Virus record (IMG/VR): IMGVR_UViG_3300045115_000083
Span: 1-42,842 of that record
DNA length: 42,842 bases
Origin: a virus
Strand: one strand, 5' to 3'
Shown here: positions 1 through 42,842 of the stretch, piece after piece
How the letters are laid out: the number at the start of each line of letters is the position of its first letter
Position numbering within the stretch: position 1 is the stretch's first letter
Position numbers and translations under genes: made by a program
The notes under the pieces: model-generated
What the model saw: only the letters and a program-made list of their open reading frames with translations
Databases searched by the model: none
Told to the model about the DNA's origin: nothing

Positions 1-66
1 ACCGTCGCCGACGACGGCGCCGTGACGGTCTCCTGCCGGGACGTCCCCGGCCCACTCCTGCCCTGA
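1..66 (+). CDS. 3' end of collagen-like membrane protein (partial copy)
   Basis: These 21 codons and the TGA stop are the last part of the gene that starts at 42083. They appear here only because the circle was opened inside the gene. The reading frame is the same, with codon 1 at base 1, and the tail carries one cysteine. It is not a separate gene. Confidence 0.95.
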   Translation, partial: TVADDGAVTVSCRDVPGPLLP

Positions 67-127
67 CCCCACCCACCCCCTACAGCCTCGAGGAGGCCAT
101 GCCACCATGCCCGACACCGAGCCGGAA
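1..127. repeat. Terminal redundancy, identical to 42716-42842
   Basis: The first 127 bases are repeated exactly at the end of the window (42716-42842), and both copies fall in the same position between the collagen-like gene and the endolysin gene. The simplest reading is a circular (or circularly permuted) molecule opened at an arbitrary point, unit length about 42,715 bp. A length of exactly 127 also matches a common assembler k-mer, so this is probably an assembly overlap and not a physical terminal repeat. Confidence 0.95.
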
Positions 128-1138
128 GTCCTCGACCCGGCCGCCCTGCCCGACGAAGTCGACGACTTCGACGCGTGTGAGGACCTCGACCCCGACGCGC
201 CCGCCGGCATCGTCGGACTGGTCGGCCCCGGCCAGCGGCCCATCACCGGCATCCTCGCTGCGTTCCAGAAGTGGGGCGTGAAGTACCGGGTGATCTCGGG
301 CTGGCAGACCCGCGGACGGCCACCGTCGTCGGGGCCGTTCAACCCCCAGGGGCTGCTGGTCCACCACACCGGGTCGACGTCGTCAGCTGCCAACCCAGCT
401 GGTGCCCTCGGCATCGTCACCAACGGCCGCTCCGACCTGCCCGGTCCCCTGTGCCAGATCAGCACCGGATTCGACGGAGTCACCACCGTCGTCGCGGCCG
501 GTCGGGCCAACCACGCCGGACGGATGCGCGCGATGGGACGCGTCCCGGCAGGCGACGGCAACGCCCAGCTCGTCGGCAACGAGGTGCAGACCAACGGCAC
601 CCAGCAGATGCCCAAGGTCCAGTACGACGCCGTCGTGCTGTCCTCGGCGGCCGTGCTCGACATGCTCGGCGTGACCGTGGCCGAGCTCGGCCTGCACAAC
701 ACGACCTCGCTCGAGGGCAAGTGGGACCTGGGTGCCGGCAACGGCAAGTCCGGCGTCCCCTACTCCATCACCAAGTTCCGTGCCGACGTCGCGGCCCGCC
801 TGGCCGCCGGCCCCAACCCGTCCAAGGAGGACGACATGCCCACACCCAAGGAGCTCTGGGACTACAAGGAGATCAACCCCGTCAACGGCAAGCCCGGTGC
901 CGTCGGCGACATGCTCCGCACCACCATGAAGGACACCTTCTACAGCCGCGCCGAGCAGGCCAAGAACCACGCCGAGACGATGGGCATGCTGCGCGCCATC
1001 GCGAAGGGCAAGGGCCTGACGCAGGCCGAGCTCGACGCCGTCAAGGCCGCCGCCGAGGCAGGCACGAAGGCCGCGCTGGCCGAGTCCGTCGTCGTCCAGG
1101 GCGACGTCACCGTCACGCAGACGTCGAAGGGAGCGTGA
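107..1138 (+). CDS. Endolysin, N-acetylmuramoyl-L-alanine amidase
   Basis: A 343-residue peptidoglycan hydrolase expected to cut the MurNAc-L-Ala bond during lysis. An acidic N-terminal stretch (about 1-35) precedes an Amidase_2/PGRP-type domain (about 50-225). The expected zinc ligands are visible: His86 in LLVHHTGS, His136 in NHAGRM and His197 in LGLHNTTS, with Glu159 in VGNEVQ as likely catalytic acid. Residues about 230-343 form a separate C-terminal part, starting MPTPKELWDY, probably for wall binding. No signal peptide is seen, so release should depend on the holins. The ATG at 107 lies 10 nt after GAGGAGG (90-96); an ATG at 99 is out of frame. It sits between the collagen-like gene and a four-TM holin-like gene. 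Confidence 0.9.
   Translation: MPDTEPEVLDPAALPDEVDDFDACEDLDPDAPAGIVGLVGPGQRPITGILAAFQKWGVKYRVISGWQTRGRPPSSGPFNPQGLLVHHTGSTSSAANPAGALGIVTNGRSDLPGPLCQISTGFDGVTTVVAAGRANHAGRMRAMGRVPAGDGNAQLVGNEVQTNGTQQMPKVQYDAVVLSSAAVLDMLGVTVAELGLHNTTSLEGKWDLGAGNGKSGVPYSITKFRADVAARLAAGPNPSKEDDMPTPKELWDYKEINPVNGKPGAVGDMLRTTMKDTFYSRAEQAKNHAETMGMLRAIAKGKGLTQAELDAVKAAAEAGTKAALAESVVVQGDVTVTQTSKGA
836..1138 (+). CDS. Internal translation product of endolysin: C-terminal part alone (100 aa)
   Basis: Inside the endolysin gene, in frame, an ATG at 836 follows a near-perfect Shine-Dalgarno AAGGAGG with 6 nt spacing (AAGGAGG at 824-830). It would give a free 100-residue C-terminal fragment, exactly at the border between amidase and C-terminal part. 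In several Gram-positive phages such internal starts supply free cell-wall-binding domains that assemble with the full-length enzyme. Here this is inference from the SD strength and domain position. Confidence 0.6.
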   Translation: MPTPKELWDYKEINPVNGKPGAVGDMLRTTMKDTFYSRAEQAKNHAETMGMLRAIAKGKGLTQAELDAVKAAAEAGTKAALAESVVVQGDVTVTQTSKGA

Positions 1139-1142
1139 CGCC

Positions 1143-1679
1143 ATGGACACCAAACCCCAGAGGGCACTCACCATCTTCGGCCGCGAGCCCGCAGCCTGGC
1201 TCGGCCTGATCGAGGCCGCACTCGCGCTGTTCGTCGCGTTCCCGATCGCGCAGCGCGCCGGCATCGACTCCACGTTCGTCGTGCTGTTCATGGCCGTCGT
1301 GTCCGCCGCGTTCGGCGTCTACACCGCGTTCGCCACCAAGGACCAGGCCCTCGGCTACATCGTCGGCCTCGTCAAGGCAGGCATCGCGCTCGCGGCATAC
1401 TTCCGCCTCGAGCTCAGCCCCGAACAGACGGCCCTGGTCGTCGCCTTCGTCGCTGTGGCCGTCGGGTTCTTCCAGCGCTCGCAGACCAGCCCCGTGGTCG
1501 ACAGCGTGGTCGTGTCGCCCTCTCCGACACCGGTGGTGCTGACCAGCGAAGCTGGCGTGCCCGCCGATCCGACTGCAGTCGCGGCGGCGTTGGCAGGGAC
1601 CACGAACTTCTTCTACTCGGGCGACTCCAAGCGTGCCGCCACCTATGGGTCGGACGGCTACGAGGACGGCACAGGCTGA
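1143..1679 (+). CDS. Holin-like membrane protein with four hydrophobic segments
   Basis: A 178-residue protein starting 4 nt after the endolysin stop. Hydrophobic segments lie at about 18-36, 44-64, 69-87 and 97-111. A hydrophilic Pro/Ser/Val/Ala-rich tail (about 115-178) contains a repeat-like SPSPTP stretch. Size, topology and position directly after the endolysin fit a phage holin or holin partner that permeabilises the membrane. No family motif is recognised. The short spacing indicates cotranscription with the endolysin. Confidence 0.65.
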   Translation: MDTKPQRALTIFGREPAAWLGLIEAALALFVAFPIAQRAGIDSTFVVLFMAVVSAAFGVYTAFATKDQALGYIVGLVKAGIALAAYFRLELSPEQTALVVAFVAVAVGFFQRSQTSPVVDSVVVSPSPTPVVLTSEAGVPADPTAVAAALAGTTNFFYSGDSKRAATYGSDGYEDGTG

Positions 1680-1741
1680 TGCGCCGCTTCCAGCTCGGCG
1701 TCGGTGCCCTGCTCGACGCCTGGGACCGACTGACGGCCTGA
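1679..1741 (+). CDS. 20-residue peptide at end of lysis operon
   Basis: A short reading frame whose ATG overlaps the preceding stop (TGATG), encoding a basic, amphipathic peptide MRRFQLGVGALLDAWDRLTA. The coupling to the holin-like gene and GC-rich third positions favour it being translated. It is too short for any homology call. It may be the last gene of the lysis operon or a chance frame. Confidence 0.4.
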   Translation: MRRFQLGVGALLDAWDRLTA

Positions 1742-1750
1742 CCAGCGGGC

Positions 1751-1773
1751 GGCATGTTTTCTGGCATATTTTC
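1751..1773. repeat. Two near-identical 11-bp direct repeats
   Basis: GGCATGTTTTC (1751-1761) and GGCATATTTTC (1763-1773) differ at one base and are spaced 12 bp apart. They are T-rich islands in very GC-rich DNA, immediately after the lysis operon. They could bind a regulator or be part of transcription termination. Confidence 0.5.
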
Positions 1774-1796
1774 ACCCCGCCTGACCACCGGCCACG

Positions 1797-1834
1797 ACGG
1801 CGCCCCTGCCACCTACGGGTGGGAGGGGCGCCGT
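1797..1834. terminator. Bidirectional hairpin between lysis operon and minus-strand cassette
   Basis: ACGGCGCCCCT (1797-1807) pairs perfectly with AGGGGCGCCGT (1824-1834), and the stem is extended inward by CCACC/GGTGG around a short loop. It lies between the convergent lysis operon and the minus-strand gene ending at 1921, so it can terminate both. There is no clear U-tract, as is usual in high-GC actinobacteria. Confidence 0.75.
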
Positions 1835-1920
1835 TGTCATGCCCGCAGCCTTGTGCGGGGATGAACTCCTTGTCGCCAACACGGTCGCGGATCACCTCAT
1901 CCCAGCCGGGGTCGCCCGCT

Positions 1921-2487
1921 TCAGCTCGCGCCCAGCAACTTCGGATGTCCCTCGGAAGCCCTCGTGTACTGCTCAGCCAGCTTGCTGGGAGGTTGTATCG
2001 GTCGCGGCATTTCCCGGCCGCGGTGTCGACGGATTCTGTGCACGGCTCGGAACAGGGGTGTGACTAGCGCGACGGGCAACCAGAGCACAGACCCGCTCTT
2101 CATGAGCCGAGTCATGCTGCGCACCAGCTCCTGCTGGGCTTGCTGCATGATCTGCCGCTGCTTGGGAGGATATCCGCAGAACGGATCCGGATCCCTGTCC
2201 GGTCGCCCGAGTCGATGGATCACGTCGTCGATCGCCATCGCGGTTGAAAGTGTCACCCGACTCGGGTTGTTCCTCATCAACTCAAGCTGGTGCACCATGT
2301 CGTTAACGCCAGAGTCGTCAGGCAGTCTGCCGTCGAGCTGGGCATCCACCAGCCGATCCCGCAACTCCGACATCTCGGCCCGGAACCGATCTCTGGCCAA
2401 CAGGGGCCGTCCCCACACGAAGAGCGCCCACACGACCACCGCCGCTGCGACGAGCATCATGGTGTTCATGAGCGGATAGGCATTCAT
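1921..2487 (-). CDS. Membrane-anchored hypothetical protein
   Basis: A 188-residue protein of unknown family. A strongly hydrophobic N-terminal segment (about 7-27) followed by Arg-rich residues suggests one membrane anchor with the body in the cytoplasm; a second weaker hydrophobic stretch (WLPVALVTPLF) lies near residue 135-150. The middle is helical and charged. ATG 2487 is preferred to an upstream ATG at 2529 because GAGAGGGG lies just upstream. It is the last gene of a minus-strand group facing the lysis operon, a typical place for prophage-expressed accessory genes. Confidence 0.7.
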   Translation of the reverse strand: MNAYPLMNTMMLVAAAVVVWALFVWGRPLLARDRFRAEMSELRDRLVDAQLDGRLPDDSGVNDMVHQLELMRNNPSRVTLSTAMAIDDVIHRLGRPDRDPDPFCGYPPKQRQIMQQAQQELVRSMTRLMKSGSVLWLPVALVTPLFRAVHRIRRHRGREMPRPIQPPSKLAEQYTRASEGHPKLLGAS

Positions 2488-2564
2488 GGTCCCCTCTCTT
2501 CCACTACTTGATACGGTAAACGAAGTCAACGTTTCCGGCGGGGAAATACATCTAGGTAGTTCGC

Positions 2565-2957
2565 TCAGTCGCCGCTAGTGGCGTCGTCCAGATCGTTGTC
2601 GCGACAACGCTTCTTGAGTTCTCGAACGTCTCGCTCGAGCTCGGCGTTCCGAGTCTCGAGTCGATGGACGTCCTTGCCCCGCCTGTAGGCCGAGATGAGG
2701 GCAGCCACGCCCGCAAGGGTGATCGCGATGGTCAGCGTGATCACGACCTGCACGTTCAGAGTCGTGGTCCGACCCGCGAAGGCCTGGGCAGGCAGGCGGG
2801 TAGCAGCAATGCAAGCCGCCAGACCCAGCATGATTACGACGACCCGCCAGTTCCTCAGCCGCTCCCGCGACAGGTCGATCTCTGCTAGCCAGACCATCTC
2901 GGTCATCTTGCCTTGACGTTGCTGCTGACTGCGACGCTCACTCTTCCCCCTAGACAT
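2565..2957 (-). CDS. Two-TM protein with C-terminal coiled coil
   Basis: A 130-residue protein with a basic N-terminus (1-17), hydrophobic segments at about 38-53 and 68-91, and a C-terminal heptad-like helix (about 95-120, HRLETRNAELERDVRELKKR). Both termini are probably cytoplasmic. No family is recognised. The ATG at 2957 is chosen because a TAGTGT -10 box lies exactly 7 nt upstream, the leaderless arrangement common in actinobacteria; there is no Shine-Dalgarno. It is part of the minus-strand group between lysis genes and integrase; membrane topology suggests superinfection exclusion as one possibility, unproven. Confidence 0.7.
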   Translation of the reverse strand: MSRGKSERRSQQQRQGKMTEMVWLAEIDLSRERLRNWRVVVIMLGLAACIAATRLPAQAFAGRTTTLNVQVVITLTIAITLAGVAALISAYRRGKDVHRLETRNAELERDVRELKKRCRDNDLDDATSGD

Positions 2958-2964
2958 GCGGCGC

Positions 2965-2970
2965 ACACTA
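2965..2970 (-). promoter_or_regulatory. -10 box for leaderless gene at 2957
   Basis: TAGTGT on the minus strand, followed by 7 nt and the ATG at 2957, fits TANNNT-N7-ATG leaderless transcription. No convincing -35 element is seen. Confidence 0.5.
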
Positions 2971-3026
2971 GCCCACCCGCCGCCCGACCGGGGCTCTACC
3001 GCGGGCGCCCCCTCAAACAATCGACA

Positions 3027-3064
3027 GCGCCCCTGACCTCCCAGGTGGAACGTCAAGGGGGCGC
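3027..3064 (-). terminator. Hairpin terminator downstream of minus-strand pair
   Basis: GCGCCCCTGAC (3027-3037) pairs imperfectly with GTCAAGGGGGCGC (3052-3064). It lies 11 nt beyond the stop at 3075 of the minus-strand small gene and is followed on that strand by a T-containing stretch. Confidence 0.6.
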
Positions 3065-3074
3065 TTGGTCGTGC

Positions 3075-3182
3075 TCAGGACCGGTAGCGGCGCCGCATGC
3101 GTCGAGCGGTTCGGCGTTGGTGTCCGGGTCCGTGCCAGCGGAGCTGTTCGTGCAGGTACTCGATGAGTCGGCACAGCATCAT
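3075..3182 (-). CDS. Arg-rich 35-residue protein coupled to upstream secreted-protein gene
   Basis: The ATG at 3182 overlaps the stop of the upstream gene in an ATGA arrangement, so translation is probably coupled. The 35-residue product starts with a short amphipathic helix and ends in an Arg-rich tail (ARRMRRRYRS), suggesting nucleic-acid or membrane binding. Third codon positions are GC-rich as in real genes here. Followed directly by a terminator. No function can be given. Confidence 0.5.
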   Translation of the reverse strand: MMLCRLIEYLHEQLRWHGPGHQRRTARRMRRRYRS

Positions 3183-3610
3183 TCGCCGCACCAGCCGACG
3201 ACGTAGACCTCCCCGGCCTTGGCTTGGGCCCAGGCGTTGTCGAAGCTGGTGACTCGCACGACGGTAAGGTCGTGCCGGTGCTGTCCGCGGGCCTTCTCGG
3301 CGGCGGTGCTGGGGGCGTTGACGACGGCCACCTTGTCGGTGAGGCGCTTCCGGGTGTCGCAGCCGACGTCGGCGAGCTGCTCTCTGATGATGGTCATGGC
3401 GTCGGCCGACGTCGTGGGGTTCTGCCGGTCGTTCTGGCACCAGGCCGCCGAGCATGTCGTGGACATGGTGATCTCGTCGCCAGCAGATCCCCCGCCGGTC
3501 AGGGCTGCGCCCAGTCCGACCATCGGCAGCGTCATCAGCAGCGTGAGCGAGACCCCGTTCGCGGCCGCGCGGTACCCTGCGACCAGTACCTCTCGTGCAC
3601 CCCTCCGCAC
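3179..3610 (-). CDS. Exported or membrane-tethered protein with four cysteines
   Basis: About 143 residues from a GTG at 3610, which has GGGAGG 6 nt upstream; an ATG at 3643 is an alternative. A hydrophobic segment at about 19-38, ending in small residues and Gly, looks like a signal peptide or anchor. The remaining domain carries Cys53, Cys58, Cys84 and Cys141, spacing that would suit two disulfides outside the cell. No family recognised. It is divergent from the integrase, with only about 65 bp between start codons, so their promoters overlap. Confidence 0.65.
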   Translation of the reverse strand: MRRGAREVLVAGYRAAANGVSLTLLMTLPMVGLGAALTGGGSAGDEITMSTTCSAAWCQNDRQNPTTSADAMTIIREQLADVGCDTRKRLTDKVAVVNAPSTAAEKARGQHRHDLTVVRVTSFDNAWAQAKAGEVYVVGWCGE

Positions 3611-3636
3611 CGAAACCCTCCCAAGCGAGCCGTATC

Positions 3637-3651
3637 CCCGCATACTGCGGG
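3637..3651. promoter_or_regulatory. Palindrome in the divergent promoter region upstream of integrase
   Basis: CCCGCATACTGCGGG is a perfect 6-bp inverted repeat with a 3-bp centre, 12 bp before the integrase -10 box and over the possible upstream start of the divergent gene. Position and symmetry fit an operator for a dimeric repressor; it could also be part of the attachment site. Confidence 0.45.
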
Positions 3652-3662
3652 CTTAGGACTGT

Positions 3663-3668
3663 TATGGT
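3663..3668 (+). promoter_or_regulatory. -10 box for integrase
   Basis: TATGGT lies exactly 7 nt before the GTG at 3676, again the leaderless TANNNT-N7 arrangement. This supports GTG 3676 over ATG 3664, which would overlap the box. Confidence 0.5.
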
Positions 3669-3675
3669 ACGGCGT

Positions 3676-5091
3676 GTGAGAGCTCTTGTCTACTGCCGCG
3701 TTTCCCTTGACCCGCAAGGAGATTCACGCTCGGTCTCCGAACAGGAACGCGAATGCCGGGAATGGGCGGCACGCCAGGACTGGTCCGTGGACCGCGTCAT
3801 CTCCGAAACCGGATCCGCCTCGAGGTACGCCCGATCGACCGGTGCGCGCTCGCGGTGGGCGGAGGTGACAGCTGCTGTCGAGTCGGGCAGCTACGACATC
3901 CTCCTCACGTGGGAGGCGTCGCGGGCGACCCGTGACCTGACCGTGTATGCCGCGTTGCGGGACCTGTGCGCCAGGGCGGGGGTGCTGTGGGGGTACTCCG
4001 GCACCGTCTACGATCTCAACGCCCGTGCTGACCGGTTCCGCACCGGCATGGATGCTCTGCTGTCCGAGGACGAGGCGGCCCGCATCAGTGAGAGGGTGCA
4101 GCGGTCGGTGCGCGCCCGGGCCGCTGATGGGCGACCCCACGGGAAGATCCCGTACGGGTACCGGCGCGAGTACGACCCTGCGACCGGTGCCCTGCTCCGG
4201 CAGGTCCCTGACGAGGCGACCGCCCCGGTCGTGCGGGAGATCTACGACCGGATCCTGGCGCGCGAGGGCCTGCACGCGATCGCCGTGGACTTCACCCGCC
4301 GCGGCATCGCACCACCGCGGCCGCCACGCACACCACGAGCTGCGGACGGGCAGGCGTGGATTCCCTCGACGGTCAAGAGGATCGCGACCAACCCCACGAT
4401 GGCCGGCCATCGGGTCCACCGCGGCGCCATCGTCGCCAAGGCCGACTGGCCCGCGCTGGTCGACCAGGACACGTTCGACCAGGTGCAGGCCATCCTCACC
4501 GACCCCGCGCGCAGCACCCGCAAGGGAGACTCACGGGTACGGCATCTCCTGTCCGGGATAGCCCTGTGCGGGGCATGCACCCGCGGCCCCATGCGCGTCC
4601 TGAACAACCGCGGCCGACGGGCTTACACCTGCCTGTGGTGCCAAGGGGTCACCCGCGTCGTCGAGCCCGTCGACAACCACGTCAGGGACCGCGTCACCGC
4701 CCTGCTCGCTCTCGTCGACGTCCACCCCGACACCGGCGCTGTCGACGAGCACACCGCCCAGCTGCAGCACGACCTCACCGCCCTGCGGCAGCGCCTCGAC
4801 GCCTTCACCGACCAAGCCGCAGACGGCGGCCTCACGCCCAAGGCCCTGGCCCGGATCGAGGCCCGGCTCCTCCCCCAGATCCGCGACCTCGAGCAGCAGG
4901 TCCGCGCGAGCCGAGCCCCTGACGCACTCGCCTCCGTGGACCTCGACGACCCCCACGGCTGGTGGGACGCGGCCACTCTCGAGCAGCGCCGCGACCTGCT
5001 GCGGCGTGCGTTCCGTATCACGATCCTGCCCGCCGGCCGCGGCCGGCGAACGTTCAACCCCGACCTCATCCAGGTCGTCCCCATCTGGTGA
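3676..5091 (+). CDS. int: Large serine integrase
   Basis: About 471 residues. The N-terminal resolvase domain (about 1-140) starts RALVYCRVS, with catalytic Ser10 and the arginines expected around the active site. A recombinase domain follows (about 150-270; GKIPYGYRREYDP, then TVKRIATNPTMAGHRVHRGA), then a zinc ribbon with CGAC and CLWC pairs, and a long coiled-coil region (about 350-430). This is the complete architecture of phiC31/Bxb1-type integrases that recombine attP with attB without supercoiling. Start GTG 3676 is chosen from the -10 box; ATG 3664 is possible. The attP site could not be identified, though in such phages it usually lies beside the gene. Confidence 0.95.
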   Translation: MRALVYCRVSLDPQGDSRSVSEQERECREWAARQDWSVDRVISETGSASRYARSTGARSRWAEVTAAVESGSYDILLTWEASRATRDLTVYAALRDLCARAGVLWGYSGTVYDLNARADRFRTGMDALLSEDEAARISERVQRSVRARAADGRPHGKIPYGYRREYDPATGALLRQVPDEATAPVVREIYDRILAREGLHAIAVDFTRRGIAPPRPPRTPRAADGQAWIPSTVKRIATNPTMAGHRVHRGAIVAKADWPALVDQDTFDQVQAILTDPARSTRKGDSRVRHLLSGIALCGACTRGPMRVLNNRGRRAYTCLWCQGVTRVVEPVDNHVRDRVTALLALVDVHPDTGAVDEHTAQLQHDLTALRQRLDAFTDQAADGGLTPKALARIEARLLPQIRDLEQQVRASRAPDALASVDLDDPHGWWDAATLEQRRDLLRRAFRITILPAGRGRRTFNPDLIQVVPIW

Positions 5092-5106
5092 CGCCGCCCT
5101 GACCGC

Positions 5107-5112
5107 TACGCT
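5107..5112 (+). promoter_or_regulatory. -10 box for toxin-like gene at 5119
   Basis: TACGCT lies 6 nt before the GTG at 5119 in the 27-bp gap after the integrase, consistent with an independent leaderless transcript. No Shine-Dalgarno precedes the GTG. Confidence 0.45.
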
Positions 5113-5118
5113 CGCCCT

Positions 5119-5403
5119 GTGACAGGGGCGGCTTCGCTGTGGGTGGGCCAGCTGAGGATCAGCGCTCGGACAGCGGCCAAGATTCGCCAGCTGCATCACC
5201 TCGACCCCGAGGACGTGCGTGCGGCGGTGGAGTGCCGGGAAGGGCTGATCTACACGTGGCACACGCACCCCGTCAGGGGAACACGAGCGATCGTGAGCGC
5301 GTTCGTCGGAGGCAAGCAGGTTGTCGTGGTGCTGTACCCGGTCCCGGGCGACCCGTTCGGTGACACGTTCAACTTGGCCAGTACATATGCGGCGGAAGGA
5401 TAG
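5119..5403 (+). CDS. Small toxin-like protein (possible TA module)
   Basis: A 94-residue protein. The pattern is a helical start (SARTAAKIRQLHHLDPEDVRAA), then strands with an aromatic/His cluster (LIYTWHTHPVRGTR) and a hydrophobic strand ending VVVVLYPV. This resembles small RelE/BrnT-like or DUF4258-like toxin folds of actinobacteria, but no diagnostic motif proves it. It is followed after 10 nt by a short acidic gene, the usual two-gene toxin-antitoxin layout, immediately downstream of an integrase, where such modules stabilise prophages. Confidence 0.5.
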   Translation: MTGAASLWVGQLRISARTAAKIRQLHHLDPEDVRAAVECREGLIYTWHTHPVRGTRAIVSAFVGGKQVVVVLYPVPGDPFGDTFNLASTYAAEG

Positions 5404-5413
5404 GTGTGCCACA

Positions 5414-5629
5414 GTGACCAACATGGACGACGACTTCTTCGAGCCCGACGAGGACCTGGCCGAGGTCCTCCGGGCGTTCCGCGAGGGCCAGAAGGGCCTC
5501 ACCGCTCGCCCGTCCGCGATCAGGGTGGCAACGGCACCTACGAGCTACACCAACGGATCGATCGAGTCGAAGTCGATCGCCCTCCCCGCGGCTCTGCCCT
5601 TCACCGAGTCGGCACCAGTACTGAGCTAG
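5414..5629 (+). CDS. Small acidic antitoxin-like protein
   Basis: 71 residues from GTG 5414 (an ATG at 5423 is also possible). The N-terminus is strongly acidic (MDDDFFEPDEDLAEVLRAF) and followed by EGQKGLTARPS, a pattern I associate with short antitoxin-like partners of actinobacterial toxin genes. The C-terminus is Ser/Thr/Ala-rich and probably disordered. It follows the toxin-like gene by 10 nt. An antitoxin role is inferred from size, charge and position. Confidence 0.5.
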   Translation: MTNMDDDFFEPDEDLAEVLRAFREGQKGLTARPSAIRVATAPTSYTNGSIESKSIALPAALPFTESAPVLS

Positions 5630-5632
5630 ACC

Positions 5633-6163
5633 GTGAGCATCTTCGACGACGCACTCGTCTCCCTCATCCTGGGCGACTACGTGGCAGCAGAGCCGACCGG
5701 AAAGATCAACGCCATCGGTGCAGGCTTCCAGACGACCACAATCCAACCCACCGGCAACATCGGCCCGCAGTGCGTCGCGCTTCTCATCGACGTACCACAG
5801 AAGTACGCCGGTCAGCAGTACCCGGTCAGCCTCGAGCTGCGCAACGTCGACACCAACAGCGTCGTACCCATCCCCGGCACCAACCCACCCCAGGCCACCC
5901 GATTCCAACAGCTCGTGACAGCCACCCGGCCCATGGTCCCCGGCATCGCCGTACCCGACTCAGTGCCCTGCAGGCACCAGATGGTTCTCCAGATGCACGA
6001 CGGCATCCCCCTCGCCGCCGGACGTTACGCGTGGCGCGTCGAGATCGACGGCAAGCACCGCCCCAACTGGCACGCATACTTCACCGTGCTGGCGCCGCCC
6101 GCAGCACCCGTCGTCGGAGGCCCCACGGCCGCAGCTCCGACAGACCTACCCACCCTGAGCTGA
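5633..6163 (+). CDS. Beta-sandwich protein resembling DUF6941
   Basis: 176 residues from GTG 5633, 3 nt after the previous stop. The body is rich in alternating hydrophobic residues (CVALLIDVP, YPVSLELRNVDT, YAWRVEIDGKHR) typical of an immunoglobulin-like sandwich, ending in a Pro/Ala-rich tail from about residue 150. It resembles the DUF6941 group of small bacterial proteins whose role is unknown. Probably cotranscribed with the toxin-antitoxin-like pair. Confidence 0.55.
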   Translation: MSIFDDALVSLILGDYVAAEPTGKINAIGAGFQTTTIQPTGNIGPQCVALLIDVPQKYAGQQYPVSLELRNVDTNSVVPIPGTNPPQATRFQQLVTATRPMVPGIAVPDSVPCRHQMVLQMHDGIPLAAGRYAWRVEIDGKHRPNWHAYFTVLAPPAAPVVGGPTAAAPTDLPTLS

Positions 6164-6250
6164 TACCTCCCCCACCTCTGGCGCGTCGCGCTCACCCATC
6201 CCTAGACTCCGGGTCACGTCCAACCCCTGTGGACCAACCAAGGAGCACCC

Positions 6251-6364
6251 ATGTCCAAGCGCATCGCCGCCGCAGTCCTCACCGCTGTCGCGTTCTTCTC
6301 GTTCGGCGCCCTCACCTCTTCGGCCACGGCCGCGACGGCTAGCACGTGTAGCGGCTGCTGGTGA
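6251..6364 (+). CDS. Short exported peptide precursor (37 aa) with CSGCW C-terminus
   Basis: ATG 6251 follows AAGGAGC with good spacing. The 37-residue product has a classical Sec signal: basic MSKR, hydrophobic core AAAVLTAVAFFSFGALT, then Ala-X-Ala sites. Cleavage after Ala30 would release STCSGCW, or a 10-mer if after Ala27. The mature part is just a CxxC pair and a terminal tryptophan. The gene ends 15 nt before a winged-helix regulator. Precursor structure and position resemble peptide-signal/regulator pairs, but the family is unknown to me. A TAGACT box (6203-6208) upstream may be the promoter. Confidence 0.7.
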   Translation: MSKRIAAAVLTAVAFFSFGALTSSATAATASTCSGCW

Positions 6365-6379
6365 CGCATACTGCCCTTC

Positions 6380-6952
6380 GTGGATGAAGGGCAACGCGCA
6401 CTCCTCGCGGCATACTCCAACCCGGTGCGGTTGGAGATCCTTGACACCCTCCGCGCCGCGGCTGAGCCTCTGACGGCGGACGAGATCTCCGATCGTGCCC
6501 TGCGTGGCCGTGTCGGCGTTCGCAGCCACTTGGCCACACTGCACCGCAACCGTCTCGTCGCGAAGAATCACGACGGGCGCTGGGTGGCTCTGCCTCGACC
6601 TGTGGGCCTGCCGGCGCTCGCCGACGTCGCGCCGGACGACCCCGATTATCGGCTCGTCGCGCGTGCTCACGCGGTGTTGGCTGATCGCAGGTGGATGCGG
6701 CTTCGTGAGTGGAACCAGGTCAACGTCCGCCCGCAGTGGGCTGCGTGGGGACCGCACGTCATCGCTCAGGACACGGTGATGCGCTTGACCCCGCAGGAGA
6801 TGGACGAGCTCGAGCAGGCCATCGGGGATGCAGTGACCCAGTTCCGTCGCCGAGTGGTGGGCGACCGGCAGGACCCGGCCGGGTCAGAGTCGGTGTTCCT
6901 CGTCGTGTACGCCGCCCCGTTGGACGCGCTCAGGCCTCCCCGCACGTCTTGA
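6380..6952 (+). CDS. ArsR-type winged helix-turn-helix regulator
   Basis: 190 residues from GTG 6380. Residues about 5-75 form an ArsR-like winged helix (LLAAYSNPVRLEILDTL, then LTADEISDRALRGRVGVRSH, then HRNRLVAKNHDGRWVAL). Residues about 90-185 form a helical domain with conserved-looking Trp residues (LREWNQVNVRPQWAAWG) and LTPQEMDELEQAIGD, like the C-terminal sensing half of many actinobacterial ArsR-like factors. No metal-binding CxC motif is seen, so metal sensing is unlikely. It follows the exported peptide gene by 15 nt and lacks its own Shine-Dalgarno, so it is probably cotranscribed and may respond to that peptide. Confidence 0.75.
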   Translation: MDEGQRALLAAYSNPVRLEILDTLRAAAEPLTADEISDRALRGRVGVRSHLATLHRNRLVAKNHDGRWVALPRPVGLPALADVAPDDPDYRLVARAHAVLADRRWMRLREWNQVNVRPQWAAWGPHVIAQDTVMRLTPQEMDELEQAIGDAVTQFRRRVVGDRQDPAGSESVFLVVYAAPLDALRPPRTS

Positions 6953-7092
6953 CCATTGCTTTACGCGCGCTTGACCGGTCGGAGGGGTTTCTTGCATCAC
7001 CCCGTGAACGGCAAGCCTTCAGGGCGCCGGGACTGGCAGGTAGAAATGGTGCAGCCCGCAACGACCGCCTACCGGCCGTCAGGAATGGGTGA
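6953..7092. other. Gene-free stretch after the regulator
   Basis: No convincing reading frame. Contains TTGACC (near 6970) without a well-spaced -10 box, and a weak GGTAG/CTACC inverted repeat near 7040-7075. A promoter for the next gene is possible but not defined. Confidence 0.3.
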
Positions 7093-7149
7093 GGGGTAGA
7101 CCGCCCGTACGTGCCCGCTCCGGCACTCCAGGGGCGGGCGGTCTACCCC
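7093..7149. terminator. Perfect 15-bp hairpin upstream of 7170
   Basis: GGGGTAGACCGCCCG (7093-7107) pairs perfectly with CGGGCGGTCTACCCC (7135-7149), with an inner GTGC/GCAC pairing in the loop. It stands 20 nt before a start codon. It can terminate transcription from the regulator operon or act as a leader structure. No U-tract follows. Confidence 0.7.
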
Positions 7150-7170
7150 GCGAGTGAAAGGGGACGCGGG
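7147..7170 (+). promoter_or_regulatory. RBS-containing small hairpin before 7170
   Basis: CCCGCG (7147-7152) can pair with CGCGGG (7165-7170), placing the Shine-Dalgarno GAAAGGGGA in the loop and the first base of the GTG in the stem. It shares three bases with the larger hairpin, so the two partly compete. Regulation of translation is inference. Confidence 0.35.
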
Positions 7171-7406
7171 TGACACCCGATGCCCACTCTCGGCAGGCAG
7201 CCTACGACGCGACCATGCCCGCTGACATTCTCTCGATGGACGAGCCCGGCTGGGACACCTTCGACGCCCTGGGCTACCAGCTCATCCAGCACCGTCACGT
7301 CGACGACGTCCTCGTCCTCGAGACCGAGCACCTGGTCCTCGCCCCTATCGGGTTCACTCGGCCGGAGCTTGCGCGCCGCCTCGCTCGCTGGGTGTCGGCG
7401 TGCTGA
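7170..7406 (+). CDS. Small hypothetical protein
   Basis: 78 residues from GTG 7170, with GAAAGGGGA upstream. The protein is acidic in its first half (PADILSMDEPGWDTFDALGY), followed by a hydrophobic strand-rich part (VLVLETEHLVLAPIG) and an Arg-rich helix. No family recognised. Its 3' end overlaps the convergent repressor-like gene by 53 bp (7354-7406). Confidence 0.55.
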   Translation: MTPDAHSRQAAYDATMPADILSMDEPGWDTFDALGYQLIQHRHVDDVLVLETEHLVLAPIGFTRPELARRLARWVSAC

Positions 7407-7779
7407 TACGGGTCGCCCGGACAGCGCGCACCTCTGGCTCCCGACGCCGAGCAAGGCGATCCGCGATCTCCGCCAGCAACGTCTGATCAGAGTAGGCCCC
7501 CAGCCCGTCCCGATCGGGCTCGGCGGGAACGCCTGCGCTCCGAGACGGATCGGTGGCAACTAAGCGCGTCCAGTCGCCGTCGGTGTCTGGCCAGAGTGCC
7601 CGTACGATCTTCCGCAGGAGATCCCCTCGCACACTCTCCCCGGCCTCGGCCTTGTCCCACGTCGCCGCGTTCACCTCTGCCTTCGAGTACGCGGCCCGCT
7701 TGGTGCCGAACACGGACTCGCGCCGTTGGCGGATCAGCTCCCCCAGAACGGCCCTCTCCTCGGACGCGCTGCTCGTCAT
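7354..7779 (-). CDS. Immunity-repressor-like HTH protein
   Basis: About 141 residues from ATG 7779; GTG or ATG starts up to 7812 are possible. Residues about 5-65 form an XRE-like helix-turn-helix (LGELIRQRRESVFGTKRAAY, AATWDKAEAGESVRGDLLRK, IVRALWP), a variant common in actinobacterial phage and host regulators. The C-terminal half is Arg-rich and lacks a LexA/CI-type Ser-Lys protease motif, so RecA-mediated self-cleavage is unlikely. It is divergent from a Cro-like gene across a 170-bp region carrying four TGTTCCT elements, the classical lysogeny switch layout. Confidence 0.7.
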   Translation of the reverse strand: MTSSASEERAVLGELIRQRRESVFGTKRAAYSKAEVNAATWDKAEAGESVRGDLLRKIVRALWPDTDGDWTRLVATDPSRSAGVPAEPDRDGLGAYSDQTLLAEIADRLARRREPEVRAVRATRISTPTPSERGGAQAPAE

Positions 7780-7804
7780 GGCGGCCACTGTGCCAGACAC
7801 ACCT

Positions 7805-7932
7805 AGGAACATCTACAGGCACTCAGGAACACCTGACGCCATGGAGGTGACCTGCGGGCTTACACGCTTGTGTTTCCGCTGGTCCATCGCCCAACTGTTC
7901 CTATTTTCATCTATTGCCATGTGTTCCTGAAC
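7805..7932. promoter_or_regulatory. Operator array of the lysogeny switch
   Basis: TGTTCCT occurs four times: on the minus strand at 7805-7811 and 7825-7831, and on the plus strand at 7896-7902 and 7922-7928. Each pair points in the direction of its own gene. Around them are palindromes: TCAGGAACACCTGA (7823-7836) and GTTCCTGAAC (7923-7932). A TATTTT box (7902-7907) overlaps one copy. This fits sites for the repressor and/or the Cro-like protein controlling divergent promoters. Confidence 0.65.
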
Positions 7933-7948
7933 GTGCTTAACTGTGCTC

Positions 7949-8215
7949 ATGGCAGGCACGCGAACGACCATCGAGATCAACGGTTACGCACTCAGGGAAC
8001 TACGCGTACGGTCGGGACTGGGAGTAGCCGAACTGGCCGCAGAGGTCGAAGTCCAACGCCCGTACATCGCCAAGATCGAACTCGGGCACTCGCGCCGCGT
8101 GTCACCAAGGGTCTTCGCCCGACTCGTTCTCGCGCTGGCGATCCAGGACCGTCGAGCCCTGCTTGCCAACCCGTACGCCGCCGACGTCACCACTGAAGAC
8201 CTGGTCCCGGCATGA
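7949..8215 (+). CDS. Cro-like XRE helix-turn-helix protein
   Basis: 88 residues from ATG 7949 (GTG 7943 is possible). Almost the whole protein is one HTH_XRE domain: ALRELRVRSGLGVAELAAEV, then VQRPYIAKIELGHSRRVSPR, then VFARLVLALAIQD. First gene of the rightward early operon and divergent from the repressor-like gene, so the likely role is Cro-like control of the lytic choice. Its stop overlaps the next start (ATGA at 8212). Confidence 0.75.
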   Translation: MAGTRTTIEINGYALRELRVRSGLGVAELAAEVEVQRPYIAKIELGHSRRVSPRVFARLVLALAIQDRRALLANPYAADVTTEDLVPA

Positions 8216-8946
8216 CGGGCTTGGGGGCGCTCGCCGTGAACCGGGAGTCTGCTGGCTCAGACCCCTGGGAGGGTCCTGTCGGCGACCGGCCGTCGGTGGA
8301 CCGTGCGGAGGTTGCCGACGTTCTTGCCGGCTTGGTGGCTGCTGCCGAGGCCGTGCGCGTGATGGCCGTGAAGCCGTTCTACGAGAGCGAGCGGGACAGG
8401 CGCACGTCTCGACTCCTGTTGGAGGCCACGGCGCGTGAGGCTCAGCTGTTTCTGGACCTGGTGTCGATGATCGGCATCGACGGCAGCCGCGATGACGAAT
8501 CCGCCTCGGCGTCGGCTGTCGCGGGTCGGGGTGATCTCCCTGGCTCAAGGTTTGCTGACGAGGCCGCTGGCGGTGCCGAGTCGAGTGCCCGGGAAGTCTT
8601 TGGGAGTTGGACCGTCAAACGCAACGGCGACGTCCGTATTTCGGTTTACCCAAAGGACGTGGTACTTGGCTTCCCCGTCAACGAGAACGAGGGCGCCACC
8701 GGGGGTGTTGCCGGCGCTGATGATCTCGTTAAGGGCGGTCTGGGCGTCGGTGTTCCCGCAACTGAACTCGAGCGTGATCGCCTTGGTGGCGATGCGGATG
8801 GTGGCCATGGTGACTCCTCTTCGGTTGGGGGGCCGCAGCTGGAATCTGCGAGTCCTCTAGCAGCAGACCGTAGGGGCCGCCACCGACGGCGGCGGCGTTT
8901 CCTCTTCGGTGCCGGTCGCCGTCGGTGGTTCGGGGGCGGGTCATGA
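8212..8946 (+). CDS. Early hypothetical protein; 3' third overlies an antisense gene
   Basis: The ATG overlaps the previous stop (ATGA). The first about 110 codons look genuinely coding: a helical region (VADVLAGLVAAAEAVRVMAV, then SERDRRTSRLLLEATAREAQ) with GC-rich third positions. From about 8545 the frame runs opposite to a better gene on the minus strand, and its last part becomes low-complexity Arg/Gly. The frame nevertheless ends in another ATGA overlap at 8943. The true protein may be only the first part, or the two genes may really overlap. Function unknown. Confidence 0.5.
   Translation: MTGLGALAVNRESAGSDPWEGPVGDRPSVDRAEVADVLAGLVAAAEAVRVMAVKPFYESERDRRTSRLLLEATAREAQLFLDLVSMIGIDGSRDDESASASAVAGRGDLPGSRFADEAAGGAESSAREVFGSWTVKRNGDVRISVYPKDVVLGFPVNENEGATGGVAGADDLVKGGLGVGVPATELERDRLGGDADGGHGDSSSVGGPQLESASPLAADRRGRHRRRRRFLFGAGRRRWFGGGS
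8545..8808 (-). CDS. Small minus-strand protein nested opposite an early gene
   Basis: 87 residues from ATG 8808, preceded on its strand by GAGGAGT at good spacing. Composition is that of a real globular protein (ITLEFSCGNTDAQTALNEII, then GGALVLVDGEAKYHVLWVNR) and third positions are strongly GC. No family recognised. It is the only minus-strand gene inside the rightward early region, so it is probably transcribed separately, perhaps in the lysogen. Confidence 0.7.
   Translation of the reverse strand: MATIRIATKAITLEFSCGNTDAQTALNEIISAGNTPGGALVLVDGEAKYHVLWVNRNTDVAVAFDGPTPKDFPGTRLGTASGLVSKP
8880..8928. terminator. 12-bp inverted repeat upstream of minus-strand gene
   Basis: CCACCGACGGCG (8880-8891) pairs perfectly with CGCCGTCGGTGG (8917-8928) across a 25-nt loop. 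It lies just before the 8943 start codon and upstream of the minus-strand gene, and could act as terminator or leader structure. Confidence 0.45.
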
Positions 8947-9149
8947 CGGCCTCGACCAGCGCCGCTGGTTCGCGGCGTGTGATCCGGGTGAGTGACTGCT
9001 GCGGCCGCGACGTGTTGGAGCACGAGTCCGCGGATGAGTGGGCTGCTGCTGAGATCGCTCACCACGGCCAGCCCCCGGCTGATGTTGTCGACCTGGTCCG
9101 GACGTGGGCTGACCAGGCCGCGCGTGCGGGTCGTTCGAGCCCGCCGTAG
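8943..9149 (+). CDS. Small hypothetical protein
   Basis: 68 residues from ATG 8943, overlapping the preceding stop (ATGA); a GTG at 8979 is an alternative. The middle is RVSDCCGRDVLEHESADEWA followed by an acidic/aromatic helix (VVDLVRTWADQAARAG). No function recognised. Confidence 0.55.
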   Translation: MTASTSAAGSRRVIRVSDCCGRDVLEHESADEWAAAEIAHHGQPPADVVDLVRTWADQAARAGRSSPP

Positions 9150-9384
9150 ACCACCGGCCGGCCTACTCCGCCGACCTGGCGCCTCTTCCCCCTGCGGCGC
9201 ATGGTCTGGCAGCGCAAGGAGTGGCCCGGCCGGTCCCCGCTCCTGGCCCGCTCGTCCCCCCCGGGCGGGCCGGGAGCACCCCAAAGCTCCAACCCGACAA
9301 GCCCGACAAGGAAGTGCCCGGGCCTCGACGCGCTCACAACGCATGTGTCGAAGGCCCGGGCCCGAAGCAAGGAGATCTTCTCAG
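9150..9384. other. 235-bp non-coding leader with two hairpins
   Basis: No credible gene. Two inverted repeats dominate: 9239-9250 with 9266-9277 (one mismatch) and 9316-9329 with 9347-9361. This is the longest gene-free stretch in the early region and probably holds termination or attenuation plus a restart of transcription for 9385 onward. Confidence 0.5.
9316..9361 (+). terminator. Strong hairpin just upstream of 9385
   Basis: GCCCGGGCCTCGAC (9316-9329) pairs with GTCGAAGGCCCGGGC (9347-9361), leaving one unpaired base and a 17-nt loop. It ends 8 nt before the AAGGAGA ribosome site of the 9385 gene. Terminator or attenuator. Confidence 0.6.
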
Positions 9385-9768
9385 ATGACTACCACCACAG
9401 CAACTACGCCGGCACCTTCGCCGGCAGTGGATCCCGATGCCGCTGCAGCCGTCGCCGTGCGGGTCTTGAGACTGGCCGGCGAGACCGGCGTCCGCCTGCA
9501 CAACATGAACCTGAACTTCTACCGGGCCCAGCTCGTGTTCCCGTCAGGCGCAACGATTTCCGTGTTCGTCCCGGACGGGGAGGCCGATGTCGACCAGCTC
9601 GCGGACCAGCTTGGGCTGGCCGCGGACGATGGCACCGACAGCAACTATCGGCGCGCCGGGACGGTTGATGGCGTAGACGTCGATCTGTGGACGACCCGGC
9701 AGACGAACCTCCGGTGCGCGTGCGGTGCAGCCTGCGGGCATTCCTCTGAGACGGGCGGGTCCCGCTGA
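9385..9768 (+). CDS. Hypothetical early protein with C-terminal Cys cluster
   Basis: 127 residues from ATG 9385 behind AAGGAGA. A Thr/Pro/Ala-rich start is followed by a helix-strand region (NLNFYRAQLVFPSGATISVF) and an acidic stretch; the C-terminus has CACGAACGH, a possible metal site. No family recognised. Its stop overlaps the next ATG (TGATG), so it is coupled to the sortase-anchored protein. Confidence 0.6.
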   Translation: MTTTTATTPAPSPAVDPDAAAAVAVRVLRLAGETGVRLHNMNLNFYRAQLVFPSGATISVFVPDGEADVDQLADQLGLAADDGTDSNYRRAGTVDGVDVDLWTTRQTNLRCACGAACGHSSETGGSR

Positions 9769-10685
9769 TGCGCACCGTCGTCGTGTCCCGCCGGGCCGTC
9801 CTCGCGGTCTTGGTGGCCGTGTGCGCGTTCCTGGTCTGCGCGTCCGTCGCGTTCGCGGGAAACCACCAGGGCGACTCCCCTGACCCGTGGATCTGCCATC
9901 CCGTGAACGGTGCCGGCGAGACGGGCACCGGCTGGAACCTCATCTCCCCCGACAAGGCCTCGTCGCACATCGACGAGACGACGGGTGCGGGCAAGCACAC
10001 CCGCTCCGACGGCCGCACCGACGTGTATGCCGTCAACGCCTCCGGTGTGTGGGTCTGCCCCGGAAACCCCACCACCTCAACGACTTCCGCGCCGCCCATC
10101 ACGGCAAGCCCTACCGACACGGAGACCACGACATGGCCGGCGACGACCACGACGTCCACGACCGGCCCATCCTCAACCAGCCCGACGACGCCTGGATCGA
10201 GTACTCCCACGACGTCTCGGACCACAACCTCAACCACGCCTGCGACGAGCGAGCCGAGCACTGGCACCAGCACGGCGACGAGTACTGCCACGCCCCCGCC
10301 CGCCCCGTCCACGACGACCAGGCCTACCGGGCAGCCGTCAACGCCGAGCGAGACGACGACCAGCGCGTCACCGTCGAGCAGCTCCTCGACCTCGAGTTCG
10401 ACGACCACCGCCCCGCAGGCGCTAGCCTCCGCGCCTACGACGACGCCCCGCGACCTGTCCGCAAGTCCTTCCGCGCCATCGCCAGCATCCTCTGGGCGAT
10501 CGACGACCTGGCACCCGCAGACCGCGACATCCTCTTCCGCCGCCTCCACCGCTGACCGTCTCGCTTACACCGGCACGGGCGTCTCGGGCCCTGTCGCCGC
10601 AGGCATCGTCGTGCTCGCGCTGGGCGGCATCTTCTCCTGGTACGCGTGGGCTCTGCGCCGCCACGACGACGGGGGCGACCAGTGA
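9768..10685 (+). CDS. Cell-wall-anchored Thr/Ser-rich surface protein with LAYTG sorting signal
   Basis: 305 residues. A signal peptide (about 1-30, ending SVAFA) precedes a small globular domain (about 31-98; DPWICHPVNG and VWVCPGN contribute one Cys each). A long Thr/Ser/Pro stalk (about 99-262) follows, then LAYTG (265-269), a transmembrane segment (about 275-294) and a charged tail ALRRHDDGGDQ. This is the full layout of a sortase substrate; LAxTG is the class E type signal of actinobacteria. The product should be displayed on the host wall, unusual for an early phage gene. The small domain with HPVNG and AVNASGVWVCPG resembles short exported domains seen in other actinobacterial surface proteins, but I cannot name it. 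Confidence 0.8.
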   Translation: MRTVVVSRRAVLAVLVAVCAFLVCASVAFAGNHQGDSPDPWICHPVNGAGETGTGWNLISPDKASSHIDETTGAGKHTRSDGRTDVYAVNASGVWVCPGNPTTSTTSAPPITASPTDTETTTWPATTTTSTTGPSSTSPTTPGSSTPTTSRTTTSTTPATSEPSTGTSTATSTATPPPAPSTTTRPTGQPSTPSETTTSASPSSSSSTSSSTTTAPQALASAPTTTPRDLSASPSAPSPASSGRSTTWHPQTATSSSAASTADRLAYTGTGVSGPVAAGIVVLALGGIFSWYAWALRRHDDGGDQ

Positions 10686-11047
10686 GCCCTGACGTGTCGG
10701 TCTGGAGCGAGGCCGGCGGCTGGGTCCTGTTCTGGGTGGCTGTCGCGCTGGCGGCGGTGGTGTGGGCGGCCGCTCTGGGTCTGGCCCGTGCCGCCGACCG
10801 CGACGACACGACCGCCCAGCAGCCCCCGCAGACGTGGCACCTCGAGGTGTGCTCGCGCTCGCGGTGTCACTACCCGGGGTCGGTGGTTCGGCGTGAGCAG
10901 TCGACCCGGCAGCTGGTGCGTGTGTGCACCGGGCATGCGTGGGAGGGCGACCAGCGGGGCTGGTGGGCGCCGGACTACCCGTTCGACCGTGAGGCGTCCG
11001 ACGTCGTGGACCAGGCGACCCGGATCACCCGCGAGGCGGCGACATGA
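10682..11047 (+). CDS. Small membrane protein
   Basis: 121 residues from GTG 10682, overlapping the previous stop (GTGA). One hydrophobic segment at about 12-32 (LFWVAVALAAVVWAAALGLA) is followed by a soluble domain with CSRSRCH and a Trp-rich patch (GWWAPDYPFD). Probably membrane-bound next to the surface protein. Family unknown. Confidence 0.6.
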   Translation: MSPDVSVWSEAGGWVLFWVAVALAAVVWAAALGLARAADRDDTTAQQPPQTWHLEVCSRSRCHYPGSVVRREQSTRQLVRVCTGHAWEGDQRGWWAPDYPFDREASDVVDQATRITREAAT

Positions 11048-11457
11048 GCGGCCTGCTCGACCTGGTCGACGCCCTCGAGGTGGCGGCTGCGTGGCTGACG
11101 CAGGAGTTCACGTCGTGCACGTGCGCTACTGCCGCGGTCGAGGATCTCGACGTGGACCCGGACTGCCCGGGCCTGCATGTCGCAGCGGACGGGTGCCGGG
11201 CGCACGCGCACCTCGCTGCCCGGGTCGCGTTGCACGACGCCGGCATACCCGTCCCTGACGGGCAGGTCACGTGGTTGCGGGACCGGGTGCTGGCGATGCA
11301 TGCGGATCTGGTGGGAGCGATCGACACGGTCGCTACCCGCCACGGACCGGCCCGGGCCGCGGAGGATGACCTGCGTGAAGTGATCCGTCTTTTGGCTGAC
11401 GTGTGCGCTGCGCCGCGGCGGCGCCCGCGACCGTTGAGGGCGGTGACGGCAGCGTGA
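11044..11457 (+). CDS. Hypothetical early protein with Cys residues
   Basis: 137 residues, ATGA overlap with the previous gene. The first half contains SCTCA and DPDCPGLH, possibly metal binding; the second half is helical. Shares the early-operon style of CTC...CPG sequences with the next gene but no family is recognised. Confidence 0.55.
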   Translation: MSGLLDLVDALEVAAAWLTQEFTSCTCATAAVEDLDVDPDCPGLHVAADGCRAHAHLAARVALHDAGIPVPDGQVTWLRDRVLAMHADLVGAIDTVATRHGPARAAEDDLREVIRLLADVCAAPRRRPRPLRAVTAA

Positions 11458-11837
11458 CCTCGTTCACCCCGCAGCAGAAGAAGGACCTCGAGCCGTTGGC
11501 GCGTCGCGTCCGCGAGTGGAACACCGCCCTGGATGACGTGTCACCTGACTGTGTCTGCAGGACCCGCCCGGATGGTCGGATCGACCCCAAGCCGGGCTGC
11601 CCGGGTTCGCCGCGGCATTGCCTGGCGACGACGCTGCTCGCGATCCGCACCACGATGAACCTGGTCCGGATGGCGAACCAGCAGCTGACGGACGCCGACC
11701 TCGTCGACGCCGTCCGCGCGTTGGGGCGAGTGTTCGACGGGCTACCGGCCGCGACGTCGCATGCGGCGTTCGCGAACGACATCTTGGTGGCGTTGCGCGG
11801 GCGGCCGGTCTTCGATGAGAACGGGGACCGGCGATGA
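11454..11837 (+). CDS. Hypothetical early protein with Cys residues
   Basis: 127 residues from GTG 11454 (GTGA overlap). N-terminal helix (TPQQKKDLEPLARRVREW), then CVCRTRPDGRIDPKPGCPG, then helices. The Cys pattern echoes that of the upstream gene, suggesting related small zinc-binding proteins. Function unknown. Confidence 0.55.
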   Translation: MTSFTPQQKKDLEPLARRVREWNTALDDVSPDCVCRTRPDGRIDPKPGCPGSPRHCLATTLLAIRTTMNLVRMANQQLTDADLVDAVRALGRVFDGLPAATSHAAFANDILVALRGRPVFDENGDRR

Positions 11838-12244
11838 CCACGACCCACAACCGCGCCCGCGCCGAGCGGCTGCTCCGCGAGCACCAGGGCGACGACCTTC
11901 GCACCACGTCGACGTCGGTCTCCTGCACCTGTGGGGTGACAATCCCGGTGCACCCTGCGGCGATCGCCCGCCACATCGTCGGCCAGCTGCTGCTGGCGGA
12001 CCTGCTCCGACCGGACCCGACCGGGCCGCTGCCGCTGATCGCGTTGCAGGACATGGGCCCCGGTGAGGTTGTGTTCGACCGGGGCGGCCAACCGTGGATG
12101 TGTTGCGGGTTCGTTGACGACACCAGTGAGGCGTTGTGGGTGTCGTACGCCGAGGGCGTTCCGGACGAGCTGTGCACCTCTGACCTGCACGCTGAGCGGT
12201 CGCCGTTGGCCACGGACCGGGCGAAGGCGGGGTGCGGGTCGTGA
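11834..12244 (+). CDS. Hypothetical early protein
   Basis: 136 residues, ATGA overlap. Has SCTCG near residue 30 and a strand-rich middle (GEVVFDRGGQPWMCCGFVDD). The second half resembles a small beta domain. No family recognised. Precedes the tandem ParB genes. Confidence 0.5.
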   Translation: MTTTHNRARAERLLREHQGDDLRTTSTSVSCTCGVTIPVHPAAIARHIVGQLLLADLLRPDPTGPLPLIALQDMGPGEVVFDRGGQPWMCCGFVDDTSEALWVSYAEGVPDELCTSDLHAERSPLATDRAKAGCGS

Positions 12245-13263
12245 GGCATGTGATGACCCCTCAGATGGAAGCCGAGATCCTGCGCCTGATCGTGCAGGGC
12301 AAGATGTTGGGCGCGATCGCGCAGCAGCTGGCGCTGTCGTTGTCGCGCGTGGACACGGTCGCACGCGAGCATGGCTGGCCGGACATGGCCGCGGTCGGCC
12401 GCTCCCTCGAGGAGCTCGACGAAGACAACGACGCTTCGACGTTGGAGCCGACTAACCCTGACCCCGGCGCGCAACACCTTCCTGACGGCAAGACCTTGCA
12501 GATGGTGCCGGTCGATGAGTTGCACCCGGACCCGGACAACCCGCGCGAGAAACTGACGGGGATCGAGGAGCTCGCCGAGTCGATCGACGCCCAAGGCCTG
12601 ATCCAGCCGATCGTGGCTCGCCGCCGCGGTGGCCGTCTGGTCGTGGTTGCCGGGCACCGCCGCCTCGCCGCGGTGGAGCTCCTGCAGTGGGCCACCGTCG
12701 AGACGGTTATCACCAAGGACATGCCGTCCGACGACGTGCTGGCGAAGATGCTCGTCGAGAACGGTCAGCGCGCCGGCCTGGACCCGATCGAGGAGGGCCG
12801 CGCCCTGGCTCGTCTGAAGGCCACCACCGGCAAGTCCAGCGCGGAGGTGGGCCGAGCAGTCGGCCGTTCCTTGTCGCACGTCGAAGGCCGCCTGCGTCTG
12901 CTGTCGTTGCCGCCGAGCGTGCAGGAGAAGGTCCGCACCGGACAGATGAACATCGGTGAGGCCGTCGAACGATCCCGCGCGGATTCCGGTCGTGCGCAAG
13001 GCCCACGGTCCAGCTACCGCTTCCACCTCGGCGACGGTCACCCGCTCGCATCCAAGGCCCGCGCCCGATGCCGGCAGATGCACCGGCAGACGCGGAAGGT
13101 CGGCGCCGTCGCGTGCGGCGAGTGCTGGGAGACGGTGATCCGCGCGAACGAGCGGGAGACCCTGCACAACCACTCAGCACAGACGGGCCGGTGCGCCCTG
13201 TGCCAGACCCCAACTGATGACACGGATACGTCAGCAGACCCGACAGGAGACCAAACCCGATGA
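12241..13263 (+). CDS. ParB-domain protein 1
   Basis: 340 residues from GTG 12241 (GTGA overlap). An N-terminal helix-turn-helix-like part (about 5-50) precedes a ParB/Srx-type domain: DELHPDPDNPREKL (92-105), VVVAGHRRLAAVE (134-146) and ENGQRAGLDPIEEGRAL (173-189), then a second DNA-binding helical region and a C-terminal Cys/His part (CGECW ... CALCQ). GHRRLAA and the following box are the conserved ParB nucleotide-binding signatures. In phages such proteins act in DNA binding, partition or as nucleases; which one is not visible. No ParA partner is present. Confidence 0.75.
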   Translation: MRHVMTPQMEAEILRLIVQGKMLGAIAQQLALSLSRVDTVAREHGWPDMAAVGRSLEELDEDNDASTLEPTNPDPGAQHLPDGKTLQMVPVDELHPDPDNPREKLTGIEELAESIDAQGLIQPIVARRRGGRLVVVAGHRRLAAVELLQWATVETVITKDMPSDDVLAKMLVENGQRAGLDPIEEGRALARLKATTGKSSAEVGRAVGRSLSHVEGRLRLLSLPPSVQEKVRTGQMNIGEAVERSRADSGRAQGPRSSYRFHLGDGHPLASKARARCRQMHRQTRKVGAVACGECWETVIRANERETLHNHSAQTGRCALCQTPTDDTDTSADPTGDQTR

Positions 13264-14861
13264 GCCCCAACGCAACTGACACGGCACAGGTGCAGTACCT
13301 CGACCTGAAACCGTCCCTGATCGCGCAGCACCCGGACAACCCGCGTCGCGACGTGGGTGACATCTCGGATCTGACGGCGTCCGCGAAGGAACGCGGCATC
13401 CTCGAGCCGTTGATCGTAGCCCCGGCGTACGACGGCATGACGAAGTCGTTGGGAAAGGCCGAGTTCCTGTTGATCGCCGGCCACCGGCGTCTCGCGGCCG
13501 CGAAGAAGGCCCGCCTGTCCACGGTGCCCGTCGTGCTGCGCAACGACTGGACGTCCCGCGGCGACCAGGTGTCCGCGATGCTGATCGAGAACCTGCACCG
13601 CGCCGACCTGTCCCCCATCGAGGAGGGTGAGGGCTACCAGCTGGTCATGGAGGTGGACGGCCTCACCCAGGCCAAGGTTGCCGACCGGGTCCAGCAGCCA
13701 GCGAAACGCGTCCGCGACCGGGTGAAGCTCGTCAAGCTCCCCAAGGGTGTGCAGGACCGCATCCACGACGGCCAGGTCACCCTGACCGAAGCGATCGAGG
13801 CCGCGGCGTTCGCGTCCGACGGGGACACCATGGCCCGCCTGGAGAAGGCCGCCGGCACCCGCAACTTCGCCGTGGAGCTCGAGGCCGCCAAGGCCCGCCG
13901 CAAGGCCGAGCAGGACTGGCGCTCCCTGCTGAAGCAGATCCGCGACGCCGGCTACGTCGAGCTCGAACCAGTCAAGCAGGACCCGGCCGCCGAACCCGGC
14001 ACCCGCGTCGACGGCGCCCGCCAACGCAGGAGCATCCCCGGCCTGGGCGGCGGCTACGCCTGGCGTCTTGAAGACGCATGGGCTGAGGAGAAGCGCCTCC
14101 ACGCCGACTGCCCACACAGGGCCGTCGTCATCACGGATGAGAGCTCCCCCGGCCGCGGCCACACACGCGGCCTGGAGTTTCTCTGCACCAAGCCCGAGGT
14201 CCACGCGGCACAGGCCCAGACCGGCCGCGACAACACCCGCCACGTGGTCGACACCAGCCTCCCGGAGACGGACGAGGAACGAGCCGCACGCCAAGCCCAG
14301 GAGGCGGCCCGCGCCGAGCAGGAGCGGGACCGCGCGGACCTGCAGTCGAAGCTCGACGCGGCCGCGACGGTGCGCCGCCGTTGGGTCTCGGACGTGCTGC
14401 ACCACAAGACCGGCGACGTCGACCTCGCCAAGCGGCTCCTGCTCGAGCACGCCCGAGCCGACTGGACCGAGAGCAACATCATCGGCTGCGCCACGAGCAT
14501 CTGGGAGCGGGGCGCGCTGCTCGCGTGGTTGCGCATCGACGAGGACGTCCCCGGCGAGGACGTCCCTGCCGTGGTCAGTGACAAGCTCAACAAGCTCACC
14601 CTGCCGGCGCTCGCGATGCTGACCCGCATCGTGTGGTTCGCAGACGTGGAGCGTGGCATGACGGAGCCCCACCGCGAGTGGCCCGCCACGGACGAGGACG
14701 TGGACTGGTTCCGGATCCTCACGGACGAGTTCGCGTACCCGTGGTCGGACTTCGAGCGGGACCACTTCGGCCTCGACGCGGACGGGCATGTCCCCTCGGT
14801 CACCGAAGAGGACGACGCTGACGTGCCGGCTGACGACGGTGACGCGGAGGCGGGCCAGTGA
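13260..14861 (+). CDS. ParB-domain protein 2, with long C-terminal extension
   Basis: 533 residues, ATGA overlap with ParB protein 1. The N-terminal third has the same ParB signatures: AQHPDNPRRD (22-31), LLIAGHRRLAAAKK (70-83), ENLHRADLSPIEEGEGYQ (110-127), followed by a helix-turn-helix (QAKVADRVQQPAKRVRDR). The C-terminal half is different: a Cys/His patch (HADCPH), an acidic/Arg coiled coil (EERAARQAQEAARAEQERDR), and a helical module of unknown family. Similar two-part ParB-like proteins occur in actinophages. Possible roles are DNA binding in replication or gene regulation. Confidence 0.75.
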   Translation: MSPNATDTAQVQYLDLKPSLIAQHPDNPRRDVGDISDLTASAKERGILEPLIVAPAYDGMTKSLGKAEFLLIAGHRRLAAAKKARLSTVPVVLRNDWTSRGDQVSAMLIENLHRADLSPIEEGEGYQLVMEVDGLTQAKVADRVQQPAKRVRDRVKLVKLPKGVQDRIHDGQVTLTEAIEAAAFASDGDTMARLEKAAGTRNFAVELEAAKARRKAEQDWRSLLKQIRDAGYVELEPVKQDPAAEPGTRVDGARQRRSIPGLGGGYAWRLEDAWAEEKRLHADCPHRAVVITDESSPGRGHTRGLEFLCTKPEVHAAQAQTGRDNTRHVVDTSLPETDEERAARQAQEAARAEQERDRADLQSKLDAAATVRRRWVSDVLHHKTGDVDLAKRLLLEHARADWTESNIIGCATSIWERGALLAWLRIDEDVPGEDVPAVVSDKLNKLTLPALAMLTRIVWFADVERGMTEPHREWPATDEDVDWFRILTDEFAYPWSDFERDHFGLDADGHVPSVTEEDDADVPADDGDAEAGQ

Positions 14862-15088
14862 CGGCCCCCGCGCCGCATTCGCGGCTGCGGCTGGTCGACC
14901 TCGAGCCGGACGCGTCTCGCGCGATCTGGCGGGCGGCGAAGGAGACGGCGGACGCGATCGCGGATCTGCGTGAGGCGGTGTCGGCTGCTGTGGTGCAGGT
15001 GCAGCCGCAGTGGTCGCGGGTGGTGTCGTCGTCGTCTGCGTTGCGTGCGGCGGTGCAGTCGGCTCGTCGTGAGGCGGGGACGCGGTGA
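14858..15088 (+). CDS. Small helical hypothetical protein
   Basis: 76 residues, GTGA/ATGA-type overlap with the previous gene. Mostly alpha-helical by composition (RAIWRAAKETADAIADLREA). No family recognised. Confidence 0.5.
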   Translation: MTAPAPHSRLRLVDLEPDASRAIWRAAKETADAIADLREAVSAAVVQVQPQWSRVVSSSSALRAAVQSARREAGTR

Positions 15089-15477
15089 CCCCGCTGGAGC
15101 ATGTGGCTGAGGCGGAGCGTCAGCTGCGGCGTGCGGCTGCGGTGGAGAACACGCCGCGAACGCATCTGACGAAGAGTTTCGCGTTGGCCGCGATCGGGCA
15201 CGCTGTGACGGCTCTGGCGCGGTGCGCGGTGGACACCGGAACCACCCCGGGTGCGTACGGGGTGACGACGTATTCGCGGGTCGCTGCCGCGGTGGAACGG
15301 ATCGCGCACGACGCCGCGGTGCATGTCCTTCCGTCGACTGTGCGGTGCCCGGGCTGTGACGCCCTGACGGACAGTGGCGGGGTCCGCGCCTCCGACGGGC
15401 ATGTGTGGTGCATCCGTTGCGCCCCAACCTCATCGGCGCTGAAGCCGGACACTGCCGTGTTGGAGGGCCGGTCATGA
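15085..15477 (+). CDS. Hypothetical protein with zinc ribbon
   Basis: 130 residues, GTGA overlap. Helical N-terminus, then CPGC (about residue 92-95) and CIRC (about 112-115), a four-Cys zinc ribbon, with a short tail. Probably nucleic-acid or protein binding; function unknown. Confidence 0.55.
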   Translation: MTPLEHVAEAERQLRRAAAVENTPRTHLTKSFALAAIGHAVTALARCAVDTGTTPGAYGVTTYSRVAAAVERIAHDAAVHVLPSTVRCPGCDALTDSGGVRASDGHVWCIRCAPTSSALKPDTAVLEGRS

Positions 15478-15869
15478 CGGAGTCCTTGTCGAGTCTTGCC
15501 CGCGACGCTCGGGTCCTGTTGGAGGTGGGCGACGCGATGGCTGAGCTCGTCGACACGTACGCGGCATACCCGATGCCGGACGGCGCTGGACCCCGGGTGT
15601 TGCCGTGGGCGATCGGTCGGCGAAACGTGTGCCGGGCCCGCCGGCAGGCGGCGCACCGGGACGGCACCCTCACGTGGGCTGACCAGCTGGCCCTCGCACA
15701 CCTGGAGACCCTTGCGTGTGAGGACCCGGCGCAGCTGCGGGACTGGTTGCTCAAGCACGCCGCCGTGGCTGCCTTGTGGGTGTCCGACCTTGACCGCCGG
15801 CACACCGACAACCCGGCCTACGCCGCGGCGCACGTGGACCGGTTCCACCTGCGGGAGGTGCCAGCCTGA
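15474..15869 (+). CDS. Hypothetical early protein
   Basis: 131 residues, ATGA overlap. Contains MAELVDTYAAYPMPDG, encoded by a 21-base stretch (15549-15569) almost repeated at 17222-17242. Helical throughout. Function unknown. Confidence 0.55.
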   Translation: MTESLSSLARDARVLLEVGDAMAELVDTYAAYPMPDGAGPRVLPWAIGRRNVCRARRQAAHRDGTLTWADQLALAHLETLACEDPAQLRDWLLKHAAVAALWVSDLDRRHTDNPAYAAAHVDRFHLREVPA

Positions 15870-16393
15870 TGGCCACCGAGTACGAGTACGCGCCGGACGT
15901 CGAGACGATCGCGAAGGACCTGATCGCCGACGTCGAGGACCACTTCGACCTCGGCAACGTCGAGATCCTGTACGTGTTCCGCGACAAGGCTTCCCGCTCC
16001 CGGGGTCGCGCCGTGTTGGGTCGCGCCCGCAAGGTCACCGGCTTGAACCGGTTCCTCATCCGCCCCGACGACGACCCCGACCTGCCTCTGTTCGTCCTCG
16101 AGATCGCCAAGGACACGTGGAGCGACCTGACGGACGAGGGCCGCCGCGCTCTCGTCGACCACGAGCTGTCCCACCTCGTCGTCGGCGAGAACGAGGACGG
16201 TGAGCTCGTTGGCGGCATCCGCGGCCACGACCTCGAGGAGTTCATTGGCGTCGTCGAACGCCATGGCCTCTGGAAGCCTGACGTCGTCGCCATGGGCACC
16301 GCGGCCGCGGCGAAGGTTGAGCAGCTCACCCTGCACCTCGTCGGCGACGACGCCGCCGGCAAGGGCCCGAACAACAAGGGCGGCCGCCCATGA
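15869..16393 (+). CDS. Putative phage metallopeptidase (HELSH)
   Basis: 174 residues, start overlapping the previous stop (TGATG). HELSH at 98-102 gives the HExxH zinc/catalytic motif, and GHDLEEF (119-125) supplies a plausible further ligand. The order YVFRDKASRSRGRA, then VLEIAKDTW, then the HExxH helix matches the phage-associated 'putative phage metallopeptidase' group. Substrate unknown; no signal peptide, so it acts in the cytoplasm. Confidence 0.75.
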   Translation: MATEYEYAPDVETIAKDLIADVEDHFDLGNVEILYVFRDKASRSRGRAVLGRARKVTGLNRFLIRPDDDPDLPLFVLEIAKDTWSDLTDEGRRALVDHELSHLVVGENEDGELVGGIRGHDLEEFIGVVERHGLWKPDVVAMGTAAAAKVEQLTLHLVGDDAAGKGPNNKGGRP

Positions 16394-16599
16394 CCCCGCC
16401 CTCCATCAACGACGGCCCGTGCACGGTCGGTGAGGCGTTCGACGACGACGCCGACCAGTACCCCGACACCCAGGCACTTTCGCAGGCCGTCAAGGGACTC
16501 GAGCTCGCCCTCGACCACCTCGTCGAGACGGGCCGCGCACACCGCCACAGCGTCGACGGCGACATCACGGCCACCCCGGTCGAAGGGGGAACCAGCTGA
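16390..16599 (+). CDS. Small acidic hypothetical protein
   Basis: 69 residues, ATGA overlap. Acidic (EAFDDDADQYPDTQ) with one amphipathic helix and a His-containing region. No family recognised. Confidence 0.5.
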   Translation: MTPPSINDGPCTVGEAFDDDADQYPDTQALSQAVKGLELALDHLVETGRAHRHSVDGDITATPVEGGTS

Positions 16600-17021
16600 T
16601 GTGGCACCCGACCCCTGAGACATGTGACGCCGTCGAGGCAATCCTTAACGCGCTCACCGAACGGGACGGTCCGATGGACACGCACGACCTCGCCGCCGCA
16701 TGCCCGATCCGTGAGGTCACCTACACCCTCCACCTCACCCCCGAGGAAACCTTCTACCCGGCCCACCACCCCGACACCGGATGGTGCCGCGAACCACGCG
16801 GCAACGTCATTGCTGTCGCCTGTGATGGGTTGGAGCACACCGACATTCGCCCGCGCCTGTTCACCGAGACCTACCCGATCCTGCGCCGCCTCGCCCAGGC
16901 CGGTCTGATCGAGCACAGCCATGAGCGCGGGCACCGAGTCCAGTGGCTGCTCACCGCAGCCCCACAAGCATGCGAGGAGTTCGTCGCGAACCTCCGCACC
17001 GGCCAGGCGGTTCCGGCATGA
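16599..17021 (+). CDS. Possible winged-helix protein
   Basis: 140 residues, TGATG overlap. The N-terminal helix (CDAVEAILNALTERDGPMDT), a C-terminal RRLAQAGLIEHS and VQWLLT resemble a winged-helix fold with a wing-like insertion in between. DNA binding is possible; the call is weak. Confidence 0.45.
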   Translation: MWHPTPETCDAVEAILNALTERDGPMDTHDLAAACPIREVTYTLHLTPEETFYPAHHPDTGWCREPRGNVIAVACDGLEHTDIRPRLFTETYPILRRLAQAGLIEHSHERGHRVQWLLTAAPQACEEFVANLRTGQAVPA

Positions 17022-17329
17022 CCCCCTACGAAGCAGCAGCGTTCATGCTGCGCCGCGGCGCAGACCCAGCCCTCATCGTCGCCTACCTGCGACTGGAACT
17101 CGCGAGAGACCCGCTTGCGTGGATGACGCGCGAGCAGCGCCGCATCCATGAGCTCCGGGCAACGGTCAACAGCCTCCTGACTCAGATCGCAAAGCGGTAC
17201 GCAGAACTTGTCGACCAGGCTGTCGACACGTACGCGGCGTACCTCGCCGCCGTCGGGCAGGCGCTCGTACCCGCCGACTTCCCAGCATCTGGCGATCCGC
17301 AGCCGACCAGACCACGGGACACCTCATGA
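17018..17329 (+). CDS. Hypothetical early protein
   Basis: 103 residues, ATGA overlap. Mostly helical (EAAAFMLRRGADPALIVAYL; IHELRATVNSLLTQIAKRYA) with DTYAAY shared with the product of 15474. Its role is unknown. Confidence 0.5.
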   Translation: MTPYEAAAFMLRRGADPALIVAYLRLELARDPLAWMTREQRRIHELRATVNSLLTQIAKRYAELVDQAVDTYAAYLAAVGQALVPADFPASGDPQPTRPRDTS

Positions 17330-17386
17330 GTGCCGGCACGACCCTCGCCCGGCAACACCCCACGACCTCAACGGAGGCCCCCACTC

Positions 17387-18391
17387 GTGCCCTGGCTCAA
17401 GCTCAGCGACAGGTTCGCCCTGCACCCGCTGCTGCTCAAGCTTCGCCGCACCCCGAAAGCCGACGAACGCACCACCAACGAGGTGACCGGGTTCGTATCC
17501 AGGTGCGCATCCCTGTCCGCCGGCTACATGACCGACTACTACGTCGACCTCGAGACCGCCGAGCAGATGGGCCTCGCCCGCACCCAGGTACTCCTCCGCC
17601 AGGCAACCGCAGCCGGGCTCCTGATACCCGAAGGCCGCGGCAACAACCGCCGCTGGCGCATCGTCGAAGAGGAAGACCTCTTCCACATCCGCGCTCGCGA
17701 GGACGTGGAGTGGGAGCGACAGCGGGACCGGGACCGGCGCAACCCAGAGCTGACGATGCCCGTGTTGGCTCGTGACGGAGACCAGTGCAGGTACTGCCTG
17801 CACGTCGTGAACTGGAAGGACACCAGGTCTGGTCGCGGTGGGACGTTCGATCACCGCGAACCGGGACAGGCGGCACGGGTCGAGACGTATGTCGTCTCCT
17901 GCCGAACCTGTAACAGCAAGAGGAAGGCGAGTCCGGACGCCGAGCGCGAGCTGCCATTGCAGCCACCGCCGCTGGCGGCCTACTTCTCGCCCAAGTCGAC
18001 CACGAAGGAACGGCTCGAGGAGTACTTCGGCCGCCCCTTCACCTCGGCGTCGCAGCCGCGACCCGTCGTGGATACCGCAGCAGGCGCGCACCGTCCTGGT
18101 GGAGACGCAGCCCAGCAGGGCGCGCACCACCAGGGCGGAGACGCAGCCGCGCGACCCACGACGGACACCGCATCGCGCGAGCCCCAACCCGAGGCTGCAG
18201 CCACAGGCGCGCCAACCGCTCACGCGCCCCCCGACCGGACCACCGCGGTACCACCGTGGTCTGAGGGTGGACGCCCGGTCGGGACGGGACGGGACGGGAA
18301 CGGGTTGGGTCAGGAGGGGTCGGCTGTTGCGGTGGCCCAGCCTGCTCGACCTCGTGGTGCTCGCGGTCGTCGTGGTGGTGGTTCGTCATGA
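17387..18391 (+). CDS. Replication-initiator-like protein fused to an HNH domain
   Basis: 334 residues from GTG 17387, with GGAGG 9 nt upstream. The start PWLKLSDRFALHPLLLKLRR is typical of phage replication or replisome-organiser proteins with an N-terminal winged helix (about 1-115). An HNH-like unit follows (about 125-185): RDGDQCRYC, then FDHREPG, then CRTCNSKRK; the middle DHRE supplies the catalytic-type His. The C-terminal part is disordered Pro/Ala/Gly with two imperfect repeats (GAHxxGGDAA). It is the best candidate for origin recognition in a genome with no polymerase, helicase or primase. Confidence 0.65.
   Translation: MPWLKLSDRFALHPLLLKLRRTPKADERTTNEVTGFVSRCASLSAGYMTDYYVDLETAEQMGLARTQVLLRQATAAGLLIPEGRGNNRRWRIVEEEDLFHIRAREDVEWERQRDRDRRNPELTMPVLARDGDQCRYCLHVVNWKDTRSGRGGTFDHREPGQAARVETYVVSCRTCNSKRKASPDAERELPLQPPPLAAYFSPKSTTKERLEEYFGRPFTSASQPRPVVDTAAGAHRPGGDAAQQGAHHQGGDAAARPTTDTASREPQPEAAATGAPTAHAPPDRTTAVPPWSEGGRPVGTGRDGNGLGQEGSAVAVAQPARPRGARGRRGGGSS
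18081..18148 (+). repeat. Two imperfect about 33-bp tandem repeats in the HNH gene
   Basis: 18081-18112 and 18116-18148 share CAGG(G)CGCGCACC...GGAGACGCAGCC and encode two copies of GAHxxGGDAA in the disordered tail. Confidence 0.6.
18281..18306 (+). repeat. GGGAC pentamer run, G-quadruplex-prone
   Basis: GGGAC is repeated three times followed by GGGAACGGG, giving five closely spaced G3 tracts on the coding strand near the end of the HNH gene. Confidence 0.55.
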
Positions 18392-19008
18392 GTGCTGCGG
18401 CGACGTTGCCTCCTGCCCCGGCTCTGGGTGCACCGGTGAAGTGTCAGCGGTGTCCTGCCCGGGTGGTGTGGGTTCGGACTGAGGCCAGAGGGAAGTCGAT
18501 GCCGTTGGACCCGGCCCCGGTCCCGGACGGGAACGTGGTGCTGGTGCCGCTTCCGCAGTCGAGGCACTTCGTTGCGCGCGTGTTGCCGCCGGAGAAGTTG
18601 CCGCCGGCGGACGGATCGCCCACGTACGTCTCGCATTTCGTGACGTGCCGTGGTGGGCGACCTGCGCGGCATCGGGACCAGGTGACGAAGACGTGCGCGC
18701 GCTGCGGGCTCGTGATCGTTGCGGCGTCAGTTCGCAAGGCGGACAGGGCGTTTTACGACCACTACAACGCCAAGCACTTGGACAGGTGCGAGACGTGTGA
18801 CGAGCCGGTGCGGTGGATCCGCGCAGAGAAGCCTGGAGGCGGAGTGGGTGAGGTTCTGATGCTTGACCCTGACAAGGTCGAGGACGGCGACGTCGAGAGC
18901 GTCCTGGGCACGTCACAGCCGCTGGCGCGGATGGTGGACCGGGAGTCGTTGTTGGAGATCCGTCCGGGGTTCCAGCTGCACGCCCACCAGGTGGTGCGTC
19001 GTGGGTGA
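18388..19008 (+). CDS. Protein with three CxxC pairs
   Basis: 206 residues, ATGA overlap. CxxC pairs occur as CQRCPAR (about 19-25), CARCGLV (about 98-104) and CETCDEPV (about 129-136), with repeated basic-aromatic flanks (VVWVRTEARGKSMPLDP; VRWIRAEKPGGG). The first and third units look like duplicated halves of a zinc-binding module. Likely binds zinc and perhaps DNA; function unknown. Confidence 0.6.
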   Translation: MSAAATLPPAPALGAPVKCQRCPARVVWVRTEARGKSMPLDPAPVPDGNVVLVPLPQSRHFVARVLPPEKLPPADGSPTYVSHFVTCRGGRPARHRDQVTKTCARCGLVIVAASVRKADRAFYDHYNAKHLDRCETCDEPVRWIRAEKPGGGVGEVLMLDPDKVEDGDVESVLGTSQPLARMVDRESLLEIRPGFQLHAHQVVRRG

Positions 19009-19996
19009 CGTGAGTGGGCTGTTGGATTTCAGCGACGTCGTCGACGAGCTGCAGTTGTCGTTCCGGTCGCGCGAGGACTGGCCGAAGGGGCACCGGTGCG
19101 TGAAGCCGCTCGGGTACCCGTCGGCCATGGGGTACGACCCGCCGAACGTGTGCACTCATCACCAGGTGGTTCCCCGGCCGTTGCTCGATCGGTTGCAGGA
19201 GCTCGTCGCGCCCGGTTCGTCGGGCCCGCGGTCGGAGGACTCGGATCGGCAGCCGTCGAAGCGGGCCGGGTCGCCGGCGCCGTGGGCGGCGAAGCCGGCG
19301 GAGTTGCTCGACGAGGTCCTGTTGGGGGCGTTGGCGTTCAACTCCTCGATCCGGGCACGTCTGGGTATGCCGGAGCTCGAGGTGACGCGTCGGGTGCTGC
19401 GACCGGATCCGGACTGGCGGCCGCCGATGGCGTGGCCGCCTCGGCCGCGGCGCGTGCGGGTGACACAGGTGGCGTCGGTGGTGCCGAAGCAGGAGGCTGG
19501 CCGCGCTGCGCTGGCCGATCTGCCGCGGGTGCTGGCGAAGCTACAGCTCGAGGACCCTGACGACCCTGACGCGAACGGGCCGTACGTGAAGCCGTCGGAG
19601 CCGTGGCGTGGGCGCCGGTGGGGCAACGTTGAGGCGACCGTGCGCTACTGGCACAAGCAGGCCCGTCTCATCACCGGCCACATCTCGACGTCGCGAACGG
19701 TGGTGCACCGGTTGCCGAACCCGCACGCCGGCGCGTTCTGGCCGGGACCGTTGCACGAGTCGCCGAACGACTGTGGCGACCCGTCGTGCTGGGTGCTGCA
19801 GCTCAGCCGGGACAAGGAGCATCTGACGTTGCGGTGCCCGCACTGCCGCACCATCGGCCTCGTTCAGGACGAGATCACCGGTGCCCTGTTCTGCGACCGC
19901 CCGTCGTGCCGGGACGAGTCGGGCAACCGCCACGAGTGGTCGATCGTGGCGATCTTCGAGCTCCTGAACATCGAAGGCGGTGAGCTCCTGCGATGA
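19001..19996 (+). CDS. Large early hypothetical protein with zinc-ribbon-like end
   Basis: 331 residues from GTG 19001, 8 nt inside the previous gene; GTG 19010 is also possible. A Cys/His-containing start (HRCVKPLGYP, VCTHHQV) precedes a Pro/Arg-rich middle and a C-terminal part with CGDPSCW, CPHCRTIG and CDRPSCRD, spaced as two zinc ribbons. Helical end with IVAIFELLNIEGG. Resembles helper proteins encoded near phage replication genes; I cannot name the family. Confidence 0.6.
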   Translation: MGDVSGLLDFSDVVDELQLSFRSREDWPKGHRCVKPLGYPSAMGYDPPNVCTHHQVVPRPLLDRLQELVAPGSSGPRSEDSDRQPSKRAGSPAPWAAKPAELLDEVLLGALAFNSSIRARLGMPELEVTRRVLRPDPDWRPPMAWPPRPRRVRVTQVASVVPKQEAGRAALADLPRVLAKLQLEDPDDPDANGPYVKPSEPWRGRRWGNVEATVRYWHKQARLITGHISTSRTVVHRLPNPHAGAFWPGPLHESPNDCGDPSCWVLQLSRDKEHLTLRCPHCRTIGLVQDEITGALFCDRPSCRDESGNRHEWSIVAIFELLNIEGGELLR

Positions 19997-20280
19997 GCCG
20001 CGGCATCGAAGACCTGCGACGCGCGGCGACCTACTACCGCGACACGGCCGCCGTCGACGCGGCTAAGAGAGCCGCGGCGTACCGGCAACGTGCAGCGGCG
20101 GCGCCACTGGTCGAACGTCACGGCCCGTGCCCGGCATACCCGGACGGCTGGTTCAGCCACCCACGCGGCAACCTGCTCGCTGCCGCCCGCGGGGCCGACG
20201 CAGCGGCGCGCGCGTTCCTTGCGATGGCGGCACGCATCGACGCGCGCCTCGAGCTCCTACAGAAGGAGCAGGACCAGTGA
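19993..20280 (+). CDS. Small helical hypothetical protein
   Basis: 95 residues, ATGA overlap. Ala/Arg-rich helices interrupted by HGPCPAYPDGWFSHPRGN. No family recognised. Confidence 0.5.
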   Translation: MSRGIEDLRRAATYYRDTAAVDAAKRAAAYRQRAAAAPLVERHGPCPAYPDGWFSHPRGNLLAAARGADAAARAFLAMAARIDARLELLQKEQDQ

Positions 20281-20501
20281 GCGCGACGACCCAGCACCCG
20301 ATCGGCACCGACTCGGCCGCGGCCCGAGTCGGCGTCGACCCGGCACAGTTCAGCAAGTGGGCCAGGCGCCGCGGCCTCAAGCCCGTCCGGTACGTCAACC
20401 TCGGCCGACTCCGGTATGCCGTCTGGGATCTCGATGAGGTCCTCGACGCGCTGGAGCGCGGGCCGGTCAAGCGCAAGGAGATCGAAGGCAATGGCCACTG
20501 A
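20277..20501 (+). CDS. MerR-type helix-turn-helix protein
   Basis: 74 residues from GTG 20277 (GTGA overlap). The sequence SAAARVGVDPAQFSKWARRR, then VNLGRLRYAVWDLDEVLDAL, is a MerR-like/excisionase-like winged HTH. Such small proteins serve as recombination directionality factors or regulators. As an RDF candidate for the integrase it is plausible, but its late-operon position leaves other roles open. Confidence 0.6.
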   Translation: MSATTQHPIGTDSAAARVGVDPAQFSKWARRRGLKPVRYVNLGRLRYAVWDLDEVLDALERGPVKRKEIEGNGH

Positions 20502-21129
20502 CGAAGCAGACTCCCGGTCGCGTCCGGACGTGTGGGACGAGGTGAGGGAGGAACGCGCCCGCGCTCATGCGAAGCATGGCGACAGGTCGATGGAGGCGTC
20601 CCCCTGGACGTCAGAGCGTCGACTGCGAATCCTGCTCGAAGAGCTCGGCGAGGTCGCCCGCGAACTCAACGACGCCGACATCGAGGACCGGGAGCCAGAC
20701 GCCGACTCGCTGCGCCTGGAACTCATCCAAGTTGCCGCGATGGCCGGCGCGTGGGCCGATGTGATCCCGCTCGACTACAGGGCGCCCGCACCGCAGGCTG
20801 CGATTGCGTCAGGGCTGGCCCCGGCGGTGGAGGTCGAGACTGTGGTGCTGCGGGCGGTAGCTGCGGCGGCGCTGGCCTGCTCCGCTCTCGACGAGCACCC
20901 CAACCACGACCCCACCTGCGCTAACGCACTCGACCCGGACATCGAATGCACATGCTGGCGGCGCGAGGTCTATGCCGCCGCCGTGGAGTTGTCCGCGCTG
21001 CTCCCCGTCGAGCAGAGCGAGGGCTGCGACGTGCGCTCCGTCGGGTGCCTGGTGGCCGCCGGGCTCGGCAGGTCGAGACCCAGGCCCCAAGGCAGGGCAG
21101 CACGTGGTCTCGAAGACATCAGTGGGTGA
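20491..21129 (+). CDS. MazG-like nucleotide pyrophosphohydrolase
   Basis: 212 residues from ATG 20491. Residues about 10-90 carry the MazG-like pattern: EERARAHAKHGD, then ILLEELGEVARELND, then LRLELIQVAAMAGAWAD. EELGE and the second ExxQ helix would hold magnesium. These enzymes hydrolyse nucleoside triphosphates and are common early genes in phages. The C-terminal half adds a Cys-rich part (CSALDEHPNHDPTCANALD) of unknown role. Confidence 0.75.
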   Translation: MATDEADSRSRPDVWDEVREERARAHAKHGDRSMEASPWTSERRLRILLEELGEVARELNDADIEDREPDADSLRLELIQVAAMAGAWADVIPLDYRAPAPQAAIASGLAPAVEVETVVLRAVAAAALACSALDEHPNHDPTCANALDPDIECTCWRREVYAAAVELSALLPVEQSEGCDVRSVGCLVAAGLGRSRPRPQGRAARGLEDISG

Positions 21130-21161
21130 AGCGCGACACGCCGGACGGGGGCCTGCGATGA
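21126..21161 (+). CDS. 11-residue micro-ORF
   Basis: GTG 21126 overlaps the MazG-like gene stop (GTGA) and its own stop overlaps the next ATG (ATGA). It encodes MKRDTPDGGLR. Coupling at both ends is the only support; it may be a bridge that keeps ribosomes on the message or chance. Confidence 0.3.
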   Translation: MKRDTPDGGLR

Positions 21162-21253
21162 GTAGCGCGGTGGTGCGGGTACTCTGTGAGCCGTTGGTAG
21201 AGGTGTATCCAGAGCCCGGTGCGCGTGTTGTTCGTGCCGGGCTCGATCGCTGA
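21158..21253 (+). CDS. 31-residue small protein
   Basis: ATG 21158 overlaps the preceding micro-ORF stop. The product MSSAVVRVLCEPLVEVYPEP continues with ten more residues. Strand-like alternating pattern. Last gene of the early operon. Function unknown. Confidence 0.4.
   Translation: MSSAVVRVLCEPLVEVYPEPGARVVRAGLDR
21213..21241 (+). terminator. Hairpin at end of early operon
   Basis: GCCCGG (21213-21218) pairs with CCGGGC (21236-21241), with partial pairing of the loop, inside the last small gene. A second small hairpin CGCTG/CAGCG (21249-21265) follows. Weak terminator candidates. Confidence 0.4.
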
Positions 21254-21371
21254 AAAATCCAGCGTTCTGGCTGGTCAGACCCCTCCGCCCCCCTTCTCTC
21301 TCTCCCCGGTAGGAAACGAAAACCGTTGAGAGGAAACATCTTCGGGCCTCGCGAAGTTAGGTGGGTGCCAA
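21254..21371. promoter_or_regulatory. Non-coding region upstream of late genes
   Basis: A comparatively AT-rich, gene-free stretch ahead of the terminase genes. It contains a C/T-rich tract (21287-21308), two AGGAAAC copies exactly 20 bp apart (21311-21317 and 21331-21337), and a CTTCG/CGAAG hairpin (21340-21356). Position fits the late promoter and/or the packaging site (cos or pac). Confidence 0.4.
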
Positions 21372-21650
21372 GTGGCTGTTCCGAGCCCGTACGGCGCCGA
21401 TCACCAGCGTCGGCGGAAGCTGGCGCTCGAGGAGGCGTACAACACCCCCTGTCCGCGGTGTGGGGAGCTGATGTTGAGGGGGCAGCGGCTGCACTTCGGG
21501 CACGTCGAGCCGGTGGTGATGAACCCGGCGTCGAAGGCGGAGCGCATCGAGCACGCCGACTACCGGGACTGCCCTGCCGGCGGGAACACCGCTGACGGTG
21601 GGCGGCTCATGCACCGGATCCGGAATCTGCGCCCGTCGCGGGATTGGTGA
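21372..21650 (+). CDS. HNH-like protein ahead of the terminase
   Basis: 92 residues from GTG 21372. CPRCGELM at about 27-34, LHFGHVEPV (His-containing) and a C-terminal GGRLMHRIRNLRPSRDW follow the order of a small HNH/zinc nuclease. HNH genes beside the terminase are typical of phages using HK97-like packaging, where they assist genome cutting. Confidence 0.65.
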   Translation: MAVPSPYGADHQRRRKLALEEAYNTPCPRCGELMLRGQRLHFGHVEPVVMNPASKAERIEHADYRDCPAGGNTADGGRLMHRIRNLRPSRDW

Positions 21651-21674
21651 TGACGCGGGAGGTGACGTATCCCG

Positions 21675-22163
21675 TTGGAGGACAACGACACCGGCGAGGA
21701 CTTGGGGTACAAGCCGCGCGAGCTGTCCAAGACGGCACGGCGCGAGATGCGCGTGCTCGAGCTGCGCGCCGAGGGCTACGGCTTCGACGAGATCGCGGCC
21801 AGGTGCGGGTACGCGAACCGTGGGTCGGCGTGGAAGGCGTACAAGCGGGCGCTCGCGTCTGGCGACCGGGTCATGACGGACGAGAACGCCAGGACGTTGG
21901 AGCTGCACCGCCTCGAGCTGCTGACCCAGGCCGTGTGGCCGGCGGCGTCACGGGGGGACCTGAGCGCGGTCCGTGAGGCGGCCCGGCTCAGCATGCTGCG
22001 CTCGAAACTGCTGGGTCTGCCTGTGGCGCCGGGTCGCTCGGGGGGTCGCTCCAGCGACGACGGGGCCGGTGAGCAGTCGGGTGTGGTGATCGGCCCGGAT
22101 CGTCTCGACGAGATGCGCGAGCGGAGGCAGCGCGATGAAGCTGAGCGCACTGCTGGATCGTGA
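21675..22163 (+). CDS. terS: Terminase small subunit (putative)
   Basis: 162 residues. The start is uncertain: TTG 21675 has GGAGGTGA about 10 nt upstream. A helix-turn-helix (RAEGYGFDEIAARCGYANRG, then SAWKAYKRAL) is followed by an extended helical region (LELHRLELLTQAVWPAASRG) like many actinophage small terminases. Its end overlaps the large subunit by 29 bp. It would recognise the packaging site and load the large subunit. Confidence 0.65.
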   Translation: MEDNDTGEDLGYKPRELSKTARREMRVLELRAEGYGFDEIAARCGYANRGSAWKAYKRALASGDRVMTDENARTLELHRLELLTQAVWPAASRGDLSAVREAARLSMLRSKLLGLPVAPGRSGGRSSDDGAGEQSGVVIGPDRLDEMRERRQRDEAERTAGS

Positions 22164-23739
22164 CGCCACGTATGACGAGCGGGATCTGCCGTTGGGTGTG
22201 CAGACCCCGACACACCGGTTGGTGCCGGCAGCAGCGTTCACCCACGGCAATGACGCGGTCGAGTTCGCGGACTACTGCGGCTACAGCCTGTACCAGTTCC
22301 AGTGCGACGGCCTGGTCGACAAGCTCGGCGCCAACGTCATCGAGCAGCGTGACGGGACACGGGTGCAGCGGTGGGCGGCGCAGGAGACGTGCGACATCCT
22401 GTCGCGACGCAACGGCAAGTCCGTGGAGATCGAGGTCCTGATCCTGTTCGGCTTGTTCGTCCTCGGTGAGCAGAAGATCATGTACACCGCCCACCGCGAC
22501 GACACCGCGGCGGCCGTGTTCAACAACGTCGTCGCCGCGATACGCCGTACCCCGAAACTGTGGGCTGAGCTGATCGACAAGGGCCCGCGCACAGCCAACG
22601 GGCAGCGCGCGATCATCCTCAAGAGCGGCGCCGCGTGCTACTTCCGCACCCGCACCAAGGACGCCGCGCGAGGACAGGGCTTCGACCGTCTCATCGTCGA
22701 CGAGGCGCAGGAGCTCGACGAGGAAGAGCTGGCGTCGGTCATGCCTCTGGTGTCCGGCAACCCCAACGCCCAGCTGAACTACGCCGGTTCCGCTGGCGGC
22801 CTGCGCGCAACGGTCCAGGCGAAGCTGTGGCGCTCGTTCCTCGCTGAGGAGCGGGGCCTGTGCTACCGCGGATGGCACGCCGACCGGGACACAGACTTCG
22901 ACGACCTCGACCTTGTAGCGAGAGTGAACCCTCGTCTGGGGCATGGTCTGAGCTACGAGTTCGTGGCCAAGGAGTTCGGGAAGATGACCCGGGCCAACTT
23001 CGGCCGTGAGCGTCTGGGTGTGCCGACGTTTCCCCGTCAGGCTGGCGACGCGTGGGTCATCCCCGAGGAGGCGTGGACGCGCTGCAAGGACTCCGAGTCC
23101 AGCATCCCCGCCGGCGCCCCGATCGCATTCGTGCTCGAGGCGGACCCAGAGCTGGAGTACGGCACGATCGGTGTCGCCGGCCGACGCCAGGACAAGGCCA
23201 TGCACCTCGAGGCGTTCGTGCACGAGCCGGGCGTCTCCTGGATGGTCGACCGGGCCAAGGACCTGCAGACCAAGCACGGCGGTGACGTGTGGCTGGACCC
23301 CAAGGGACCGTGCGGCTTCCTGCAGGGTGACCTCGCCCAGTCGGGCGTCGCGGTCAAACTGTTCGACGCCGAGGACGTGAAGAACGCATGGACCTGGCTG
23401 TACACCAACGCCAACCCCAAACCTGACCCGACCGACCCGGACCACGTTCCCCCACCCGGGCTGTACCACCGCGGCGGCGACGCGATGACCAGGGCCTTGT
23501 CCGCGGCCGAGCTGCGGAACCTGCTCGACCGGCACACCCTGCGCCGCACGGTGGCATCCGAGATCAACCAGGGCCCACTGATCGCGCCGATGCTCGCCGC
23601 GTACGCCGTCGTCAAGAGCGAGCGATCGAAACCGCCACCGCCCTCACCGCGGTCGGCGCGCGGCGACCGACCCGGCCGCCGTACCCCACCGAAGCGACGC
23701 GCACCGCGCGAGATCGACATCGCCAAGGCCGGCTTCTGA
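22135..23739 (+). CDS. terL: Terminase large subunit
   Basis: 534 residues. The ATPase domain shows the Walker A variant SRRNGKS (90-96) and Walker B LIVDEAQE (186-193; Asp189, Glu190). The C-terminal nuclease domain follows, with acidic residues in VLEADPELEYG and VWLDPKGPCG. It packages DNA into the prohead and cuts the concatemer. Starts inside the small subunit gene and has the usual length for this family. Confidence 0.9.
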   Translation: MKLSALLDRDATYDERDLPLGVQTPTHRLVPAAAFTHGNDAVEFADYCGYSLYQFQCDGLVDKLGANVIEQRDGTRVQRWAAQETCDILSRRNGKSVEIEVLILFGLFVLGEQKIMYTAHRDDTAAAVFNNVVAAIRRTPKLWAELIDKGPRTANGQRAIILKSGAACYFRTRTKDAARGQGFDRLIVDEAQELDEEELASVMPLVSGNPNAQLNYAGSAGGLRATVQAKLWRSFLAEERGLCYRGWHADRDTDFDDLDLVARVNPRLGHGLSYEFVAKEFGKMTRANFGRERLGVPTFPRQAGDAWVIPEEAWTRCKDSESSIPAGAPIAFVLEADPELEYGTIGVAGRRQDKAMHLEAFVHEPGVSWMVDRAKDLQTKHGGDVWLDPKGPCGFLQGDLAQSGVAVKLFDAEDVKNAWTWLYTNANPKPDPTDPDHVPPPGLYHRGGDAMTRALSAAELRNLLDRHTLRRTVASEINQGPLIAPMLAAYAVVKSERSKPPPPSPRSARGDRPGRRTPPKRRAPREIDIAKAGF

Positions 23740-23768
23740 CCTGACCGACCCGTGAGGAGGTGCCGCTG

Positions 23769-25073
23769 GTGGCGCAGGACGACCCCACACCTCCCCCGCT
23801 GCCCAAGGGCGGCCGCTCACAGGTCGCGCAGCGCGAGGTCGGGTATGCCGCGAACCCGACAGACGGACGCGACTGGTGGCAGGTCGGCGCCCTCGACGAC
23901 GAGACGACCCCGGAGCTGCAGTGGCCGCTGAACCTGGCGGTGTACGACGCGATGCGCAAGCAGGACGCGCAGGTCGGGTCGGTGCTACGGGCTGTGACGT
24001 TCCCGGTCCGTTCCACGAAGTGGCGCATCGAACCCAACGGCGCTCGCGATGACGTCGTCGAGCATGTCGCGCGGGATCTTGGTCTGCCGATCAAGGGCCG
24101 TGAGGACATCGCCCCCGGCCGCATGCGGGACCGCTTCTCCTGGGACGACCACCTGCGCCACGCCCTGCTGAAGCTGGTGTTCGGGCACATGGTGTTCGAG
24201 CAGATCTACCGCATCGACGAGGTCACCGGGCTGGCGCACTTGCGCAAGCTGGGACCCCGGATGCCGCGCTCGATCGCGAAGTTCAACGTGGCCCGTGACG
24301 GCGGCCTGGTCTCTATCGAGCAGAAGGCCACCATGGACGGCCCAGGCAGCAAGAACATTGTGCTCCCGGTGAACCGGCTCGTCGTCTACGTCAACGAACG
24401 TGAGGCCGGCAACTGGCAGGGCATCAGCGCTCTCCGCACGGCGTACAAGAACTGGCTCCTGAAGGACCGGCTCCTGCGCATCCAGACCACAACCTTGGAC
24501 CGCAACGGGATGGGCGTTCCCTGGTTCACCGGCGCCGAGGGCGCCGACCAGAAGGCGATCGACGCCGGACAGCAGATCGTGGAGGACCTGCGCAGCGGCG
24601 ACAACTCGGGCGCTTCCGGCCCGCACGGCTCCATTCTGAAGCTTCTTGGTGTCGAGGGTGAGCTACCCGACGCCGGCAAGCCGATCCAGTACCACGACGA
24701 ACAGATCGCCCGCGCGGTGCTGGCCCACTTCCTGAACCTGGGCACCCAGACCGGCTCTTGGGCTTTGGGCACCACGTTCGCTGACTTCTTCACCCAGTCG
24801 CTGACCGCGGTCGCGCAGGACATCGCGGACGTCACTACCGCCCACGTCGTCGAGGACCTCGTCGACATCAACTACGGCGAGGACGAACCGGCCCCGAAGG
24901 TTGTGTTCGACGACATCTCATCGAACTCGGCGGCGCTCGCGCTGGCCATCAAGGCGCTCGTCGATGCGGGCGTCCTCACCGCCGACGAAGGCCTCGAGGC
25001 GCACATGCGCCTGGGTCTCGGCTTGCCGACGAAGACCAGCGAAGGAGCAGATCGTGACCCGTCAGCTGCCTGA
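23769..25073 (+). CDS. Portal protein (DUF935-like)
   Basis: 434 residues from GTG 23769, with GAGGAGG ending 8 nt upstream; GTG 23760 is possible but overlaps that site. The order DAMRKQDAQVGSVLRAVTFP, then TKWRIEPNG, then ALLKLVFGHMVFEQIYRID and the QYHDEQIARAVLAHFLNLG helix fits the DUF935/Mu gp29-like portal family. It forms the dodecameric ring at the prohead vertex. Located between terminase and protease as expected. Confidence 0.85.
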   Translation: MAQDDPTPPPLPKGGRSQVAQREVGYAANPTDGRDWWQVGALDDETTPELQWPLNLAVYDAMRKQDAQVGSVLRAVTFPVRSTKWRIEPNGARDDVVEHVARDLGLPIKGREDIAPGRMRDRFSWDDHLRHALLKLVFGHMVFEQIYRIDEVTGLAHLRKLGPRMPRSIAKFNVARDGGLVSIEQKATMDGPGSKNIVLPVNRLVVYVNEREAGNWQGISALRTAYKNWLLKDRLLRIQTTTLDRNGMGVPWFTGAEGADQKAIDAGQQIVEDLRSGDNSGASGPHGSILKLLGVEGELPDAGKPIQYHDEQIARAVLAHFLNLGTQTGSWALGTTFADFFTQSLTAVAQDIADVTTAHVVEDLVDINYGEDEPAPKVVFDDISSNSAALALAIKALVDAGVLTADEGLEAHMRLGLGLPTKTSEGADRDPSAA

Positions 25074-26442
25074 CACCCGTCCGCACACCGAGGCCGAGTT
25101 CGAGGTTCCCACTCCGCCTCCGGCGCTCGCGCAGGTGCCGCGCCTGCGGTACTGGGGCGACCGTCGCCCGCCGAAGAACCGGGCCGACATGTTCTCGGTC
25201 GCGGTGTCACCACGCAACGCCACGACGGACGACCCTGACCCGGACACCGCCCCGGCCGAGCCGACGCAGTCCGTGGGGAGCGTCGCCACGATCCGCCTGT
25301 ACGGACCCATCGACTCCTGGGGCGGTTGGTGGGGCATCTCAGCGGCCGACGTCAGCGAGGCCCTCGACGGCTTCGGTGACGACGTCGACGAGATCCGTGT
25401 GCGGATCAACTCCCCCGGCGGCGAGGCCTGGGAGGGCATGACGATCCTGAACATGCTCCGCGCCCACCGCGCCAAGGTGGTCGCCGTCGTCGATGGCGTC
25501 GCCGCGTCCGCGGCCTCGTTCATCGCTGCCGGCGTCGAGGAGACCGTCATGTCTCCCGGCACCCAGATGATGATCCACGACGCCAGCAACTTCGCGATCG
25601 GCAACGCCGCGTTCATGCGTAAGAACGCCGAGTTCCTCGACTCCATCTCCGACGCGATCGCCTCGGTGTACACCGGCGCCGCCGGCGGCACCGACCAGCA
25701 GTGGCGGGCCCTCATGGTCGAGGAGACCTGGTACACGGCCAAGGAAGCCACCACCGCAGGCCTGGCCGACCGCGTCGCCGTCGTCCCCGACGCCGGAACC
25801 ACGACCACGGCAGGCGCGAACGACCCCGACCCGTTCGAGGACGTCGAGGACGCCTTCGACCTGTCGATCTACAACTACGCCGGCCGCTCCCACGCGCCAG
25901 CACCCAAGCTGCCGACCTCGTCCGGGGTCGGTACCACGTCTGCGGCCACCGCGGCCGGAGACACCTCACAGGAAGGAGCAGCTGCTGTGTTCAACGACGA
26001 GCAGCTCACCACCCTGCGGCAGAAGCTCGGTGTCTCCGACGACGCCGACGCCGACACCGTGATCGGCGCCCTCGACGAGGCGCTCGCCGAGCGCGCCGAG
26101 ACGACCACGACTGCACCGGGCACGGTCGCCGTCGACGAGGGCAGCCTCGACCAGCTGCGCCGGGACGCCGCAGCCGGCCGCGAGGCCCGCAACGCCCAGC
26201 TCGAGGCCGACCGCGTCGCACTCGTGCGGGACGCGGTCAACGACGGCCGCATCCCCCCGGCCCGCCGCGACCACTGGCTCGCCCAGCTCCGCGCCGACGA
26301 CGAGGGCGCCCGCGCCGCCCTGGCCGGCCTCACCAAGGGCACCATCCCCGTCGACGAGCTCGGCACCGCTGACGCCGCCGACGACAAGTCCGTGAACGAC
26401 CTCTACAACGAGGTCTTCCCCGAGCACCAGAAGGAGAGCTGA
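25054..26442 (+). CDS. ClpP-type prohead protease fused to scaffold
   Basis: 462 residues from GTG 25054 (GAAGGAGC upstream), overlapping the portal gene by 20 bp. Residues about 75-245 are a ClpP/S49-like serine protease: IRLYGPIDSW, VRINSPGGEAWEG (oxyanion loop), GVAASAAS with Ser152, and MMIHDAS with His175. The C-terminal 200 residues are Thr/Ala-rich linker and a helical, acidic scaffold-like part (ending VNDLYNEVFPEHQKES). Such fusions process the capsid, and the scaffold is then removed. An internal start lies at 25987. Confidence 0.85.
   Translation: MTRQLPDTRPHTEAEFEVPTPPPALAQVPRLRYWGDRRPPKNRADMFSVAVSPRNATTDDPDPDTAPAEPTQSVGSVATIRLYGPIDSWGGWWGISAADVSEALDGFGDDVDEIRVRINSPGGEAWEGMTILNMLRAHRAKVVAVVDGVAASAASFIAAGVEETVMSPGTQMMIHDASNFAIGNAAFMRKNAEFLDSISDAIASVYTGAAGGTDQQWRALMVEETWYTAKEATTAGLADRVAVVPDAGTTTTAGANDPDPFEDVEDAFDLSIYNYAGRSHAPAPKLPTSSGVGTTSAATAAGDTSQEGAAAVFNDEQLTTLRQKLGVSDDADADTVIGALDEALAERAETTTTAPGTVAVDEGSLDQLRRDAAAGREARNAQLEADRVALVRDAVNDGRIPPARRDHWLAQLRADDEGARAALAGLTKGTIPVDELGTADAADDKSVNDLYNEVFPEHQKES
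25987..26442 (+). CDS. Nested scaffold protein from internal start (151 aa)
   Basis: GTG 25987 is in frame with the protease gene and has GGAAGGAGC (25971-25979) 7 nt upstream, as strong as any ribosome site here. It gives a free helical scaffold beginning MFNDEQLTTLRQKLGV. This is the same plan as lambda C/Nu3, where the scaffold is also an internal product of the protease gene. Confidence 0.65.
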   Translation: MFNDEQLTTLRQKLGVSDDADADTVIGALDEALAERAETTTTAPGTVAVDEGSLDQLRRDAAAGREARNAQLEADRVALVRDAVNDGRIPPARRDHWLAQLRADDEGARAALAGLTKGTIPVDELGTADAADDKSVNDLYNEVFPEHQKES

Positions 26443-26444
26443 CC

Positions 26445-26819
26445 ATGGGCGACTACACCCCCGTCCACGCCGGCCTGCCCCTCACATTCACCGCGTCGGC
26501 CGCGGTGGTCGGTGGCCAGCCGGTCGAGATCACCGGCGACATGCAGGTCGGGCCCGCCGCCGCGACCTCGGCCAAGGTGGCCGGTGTCGCCGGCTACGAC
26601 TGCCCGGCCGGGAGCACGGTCACCGTGCACACCCCCGGCAGCAGCGTCGAGGAGGTCGCGGTCGCCGCCGCGGTCGCCGCCGGCGCCCACGTCAAGGCGG
26701 CCGGCGCCGGCCGCGTCACCGGTTTCGTGGCCGGCACCGACCCTGAGCCGGCCAGGTTGGGCCTGTGCATCAAGGGTCAGACCACCGTCGGCCAGCCCTG
26801 CCGCTACCTGACGGCCTGA
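26445..26819 (+). CDS. Head decoration protein (DUF2190-like)
   Basis: 124 residues, starting 2 nt after the protease stop. Compact beta-rich protein with Val/Gly/Ala repeats (VEITGDMQVGPAAATSAKVA, GVAGYDCPAGSTVTVHTPG) as in DUF2190 capsid cement proteins. Position between protease-scaffold and major capsid gene agrees. Confidence 0.75.
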   Translation: MGDYTPVHAGLPLTFTASAAVVGGQPVEITGDMQVGPAAATSAKVAGVAGYDCPAGSTVTVHTPGSSVEEVAVAAAVAAGAHVKAAGAGRVTGFVAGTDPEPARLGLCIKGQTTVGQPCRYLTA

Positions 26820-26839
26820 GCGAGAAGGAGAACATCACC

Positions 26840-27727
26840 ATGGGTGGCATCTACCCCGCAGTGCCGTCGCAGAACGAGCAGGACGTTGCCAAGCTGCAGC
26901 GGTTCCTGCGCGAGCCGACGTACATGGCCCGGCTCGTCCACGACGAGAACGCCGACACTTTCCTGTCGGACTGGCTGTTCCCGACGACCACCGAGACGAG
27001 CGGGTCGGTCCTCTACGAGGTGTCCGACGGCGTCTACCTCGACCGCCCGCCGGAGGAGGTCTCCCCGGGTGCGGACTACCCCCGCGCCAAGCCCACCGAC
27101 GGCGAGGCCGCGTTCGCGCGCGTCCCGAAGAACGGCATCGACGTGCCGATCACCGACGAAAAGCTGCAGGAGTCCAAGCGCGACGAGATCAAGCGCGCCG
27201 CGCAGCAGGTCGGCCGGCACGTCCGTCGCCAGATCGACACCCCGGCCCTGGTCGCCGCGAACGCCGCGGTCACCAAGACCGTGGCGGCCACGGGCGACTG
27301 GTGGTTCGACATCATGACCGCCGTCGGCCAGATCAACAACGAGCCGGAGAACTACAACGCCGACGCCGTCGTGATCCCCTGGGACAAGTACGCCGACGTC
27401 GCCAAGGACGTCGTCGGACTCCTGCCCCGCGAGGACCGCGGCGGCGTCGTCCAGACCGGCAAGCTCCCGACGATCGCCGGCATCACCATCGCCCCGGCCA
27501 TCATGCCGCCCGGGTCGGACCCGATGGTCGTCGACCGCCAGGTCTTCGGCCGACGGGCGTTCCGCCGGATCCCGTCGCCGGAGTACTCCGGCGACCCGGC
27601 GAACGGGATCGAGACGTGGACGCGTCGCGACCAGCAGGCCAACGACCAGTGGCTCGTCCGCGGTCGCCGGCCGATGATCGCCGTCATCCACGAGCCCCGC
27701 GCGGGCCGACGGATCACGGGGGCCTGA
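26840..27727 (+). CDS. Major capsid protein
   Basis: 295 residues from ATG 26840 behind AAGGAG. Position after protease and decoration genes, size and layout fit an HK97-fold capsid protein: an N-terminal helical arm (LQRFLREPTYMARLVHDENA), an E-loop region, a mid-protein AAQQVGRHVRRQIDTPALVA helix, and a P-domain-like ending (SGDPANGIETWTRRDQQAND). Strong Shine-Dalgarno suggests high expression. Confidence 0.85.
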   Translation: MGGIYPAVPSQNEQDVAKLQRFLREPTYMARLVHDENADTFLSDWLFPTTTETSGSVLYEVSDGVYLDRPPEEVSPGADYPRAKPTDGEAAFARVPKNGIDVPITDEKLQESKRDEIKRAAQQVGRHVRRQIDTPALVAANAAVTKTVAATGDWWFDIMTAVGQINNEPENYNADAVVIPWDKYADVAKDVVGLLPREDRGGVVQTGKLPTIAGITIAPAIMPPGSDPMVVDRQVFGRRAFRRIPSPEYSGDPANGIETWTRRDQQANDQWLVRGRRPMIAVIHEPRAGRRITGA

Positions 27728-27729
27728 CC

Positions 27730-28134
27730 ATGGCGCTGAAGTACACCGCAGTGGTCGACCTCGCCGTGAAGTCCGGCGACAAGGAGAAGCTCGTCAAGAA
27801 GGGCAAGGACCTGCCCAAGGGCGTCGACGACACCACCCTCAACGCGCTGCAGCGCGCCGGGCTGGTGCTCGTCACCGAAGCCAGCTCCTCGTCGGGCTCT
27901 GGCTCCTCGTCGGGCTCTGGCTCCTCGAGCAAGGAGACAGTCCAGGCCTCGGACGACCTCCCGGCGGAGCGGGACACCCGCGACGTGTGGGAGGCGTACG
28001 CGCCGAAGGTGGGTGTGGACGTGGCCGACTTCGCCGGCAAGAACAAGGGCGACCTGGTCGACGCGGTCACCAAGGCCCACGAGGCCAAGGCCGCGCAGTC
28101 GGAGGCCGAGAAGGCCGGCGGCGACAACTCCTGA
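27730..28134 (+). CDS. Small head protein with Ser/Gly linker
   Basis: 134 residues, starting 2 nt after the capsid stop. Two folded parts, one with conserved-looking GVDDTTLNALQRAGLVLV and one ending VWEAYAPKVGVDVADFAGKN (Rho N-like or SAP-like), joined by SSSSGSGSSSGSGSSS. Head fibre or connector-associated protein of unknown role. Confidence 0.55.
   Translation: MALKYTAVVDLAVKSGDKEKLVKKGKDLPKGVDDTTLNALQRAGLVLVTEASSSSGSGSSSGSGSSSKETVQASDDLPAERDTRDVWEAYAPKVGVDVADFAGKNKGDLVDAVTKAHEAKAAQSEAEKAGGDNS
27885..27927 (+). repeat. 18-bp tandem repeat encoding Ser/Gly linker
   Basis: CTCCTCGTCGGGCTCTGG is present twice (27885-27902, 27903-27920) plus a partial third copy. It encodes the flexible linker and could expand or contract by slippage. 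Confidence 0.7.
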
Positions 28135-28152
28135 CGGAAGGGGCACCCGGTC

Positions 28153-28539
28153 ATGGCTCTCTTCACCAACGTTGAGCTCAGCAAGTGGCTGCACTACGAC
28201 GGTGACATCGCCGTCGACGAGGCCACGTTGGTGGAGAAGGTCGTGACCGGGTGGCTCTGCAACGCCGCCGGGCTGGACCAGCTACCGGACCCGTTGCCGG
28301 CCGCGTTCTTCGGCTGGGGTCTGGAGCTCGGCGGCATCGCCTATGAGAACCCGACGTCCATGTCGGAGGACTCTGCCGGTGACGTGTCGTCCGCGTGGGG
28401 TGACCGCCGCCGGCAGATCCTTGCCGACGTCGCCGCCTGGGGCTTGCGCAACGGCACTTCAGGCGATGCAGCCCCCCTTCCACGCGGAAACTTTCCTCCG
28501 GCGACACCGTGGCCCGATCAGTACAGGGGACGCTGGTGA
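28153..28539 (+). CDS. Head-tail connector protein
   Basis: 128 residues from ATG 28153. Helical (LSKWLHYDGDIAVDEATLVE; TGWLCNAAGLDQLPDP), consistent with an HK97 gp6-like connector. The stop overlaps the next GTG. It would dock under the portal. Confidence 0.6.
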   Translation: MALFTNVELSKWLHYDGDIAVDEATLVEKVVTGWLCNAAGLDQLPDPLPAAFFGWGLELGGIAYENPTSMSEDSAGDVSSAWGDRRRQILADVAAWGLRNGTSGDAAPLPRGNFPPATPWPDQYRGRW

Positions 28540-29183
28540 CGCGCCGCATCCACCCCCGCCACGTCACCGAACGTCTCGACCTCGAGGTGTTCACCGAGTC
28601 GGGCTGGCTGGGCACGTGGGCAGACCCGCAGCCGGTGCGGTGCCAGGTGGAGTACCAGCGCAAGCTCGTCGACGCCGCCGGCTCCGTGTCGGCCGTTGCT
28701 ATCCTGGTCGCCCGCGTCCCACCGAACCCGGCGGGTGACATGGTCACGGTGCCGTTGGGTTCCCGGGTCATCTTCGACGGTCAGTCGTCGTGGGTGACGT
28801 CGTCACGGCCGGTGCTGCGTCAGGGGCTCATGGTCTACCTCGAGCTCACGACCGGCGACCGACTCGCCCGTTTCGGCGGTACGTGGCCGGTCGACGTCAT
28901 CCACCACCGCAGCGCTGGCCGGGATCGGTGGGGCGACCCGACACCCGCCACGGACGAGCCCTTGTCGGGGTGGCTGATCGGCCCGGGCACCTCTACCGAG
29001 GACGTCGACCTCGCCGAGACCGCGGAGACCACGGCAACGCTCTACGGCCCGCCGGGGCACTCGTTCGCCGCCACTGACTCCGTCACCGTCATCGGCTCAC
29101 CCATGGCTGGTGAGTGGGTGCTGACCGGTGAGCCGGCCTACTACCCCGACCGCACCCAGGTCCCACTCAGGAGGTCGCAGTGA
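28536..29183 (+). CDS. Head-tail stopper/connector, beta-rich
   Basis: 215 residues from GTG 28536 (GTGA overlap). Beta-rich (LDLEVFTESGWLGTWADPQP, MVTVPLGSRVIFDGQSSWVT), with a C-terminal part like a small minor tail domain (EWVLTGEPAYYPDRTQVPLR). In the position of the gp7/gp8-like connector; exact role inferred from order. Confidence 0.5.
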   Translation: MTRRIHPRHVTERLDLEVFTESGWLGTWADPQPVRCQVEYQRKLVDAAGSVSAVAILVARVPPNPAGDMVTVPLGSRVIFDGQSSWVTSSRPVLRQGLMVYLELTTGDRLARFGGTWPVDVIHHRSAGRDRWGDPTPATDEPLSGWLIGPGTSTEDVDLAETAETTATLYGPPGHSFAATDSVTVIGSPMAGEWVLTGEPAYYPDRTQVPLRRSQ

Positions 29184-29479
29184 TCGACGTCGACTTCGAC
29201 GAGGCGGGGATGACGGCGCTGACCAGGTCGGGTGAGGTCCAGGACCTGATGCTCGAGGCGGGGCAGCGCGGTGCCGACTGGTGCCGCGACAACGCACCGG
29301 TGCTGACCGGTGAGTACCGCGACAGCTTCGTGGTGCTGCCCGCGGATGTGGACCTGAACGGCGACAAGCGCGCCGGCGCGATCCTGACCAACACTTCCGA
29401 CCACGCGTGGGCGGTTGAGTGGGGACAGGGCGCACAGCACACGCTGGCCCGCAGCGTTGACGCCATCGAGGGACCCTGA
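29180..29479 (+). CDS. Neck/tail-completion protein (HK97 gp10-like)
   Basis: 99 residues, GTGA/ATGA overlap. Pattern with APVLTGEYRDSFVV and DHAWAVEWGQGAQHTLARSV is close to the HK97 gp10/SPP1 gp16-type family; the C-terminal helix is typical. It links head and tail. Confidence 0.65.
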   Translation: MIDVDFDEAGMTALTRSGEVQDLMLEAGQRGADWCRDNAPVLTGEYRDSFVVLPADVDLNGDKRAGAILTNTSDHAWAVEWGQGAQHTLARSVDAIEGP

Positions 29480-29883
29480 TGGGCTACCAGTTCCCCAACG
29501 CCGCCAAGATCATCGCCGTCATCATCGACGGTCACGAGGTCGCCGTCGGTGAACAGACCGCCGGCGTCACCGCGGCATTGAGGCTCGAGGCGACGTTCGA
29601 CCAGCACCTGCCCGTGGCCAGAGTGCGCCGCACCGGCGGCACCGAGGACGGGCCCCTGCGCACCGACCGGGTCGCCGTCGACGTGTACGCAGTCGGCACC
29701 ACCGCAGCCCAGACAATCGCCGACGAGCTCTGTGCGTTCCTCGTCGGCCGCGACCACGACGCGGGCGACCTGGGCTCGATCGACGACGTGTCCGTCGAAA
29801 CCGTGCCGACCGAGGTCCCGTACGCCTCCGAACGGATCAGCCAGGTCACGGCCACCTACCGCGTCGACTCGCGCGGCTTCTGA
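29479..29883 (+). CDS. Tail terminator protein (putative)
   Basis: 134 residues, start overlapping the previous stop (TGATG). Mixed alpha/beta with VRRTGGTEDGPLRTDRVAVDV and TATYRVDSRG, the layout of tail terminators that cap the tail tube. Called from position and pattern. Confidence 0.6.
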   Translation: MGYQFPNAAKIIAVIIDGHEVAVGEQTAGVTAALRLEATFDQHLPVARVRRTGGTEDGPLRTDRVAVDVYAVGTTAAQTIADELCAFLVGRDHDAGDLGSIDDVSVETVPTEVPYASERISQVTATYRVDSRGF

Positions 29884-29947
29884 GTTCGCACCCGACACCA
29901 CCAGCCCCGCCTGGGGCATTCACCTGCCCTCCTGAAAGGGGTCAACC

Positions 29948-30613
29948 ATGGGCTTCGCCGAAGTCAAGACCGCAGCGGACTCCCCGTCGCTGCTCCGCAA
30001 GGTCCTCGAGGCCGTCGCGTTCATGGCGCCGATGTCGGTGCCGTTGCCCGAAACCCTCACCGACGCCAACGGTGCACTGGCGCCCCTGCCCGAGGGGTAC
30101 TGGCCGGTCGGGCTCGTGACCCGTGAGGGGTACACCCGCGAGATCTCCGTGGAGAAGGAGGACACCGAGTCCTTCGGCTACGGCAACCCGACCCGCACCG
30201 ACCTGACGAAGGCCCCCTCCACGTTGGGCGTGACCCCGCAGGAGTACGGTCGCCGGAACCTCATGCAGCTCATCTACGCGATGGACCTGTCCACCATCGA
30301 ACAGCTGGCCTCCGGCGAGATCGTGTTCGACGAGCCGCCGCTGCCGGTGCTCGAGGAGTACCGCTTCATCAGGATCGGCCGCGACGGTGGCGCCGCGAAC
30401 CAGTGGCTCATCGCCGACGGCTTCCCCCGCGTGAAGCTCGCCGAGCTCCCGAACGACAACTGGGCCACGGGCAACCCGTTCCAGCACGAGCTCAAGTTCG
30501 ACGTTTTCGTCGACGACGAGCTCGGCACCGGGTGCCGTCACTACATCGGCGGCACCGCACCGAAGAGCACGGCCGTCCGGACCGCTCTGGGCTTCACCCA
30601 GCCCGGCGCCTAA
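29948..30613 (+). CDS. Major tail protein
   Basis: 221 residues from ATG 29948 behind GAAAGGGG. Beta-rich tail-tube type: GYWPVGLVTREGYTREISVE, then TLGVTPQEYGRRNLMQLIYA and ANQWLIADGFPRVKLAELPN. Followed by a strong hairpin that separates it from the frameshift gene. Position before the G/GT pair fits. Confidence 0.8.
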   Translation: MGFAEVKTAADSPSLLRKVLEAVAFMAPMSVPLPETLTDANGALAPLPEGYWPVGLVTREGYTREISVEKEDTESFGYGNPTRTDLTKAPSTLGVTPQEYGRRNLMQLIYAMDLSTIEQLASGEIVFDEPPLPVLEEYRFIRIGRDGGAANQWLIADGFPRVKLAELPNDNWATGNPFQHELKFDVFVDDELGTGCRHYIGGTAPKSTAVRTALGFTQPGA

Positions 30614-30617
30614 GACC

Positions 30618-30660
30618 CCGGGTGGGGGCCGGTCATGTCGGGTGCCCGTCCCCCACCCGG
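30618..30660 (+). terminator. Strong hairpin after the major tail gene
   Basis: CCGGGTGGGGG (30618-30628) pairs perfectly with CCCCCACCCGG (30650-30660). The loop is 21 nt. It probably reduces transcription beyond the abundant tail protein. Confidence 0.7.
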
Positions 30661-30711
30661 ACCCGTTGTGCCACAACACCATTCGCCACCTGCACCGAAA
30701 GGAACGACGTC

Positions 30712-30936
30712 ATGGCAACGAACAGCAGCAAGACCGTCACGCTCACCAGGGGCAGCGGCCCGGACCGGGTGAAGGTGCAGGTCACCGACCCGCGCGAGAT
30801 CACCCAGTTGCGCGCCGAGGGCTTCCAGGTGGCCTCACCCCCGCGCGCACGCACCACCGGCAAGCAGCGCACCACCAAGAAGGCCACCGCGCCCGCCGCG
30901 AAGAAGGGCACCGCGCCCGCCGCGAGGCCCGAGTAG
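30712..30936 (+). CDS. Lys/Ala-rich small tail-region protein
   Basis: 74 residues from ATG 30712 (AAAGGA upstream). The C-terminal half is a disordered basic tail with two repeats of APAAKKGT/APAARPE type. Precedes the tail assembly chaperone gene; function unknown. Confidence 0.55.
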   Translation: MATNSSKTVTLTRGSGPDRVKVQVTDPREITQLRAEGFQVASPPRARTTGKQRTTKKATAPAAKKGTAPAARPE

Positions 30937-30978
30937 AGCACCCACCCGAGAACCACCAGCAGCAGAAAGGCACCCGAC

Positions 30979-31326
30979 ATGGCAGCACAGGACAAGCCCG
31001 CCCGGGTTTTCACCGTCAACGACCTTGACATCGAGGAGTCCCCCGACCCGTTCGTGTTCCAGCTCCCCCGCACCAGGAAGCGGATCACGTTCCCTCCGCC
31101 GGGCGACCTCGACGCGTTCACCGCGGAGGAGTTCCTGTTCGACCTGCAGAACCCTCAGCTCACGTCCCGGGAGGCGCTGTCGAAGTGGCTCAGCGAGGAC
31201 GACTTCACACGGCTGTTGGCTGAGAAGCCGAGCCTGAACTTGCTGATCGGCCTGATCGGCAAGGTGCAGGAGCACTACCAGGCCATCTTCGGCGGCCCGG
31301 GGGAATCCGACGCCTCCGAGAGCTGA
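30979..31326 (+). CDS. Tail assembly chaperone G
   Basis: 115 residues, the short product of the tail assembly chaperone pair. Helical with LPRTRKRITFPPPGDLDAFT and NLLIGLIGKVQEHYQAIFGG. Near the end the slippery GGGGGAA lets a fraction of ribosomes shift to -1 and make the longer GT protein. Both would coat the tape measure during tail assembly. Located between tail tube and tape measure. Confidence 0.85.
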   Translation: MAAQDKPARVFTVNDLDIEESPDPFVFQLPRTRKRITFPPPGDLDAFTAEEFLFDLQNPQLTSREALSKWLSEDDFTRLLAEKPSLNLLIGLIGKVQEHYQAIFGGPGESDASES

Positions 31327-31775
31327 TCGAGCAGTACCGGCCCCAGGTCCGCGCCGACCTCCTCGAGGCCGGCGCGGACCTGGCGGTCTGGTGGCGCTCA
31401 CGCAGGTGGGCTGCGCTGCTCGAGCTGATCGACCAGCTGCCGTCGACCTCACGGCTCAACGAGGCGATCTGCCTGGACCCGCGGCGCGCTCAGGAGTACC
31501 TCGAGCAGGCCGGGCACGAACCCATGCCGAGCGGCAACGATCAAGGCCAGTGGTCACCATCCCCCAGGGAGTGGACGCTGACCGCGGTGCAGATGACCCG
31601 GCTCATCTACGCCGTCGAGTCCATGGCCCAAGCCCTGTCCGGCAACGACAGGTCACCGGACCCGTTCCCCACCCCGGTGACGGCGGTGGACCGGATCCGG
31701 GCCCAGCACTCGCTGCAGGCCCAGCTGGACATCATCGCTGCAGCGACCCCGGGCGCTCTGACGCCGCCGACGTGA
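30979..31775 (+). CDS. Tail assembly chaperone GT frameshift product (about 265 aa)
   Basis: After GGGGGAA (31299-31305) a -1 shift reads IRRLRELIEQYRPQVRADLL and continues open to a TGA at 31773-31775, adding about 156 residues. The extension is helical, with WWRSRRWAALLELIDQLPST and an ending typical of actinophage T domains. The ATG at 31524 lies inside this frame and is not needed. Expected as a minor product. Confidence 0.85.
31299..31305 (+). other. -1 slippery heptamer GGGGGAA
   Basis: Read in zero frame as ..G GGG GAA, the heptamer allows -1 slippage; the new frame is open for 471 nt. The same heptamer is used in many actinophage tail chaperone genes. Confidence 0.85.
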
Positions 31776-31790
31776 CGACCGTGCCCGGGG

Positions 31791-34700
31791 GTGGTGAGCG
31801 TGCCGTACCAGGTGGCCACCGCCTACGTCCCCGTCGTCCCGACGTTCAAGTCGTGGAAGCGCTCGGTGCAGGAGACCGCCTCCAGCCCTGACATGCAGCG
31901 CGCCGGCAAGACGGCCGGCGACAACGTCTCGGCCGGGTTCGAGGCCGGCACCTCCCGCCTCAAGGGCCTCATCAAGGGCGCCGTGGCCACCGCCGGCGGC
32001 GCCGCGCTCGCGGCCGCCACCGTGGGTGTGCGCACCGCGGCCGGCATGGAGACCGCGAACATCGCCTTCACCACGATGCTCGGGTCCGGCAAGAAGGCCA
32101 AGACCTTCCTGGATCAGCTTTCGGCGTTCGCAGCCAAGACCCCGTTCGAGTTCCCCGAGCTACAGACCGCCTCGCAGTCGCTGATCTCGATCGGCATCGA
32201 CGCGAACAAGGTCATCCCGATCATGACCACGCTCGGCAACGTCACCGCCGGCATGGGCACTGGCTCCGAGGGCATCAAGCGGGCCACGGTCGCCATCCAG
32301 CAGATGAATGCCGCCCAGCGCATCAGCGCCGAGGACCTCAACCAGCTCCGGGACGCCGGCATACCGGTCTACGAGCTGCTCTCGAAGGCCATGGGCAAGA
32401 GCACCCAGGAAGTTGCCGCGTTGGCCCAGAAGGGCAAGCTCGGCAAGGACGCCCTCGACGCCATGATGAAGGCGCTCGAGAACGGGACCGGTCTCGAACG
32501 GTTCAACGGCATGATGGAGAAGCAGTCGACGACGTTGGCTGGCCTCTGGGCGACGCTGCAGGACACCTTCCGCATGGGCATGGCCCAGGCGATCCAGCCG
32601 GCGCTTCCCCTGCTGAAGGACGGCCTCGCCGCCGGCATCGAGCTGCTGAACGCCCAGATGCCGGCCCTGCAGGCCGGCATCAAGGGTGTCGTCGAGCAGG
32701 CCCCGCAGGTCGCCGACCGGGTCCGCGGCATCTGGACGTCAGCGAAGGCCCTGTACGACCTGGTCGTCGGCGGAGATTACAGCTCCGCCCTGCGCGACGC
32801 GTTCGGGTGGGAGGAGGACTCAGCACAGGTCGACTGGATCCTCGACATGCGTGACGCCCTGTCCGGCCTGTTCGACCAGGTCCGCTCCGCCGATGCCGGC
32901 GCCCTCCTCACCCAGGTCAAGGACGCCGTCAGCGACCTTGTCCGGGCCGCACCCGCCGCCAAGCCCACCCTCGACCTGTTCGGCAAGGGCCTGCAGTTCG
33001 CCGGTGACCATGCCGACCTGCTCGCCAAGGCCCTCCCCGTCCTGGTGGCCGCGTTCGTTGCGTACAAGAGCGCACAGGCCGCGAACGCCGTCGCCGGCCG
33101 CAACTCCATCGTCGGCTTCGCCGCCCAGCTCGGCACCACCATCAGCCTGACCGTCGCTACCCGGGCGCTCGCCAAGGCTGAGGACTCGGTCCTTCAGTCC
33201 CGTACCCGGCTCCTGGGAGCAACCGTCGCGGCCACCGGGGCCGAGAACGTGTCGCTGGCAACGAAGATCCGCTCCACTGCGGTCACCGCAGCCAAGACCG
33301 TGGCCGAGAAAGCAGCTGCGCTCGCAACCAGGGCGTACACGGCAGGGCAGTGGCTGCTGAACGCGGCCCTGACGGCGAACCCGATCGGCCTGGTCATCCT
33401 CGCCCTGGTCGCTCTTGGCGCGGCGGTCGTGCTCGCGTGGAAGAAGTCCGAGACGTTCCGCGCGATCGTCACGGCCGCCTGGAACGGCATCAAGGCTGCG
33501 GCGTCGGGCACCGTGTCGTGGATTCGGGGCACCGCTTGGCCGTGGCTTCGTCAGGCCTTCGACTGGATCGCGGGCAAGGCCCGGTGGTTGTGGGACAAGG
33601 GCGTCAAGGCGCCGCTGACGAGTTTCCGTCGCGGGATCGACGTGATCCGCGATGCCGCGGGCGGGCTCAAGGACGCGATCGCGAAGAAGTGGTCCGGCCT
33701 GGTGTCGGCGATCTCCGGCCCTGTCGGTCAGGTCCTGTCATGGGTGTCGCGCAACTTCATCACTCCCATCAACGCGATGCTCGCCAAGGTGGGCATCGGG
33801 TTCCGGCTGCCGACGTTCTCGCTGCCGTCGACGTCGGTCGGTCGCTCAACCAAGGGCGGCCTGACCAGGGCGTCTGGTGGCGTCCTGCCGGGGTGGTCAC
33901 CAGGGACCGACGACATGCACTGGTGGTCCCCGACCTTGGGCTCCTTGTCGTTGTCCGGTGGTGAGGCGATCATGCGCCCGGAGTGGACGCGAGCGGTCGG
34001 CAAGGGCTTCGTCGACCGCATGAACGCGGCCGCCCGCACCGGCGGTGTGGGCGCGGTCCGCAAGGCCATGGGCTTCGCTGGTGGCGGGATCATCGGCAAG
34101 ATCGGTGGCTTCGCCTCGGACATGGCGGGGCTGCTCACCGACCCCAGGAAGCTGCTGCGGACTCTGCTGCCGGACGTGTCGAAGGCGTTGAACGGCAACG
34201 TGTTCGGCCGCGCCATGAGCGGCACCGTCGGCAGGATCATCGATGCTCTCGCGAAGAAGATCAGCGCCGGCATCACCGCCGCGCCGGCCGCGGGGTCTGG
34301 CGTGCAGCGCTGGCGGGCCGTGGCGTTGCAGGCGCTGTCGATGGCCGGCGCGCCCGCCTCTCTCCTGCCGCTGCTGCTTCACCGCATGCAGGTCGAGTCC
34401 GGCGGCAACCCGCGCGCGATCAACCTGTGGGACTCCAACGCCAAGGCCGGCATCCCCTCCATGGGGCTGATGCAGACCATCCTGCCCACGTTCAACGCCT
34501 ATGCCGGCCCCTTGCGCTCCCGCGGTGTCTGGGACCCGCTGGCGAACATCTACGCCTCGATCAAGTACACGCAGTCGCGGTATGGCGGGAACTTCGCGCG
34601 GGCGTGGTCTGGCACGGCTGGGTACCGCCGCGGCGGCGTCTTCGACACCCCGATGAGGCCCGTGTCCCCGCCGCTGCTGTTCGACTCCGGCGGAACCCTG

Positions 34701-34898
34701 CCACCGACCCGGCCCGGGGAGTTCATCCCGGTCCAGAACTTCACCGGCGCCCCGGAACGGCTGCGACGTGTCGACGGCCCGGGCGGCGGCGACGTGTACC
34801 AGCTGTACGGGGTGAAGTACGAGGCCGCGGCCGAGGTCGCCGCGAACCTTTCGTTCGCGCGGCGCGCAGCCCGCCGCGCCGGAGCCTACGGAGGGTGA
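31791..34898 (+). CDS. Tape measure protein with lysozyme-like C-terminal domain
   Basis: Up to 1035 residues; GTG 31791, 31794 or 31800 are possible starts. Ala/Lys-rich helical body with several hydrophobic stretches, then from about residue 860 a soluble-transglycosylase-like unit: RMQVESGGNPRAINLWD with catalytic-type Glu, GLMQTILPTFNAYAG, and ANIYASIKYTQSRYGG. The length predicts a tail of about 150 nm. The domain should open the wall during DNA entry. Confidence 0.9.
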   Translation: MVSVPYQVATAYVPVVPTFKSWKRSVQETASSPDMQRAGKTAGDNVSAGFEAGTSRLKGLIKGAVATAGGAALAAATVGVRTAAGMETANIAFTTMLGSGKKAKTFLDQLSAFAAKTPFEFPELQTASQSLISIGIDANKVIPIMTTLGNVTAGMGTGSEGIKRATVAIQQMNAAQRISAEDLNQLRDAGIPVYELLSKAMGKSTQEVAALAQKGKLGKDALDAMMKALENGTGLERFNGMMEKQSTTLAGLWATLQDTFRMGMAQAIQPALPLLKDGLAAGIELLNAQMPALQAGIKGVVEQAPQVADRVRGIWTSAKALYDLVVGGDYSSALRDAFGWEEDSAQVDWILDMRDALSGLFDQVRSADAGALLTQVKDAVSDLVRAAPAAKPTLDLFGKGLQFAGDHADLLAKALPVLVAAFVAYKSAQAANAVAGRNSIVGFAAQLGTTISLTVATRALAKAEDSVLQSRTRLLGATVAATGAENVSLATKIRSTAVTAAKTVAEKAAALATRAYTAGQWLLNAALTANPIGLVILALVALGAAVVLAWKKSETFRAIVTAAWNGIKAAASGTVSWIRGTAWPWLRQAFDWIAGKARWLWDKGVKAPLTSFRRGIDVIRDAAGGLKDAIAKKWSGLVSAISGPVGQVLSWVSRNFITPINAMLAKVGIGFRLPTFSLPSTSVGRSTKGGLTRASGGVLPGWSPGTDDMHWWSPTLGSLSLSGGEAIMRPEWTRAVGKGFVDRMNAAARTGGVGAVRKAMGFAGGGIIGKIGGFASDMAGLLTDPRKLLRTLLPDVSKALNGNVFGRAMSGTVGRIIDALAKKISAGITAAPAAGSGVQRWRAVALQALSMAGAPASLLPLLLHRMQVESGGNPRAINLWDSNAKAGIPSMGLMQTILPTFNAYAGPLRSRGVWDPLANIYASIKYTQSRYGGNFARAWSGTAGYRRGGVFDTPMRPVSPPLLFDSGGTLPPTRPGEFIPVQNFTGAPERLRRVDGPGGGDVYQLYGVKYEAAAEVAANLSFARRAARRAGAYGG

Positions 34899-34900
34899 GC

Positions 34901-35827
34901 GTGGCACTGGACCTGTACGCCACCACCCCGCTTCCCGGCGACGGCGGGAACCCGTGGCAGGAGTCGCAGTACCAGCTGGGTGGGGTCCGGTTCGGCGGGT
35001 TCCGGACCCCGCTCATCGTCACCAAGGCCGACCACGGCTCGGCCGAGGTCCGAAACCAGGACGAACCCAACCCCGTCGGCAACGGCCTACTCATGGGCCG
35101 GGACTTCCTCGGCGGCCCCGTGTGGGCGTTCGACATCACCACCAACCGGGCGTCAGGCCCGGACGCGCTCGCCGCGGCCGCGGCCTTGGCGAGGGCGTGG
35201 CGGACCGGGATCGGCACCAGGCCGGGTGTGGTGTTTCCCTTGCAGTACTTCACTGCCGGCCGTCTGCGCCGCGTCTACGGGCGACCACGCCGGTATGCCG
35301 GCCCCGCTCCGGACCTGCTGACTCGGCTCGGCGCCGCGAAGATCACGGCCGACTTCCAGTGCGTCGACCACCTCCACTACGACGACACGCAACGTTCGCT
35401 GATGGTGGACCTGGTGGCGGCCGCCACTGGTGGCTGGACTTTCCCGACGACGTTCCCAATCCACACCGCCCCCTCGATGACCCGTCAGGGTGTCATCGAC
35501 GACGTCGGCGGCGACACCCGCACCCCGTTCGAGCTCACCATCAAGGGTCCTGTCGCGGCACCGTGGGCTGCTGGTCCCGGGTGGAGGCTTGAGCTGCCCG
35601 ACGTCGTCCTGGCGTACGACCAGTCGGTGACGGTGGCCACGTACCCGTGGGCGTTGACGGTGCTCCGCAACGACGGAGCAGACCTGTCCGGTGGCCTGTC
35701 GTGGAAGTCACGCCTCGCAGACGCCTGCCTCAGCCCGGGCCCGGGCGAGTTCACCTTCGGTGGCATCGACCCGACGAACACAGCCACGGCCACGATGCGG
35801 TGGCGGCCCGCGTGGAGCTCGCTGTGA
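34901..35827 (+). CDS. Distal tail protein (putative)
   Basis: 308 residues. GTG 34901 is chosen because GGAGGG lies 5 nt upstream; GTG 34895 is too close to it. The pattern KADHGSAEVRNQDEPNPVGN, GRDFLGGPVWAFDITTNRAS and later beta-rich part fits Dit-like first baseplate proteins of actinophages. First gene after the tape measure, as usual. Confidence 0.65.
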   Translation: MALDLYATTPLPGDGGNPWQESQYQLGGVRFGGFRTPLIVTKADHGSAEVRNQDEPNPVGNGLLMGRDFLGGPVWAFDITTNRASGPDALAAAAALARAWRTGIGTRPGVVFPLQYFTAGRLRRVYGRPRRYAGPAPDLLTRLGAAKITADFQCVDHLHYDDTQRSLMVDLVAAATGGWTFPTTFPIHTAPSMTRQGVIDDVGGDTRTPFELTIKGPVAAPWAAGPGWRLELPDVVLAYDQSVTVATYPWALTVLRNDGADLSGGLSWKSRLADACLSPGPGEFTFGGIDPTNTATATMRWRPAWSSL

Positions 35828-35878
35828 CACCCGCCCAGACCCGACCCGCTTCCCTGACCTGATACTCGAGGAGATCCG

Positions 35879-36829
35879 ATGGTGCTGTTGCCTGCGTGGG
35901 CGATCGACGGCGAGGACGTGCCTGCTGCGATGGCGCGCCGCACCCAGTGGGTCGCCACCCAGGGCGCCACCGGCATCACCCTGCCCACCGACCTGCGCGT
36001 GGTACCGCGCGCGCCGGCTGGCCCCGGCGTCCGGATCATGCCTGGCGGGTGCACCATGGAGAACCATTACCCCGGCGCCGCTGGTGAGTCCTACGGCGTC
36101 TACAACGACGCCGCTCTGGACGTGCCCGTGGCTCCCACCGGGTCGGCGTCGGGCCGCACCGACTTCCTCGGCGTCCGCGTGGACGACCCGCAGTTCGCGG
36201 GGTCGTCGGCGAACCAGAGGCCCGTGCTGGTGGCGGCGCTGCCGTCGACGTACCCGTTCGTGCCGCTGGCGAAGATCACCCAGCCCGCCAACAACGCGGT
36301 CATCACCGCGGCGATGATCCAGGACCTGCGCCAGGTCGCGAACCCTCGCACCCTCATGGCCACACGCCCGAAGGCCATCGTGGCCGCTGGGACGGAGACC
36401 CTGGCCGCGACCGGCGCCGACGGCGAGTGGTTCCCCAACGGCGGCGGTGAGCAGGAGATCTTCATCCCGTCCTGGGCGACCCGGATGCAGATCCGCGGCG
36501 AGTGGCTACAGGTGCGTTACGCCGCCGGCAACGCCTTCGGACGCTGCTGGGTCGAGTACGGCCCGTACGCCCGCCCCTCGACCCGCCAGTACTCCACCCA
36601 GCAGTTCCAGTGGGACTCCGCTGCCGCGTCCAACGTCTCGCGCGCCAACTGGTTCGCCGTCGACGACGTCGCCATCCCCGCGGCCCTGCGCGGCACCACC
36701 CAGGTGTTCGTCCTCAAGGCTCGCGTCGACGCCTCCGTCGCCGCCGGGTCACGACCAGGTGTGGACGCTGTGTCCGGGTGCAACCTCGAGGTGCGGTTCT
36801 TCGAGGTGGCGGACTCGAGCGACTCGTGA
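35879..36829 (+). CDS. Baseplate/minor tail protein
   Basis: 316 residues from ATG 35879 (GGAG upstream). N-terminal half WVATQGATGITLPTDLRVVP and GRTDFLGVRVDDPQFAG resembles the minor tail proteins that follow Dit in actinophages; C-terminal part is a beta-sandwich with one Cys (NLEVRFFEVADSSDS). Role probably in baseplate structure. Confidence 0.6.
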   Translation: MVLLPAWAIDGEDVPAAMARRTQWVATQGATGITLPTDLRVVPRAPAGPGVRIMPGGCTMENHYPGAAGESYGVYNDAALDVPVAPTGSASGRTDFLGVRVDDPQFAGSSANQRPVLVAALPSTYPFVPLAKITQPANNAVITAAMIQDLRQVANPRTLMATRPKAIVAAGTETLAATGADGEWFPNGGGEQEIFIPSWATRMQIRGEWLQVRYAAGNAFGRCWVEYGPYARPSTRQYSTQQFQWDSAAASNVSRANWFAVDDVAIPAALRGTTQVFVLKARVDASVAAGSRPGVDAVSGCNLEVRFFEVADSSDS

Positions 36830-38235
36830 GCGTCCGCTACTTCGCCACCCGGCTCCTCGGCGACGGCACGGAGAAGCTGCTCGCCGAAGCCCTGCCGATC
36901 GGTGGCGGCCGCACCACCCAGGTGCTCACCGGCCACAACAGCCTGCAGGGCACCATCACCCCGGAGCTCGCACGCCTCCAGACCACGACCGGGCCCCTGT
37001 TCGAGCCGTGGTCTACCTGCATCTACGCCGAGGTCGACAAGGTCATCGTCGGCGCCGGCATCCTCAACACCATCGACACCACCGGCCCCCAGCTGACCCT
37101 GGACTGCGTCGGGTTCACCGCCTACCCCGACGGTATGCCCTACATCGGCGAGTGGTCCCGCATCGGCGTCGACCCGATCGCCGCGTTCCGCCAAGCCTGG
37201 GCGCACCTGCAGACCCAACCGGCCGGAAACCTCGGCCTCGACGTAGACACCACCGCCGCCTCCCCCGTCCGCCTCGGCAAGCCCGGCGTCCCCGCCTACA
37301 CCGAAGCCCAGATCGGCACAGCCTGGCTCCGCACCACCACCCTGCCCCCCGGAACAGTCGAACCCCCAGCATCCTCAGCGCTCGCGGCCGCGATCACCGC
37401 GACGGCCGCGACGATGAAGCTGACGAAGCTGGACCGGTTCGGTCAGCTGCGGACCCCGTTCGACGTGACGGTGGGCGACGAGGTCATCCGGGTGGGCGCG
37501 GTGAACCAGACCACCCTGGTGTGCAGTGGCCTGACCCGGGGAGTTGGGTCGACGAGCCCTGGCGCTCACTCCAAGGGCGTCCAGGTCAACCGCAAGGGTA
37601 CGAACGTCCGTACCGTCCCGGCTGTCGCGGCGGAGCCGTACGTCCTGGCTGACTGGTGCACCGACGACCTCGGCGCCGCGGTAACCACCCTGGCGAAGGA
37701 CACCCCGTTCGACTGGGTGGAGTCCCACGCCTGGGACGGCGACACGATCGCCCACACCCTGCGACTGGGTTATCCCCGGATCGGCCGGCGCCGCCCGGAG
37801 CTGCGTTTCGTGGCGGGTGAGAACGTCACGGTCGACCCGAAGGTGTCCTGGTCCGGTGAGGAGTATGCCGACGAGGTGTTGATGCTCGGCGCCGGCGAGG
37901 GCCGGAAGATGGTGCGTGCCAGGGCTTTCCGCGACTCGGCGCGTCTGCGGCGCGTGGCCGTGGTCGCTGACTCTCGCGTCAGGTCGCAGGCCTCGGCCAA
38001 CGCGGCCGCGGCCCGAGCTGTGGCGTTACGTCGAGGGCTGCCGGACGTCACCGAGATCACCGTGACTCGCGCCACCCCCGGACTCGGTGACGAGATCCGT
38101 CTTCTGGGATCGGGTACCGGGTGGGCGGGGAAACTCGACGTGTGGGTGCGGGTTCTGTCGATCACCCGGTCCCCTGACGACACCGACAGGGCCACGCTGA
38201 CCGTGCGGCGTGCCGACAAGGGGGCAGAGTCGTGA
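36826..38235 (+). CDS. Baseplate hub protein (Tal-like)
   Basis: 469 residues from GTG 36826 (GTGA overlap). N-terminal region TRLLGDGTEKLLAEALPIGG, middle TLDCVGFTAYPDGMPYIGEW, and C-terminal TVGDEVIRVGAVNQTTLVCS followed by an RLG-rich domain resemble the hub of siphophage tails. It would hold the tail fibre. Confidence 0.6.
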   Translation: MSVRYFATRLLGDGTEKLLAEALPIGGGRTTQVLTGHNSLQGTITPELARLQTTTGPLFEPWSTCIYAEVDKVIVGAGILNTIDTTGPQLTLDCVGFTAYPDGMPYIGEWSRIGVDPIAAFRQAWAHLQTQPAGNLGLDVDTTAASPVRLGKPGVPAYTEAQIGTAWLRTTTLPPGTVEPPASSALAAAITATAATMKLTKLDRFGQLRTPFDVTVGDEVIRVGAVNQTTLVCSGLTRGVGSTSPGAHSKGVQVNRKGTNVRTVPAVAAEPYVLADWCTDDLGAAVTTLAKDTPFDWVESHAWDGDTIAHTLRLGYPRIGRRRPELRFVAGENVTVDPKVSWSGEEYADEVLMLGAGEGRKMVRARAFRDSARLRRVAVVADSRVRSQASANAAAARAVALRRGLPDVTEITVTRATPGLGDEIRLLGSGTGWAGKLDVWVRVLSITRSPDDTDRATLTVRRADKGAES

Positions 38236-41039
38236 GCGAGTTCACCGACCTCGCGGTCGAGCTCGAGCGGCTGCGCATGGAGGTTCGTTCGCTCAAGGCC
38301 GCGCCACAGTTGGCGTCGTCCTCGATCGAGGACGGTTCCCTCGACGTCAACGACGCCGGCGGCAACCTCGTCGCCCAGGTGGGTCGCCAGTTCGACGGCA
38401 CGTTTATGGCTGCCTCTCTGGCCGGCCCTGTTCCGCCGGCACCGACCGACCCTCTGGTTGACCCTGTGGTGGGCGGCGTGATCGCGCGCTGGGACGGTGA
38501 GTTCGACCAGGGTGTGATGTGCCCGATGGACTTCGCCCGGGTCGAGTTGCACGCCACGACGGATCCTGAGCCGCCGGAAGGGTGGTGGCTCACCGCCGAC
38601 ACCTTGGTCGGCACGATCGAGACGCCCCGCGGGTCGAGCATCACCCTGGCCATGGCCCCCGTGCCGGTCACCTTCGTCCTGGTGACCCGCTCTCTCGCGG
38701 GCAAGTTCTCCGCACCTTCCCCGACGGTGGTGACGACCCCGCTCGAGGCATGGTCGGCCGAACAGATCAGCGACATCGTGCTCGCTTCGGCGAACGGCAA
38801 GAACAAGGTCACCTTCTCCGACGACGCCCCGGGCCAGACCCCGAACACCGAGGGCGACACGTGGTTCCAGTACGACGCCGCAGACAACATCGTGGGCCAG
38901 TGGCGCGGCCTTGGCGGCACCGAGTGGACAGCGGTCGCCCTCAGCCACGAGGTGATGTCGTCCCTCGACCTGGGCAAGGCCACCGTCGGCCGGCTCAACG
39001 GCGGGATGATCGAGGCCGGCACCATCACCGCCGACCTGTTCTCCGCCGTCATCGCCCTCGTCACCAAGATCGCCTCCGCCGAGACTGGCCGCCGGTGGGA
39101 GGCCGACCCTGACGGCATCCGCGTCATCGACGGTGACGGCACGATCCTGATCAACTTTCCCACCGACCCGAACGTGCCCGCGTCCATCACGGCCGACCTC
39201 GTCGCGTCGTCCCTGACGGTCGTCGACCAGCTCGCGATCCGCGGCCTGAACAACGAGATCTCCAAAGGTGCGACGGTCTACCTCGCGACCGGCACGACCG
39301 CCCCGTCGGGGTCGCCGTCGGTGACGCTGGACTGGGAGAACTACCCCTGCGGCGCAGGTGGCAGTTACGCGAGCTTCAATCCCTACCGGTACGGGTTGGC
39401 CCGCTGGCAGAACAAGTGGGTCACGATCCAGCAGGTGTACGGCGGCTCCGCGACCGTCAACTCCTACGGCGACAACGGCGCCGACTCAGCCCTGCCGAGC
39501 CCGGTGGCCACCGACCTTGGCGCGGTCGGTGGCGGCTGCACCGTCCTGGGCAACACCCTCTACGTCCTCGGCGCCATCACCGACGCCAACTTCGTCACCC
39601 GCTGGTACGTCGAGGGGTACAACACCGCCGGCGCGCGCGTCTCCAAGTGGGAGTACCCCCGGTACTCCGGCGACCGCCGCCCGCACATCAGCAACGACGG
39701 CACCAACCTCGTGATCGCCTTGACCGGCGGCGGCAACGTCGTCCTGTGGCGCAAGTTCAACCCGGCCACCGGGGCGCAGGTCGGCTCGAACGTCGTCACC
39801 ACCTACGCGCTCGCCAAAGACCTGGCCGGGTTCTTCATCGGCAACGCTGACTTCGGCGCGGCCCGGTATCTCGTCGTGGCGGACGGGGGCTCGACCGCGA
39901 TCGCCTTTGACGCGAGCGGTAATCGCATCCCGAACGACGACTTCCCACTCGCATCCACCGGCACCCAGGGACTAGCTTGGGACGGCACCCGGTTCGCAAC
40001 CCTCGACTCGGCCGGGGTGAAGCTGTACTACTACGCCCAGACGAAGTGGACGACCGAGTCCGGCAACTGGTGGGTGTCCGCCACGTGGTGGGACTCGAAC
40101 TCCGCCGGGACCGGAACCCATGAGACCGCGCAGGGCCCGCGCAAGCCATTCGGGATGAAGAAGCGCGCGCGACTCAACATCACCGCCCCGCCCATCCCCG
40201 CGCGCCCGGTGCCGAACACCGCCGATGACGCCGTCGCGGCCCGGCTGTACATCGGCCGCGGAGCGGCCGATCCCGGTCGGACCAACATGGAACGAGTTGC
40301 GACCCTGCCCGACGGGCAACGCAACTACGTCTCGTCCAACGTGGTCCTTCCTGCGGGGGCCGCGACCTCTCCGCCACCGGCCGCGTCGAACTTCCCGGCG
40401 TCGACTCCGGCGCGCATCCTGTCCGCGGACGGGTCGACCCTCGTCGTCAACGGCGACGGCTCGTTCAACCTGGGCGGCCTGGTCGGTGACGCAGCCGGCA
40501 ACACGACCGCCACCCTGCTGTCACTGCTGCTCGGCAGTACCACCTCGACGACCTCCCGCATCCTGACCACCGCGAAGAAGGCCACATCTGGCGCGAACTA
40601 CTACGAGTCCCGCCGCTACCTGTACGACGGCGGAGCGGTGTCTGGCCTCGCAGAAGTGTTGTGGGAGAACGGGTCCGAGGTCGTCCGCACCCAGCTAACC
40701 CCGGCCGGGGACCTGCAGCTCATCAAGGGCGGCGCCACGGGCAGCGCCCCCACCATCCCCGGCGCGACGTCGAAGCGGTTCGTGTGGGGCCCCCCGCAGA
40801 CCTACACCGCCTCCACCGTCGGCGGCACCACAGGCATCGTCACCATCCCCCACGGCCTCGGCGTCACCCCATCGACCTATTTCGCCGTCCAGGCCGGGTC
40901 GACCGGGTCATCGCCGCTGCTGCTCGTCTCCCTGACCGGCACAGCGAACACGACCTCATTCCAGGTGCGCTGCTTCCTCGCCAGCACCGGAGCGGCGTTC
41001 AACGGCTCCGTCGCCCTCACCTTCTTCGCCGCCGAATAG
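38232..41039 (+). CDS. Tail fibre / receptor-binding protein
   Basis: 935 residues from GTG 38232. N-terminal helical base (LAVELERLRMEVRSLKA), beta-rich middle, then a helical segment (SSLDLGKATVGRLNGGMIEA) and a propeller-like central part with repeated GNTLYVLGAI, DGTNLVIALTGGGNVV, DFGAARYLVVADGG and GTRFATLDSAGVKLYYY. The C-terminus is a small beta domain (GIVTIPHGLGVTPSTYFAVQ). The longest tail gene after the hub, thus the likely host-binding fibre. Confidence 0.75.
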   Translation: MSEFTDLAVELERLRMEVRSLKAAPQLASSSIEDGSLDVNDAGGNLVAQVGRQFDGTFMAASLAGPVPPAPTDPLVDPVVGGVIARWDGEFDQGVMCPMDFARVELHATTDPEPPEGWWLTADTLVGTIETPRGSSITLAMAPVPVTFVLVTRSLAGKFSAPSPTVVTTPLEAWSAEQISDIVLASANGKNKVTFSDDAPGQTPNTEGDTWFQYDAADNIVGQWRGLGGTEWTAVALSHEVMSSLDLGKATVGRLNGGMIEAGTITADLFSAVIALVTKIASAETGRRWEADPDGIRVIDGDGTILINFPTDPNVPASITADLVASSLTVVDQLAIRGLNNEISKGATVYLATGTTAPSGSPSVTLDWENYPCGAGGSYASFNPYRYGLARWQNKWVTIQQVYGGSATVNSYGDNGADSALPSPVATDLGAVGGGCTVLGNTLYVLGAITDANFVTRWYVEGYNTAGARVSKWEYPRYSGDRRPHISNDGTNLVIALTGGGNVVLWRKFNPATGAQVGSNVVTTYALAKDLAGFFIGNADFGAARYLVVADGGSTAIAFDASGNRIPNDDFPLASTGTQGLAWDGTRFATLDSAGVKLYYYAQTKWTTESGNWWVSATWWDSNSAGTGTHETAQGPRKPFGMKKRARLNITAPPIPARPVPNTADDAVAARLYIGRGAADPGRTNMERVATLPDGQRNYVSSNVVLPAGAATSPPPAASNFPASTPARILSADGSTLVVNGDGSFNLGGLVGDAAGNTTATLLSLLLGSTTSTTSRILTTAKKATSGANYYESRRYLYDGGAVSGLAEVLWENGSEVVRTQLTPAGDLQLIKGGATGSAPTIPGATSKRFVWGPPQTYTASTVGGTTGIVTIPHGLGVTPSTYFAVQAGSTGSSPLLLVSLTGTANTTSFQVRCFLASTGAAFNGSVALTFFAAE

Positions 41040-41049
41040 GAGACGCCCC

Positions 41050-41262
41050 ATGGCCGGAACGATCACCATCACCATCCCCGACGAGGTCGAGGCGCGCATC
41101 GACGTAGCCTGGCGCGCCGTCTACGGGTGGCCCGACGACGAACCCCTCATCCCCCTCCTGCGGAACACCCTCGCGCAGATCGTCGCCGACACCACATGCG
41201 CCTGGGAGCAGCAGCAGTACATCAACGCCATCCCCACCCCGGACCCCCTCGAGCTCCCCTGA
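41050..41262 (+). CDS. Small tail-associated protein
   Basis: 70 residues, with GGAGACG upstream. A strand start (MAGTITITIPDEVEARIDVA) and a helical rest. Small proteins in this place often act as fibre chaperones, but nothing decisive is visible. Confidence 0.5.
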   Translation: MAGTITITIPDEVEARIDVAWRAVYGWPDDEPLIPLLRNTLAQIVADTTCAWEQQQYINAIPTPDPLELP

Positions 41263-41263
41263 C

Positions 41264-41289
41264 GGGTGCGAGCCAAACATCGCACACCC
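41264..41289 (+). terminator. Hairpin between tail and lysis genes
   Basis: GGGTGCGA (41264-41271) pairs with TCGCACACCC (41280-41289), with one bulge. Lies in the 67-bp gap before the lysis genes. Confidence 0.5.
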
Positions 41290-41329
41290 TTCTCCGTCCA
41301 AGTACCTGCACCGTCTGGGAGGCCATGAC

Positions 41330-41782
41330 ATGACGCGTTTCCTGCCCTGGCCCGCGAACGTCGCGCTGCGCTACCACGACCTGCCCGCCCGCGTCGTCCA
41401 CGGCATCGCCTGGCTGCTCGCGCCATGGCCGTTAGTGAGGGCGTACGACTACCTCACGGGGATCGACTCGTCGGCTCCCGCGCTGGCCGTGTTCAACCAG
41501 GCGCTGCCCCTCGACATGTGGGCCGCGTTGTTCGCGGTCGCAGGGTCCATGCTGCTGGCTGGGCTCATCACCCGACTGCACACCCTCACATGGCTCGGGC
41601 ACATGACCTGCGCCGCCGTGTACGGCGGCCTGTCCATCAGCCTCGTCCAGGGCGCGATCGCCAGCCACGACGGGTGGCGCAGCCCCGGCCCCATCATCGT
41701 CCTGGCCGTGCTGCACCTGATCCTCGGGATACTCCTGCGCCCCTGGCCGCCACGCGACGACAGGGGCACCGATGCCGGTTGA
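41330..41782 (+). CDS. Three-TM membrane protein, lysis region
   Basis: 150 residues from ATG 41330 (GGGAGG upstream). Membrane segments at about 62-81, 87-108 and 119-137. N-terminal half is Trp/Pro-rich. Size, TM number and position before the endolysin fit a holin or holin-like protein. Not assigned to a family. Confidence 0.6.
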   Translation: MTRFLPWPANVALRYHDLPARVVHGIAWLLAPWPLVRAYDYLTGIDSSAPALAVFNQALPLDMWAALFAVAGSMLLAGLITRLHTLTWLGHMTCAAVYGGLSISLVQGAIASHDGWRSPGPIIVLAVLHLILGILLRPWPPRDDRGTDAG

Positions 41783-42086
41783 CCCCACCACCTTCACCCA
41801 AGCGGGGCCCCTGGGCGTCCTGCTCTTCGTGGCCCTCGCGATCTGGTACGCCGCCCGCGAGTGGACCAAGGGTCGACGGATCGACGTCGACGAGGCCCGC
41901 GCCGAGGCCGCCGCCCAGAAGGCCCGCGCCGACCAGCTCGAGGACGAGCTCAACACCGAACGCGACCGCCGCATCACCGAGTCCCGCGCCGCGCACCAGC
42001 GGCTCGAGGACCACATCGCCAAGGAGTACGCACTCCGCGAGTACCTGCGCCGCATCGGCGTCGACCCGGACGAGGTGACCACGTGA
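41772..42086 (+). CDS. Single-TM coiled-coil protein, lysis region
   Basis: 104 residues from ATG 41772. One TM at about 12-30 ([17 protein letters not shown]), then a long charged coiled coil ([20 protein letters not shown]). Overlaps the previous gene by 11 bp. Candidate second holin, antiholin or spanin-like protein. Confidence 0.6.
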
Positions 42087-42781
42087 CCGATACCAAACAC
42101 GGCCGCCGCGCAGCCCTGGCCATCGCAGCAGCATTCCTGGTGCTGCTGCTCGGCTTCCTCGCCGGCTGGGTCGTCGCCGCCCAGCTGCGAGGGCAGCGGG
42201 ATGCAGCGACCGGACAGGCCGAGTCCATGTCCGCGCAGATCATCAAGGCCTGCGAGCAGTCCGACCCTGCCACCGAAGCCGAGCTGCGCCGCGTCGGCGC
42301 GTGCCAGCGCGCCGAGCAGGTGCAGCAGGAGCCAGCCGCACCAGGCCGCAACGGCAGGGACGGCGTCGACGGCGCCGACGGCCGCGACGGAGCACCCGGA
42401 CCCATGGGCCCGGGTGGCCCGCGGGGCCCAGCTGGGGCCAAGGGCGATGACGGCGACGCCGGGCCGACGGGCAACACCGGAGCCGCCGGCGGCGCCGGCC
42501 CTCCAGGTGAGGACGGAGCCACCGGCGCAACCGGGGCGACCGGAGACCCCGGCCCTGCAGGCCCTCCCGGCGAGCCCGGACCCCAAGGTGAGCCAGGACC
42601 TGCCGGTGCCACCGGCCCAGCGGGCGAGCCCGGACCCGCGGGCCCGCAAGGCGCCCCCGGCACCGCCCAGCCCGGCACCTACACCTGCCCCGACGGGCAG
42701 GCCATGACCGGCATCACCGTCGCCGACGACGGCGCCGTGACGGTCTCCTGCCGGGACGTCCCCGGCCCACTCCTGCCCTGA
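42083..42781 (+). CDS. Membrane-anchored collagen-like protein
   Basis: 232 residues from GTG 42083 (GTGA overlap). N-terminal TM at about 10-33, a short linker with two Cys, then 35 uninterrupted Gly-X-Y triplets (about 88-192), Pro-rich enough to trimerise, and a C-terminal 40-residue domain with two Cys (YTCPDG ... VSCRD). Topology should place the collagen outside the membrane. It directly precedes the endolysin, so it may take part in lysis or sit in the envelope of the lysing cell. The repeat could also reflect a structural protein. Confidence 0.7.
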
Positions 42782-42821
42782 CCCCACCCACCCCCTACAG
42801 CCTCGAGGAGGCCATGCCACC

Positions 42822-42842
42822 ATGCCCGACACCGAGCCGGAA
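42822..42842 (+). CDS. First 7 codons of the endolysin (partial copy)
   Basis: Second copy of the endolysin start (ATG 107) created by the terminal overlap; not a separate gene. Confidence 0.95.

Follow-up and report, generated by a model that had tools for sequence, protein, structure and literature searches.

A conserved in-frame internal start predicts two products from an endolysin gene of a temperate phage

The endolysin gene in the window (the whole 42,842-base virus record analysed here) contains a Shine-Dalgarno (SD) sequence followed by an in-frame ATG in the linker between its enzyme part and its C-terminal module, and this arrangement is conserved at the DNA level in relatives. Comparison with these relatives strongly supports the original prediction that two products would be made from the one gene, and suggests that the internal start is used in the infected cell. 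We consider it likely that this is an in-frame two-product endolysin gene, in which the free module would assemble with the full-length enzyme.

The internal start in the endolysin gene

PHROG matches to integrase, terminase, portal, head protease and tape-measure protein mark the window as a temperate tailed phage. Its endolysin consists, in order, of an acidic N-terminal stretch, an Amidase_2 domain (residues 79–192; 34.3 bits against a Pfam cut-off of 26), a linker and the C-terminal module (Table 1). AAGGAGG and an in-frame ATG had been noted at the end of the enzyme domain, and both were confirmed there; the spacing, first given as 6 nt, is 5 nt. The ATG is codon 244 of 343 and opens a short product of 100 residues. 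In a structure model of the endolysin, which has low confidence around the C-terminal module, the last helix of the enzyme part covers residues 221–234, and residues 240–267 have pLDDT values below 50, as for a linker. Because Amidase_2 ends at residue 192 and is followed by this last helix and then by the low-pLDDT segment, the internal ATG lies in the linker.

Table 1 Features of the endolysin region in the window
Feature	Position	Strand	Basis
SD GAGGAGG of the endolysin's own start at 107	90–96	+	sequence; duplex energy −11.6 kcal/mol
Endolysin gene, 343 aa	107–1138	+	ORF; PF01510; PHROG 880 endolysin, E 4e-39
Internal SD AAGGAGG	824–830	+	sequence, duplex energy
Spacer ACGAC, 5 nt	831–835	+	sequence
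Internal in-frame start codon ATG, Met244	836–838	+	sequence; start codon at same position in relatives
Nested ORF, C-terminal module, 100 aa + stop, predicted helical	836–1138	+	ORF, structure model; no known domain
Holin-like gene downstream, 178 aa	1143–1679	+	PHROG 9752 holin, E 7e-22

AAGGAGG was found only twice in the 42,842 bases, at 824 and 30155. SD:anti-SD pairing at 836 amounts to −11.2 kcal/mol, between the values of the gene's own start (−11.6) and the holin (−9.1), and is the best among the 16 internal in-frame start codons of the endolysin gene. Shuffling of codon order placed at least one AAGGAGG 4–10 nt ahead of an internal ATG in 1.3% of trials, or in 2.4% with any start codon allowed; shuffles among synonymous codons only, with the protein kept, retained the site in 86%. 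Taken by itself, the window is weak evidence, because K-E-D-D-M leaves little freedom in the DNA that encodes it. The site is only modestly above chance there, and the question therefore passes to the relatives.

The nearest of these, a lysin on an IMG/VR contig (L001), is 76% identical to the window endolysin over residues 1–245, where the match ends. Its joint is the same 21 nt, TCCAAGGAGGACGACATGCCC, and an unrelated module follows. Of the 187 residues that are identical in the two proteins, 134 use the same codon, and in 15 of 181 runs of seven every codon agrees; identical codons at the joint are nothing special between these genes and were rejected as evidence. The acidic N-terminal extension (EPEVLDPA..DDFD.CED.DPDA; window 107–230) is common to L001 and absent from the other aligned relatives.

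Several further features of the window were recorded. The ORF of the head maturation protease (24901–26442, 513 residues; PHROG 2976 over residues 125–511) has a mechanical start inside the end of the portal ORF and carries no AAGGAGG internal start. Two adjacent, slightly overlapping ORFs (12232–13263 and 13260–14861) both match ParB-like partition PHROGs. The best PHROG of the tape-measure protein (31791–34898) is the endolysin family phrog_971, and the protein perhaps includes a wall-cutting domain.

Start codons and joints among lysin relatives

Lysin linkers were collected without motif bias. Two enzyme-only alignments that did not include the joint gave 160 loci, the best 80 of at least 571 and the best 80 of 136 lysin relatives; 157 loci were complete, 3 with fewer than 30 residues after the enzyme were dropped, and merging of identical linkers left 137 unique ones. 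The SD core was defined as AGGAG or GGAGG after the enzyme domain, and the start codon had to be in frame 4–10 nt further on. An SD core is present in 97 of the 137 linkers and absent from 40, and 93 of the 97 have the start codon (4 do not). SD-plus-start is missing, by this criterion, from 44 linkers, some of which lead into helical or beta modules with a degenerate or absent SD.

In 94 linkers, the main frame was searched for its best SD, irrespective of what came after it, and the offset to a start codon was counted. A start codon lies 5 nt after this SD in 76 linkers and 8 nt after it in a further 13; the 23 other offsets examined gave 0–14 of 94. At 5 nt, the codon is ATG in 51 linkers, GTG in 22 and TTG in 3, encoding Met, Val and Leu, respectively. 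Val at this position is always written GTG (22/22), compared with 1112 of 2919 Val codons (38% expected) in these genes (p = 6e-10), and Leu is always written TTG (3/3), a rare codon used for 80 of 2689 Leu residues. Since Val is all GTG and Leu all TTG there, selection acts on the start codon, not on the amino acid. Clustering at 70% identity gave 67 groups (47 with ATG, 18 with GTG, 2 with TTG), and clustering at 50% gave 33. The SD is read in the K-E/E-E frame in 89 of 93 linkers and in the G-G frame in the other 4; with one frame so prevalent, frame independence is thin and gives no frame-free proof. At the level of sequence, the start-codon pattern across relatives bears the mark of a start codon that is used.

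A natural control is provided by the A5 lysins (e.g., L311, L325, L342, L267), in which AAGGAGG encodes part of Q-F-K-E-V within the enzyme and no start codon follows. Because of these start-less copies, the heptamer can be said to arise from coding alone. Among lysins of named phages, 5 of 20 have a site under a relaxed rule and 15 have none. In OnionKnight, Dagobah and Secretariat the site is at the joint, before a helical-looking module; in Sham it has a spacing of 10. Percastrophe has it before a tail resembling that of the SD-less Dennebes, and is therefore a counterexample or a product of chance.

IMG/VR contains the exact joint, AAGGAGGACGACATGCC, in 41 stretches, 21 of which have a frame open for at least 80 codons upstream. 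Of these 21, fourteen hit Pfam models of lytic enzymes with E 0.01 or better (L021 and L026 among them lie below Pfam's own cut-off, and L038 was scanned as L001, which is on the same contig). They comprise amidases, one CHAP, one GH25, one Rv2525c-like glycoside hydrolase (GH) and one VanY-type peptidase. The amidases L024, L036 and L041 (the last unscanned) are near copies in the enzyme part; L027, L042 and L045 have the joint and no Pfam match, and look peptidase-like by eye. The joint is also present in L013 (a head protease–capsid protein), L047 (an ERF protein) and L018. As amidase, CHAP, GH25, Rv2525c-like GH and VanY lysins all carry it, the joint is common to unrelated enzymes. A control string built from the same codons in scrambled order, AAGGACGAGGACATGCC, occurs in 13 stretches, most of which repeat one or two small proteins; one of the 13 has at least 80 open codons upstream, and none was recognised as a lysin, as judged by eye rather than by Pfam scan. 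From the GH25 genes of 296 genomes, 27 were picked by size before the joint was looked at. Twenty-six of them have at most 29 residues after the domain and no site; the only one with a module (L408) carries AGGAGGACGAC-ATG.

The near-identical lysins L024 (10057–11514) and L041 (9141–10595) differ from L036 (10277–11146, minus strand) in that, after SPQHY, the module enters another frame and reads on to about 270 residues, which looks like a small indel in the module.

A pattern based on MPLT was also searched, and 80 of at least 120 matches were examined; 36 of the 80 have at least 80 open codons upstream. By eye, the sites in open frames are mostly in capsid protease/scaffold genes, and only three (L019, L074, L089) are in lysins. 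In these capsid protease/scaffold-like genes, AAGGAGG stands 5 nt before an internal in-frame ATG (KEGD/MPLTPEEK), as in L065 at 8019–8041; similar loci are L069, L071, L080, L094, L095, L105, L119 and others. L013 (3326–4594) combines Peptidase_S78 and Phage_capsid with a KEDD/MP joint. Such internal starts recall the nested scaffold gene Nu3 within lambda C.

The C-terminal module

Searched up to E 1, Pfam had no family for the 100-residue module of the window; PHROG gave nothing at E 0.001 (only weak matches at E 0.09–0.3), and PDB sequences gave nothing better than E 0.57. These negative results are compatible with wall binding as well. Searches with the module alone gave no close relative in IMG/VR and only an irrelevant match in named phages; stand-alone copies of two module types had no match in named phages. 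A search of a genome collection returned one distant relative only. The module is modelled with helices at residues 265–302 and 306–327 of the full protein, at low to medium confidence and with no jelly roll. Its heptad score (z = 1.1) was reached by 69 of 500 shuffles, and a coiled coil was rejected as not significant by this score.

Modules related by position form a large helical class and a beta class. BLASTP clustering of 110 modules gave clusters of 86, 17 and 2 and five singletons, the window grouping only with L026; an earlier classification by all-against-all phmmer was over-linked and was dropped for the BLASTP clusters. With every third module sampled, the mean heptad z is 2.2 for the helical class (24 modules) and −0.4 for 7 beta modules. 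The beta class, represented by L280, was modelled at pLDDT 90 as a C1q/TNF jelly roll, with Z = 13.3 to C1q over 123 residues. Its matches (Foldseek, VIA-align) include C1q heads, adiponectin, collagen NC1, the spore proteins BclA and ExsF, TNF-like lectins and phage spike knobs; trimers of this fold are represented among the matches by adiponectin, C1QTNF5 and collagen NC1. Modules of a class with known trimers, placed behind a private start codon, would fit an assembly role, although a shared fold shows no function.

Classical wall-binding domains were looked for in 94 modules, namely those of the window, L026 and 92 of the 93 SD-bearing linkers (L184, which runs on in another frame, was excluded). 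Pfam found PG_binding_1 or LysM in none of the 94, compared with PG_binding_1 in 12 and LysM in 2 of the 44 modules without SD-plus-start (Fisher p = 2e-8, with the 12 and the 2 taken as different members). A home-made signature for peptidoglycan-binding tails was too loose and was not used. The original prediction had named the free piece a wall-binding subunit. That role is not supported for the window module, which has no Pfam or PHROG match at the thresholds used, belongs to a set of 94 devoid of PG_binding_1 and LysM, and is helical in the model. It had also named homologues lacking the internal SD and ATG as evidence against two products: relatives with this kind of module have them, whereas lysins tailed with PG_binding_1 or LysM do not.

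Proposed mechanism and relation to known lysins

In the mechanism that we propose, ribosomes starting at 107 would make the full 343-residue amidase, and others starting at 836 from AAGGAGG would make the free 100-residue C-terminal module. Less certainly, the free module would associate with its counterpart at the C-terminus of the full-length enzyme, yielding an oligomeric base that carries a single enzyme head or a few of them; such a complex could have raised avidity or switched activity, as in Enterococcus and Clostridium lysins. Given the published two-product lysins CTP1L, LysIME-EF1, LysP7951 and Ms6, the short product is very probably made, and the same analogies somewhat favour its assembly with the full-length enzyme. 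The free C-terminal domain of CTP1L belongs to the active complex and internal-site mutants are less active (PMC4777826), LysIME-EF1 is one full chain with three free domains (PMC7098653), LysP7951 has a 1:5 composition and is active only as a complex (PMC9430671), and mutants of Ms6 indicate that both products are needed for full lysis (PMC3111421).

It would be unlikely, in our judgement, that translation does begin at the internal site but that the free product is a genuine wall binder, acting by multiplying binding sites or by competing for them. In published group 2 lysins the short product is described as a cell-wall-binding domain (PMC9430671, PMC7098653), C1q/TNF-fold proteins include lectins, and the C-terminus of Secretariat, which has AGGAG plus ATG at that junction, was given a peptidoglycan-binding role from the structure-database hit 4BXJ, in a report on Gordonia phages (PMC9671378). 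Set against this are the predicted helical nature of the window module and the absence of a known wall-binding family from all 94 SD-bearing modules, when 12 PG_binding_1 and 2 LysM occur among the 44 SD-less ones. The hetero-oligomeric lysin originally envisaged remains the best reading, but its free piece looks like an assembly module rather than a wall binder.

The joint might instead be the scar of an old fusion of two genes, in which the SD and start codon of the second gene survive unused and the linker is kept as an acidic peptide. The module boundary does coincide with the start codon, and the residues K/E/Q-E-D-D are themselves conserved; a relic would drift, yet the start codon is kept across the 67 groups at 70% identity while the residue varies between Met, Val (22/22 GTG) and Leu (3/3 TTG), which makes this origin improbable. 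Least probable is chance, whereby a GC-rich genome would write K-E-D-D-M as AAGGAGGACGACATG regardless of need. Retention of the site in 86% of synonymous shuffles and the start-less AAGGAGG of the A5 lysins are what chance would give; the start-codon pattern across relatives is not, and neither is the outcome of the scrambled control AAGGACGAGGACATGCC, with no recognised lysin among its 13 stretches. For the family, comparison of sequences thus leaves chance largely refuted. We return to the two-product gene with an assembling module as the preferred reading.

The closest known systems are the group 2 two-polypeptide endolysins (Lys170, LysIME-EF1, CTP1L, CD27L, CS74L, LysP7951), with one catalytic domain and an internal start before the C-terminal domain. 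Like them, the window gene is one ORF with an SD and in-frame start between enzyme and C-terminal part, from which a short product of about 10 kDa is expected. In the terms by which PMC9430671 defines group 2, its catalytic domain is N-terminal, its internal start has its own SD outside conserved domains, and the start has kept its place in homologues (L001, and 93 of 97 SD-bearing linkers among 137 unique ones). Unlike in group 2, the relatives are in actinobacterial phages, the module matches none of the known wall-binding domains, the start codon accompanies modules when they are exchanged and the second product is so far predicted; a complex of both polypeptides is itself true of some group 2 members only. 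Ms6 LysA (Lysin384/Lysin241, PMC3111421) and LysPollywog (PMC9430671) also come from actinobacterial phages and have an internal SD and start inside lysA, but their short product keeps a catalytic domain, as in group 1, whereas that of the window has none by Pfam. Split lysins, such as the amidase and M23 genes of Gordonia phages, likewise place lytic parts on separate chains, but as two non-nested genes in place of one gene with a nested ORF. The trimerising C1q/TNF-fold domains of C1q, adiponectin, collagen NC1 and phage spike knobs share their fold with the sister module class behind the same start joint; the window's own module, in contrast, is predicted to be helical. It also shows no match to the C-terminal domains that characterise PG_binding_1 and LysM lysins.

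Internal starts in endolysins are already known and common. A survey in PMC9430671 predicts them in 51.5% of endolysin genes and may well include Streptomyces genes. Selection on the start codon, one joint across unrelated enzymes and near absence with classical wall binders were not found in the literature searched (mainly open literature); these three aspects are apparently new. So far, internal starts in endolysin genes have mostly been shown one by one. Here the start codon is visibly selected across many lysins of actinobacterial phages, is common to unrelated enzyme types and is linked with modules that are not classical wall binders.

Modules are exchanged whole, with the break at this start codon, so that SD, start codon and module act together as a single cassette that can be swapped. 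We tentatively speculate, with somewhat less than even confidence, that the unit shuffled in actinobacterial phages is a translation cassette of SD, start codon and an oligomerising module of coiled-coil-like or C1q/TNF-like type. Whatever enzyme is fused in frame upstream, be it an amidase, GH25, CHAP or peptidase, would at once become a hetero-oligomeric lysin with free base subunits, which would replace the usual peptidoglycan-binding domain. If the two-product reading is true, many annotated actinophage lysins would be wrongly recorded as single chains, expression from recoded genes would yield lysins short of a needed subunit, and the joint would offer a natural exchange point between lysins.

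Follow-up and report, generated by a model that had tools for sequence, protein, structure and literature searches.

The window, by which we mean the whole stretch of DNA analysed here, is an IMG/VR virus record of 42,842 bases with endolysin, holin, terminase and portal genes. The host of this phage probably belongs to the Micrococcales, since the relatives of its terminase include proteins from a Micrococcales MAG (67%) and from a Serinicoccus sediminis prophage (63%). The locus of interest is a short peptide gene followed on the same strand by the gene of a winged-helix regulator. An earlier note on this DNA had placed the pair between integrase and immunity repressor, and indeed it is flanked by a serine integrase gene (3595-5091; phrog_95, 5.5e-92) on one side and the gene of an HTH_31 XRE protein (7943-8215) on the other, with a further weak HTH ORF at 7354-7812 (-). 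The features of the locus are as follows.

6203-6208, plus strand: candidate -10 box TAGACT of a putative peptide promoter, of the TANNNT form, read from the sequence.
6240-6245, plus strand: Shine-Dalgarno sequence AAGGAG of the peptide gene, graded strong.
6251-6364, plus strand: ORF of a putative exported peptide precursor, 37 aa, with an STCSGCW end and with bacterial counterparts beside 13 regulators.
6251-6331, plus strand: Sec-type signal sequence by inspection, residues 1-27, up to the first AxA site.
6347-6361, plus strand: C-x-x-C-W end of the peptide (CSGCW); the terminal CxxC is invariant across the family.
6367-6372, plus strand: candidate -10 box CATACT, 7 nt before the GTG of the regulator; a TANNNT box lies 6-8 nt upstream in all 13 bacterial relatives.
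6380-6952, plus strand: ORF of the winged-helix regulator, 190 aa, GTG start, grouping with the peptide-linked clade.
6380-6595, plus strand: wHTH domain, approximately residues 1-72, with HTH_20 at residues 13-60; family-profile positions 4-76 match ArsR structures.
6596-6949, plus strand: C-terminal domain, proposed as the peptide-sensing part; its divergence tracks the peptide end.

The translation of the ORF at 6251-6364 (+) is MSKRIAAAVLTAVAFFSFGALTSSATAATASTCSGCW. The 37-residue Sec-type precursor described earlier is confirmed as an ORF with AAGGAG upstream, and inspection together with a hydropathy rule reveals the expected signal features: a KR start, a hydrophobic core and two Ala-X-Ala sites, A25-T-A27 and A28-T-A30, the second of which ends at 6340. 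Cleavage after the first site is predicted to give ATASTCSGCW (10 aa), and cleavage after the second STCSGCW (7 aa). Because both sites exist, the heptapeptide proposed before stands as one of two options and not as the sole product. The phage peptide carries one extra residue (W) beyond its CxxC. A sigma-70 consensus scan and a terminator scan were both empty. Immediately upstream of the peptide gene, positions 5633-6163 encode a 176-aa protein that scores 26.9 bits against DUF6941, where the Pfam cut-off is 27.

The regulator ORF begins 15 nt past the stop codon of the peptide gene. An ArsR-type winged helix is present in its product, though the scores fall under curated cut-offs: HTH_20 (PF12840) matches at 1.2e-5, below its cut-off, and NF033788 at 4.6e-8 with 32.8 bits against a cut-off of 55. 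In a 16-member family profile, the first ~70 residues match solved ArsR-family structures, and the C-terminal 118 residues have no sequence match in the PDB. An AlphaFold2 single-sequence model (mean pLDDT 34.6) was set aside. The protein had been described as ArsR-like without a CxC motif; in fact, it contains no cysteine at all, and most regulators of its clade are likewise cysteine-free, so that an ArsR-type metal site made of cysteines is absent.

No Shine-Dalgarno sequence precedes the GTG at 6380. Since a TANNNT box recurs 6-8 nt before the start in 13 of 13 bacterial relatives, and the phage has CATACT at this place, the regulator probably has its own promoter and a leaderless transcript, and this would account for the missing Shine-Dalgarno sequence. 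We also note an 8-bp inverted repeat, TGCCCTTC-GTGGAT-GAAGGGCA, at 6372-6393 and centred on the regulator start codon, possibly an operator or an RNA hairpin.

Bacterial relatives of the locus were picked by regulator similarity alone, the peptide playing no part in the choice. With the phage regulator protein as sole query, 396 genomes of the host order yielded 18 weak matches, two of which (L118 and L128) resemble the phage protein in the C-terminal part. At both, a small divergent ORF beside the regulator combines a signal of the Sec type with a C-terminus rich in Cys (the two ends are ...ARAGCWWC and ...HYGHCAVC). A profile built from the three regulators (phage, L118 and L128) and run on the 396 order genomes and 395 genomes of the class set four strong bacterial members apart from ordinary HTH_20 proteins, and all four have the peptide. 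Among 188 genomes of the family that holds Yimella, 13 had regulator matches beyond the 1e-25 threshold, at 15 loci in total, and an exported-type, CxxC-ended ORF of 36-41 aa lies beside the regulator in 13 of these 15 close loci, with ends such as GHCAVC, GRCTMC, SCGWC, GCWWC and NCSFC.

The linkage was scored by a fixed rule: an ORF with an ATG start, 30-50 aa, K/R near the start, a hydrophobic core and a terminal CxxC or CxxC plus one residue, located no more than 700 nt from the regulator start. The exact CxxC terminus is found in 12 of the 14 positive loci; the phage peptide (W) and that of one plasmid-like copy (R) have a further residue, and both were known when the rule was made to permit it. 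In all, 82 regulator loci were scored, the 14 positive ones being that of the phage and 13 from bacteria; the negatives number 68 and comprise two radical-SAM loci, described below, and 66 more distant HTH_20 loci, beside none of which a rule-matching ORF was seen (0/66). The rule found nothing in 1.59 Mb of other fetched DNA or in 6 Mb of random sequence generated by a first-order model from the dinucleotides of the window, while a relaxed version (Cys in the last 8 residues) gave 26 matches in the 6 Mb of random sequence. In the whole window, the phage peptide is the single ORF that matches, and it lies within the 700 nt of its regulator. We therefore find the peptide gene conserved beside regulator homologues, in 13 of 13 bacterial members of the close clade, as the earlier reading of the pair would have it.

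Peptide gene and regulator are divergently oriented at 12 of the 13 bacterial loci. The remaining one, the plasmid-like L211, has both genes on the same strand and 40 nt apart, as in the phage. One genome (G279) holds three tandem copies of the exported-type CxxC peptide gene (L137, 2169-2288, 2375-2494 and 2581-2700), two of them identical in DNA. The relative orientation of the two genes bears on the idea that the short ORF is a leader peptide controlling the downstream regulator by stalling or attenuation, with no export purpose of its own. Such a leader would suit the ORF just upstream on the same strand in the phage and in one relative, as well as the Cys and Trp codons at its end; it sits poorly with the apparent leaderless promoter of the regulator, and it is impossible at the 12 bacterial loci because the peptide gene is divergent there. 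We set it aside as extremely improbable.

In the regulator tree, the phage protein groups with regulators that have a linked peptide (12 rows, 98/94), its neighbours being L212 and L216, the two with CGWC-ended peptides, and all 14 fall on one side of a branch at 94/33. The phage branch is very long (1.68), and an AU test does not separate a place inside the 13 from one just outside them (p 0.46). An HMM of the 13, with the phage excluded, scores the phage regulator at 94.9 bits, and one made from generic proteins gives it 78.2, which suggests that it is closer to the peptide-linked clade, if not by much.

Peptide ends track the regulator subclades: HC[AQ]VC occurs at six loci, RC[ITA][MI]C at three and CGWC at two, while GCWWC and NCSFC form one pair and CSGCW is that of the phage. 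In partial Mantel tests, peptide-end distance correlates with the regulator C-terminal domain once the wHTH is removed (r 0.40, p 0.004-0.006), and shows no signal with the wHTH once the C-terminal domain is removed (p ~0.2). The signal sequence behaves the other way round, following the wHTH (r 0.43, p 0.0015) and not the C-terminal domain (p 0.24). The p-values are indicative only, given 10-14 related pairs, and the co-variation is robust to omitting the phage, to thinning and to other domain limits. Two halves of a peptide tracking two halves of a protein would be hard to obtain from shared ancestry alone, and the co-variation anticipated between peptide end and C-terminal domain is thus seen in these loci.

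CxxC is a classic metal and redox motif, and for a linear pheromone it is unusual that this motif does not vary, which could point to an antimicrobial function or to one in metal or redox chemistry. Under one such explanation, the exported CxxC peptide would bind a thiophilic metal or cycle as a dithiol outside the cell, with the regulator sensing the metal or thiol state. The motif type and the ArsR type of the wHTH would fit, and yet the residues around the CxxC vary widely and follow the regulator C-terminal domain, and no metal-resistance genes were seen beside the loci. Because the regulator is without cysteine, as are most members of its clade, we downgrade the metalloregulator reading and regard the metal or redox pair as distinctly improbable.

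The two close loci without an exported-type peptide, L214 (in contig L219) and L218 (in contig L220), have in the same divergent slot an ORF of 32-33 aa with a good Shine-Dalgarno sequence, followed by a radical-SAM gene. The short ORFs read MDPALLAKLISMGVEVPPILVQTSAIGGNCSFR and VDPALIQALLELGVQLQSPYKTVAPLVVCAMR and end in NCSFR or VCAMR.

L219, 5524-5625, minus strand: short precursor.
L219, 4391-5617, minus strand: radical SAM.
L220, 8528-8626, plus strand: short precursor.
L220, 8642-9799, plus strand: radical SAM.

The best matches of the radical-SAM genes are RiPP maturases, far below cut-offs. These loci resemble radical-SAM RiPP clusters, since at both of them the sister regulator lies next to a radical-SAM gene and a CxxR-ended short precursor; they differ from the phage copy, which has no maturase and has a Sec signal instead. 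Since CxxR-ended precursors occupy the peptide slot, and NCSFR resembles the NCSFC of the L217 exported-type peptide, the regulators of this branch share one kind of partner, a peptide end that contains Cys. Upstream of a third related maturase (L231, 1405-2631), where no regulator was seen, an ORF of 34 aa ends in CGANNIGC.

Many cassette loci lie on plasmid-like contigs, the plasmid status of most copies being judged by gene content, and an MFS gene (MFS_1, 1.5e-19) usually follows the regulator. A complete circular Yimella plasmid of 41.8 kb carries the peptide gene (WP_255427708.1, annotated 'hypothetical') divergent from the regulator (WP_188061742.1), then the MFS gene (WP_188061741.1); ssb and genes of transfer type lie close by. 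The gene order recurs in several other copies, where a conserved protein is encoded upstream and the gene of a small HTH protein converges from the opposite side. The upstream protein, shared by L132, L194 and L221-L226, is 360-470 aa long, often starts MLPT.P and has CAPEHA and WHQDDRG-type motifs; it is possibly a Rep. The small HTH proteins are EspR-like by eye, and neither they nor the upstream protein have a Pfam match. Actinobacterial HTH_20/ArsR-like regulators with an MFS gene are widespread, and the CxxC cassette shares with them the full-length regulator family and, on plasmids, the MFS gene after the regulator. The CxxC clade is however a separate branch with a gained peptide gene, and its phage copy is without MFS.

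The main rival is a bacteriocin-type cassette with an autorepressor. In it, a secreted antimicrobial or self-toxic peptide, in effect a small bacteriocin, would be exported or immunised against by the MFS protein and sensed by the ArsR-like autorepressor in the manner of SdpC/SdpI/SdpR, the phage copy being a moron. Consistent with this are the MFS gene that immediately follows the regulator in the majority of plasmid copies, the likeness of the sister loci to RiPP clusters and a weak SdpR-family match of the regulator (1.7e-5; NF033789, 24.7 bits against a cut-off of 100). In SdpC-SdpI-SdpR of Bacillus subtilis, too, a secreted Cys-containing peptide stands beside an ArsR-type autorepressor. 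However, neither an MFS nor an immunity-like gene adjoins the phage pair, and MFS is absent at three chromosomal copies (G247, G279 and G889), which likewise have no immunity-like gene adjoining the pair. Moreover, the mature peptides would be of just 7-16 aa, and the peptide end tracks the C-terminal domain, as would be expected of a ligand no less than of a toxin. The cassette also differs from Sdp in having no SdpI-like membrane protein, a far shorter precursor and a regulator with a large C-terminal domain; no match to an SdpI-type membrane protein or an SdpC-type toxin was found for the peptide or the tested neighbours. We consider the bacteriocin-type cassette unlikely, at perhaps a one-in-several chance.

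Among phages, no second case of the pair has come up so far. Queried directly (seeds, tblastn), the phage regulator gave no relatives in GenBank phages, IMG/VR or genome contigs and nothing useful among plasmids, as the family is too divergent for seeds. A TCSGCW-stop DNA pattern had 54 matches across IMG/VR, and no signal-peptide ORF went with any of them. Of the phages closest by terminase (G002 at ~69%, G003 and G004), none has a regulator match, and the pair is absent from the integrase-to-early region of G002 and from the flank of the nearest integrase, MT835531. Similarly, HCAVC-type regulators scanned against IMG/VR gave no match, and two clade members searched against GenBank phages gave no pair. 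The search of other phages proposed earlier gave no further carrier of the pair in GenBank phages, IMG/VR or the nearest relatives.

This absence from the nearest phage relatives, the very long branch and the displacement of the phage motif by one residue from the end would all suit a relic, taken from a plasmid cassette by recombination and now decayed or idle, the family being real and the phage pair inert. Against decay, both frames are intact, the Shine-Dalgarno sequence is strong, the codon pattern of the regulator is normal (GC3 0.80 versus GC2 0.49), and the CxxC and the conserved C-terminal residues of the family are retained in the phage. A relic therefore seems rather improbable to us.

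On balance, and with confidence barely above even, we favour an undescribed signalling cassette of Micrococcales, made up of a peptide and a regulator, of which the phage pair would be one member. The precursor would be exported by Sec and cleaved at AxA to a peptide of ~7-16 aa, the key part of which would be the terminal C-x-x-C. This peptide would re-enter the cell and bind the C-terminal domain of the winged-helix regulator; no importer gene adjoins the phage pair. Binding would alter the regulator's grip on nearby promoters, namely its own and that of the peptide gene, on plasmids also that of the MFS gene, and in the phage perhaps the lysogeny region. Position makes a lysogeny role plausible; equally possible is that the phage pair senses related plasmids or sister prophages in the same hosts. 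The initial idea of a secreted peptide with a cytoplasmic receptor gains real support, because the linkage is conserved and the peptide end co-varies with the C-terminal domain; its phage setting does not carry over to the family, which is mainly plasmid and chromosomal.

The cassette appears arbitrium-like in logic and not RRNPP. RRNPP receptors are proteins of 250-500 aa with tetratricopeptide repeats, and their propeptides are small (10-100 aa; 21-50 aa for validated ones), Sec-exported and encoded beside the receptor (PMC10075063). The CxxC precursors, at 36-41 aa, resemble validated propeptides in length, and that of the phage has the propeptide traits: 37 aa, 15 nt upstream of the regulator, Sec-type signal. 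As in arbitrium (AimP-AimR) and other RRNPP systems of Bacillota, neighbouring genes encode a precursor of ~40 aa with a variable C-terminal end and a cytoplasmic protein that binds DNA, and such pairs occur on phage as well as on plasmids and chromosomes. The receptor, in contrast, would be a 190-aa ArsR-like winged-helix protein with just a weak wHTH match in Pfam; the peptide gene is mostly divergent and the CxxC invariant. Since there is no TPR, the protein is short and the phylum is another one (Actinomycetota), we do not assign the cassette to RRNPP. Peptide signalling by cytoplasmic receptors has been described for Bacillota, signals in Actinomycetota being described as typically enzyme-made small molecules (PMC10075063). 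In a 2026 phage-communication review, a term search shows arbitrium-like systems of Bacillus and Bacillales, with actinobacteria unmentioned (PMC13389391). We found no earlier description of the cassette in the open-access literature, a body outside which most subscription journals fall.

More tentatively, and at somewhat less than even confidence, the loci may represent a non-RRNPP class of peptide pheromones, in which ArsR/HTH_20-type cytoplasmic receptors would read short CxxC-ended (sometimes radical-SAM-made, CxxR-ended) peptides. Within a single actinobacterial group, the class would be common to plasmids, chromosomes and one or more temperate phages, with mobile elements sensing kin or rivals and adjusting transfer or lysogeny. 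If true, a compact two-gene cassette would give Actinomycetota an arbitrium-like layer with an unrelated receptor, on plasmids, chromosomes and phage. With 14 peptide-receptor pairs from nature, motifs of several types and a variant that uses radical SAM, the loci make specificity testable by simple swaps in laboratory strains.

Two further observations concern the phage itself. Downstream of the regulator lies a perfect 15-bp inverted repeat, GGGGTAGACCGCCCG / CGGGCGGTCTACCCC, at 7093-7107 / 7135-7149 with a 27-nt loop, a candidate terminator, operator or attachment site. Positions 12232-14861 encode two adjacent ParB-like proteins (phrog_6218 and relatives) in this integrase-bearing phage.
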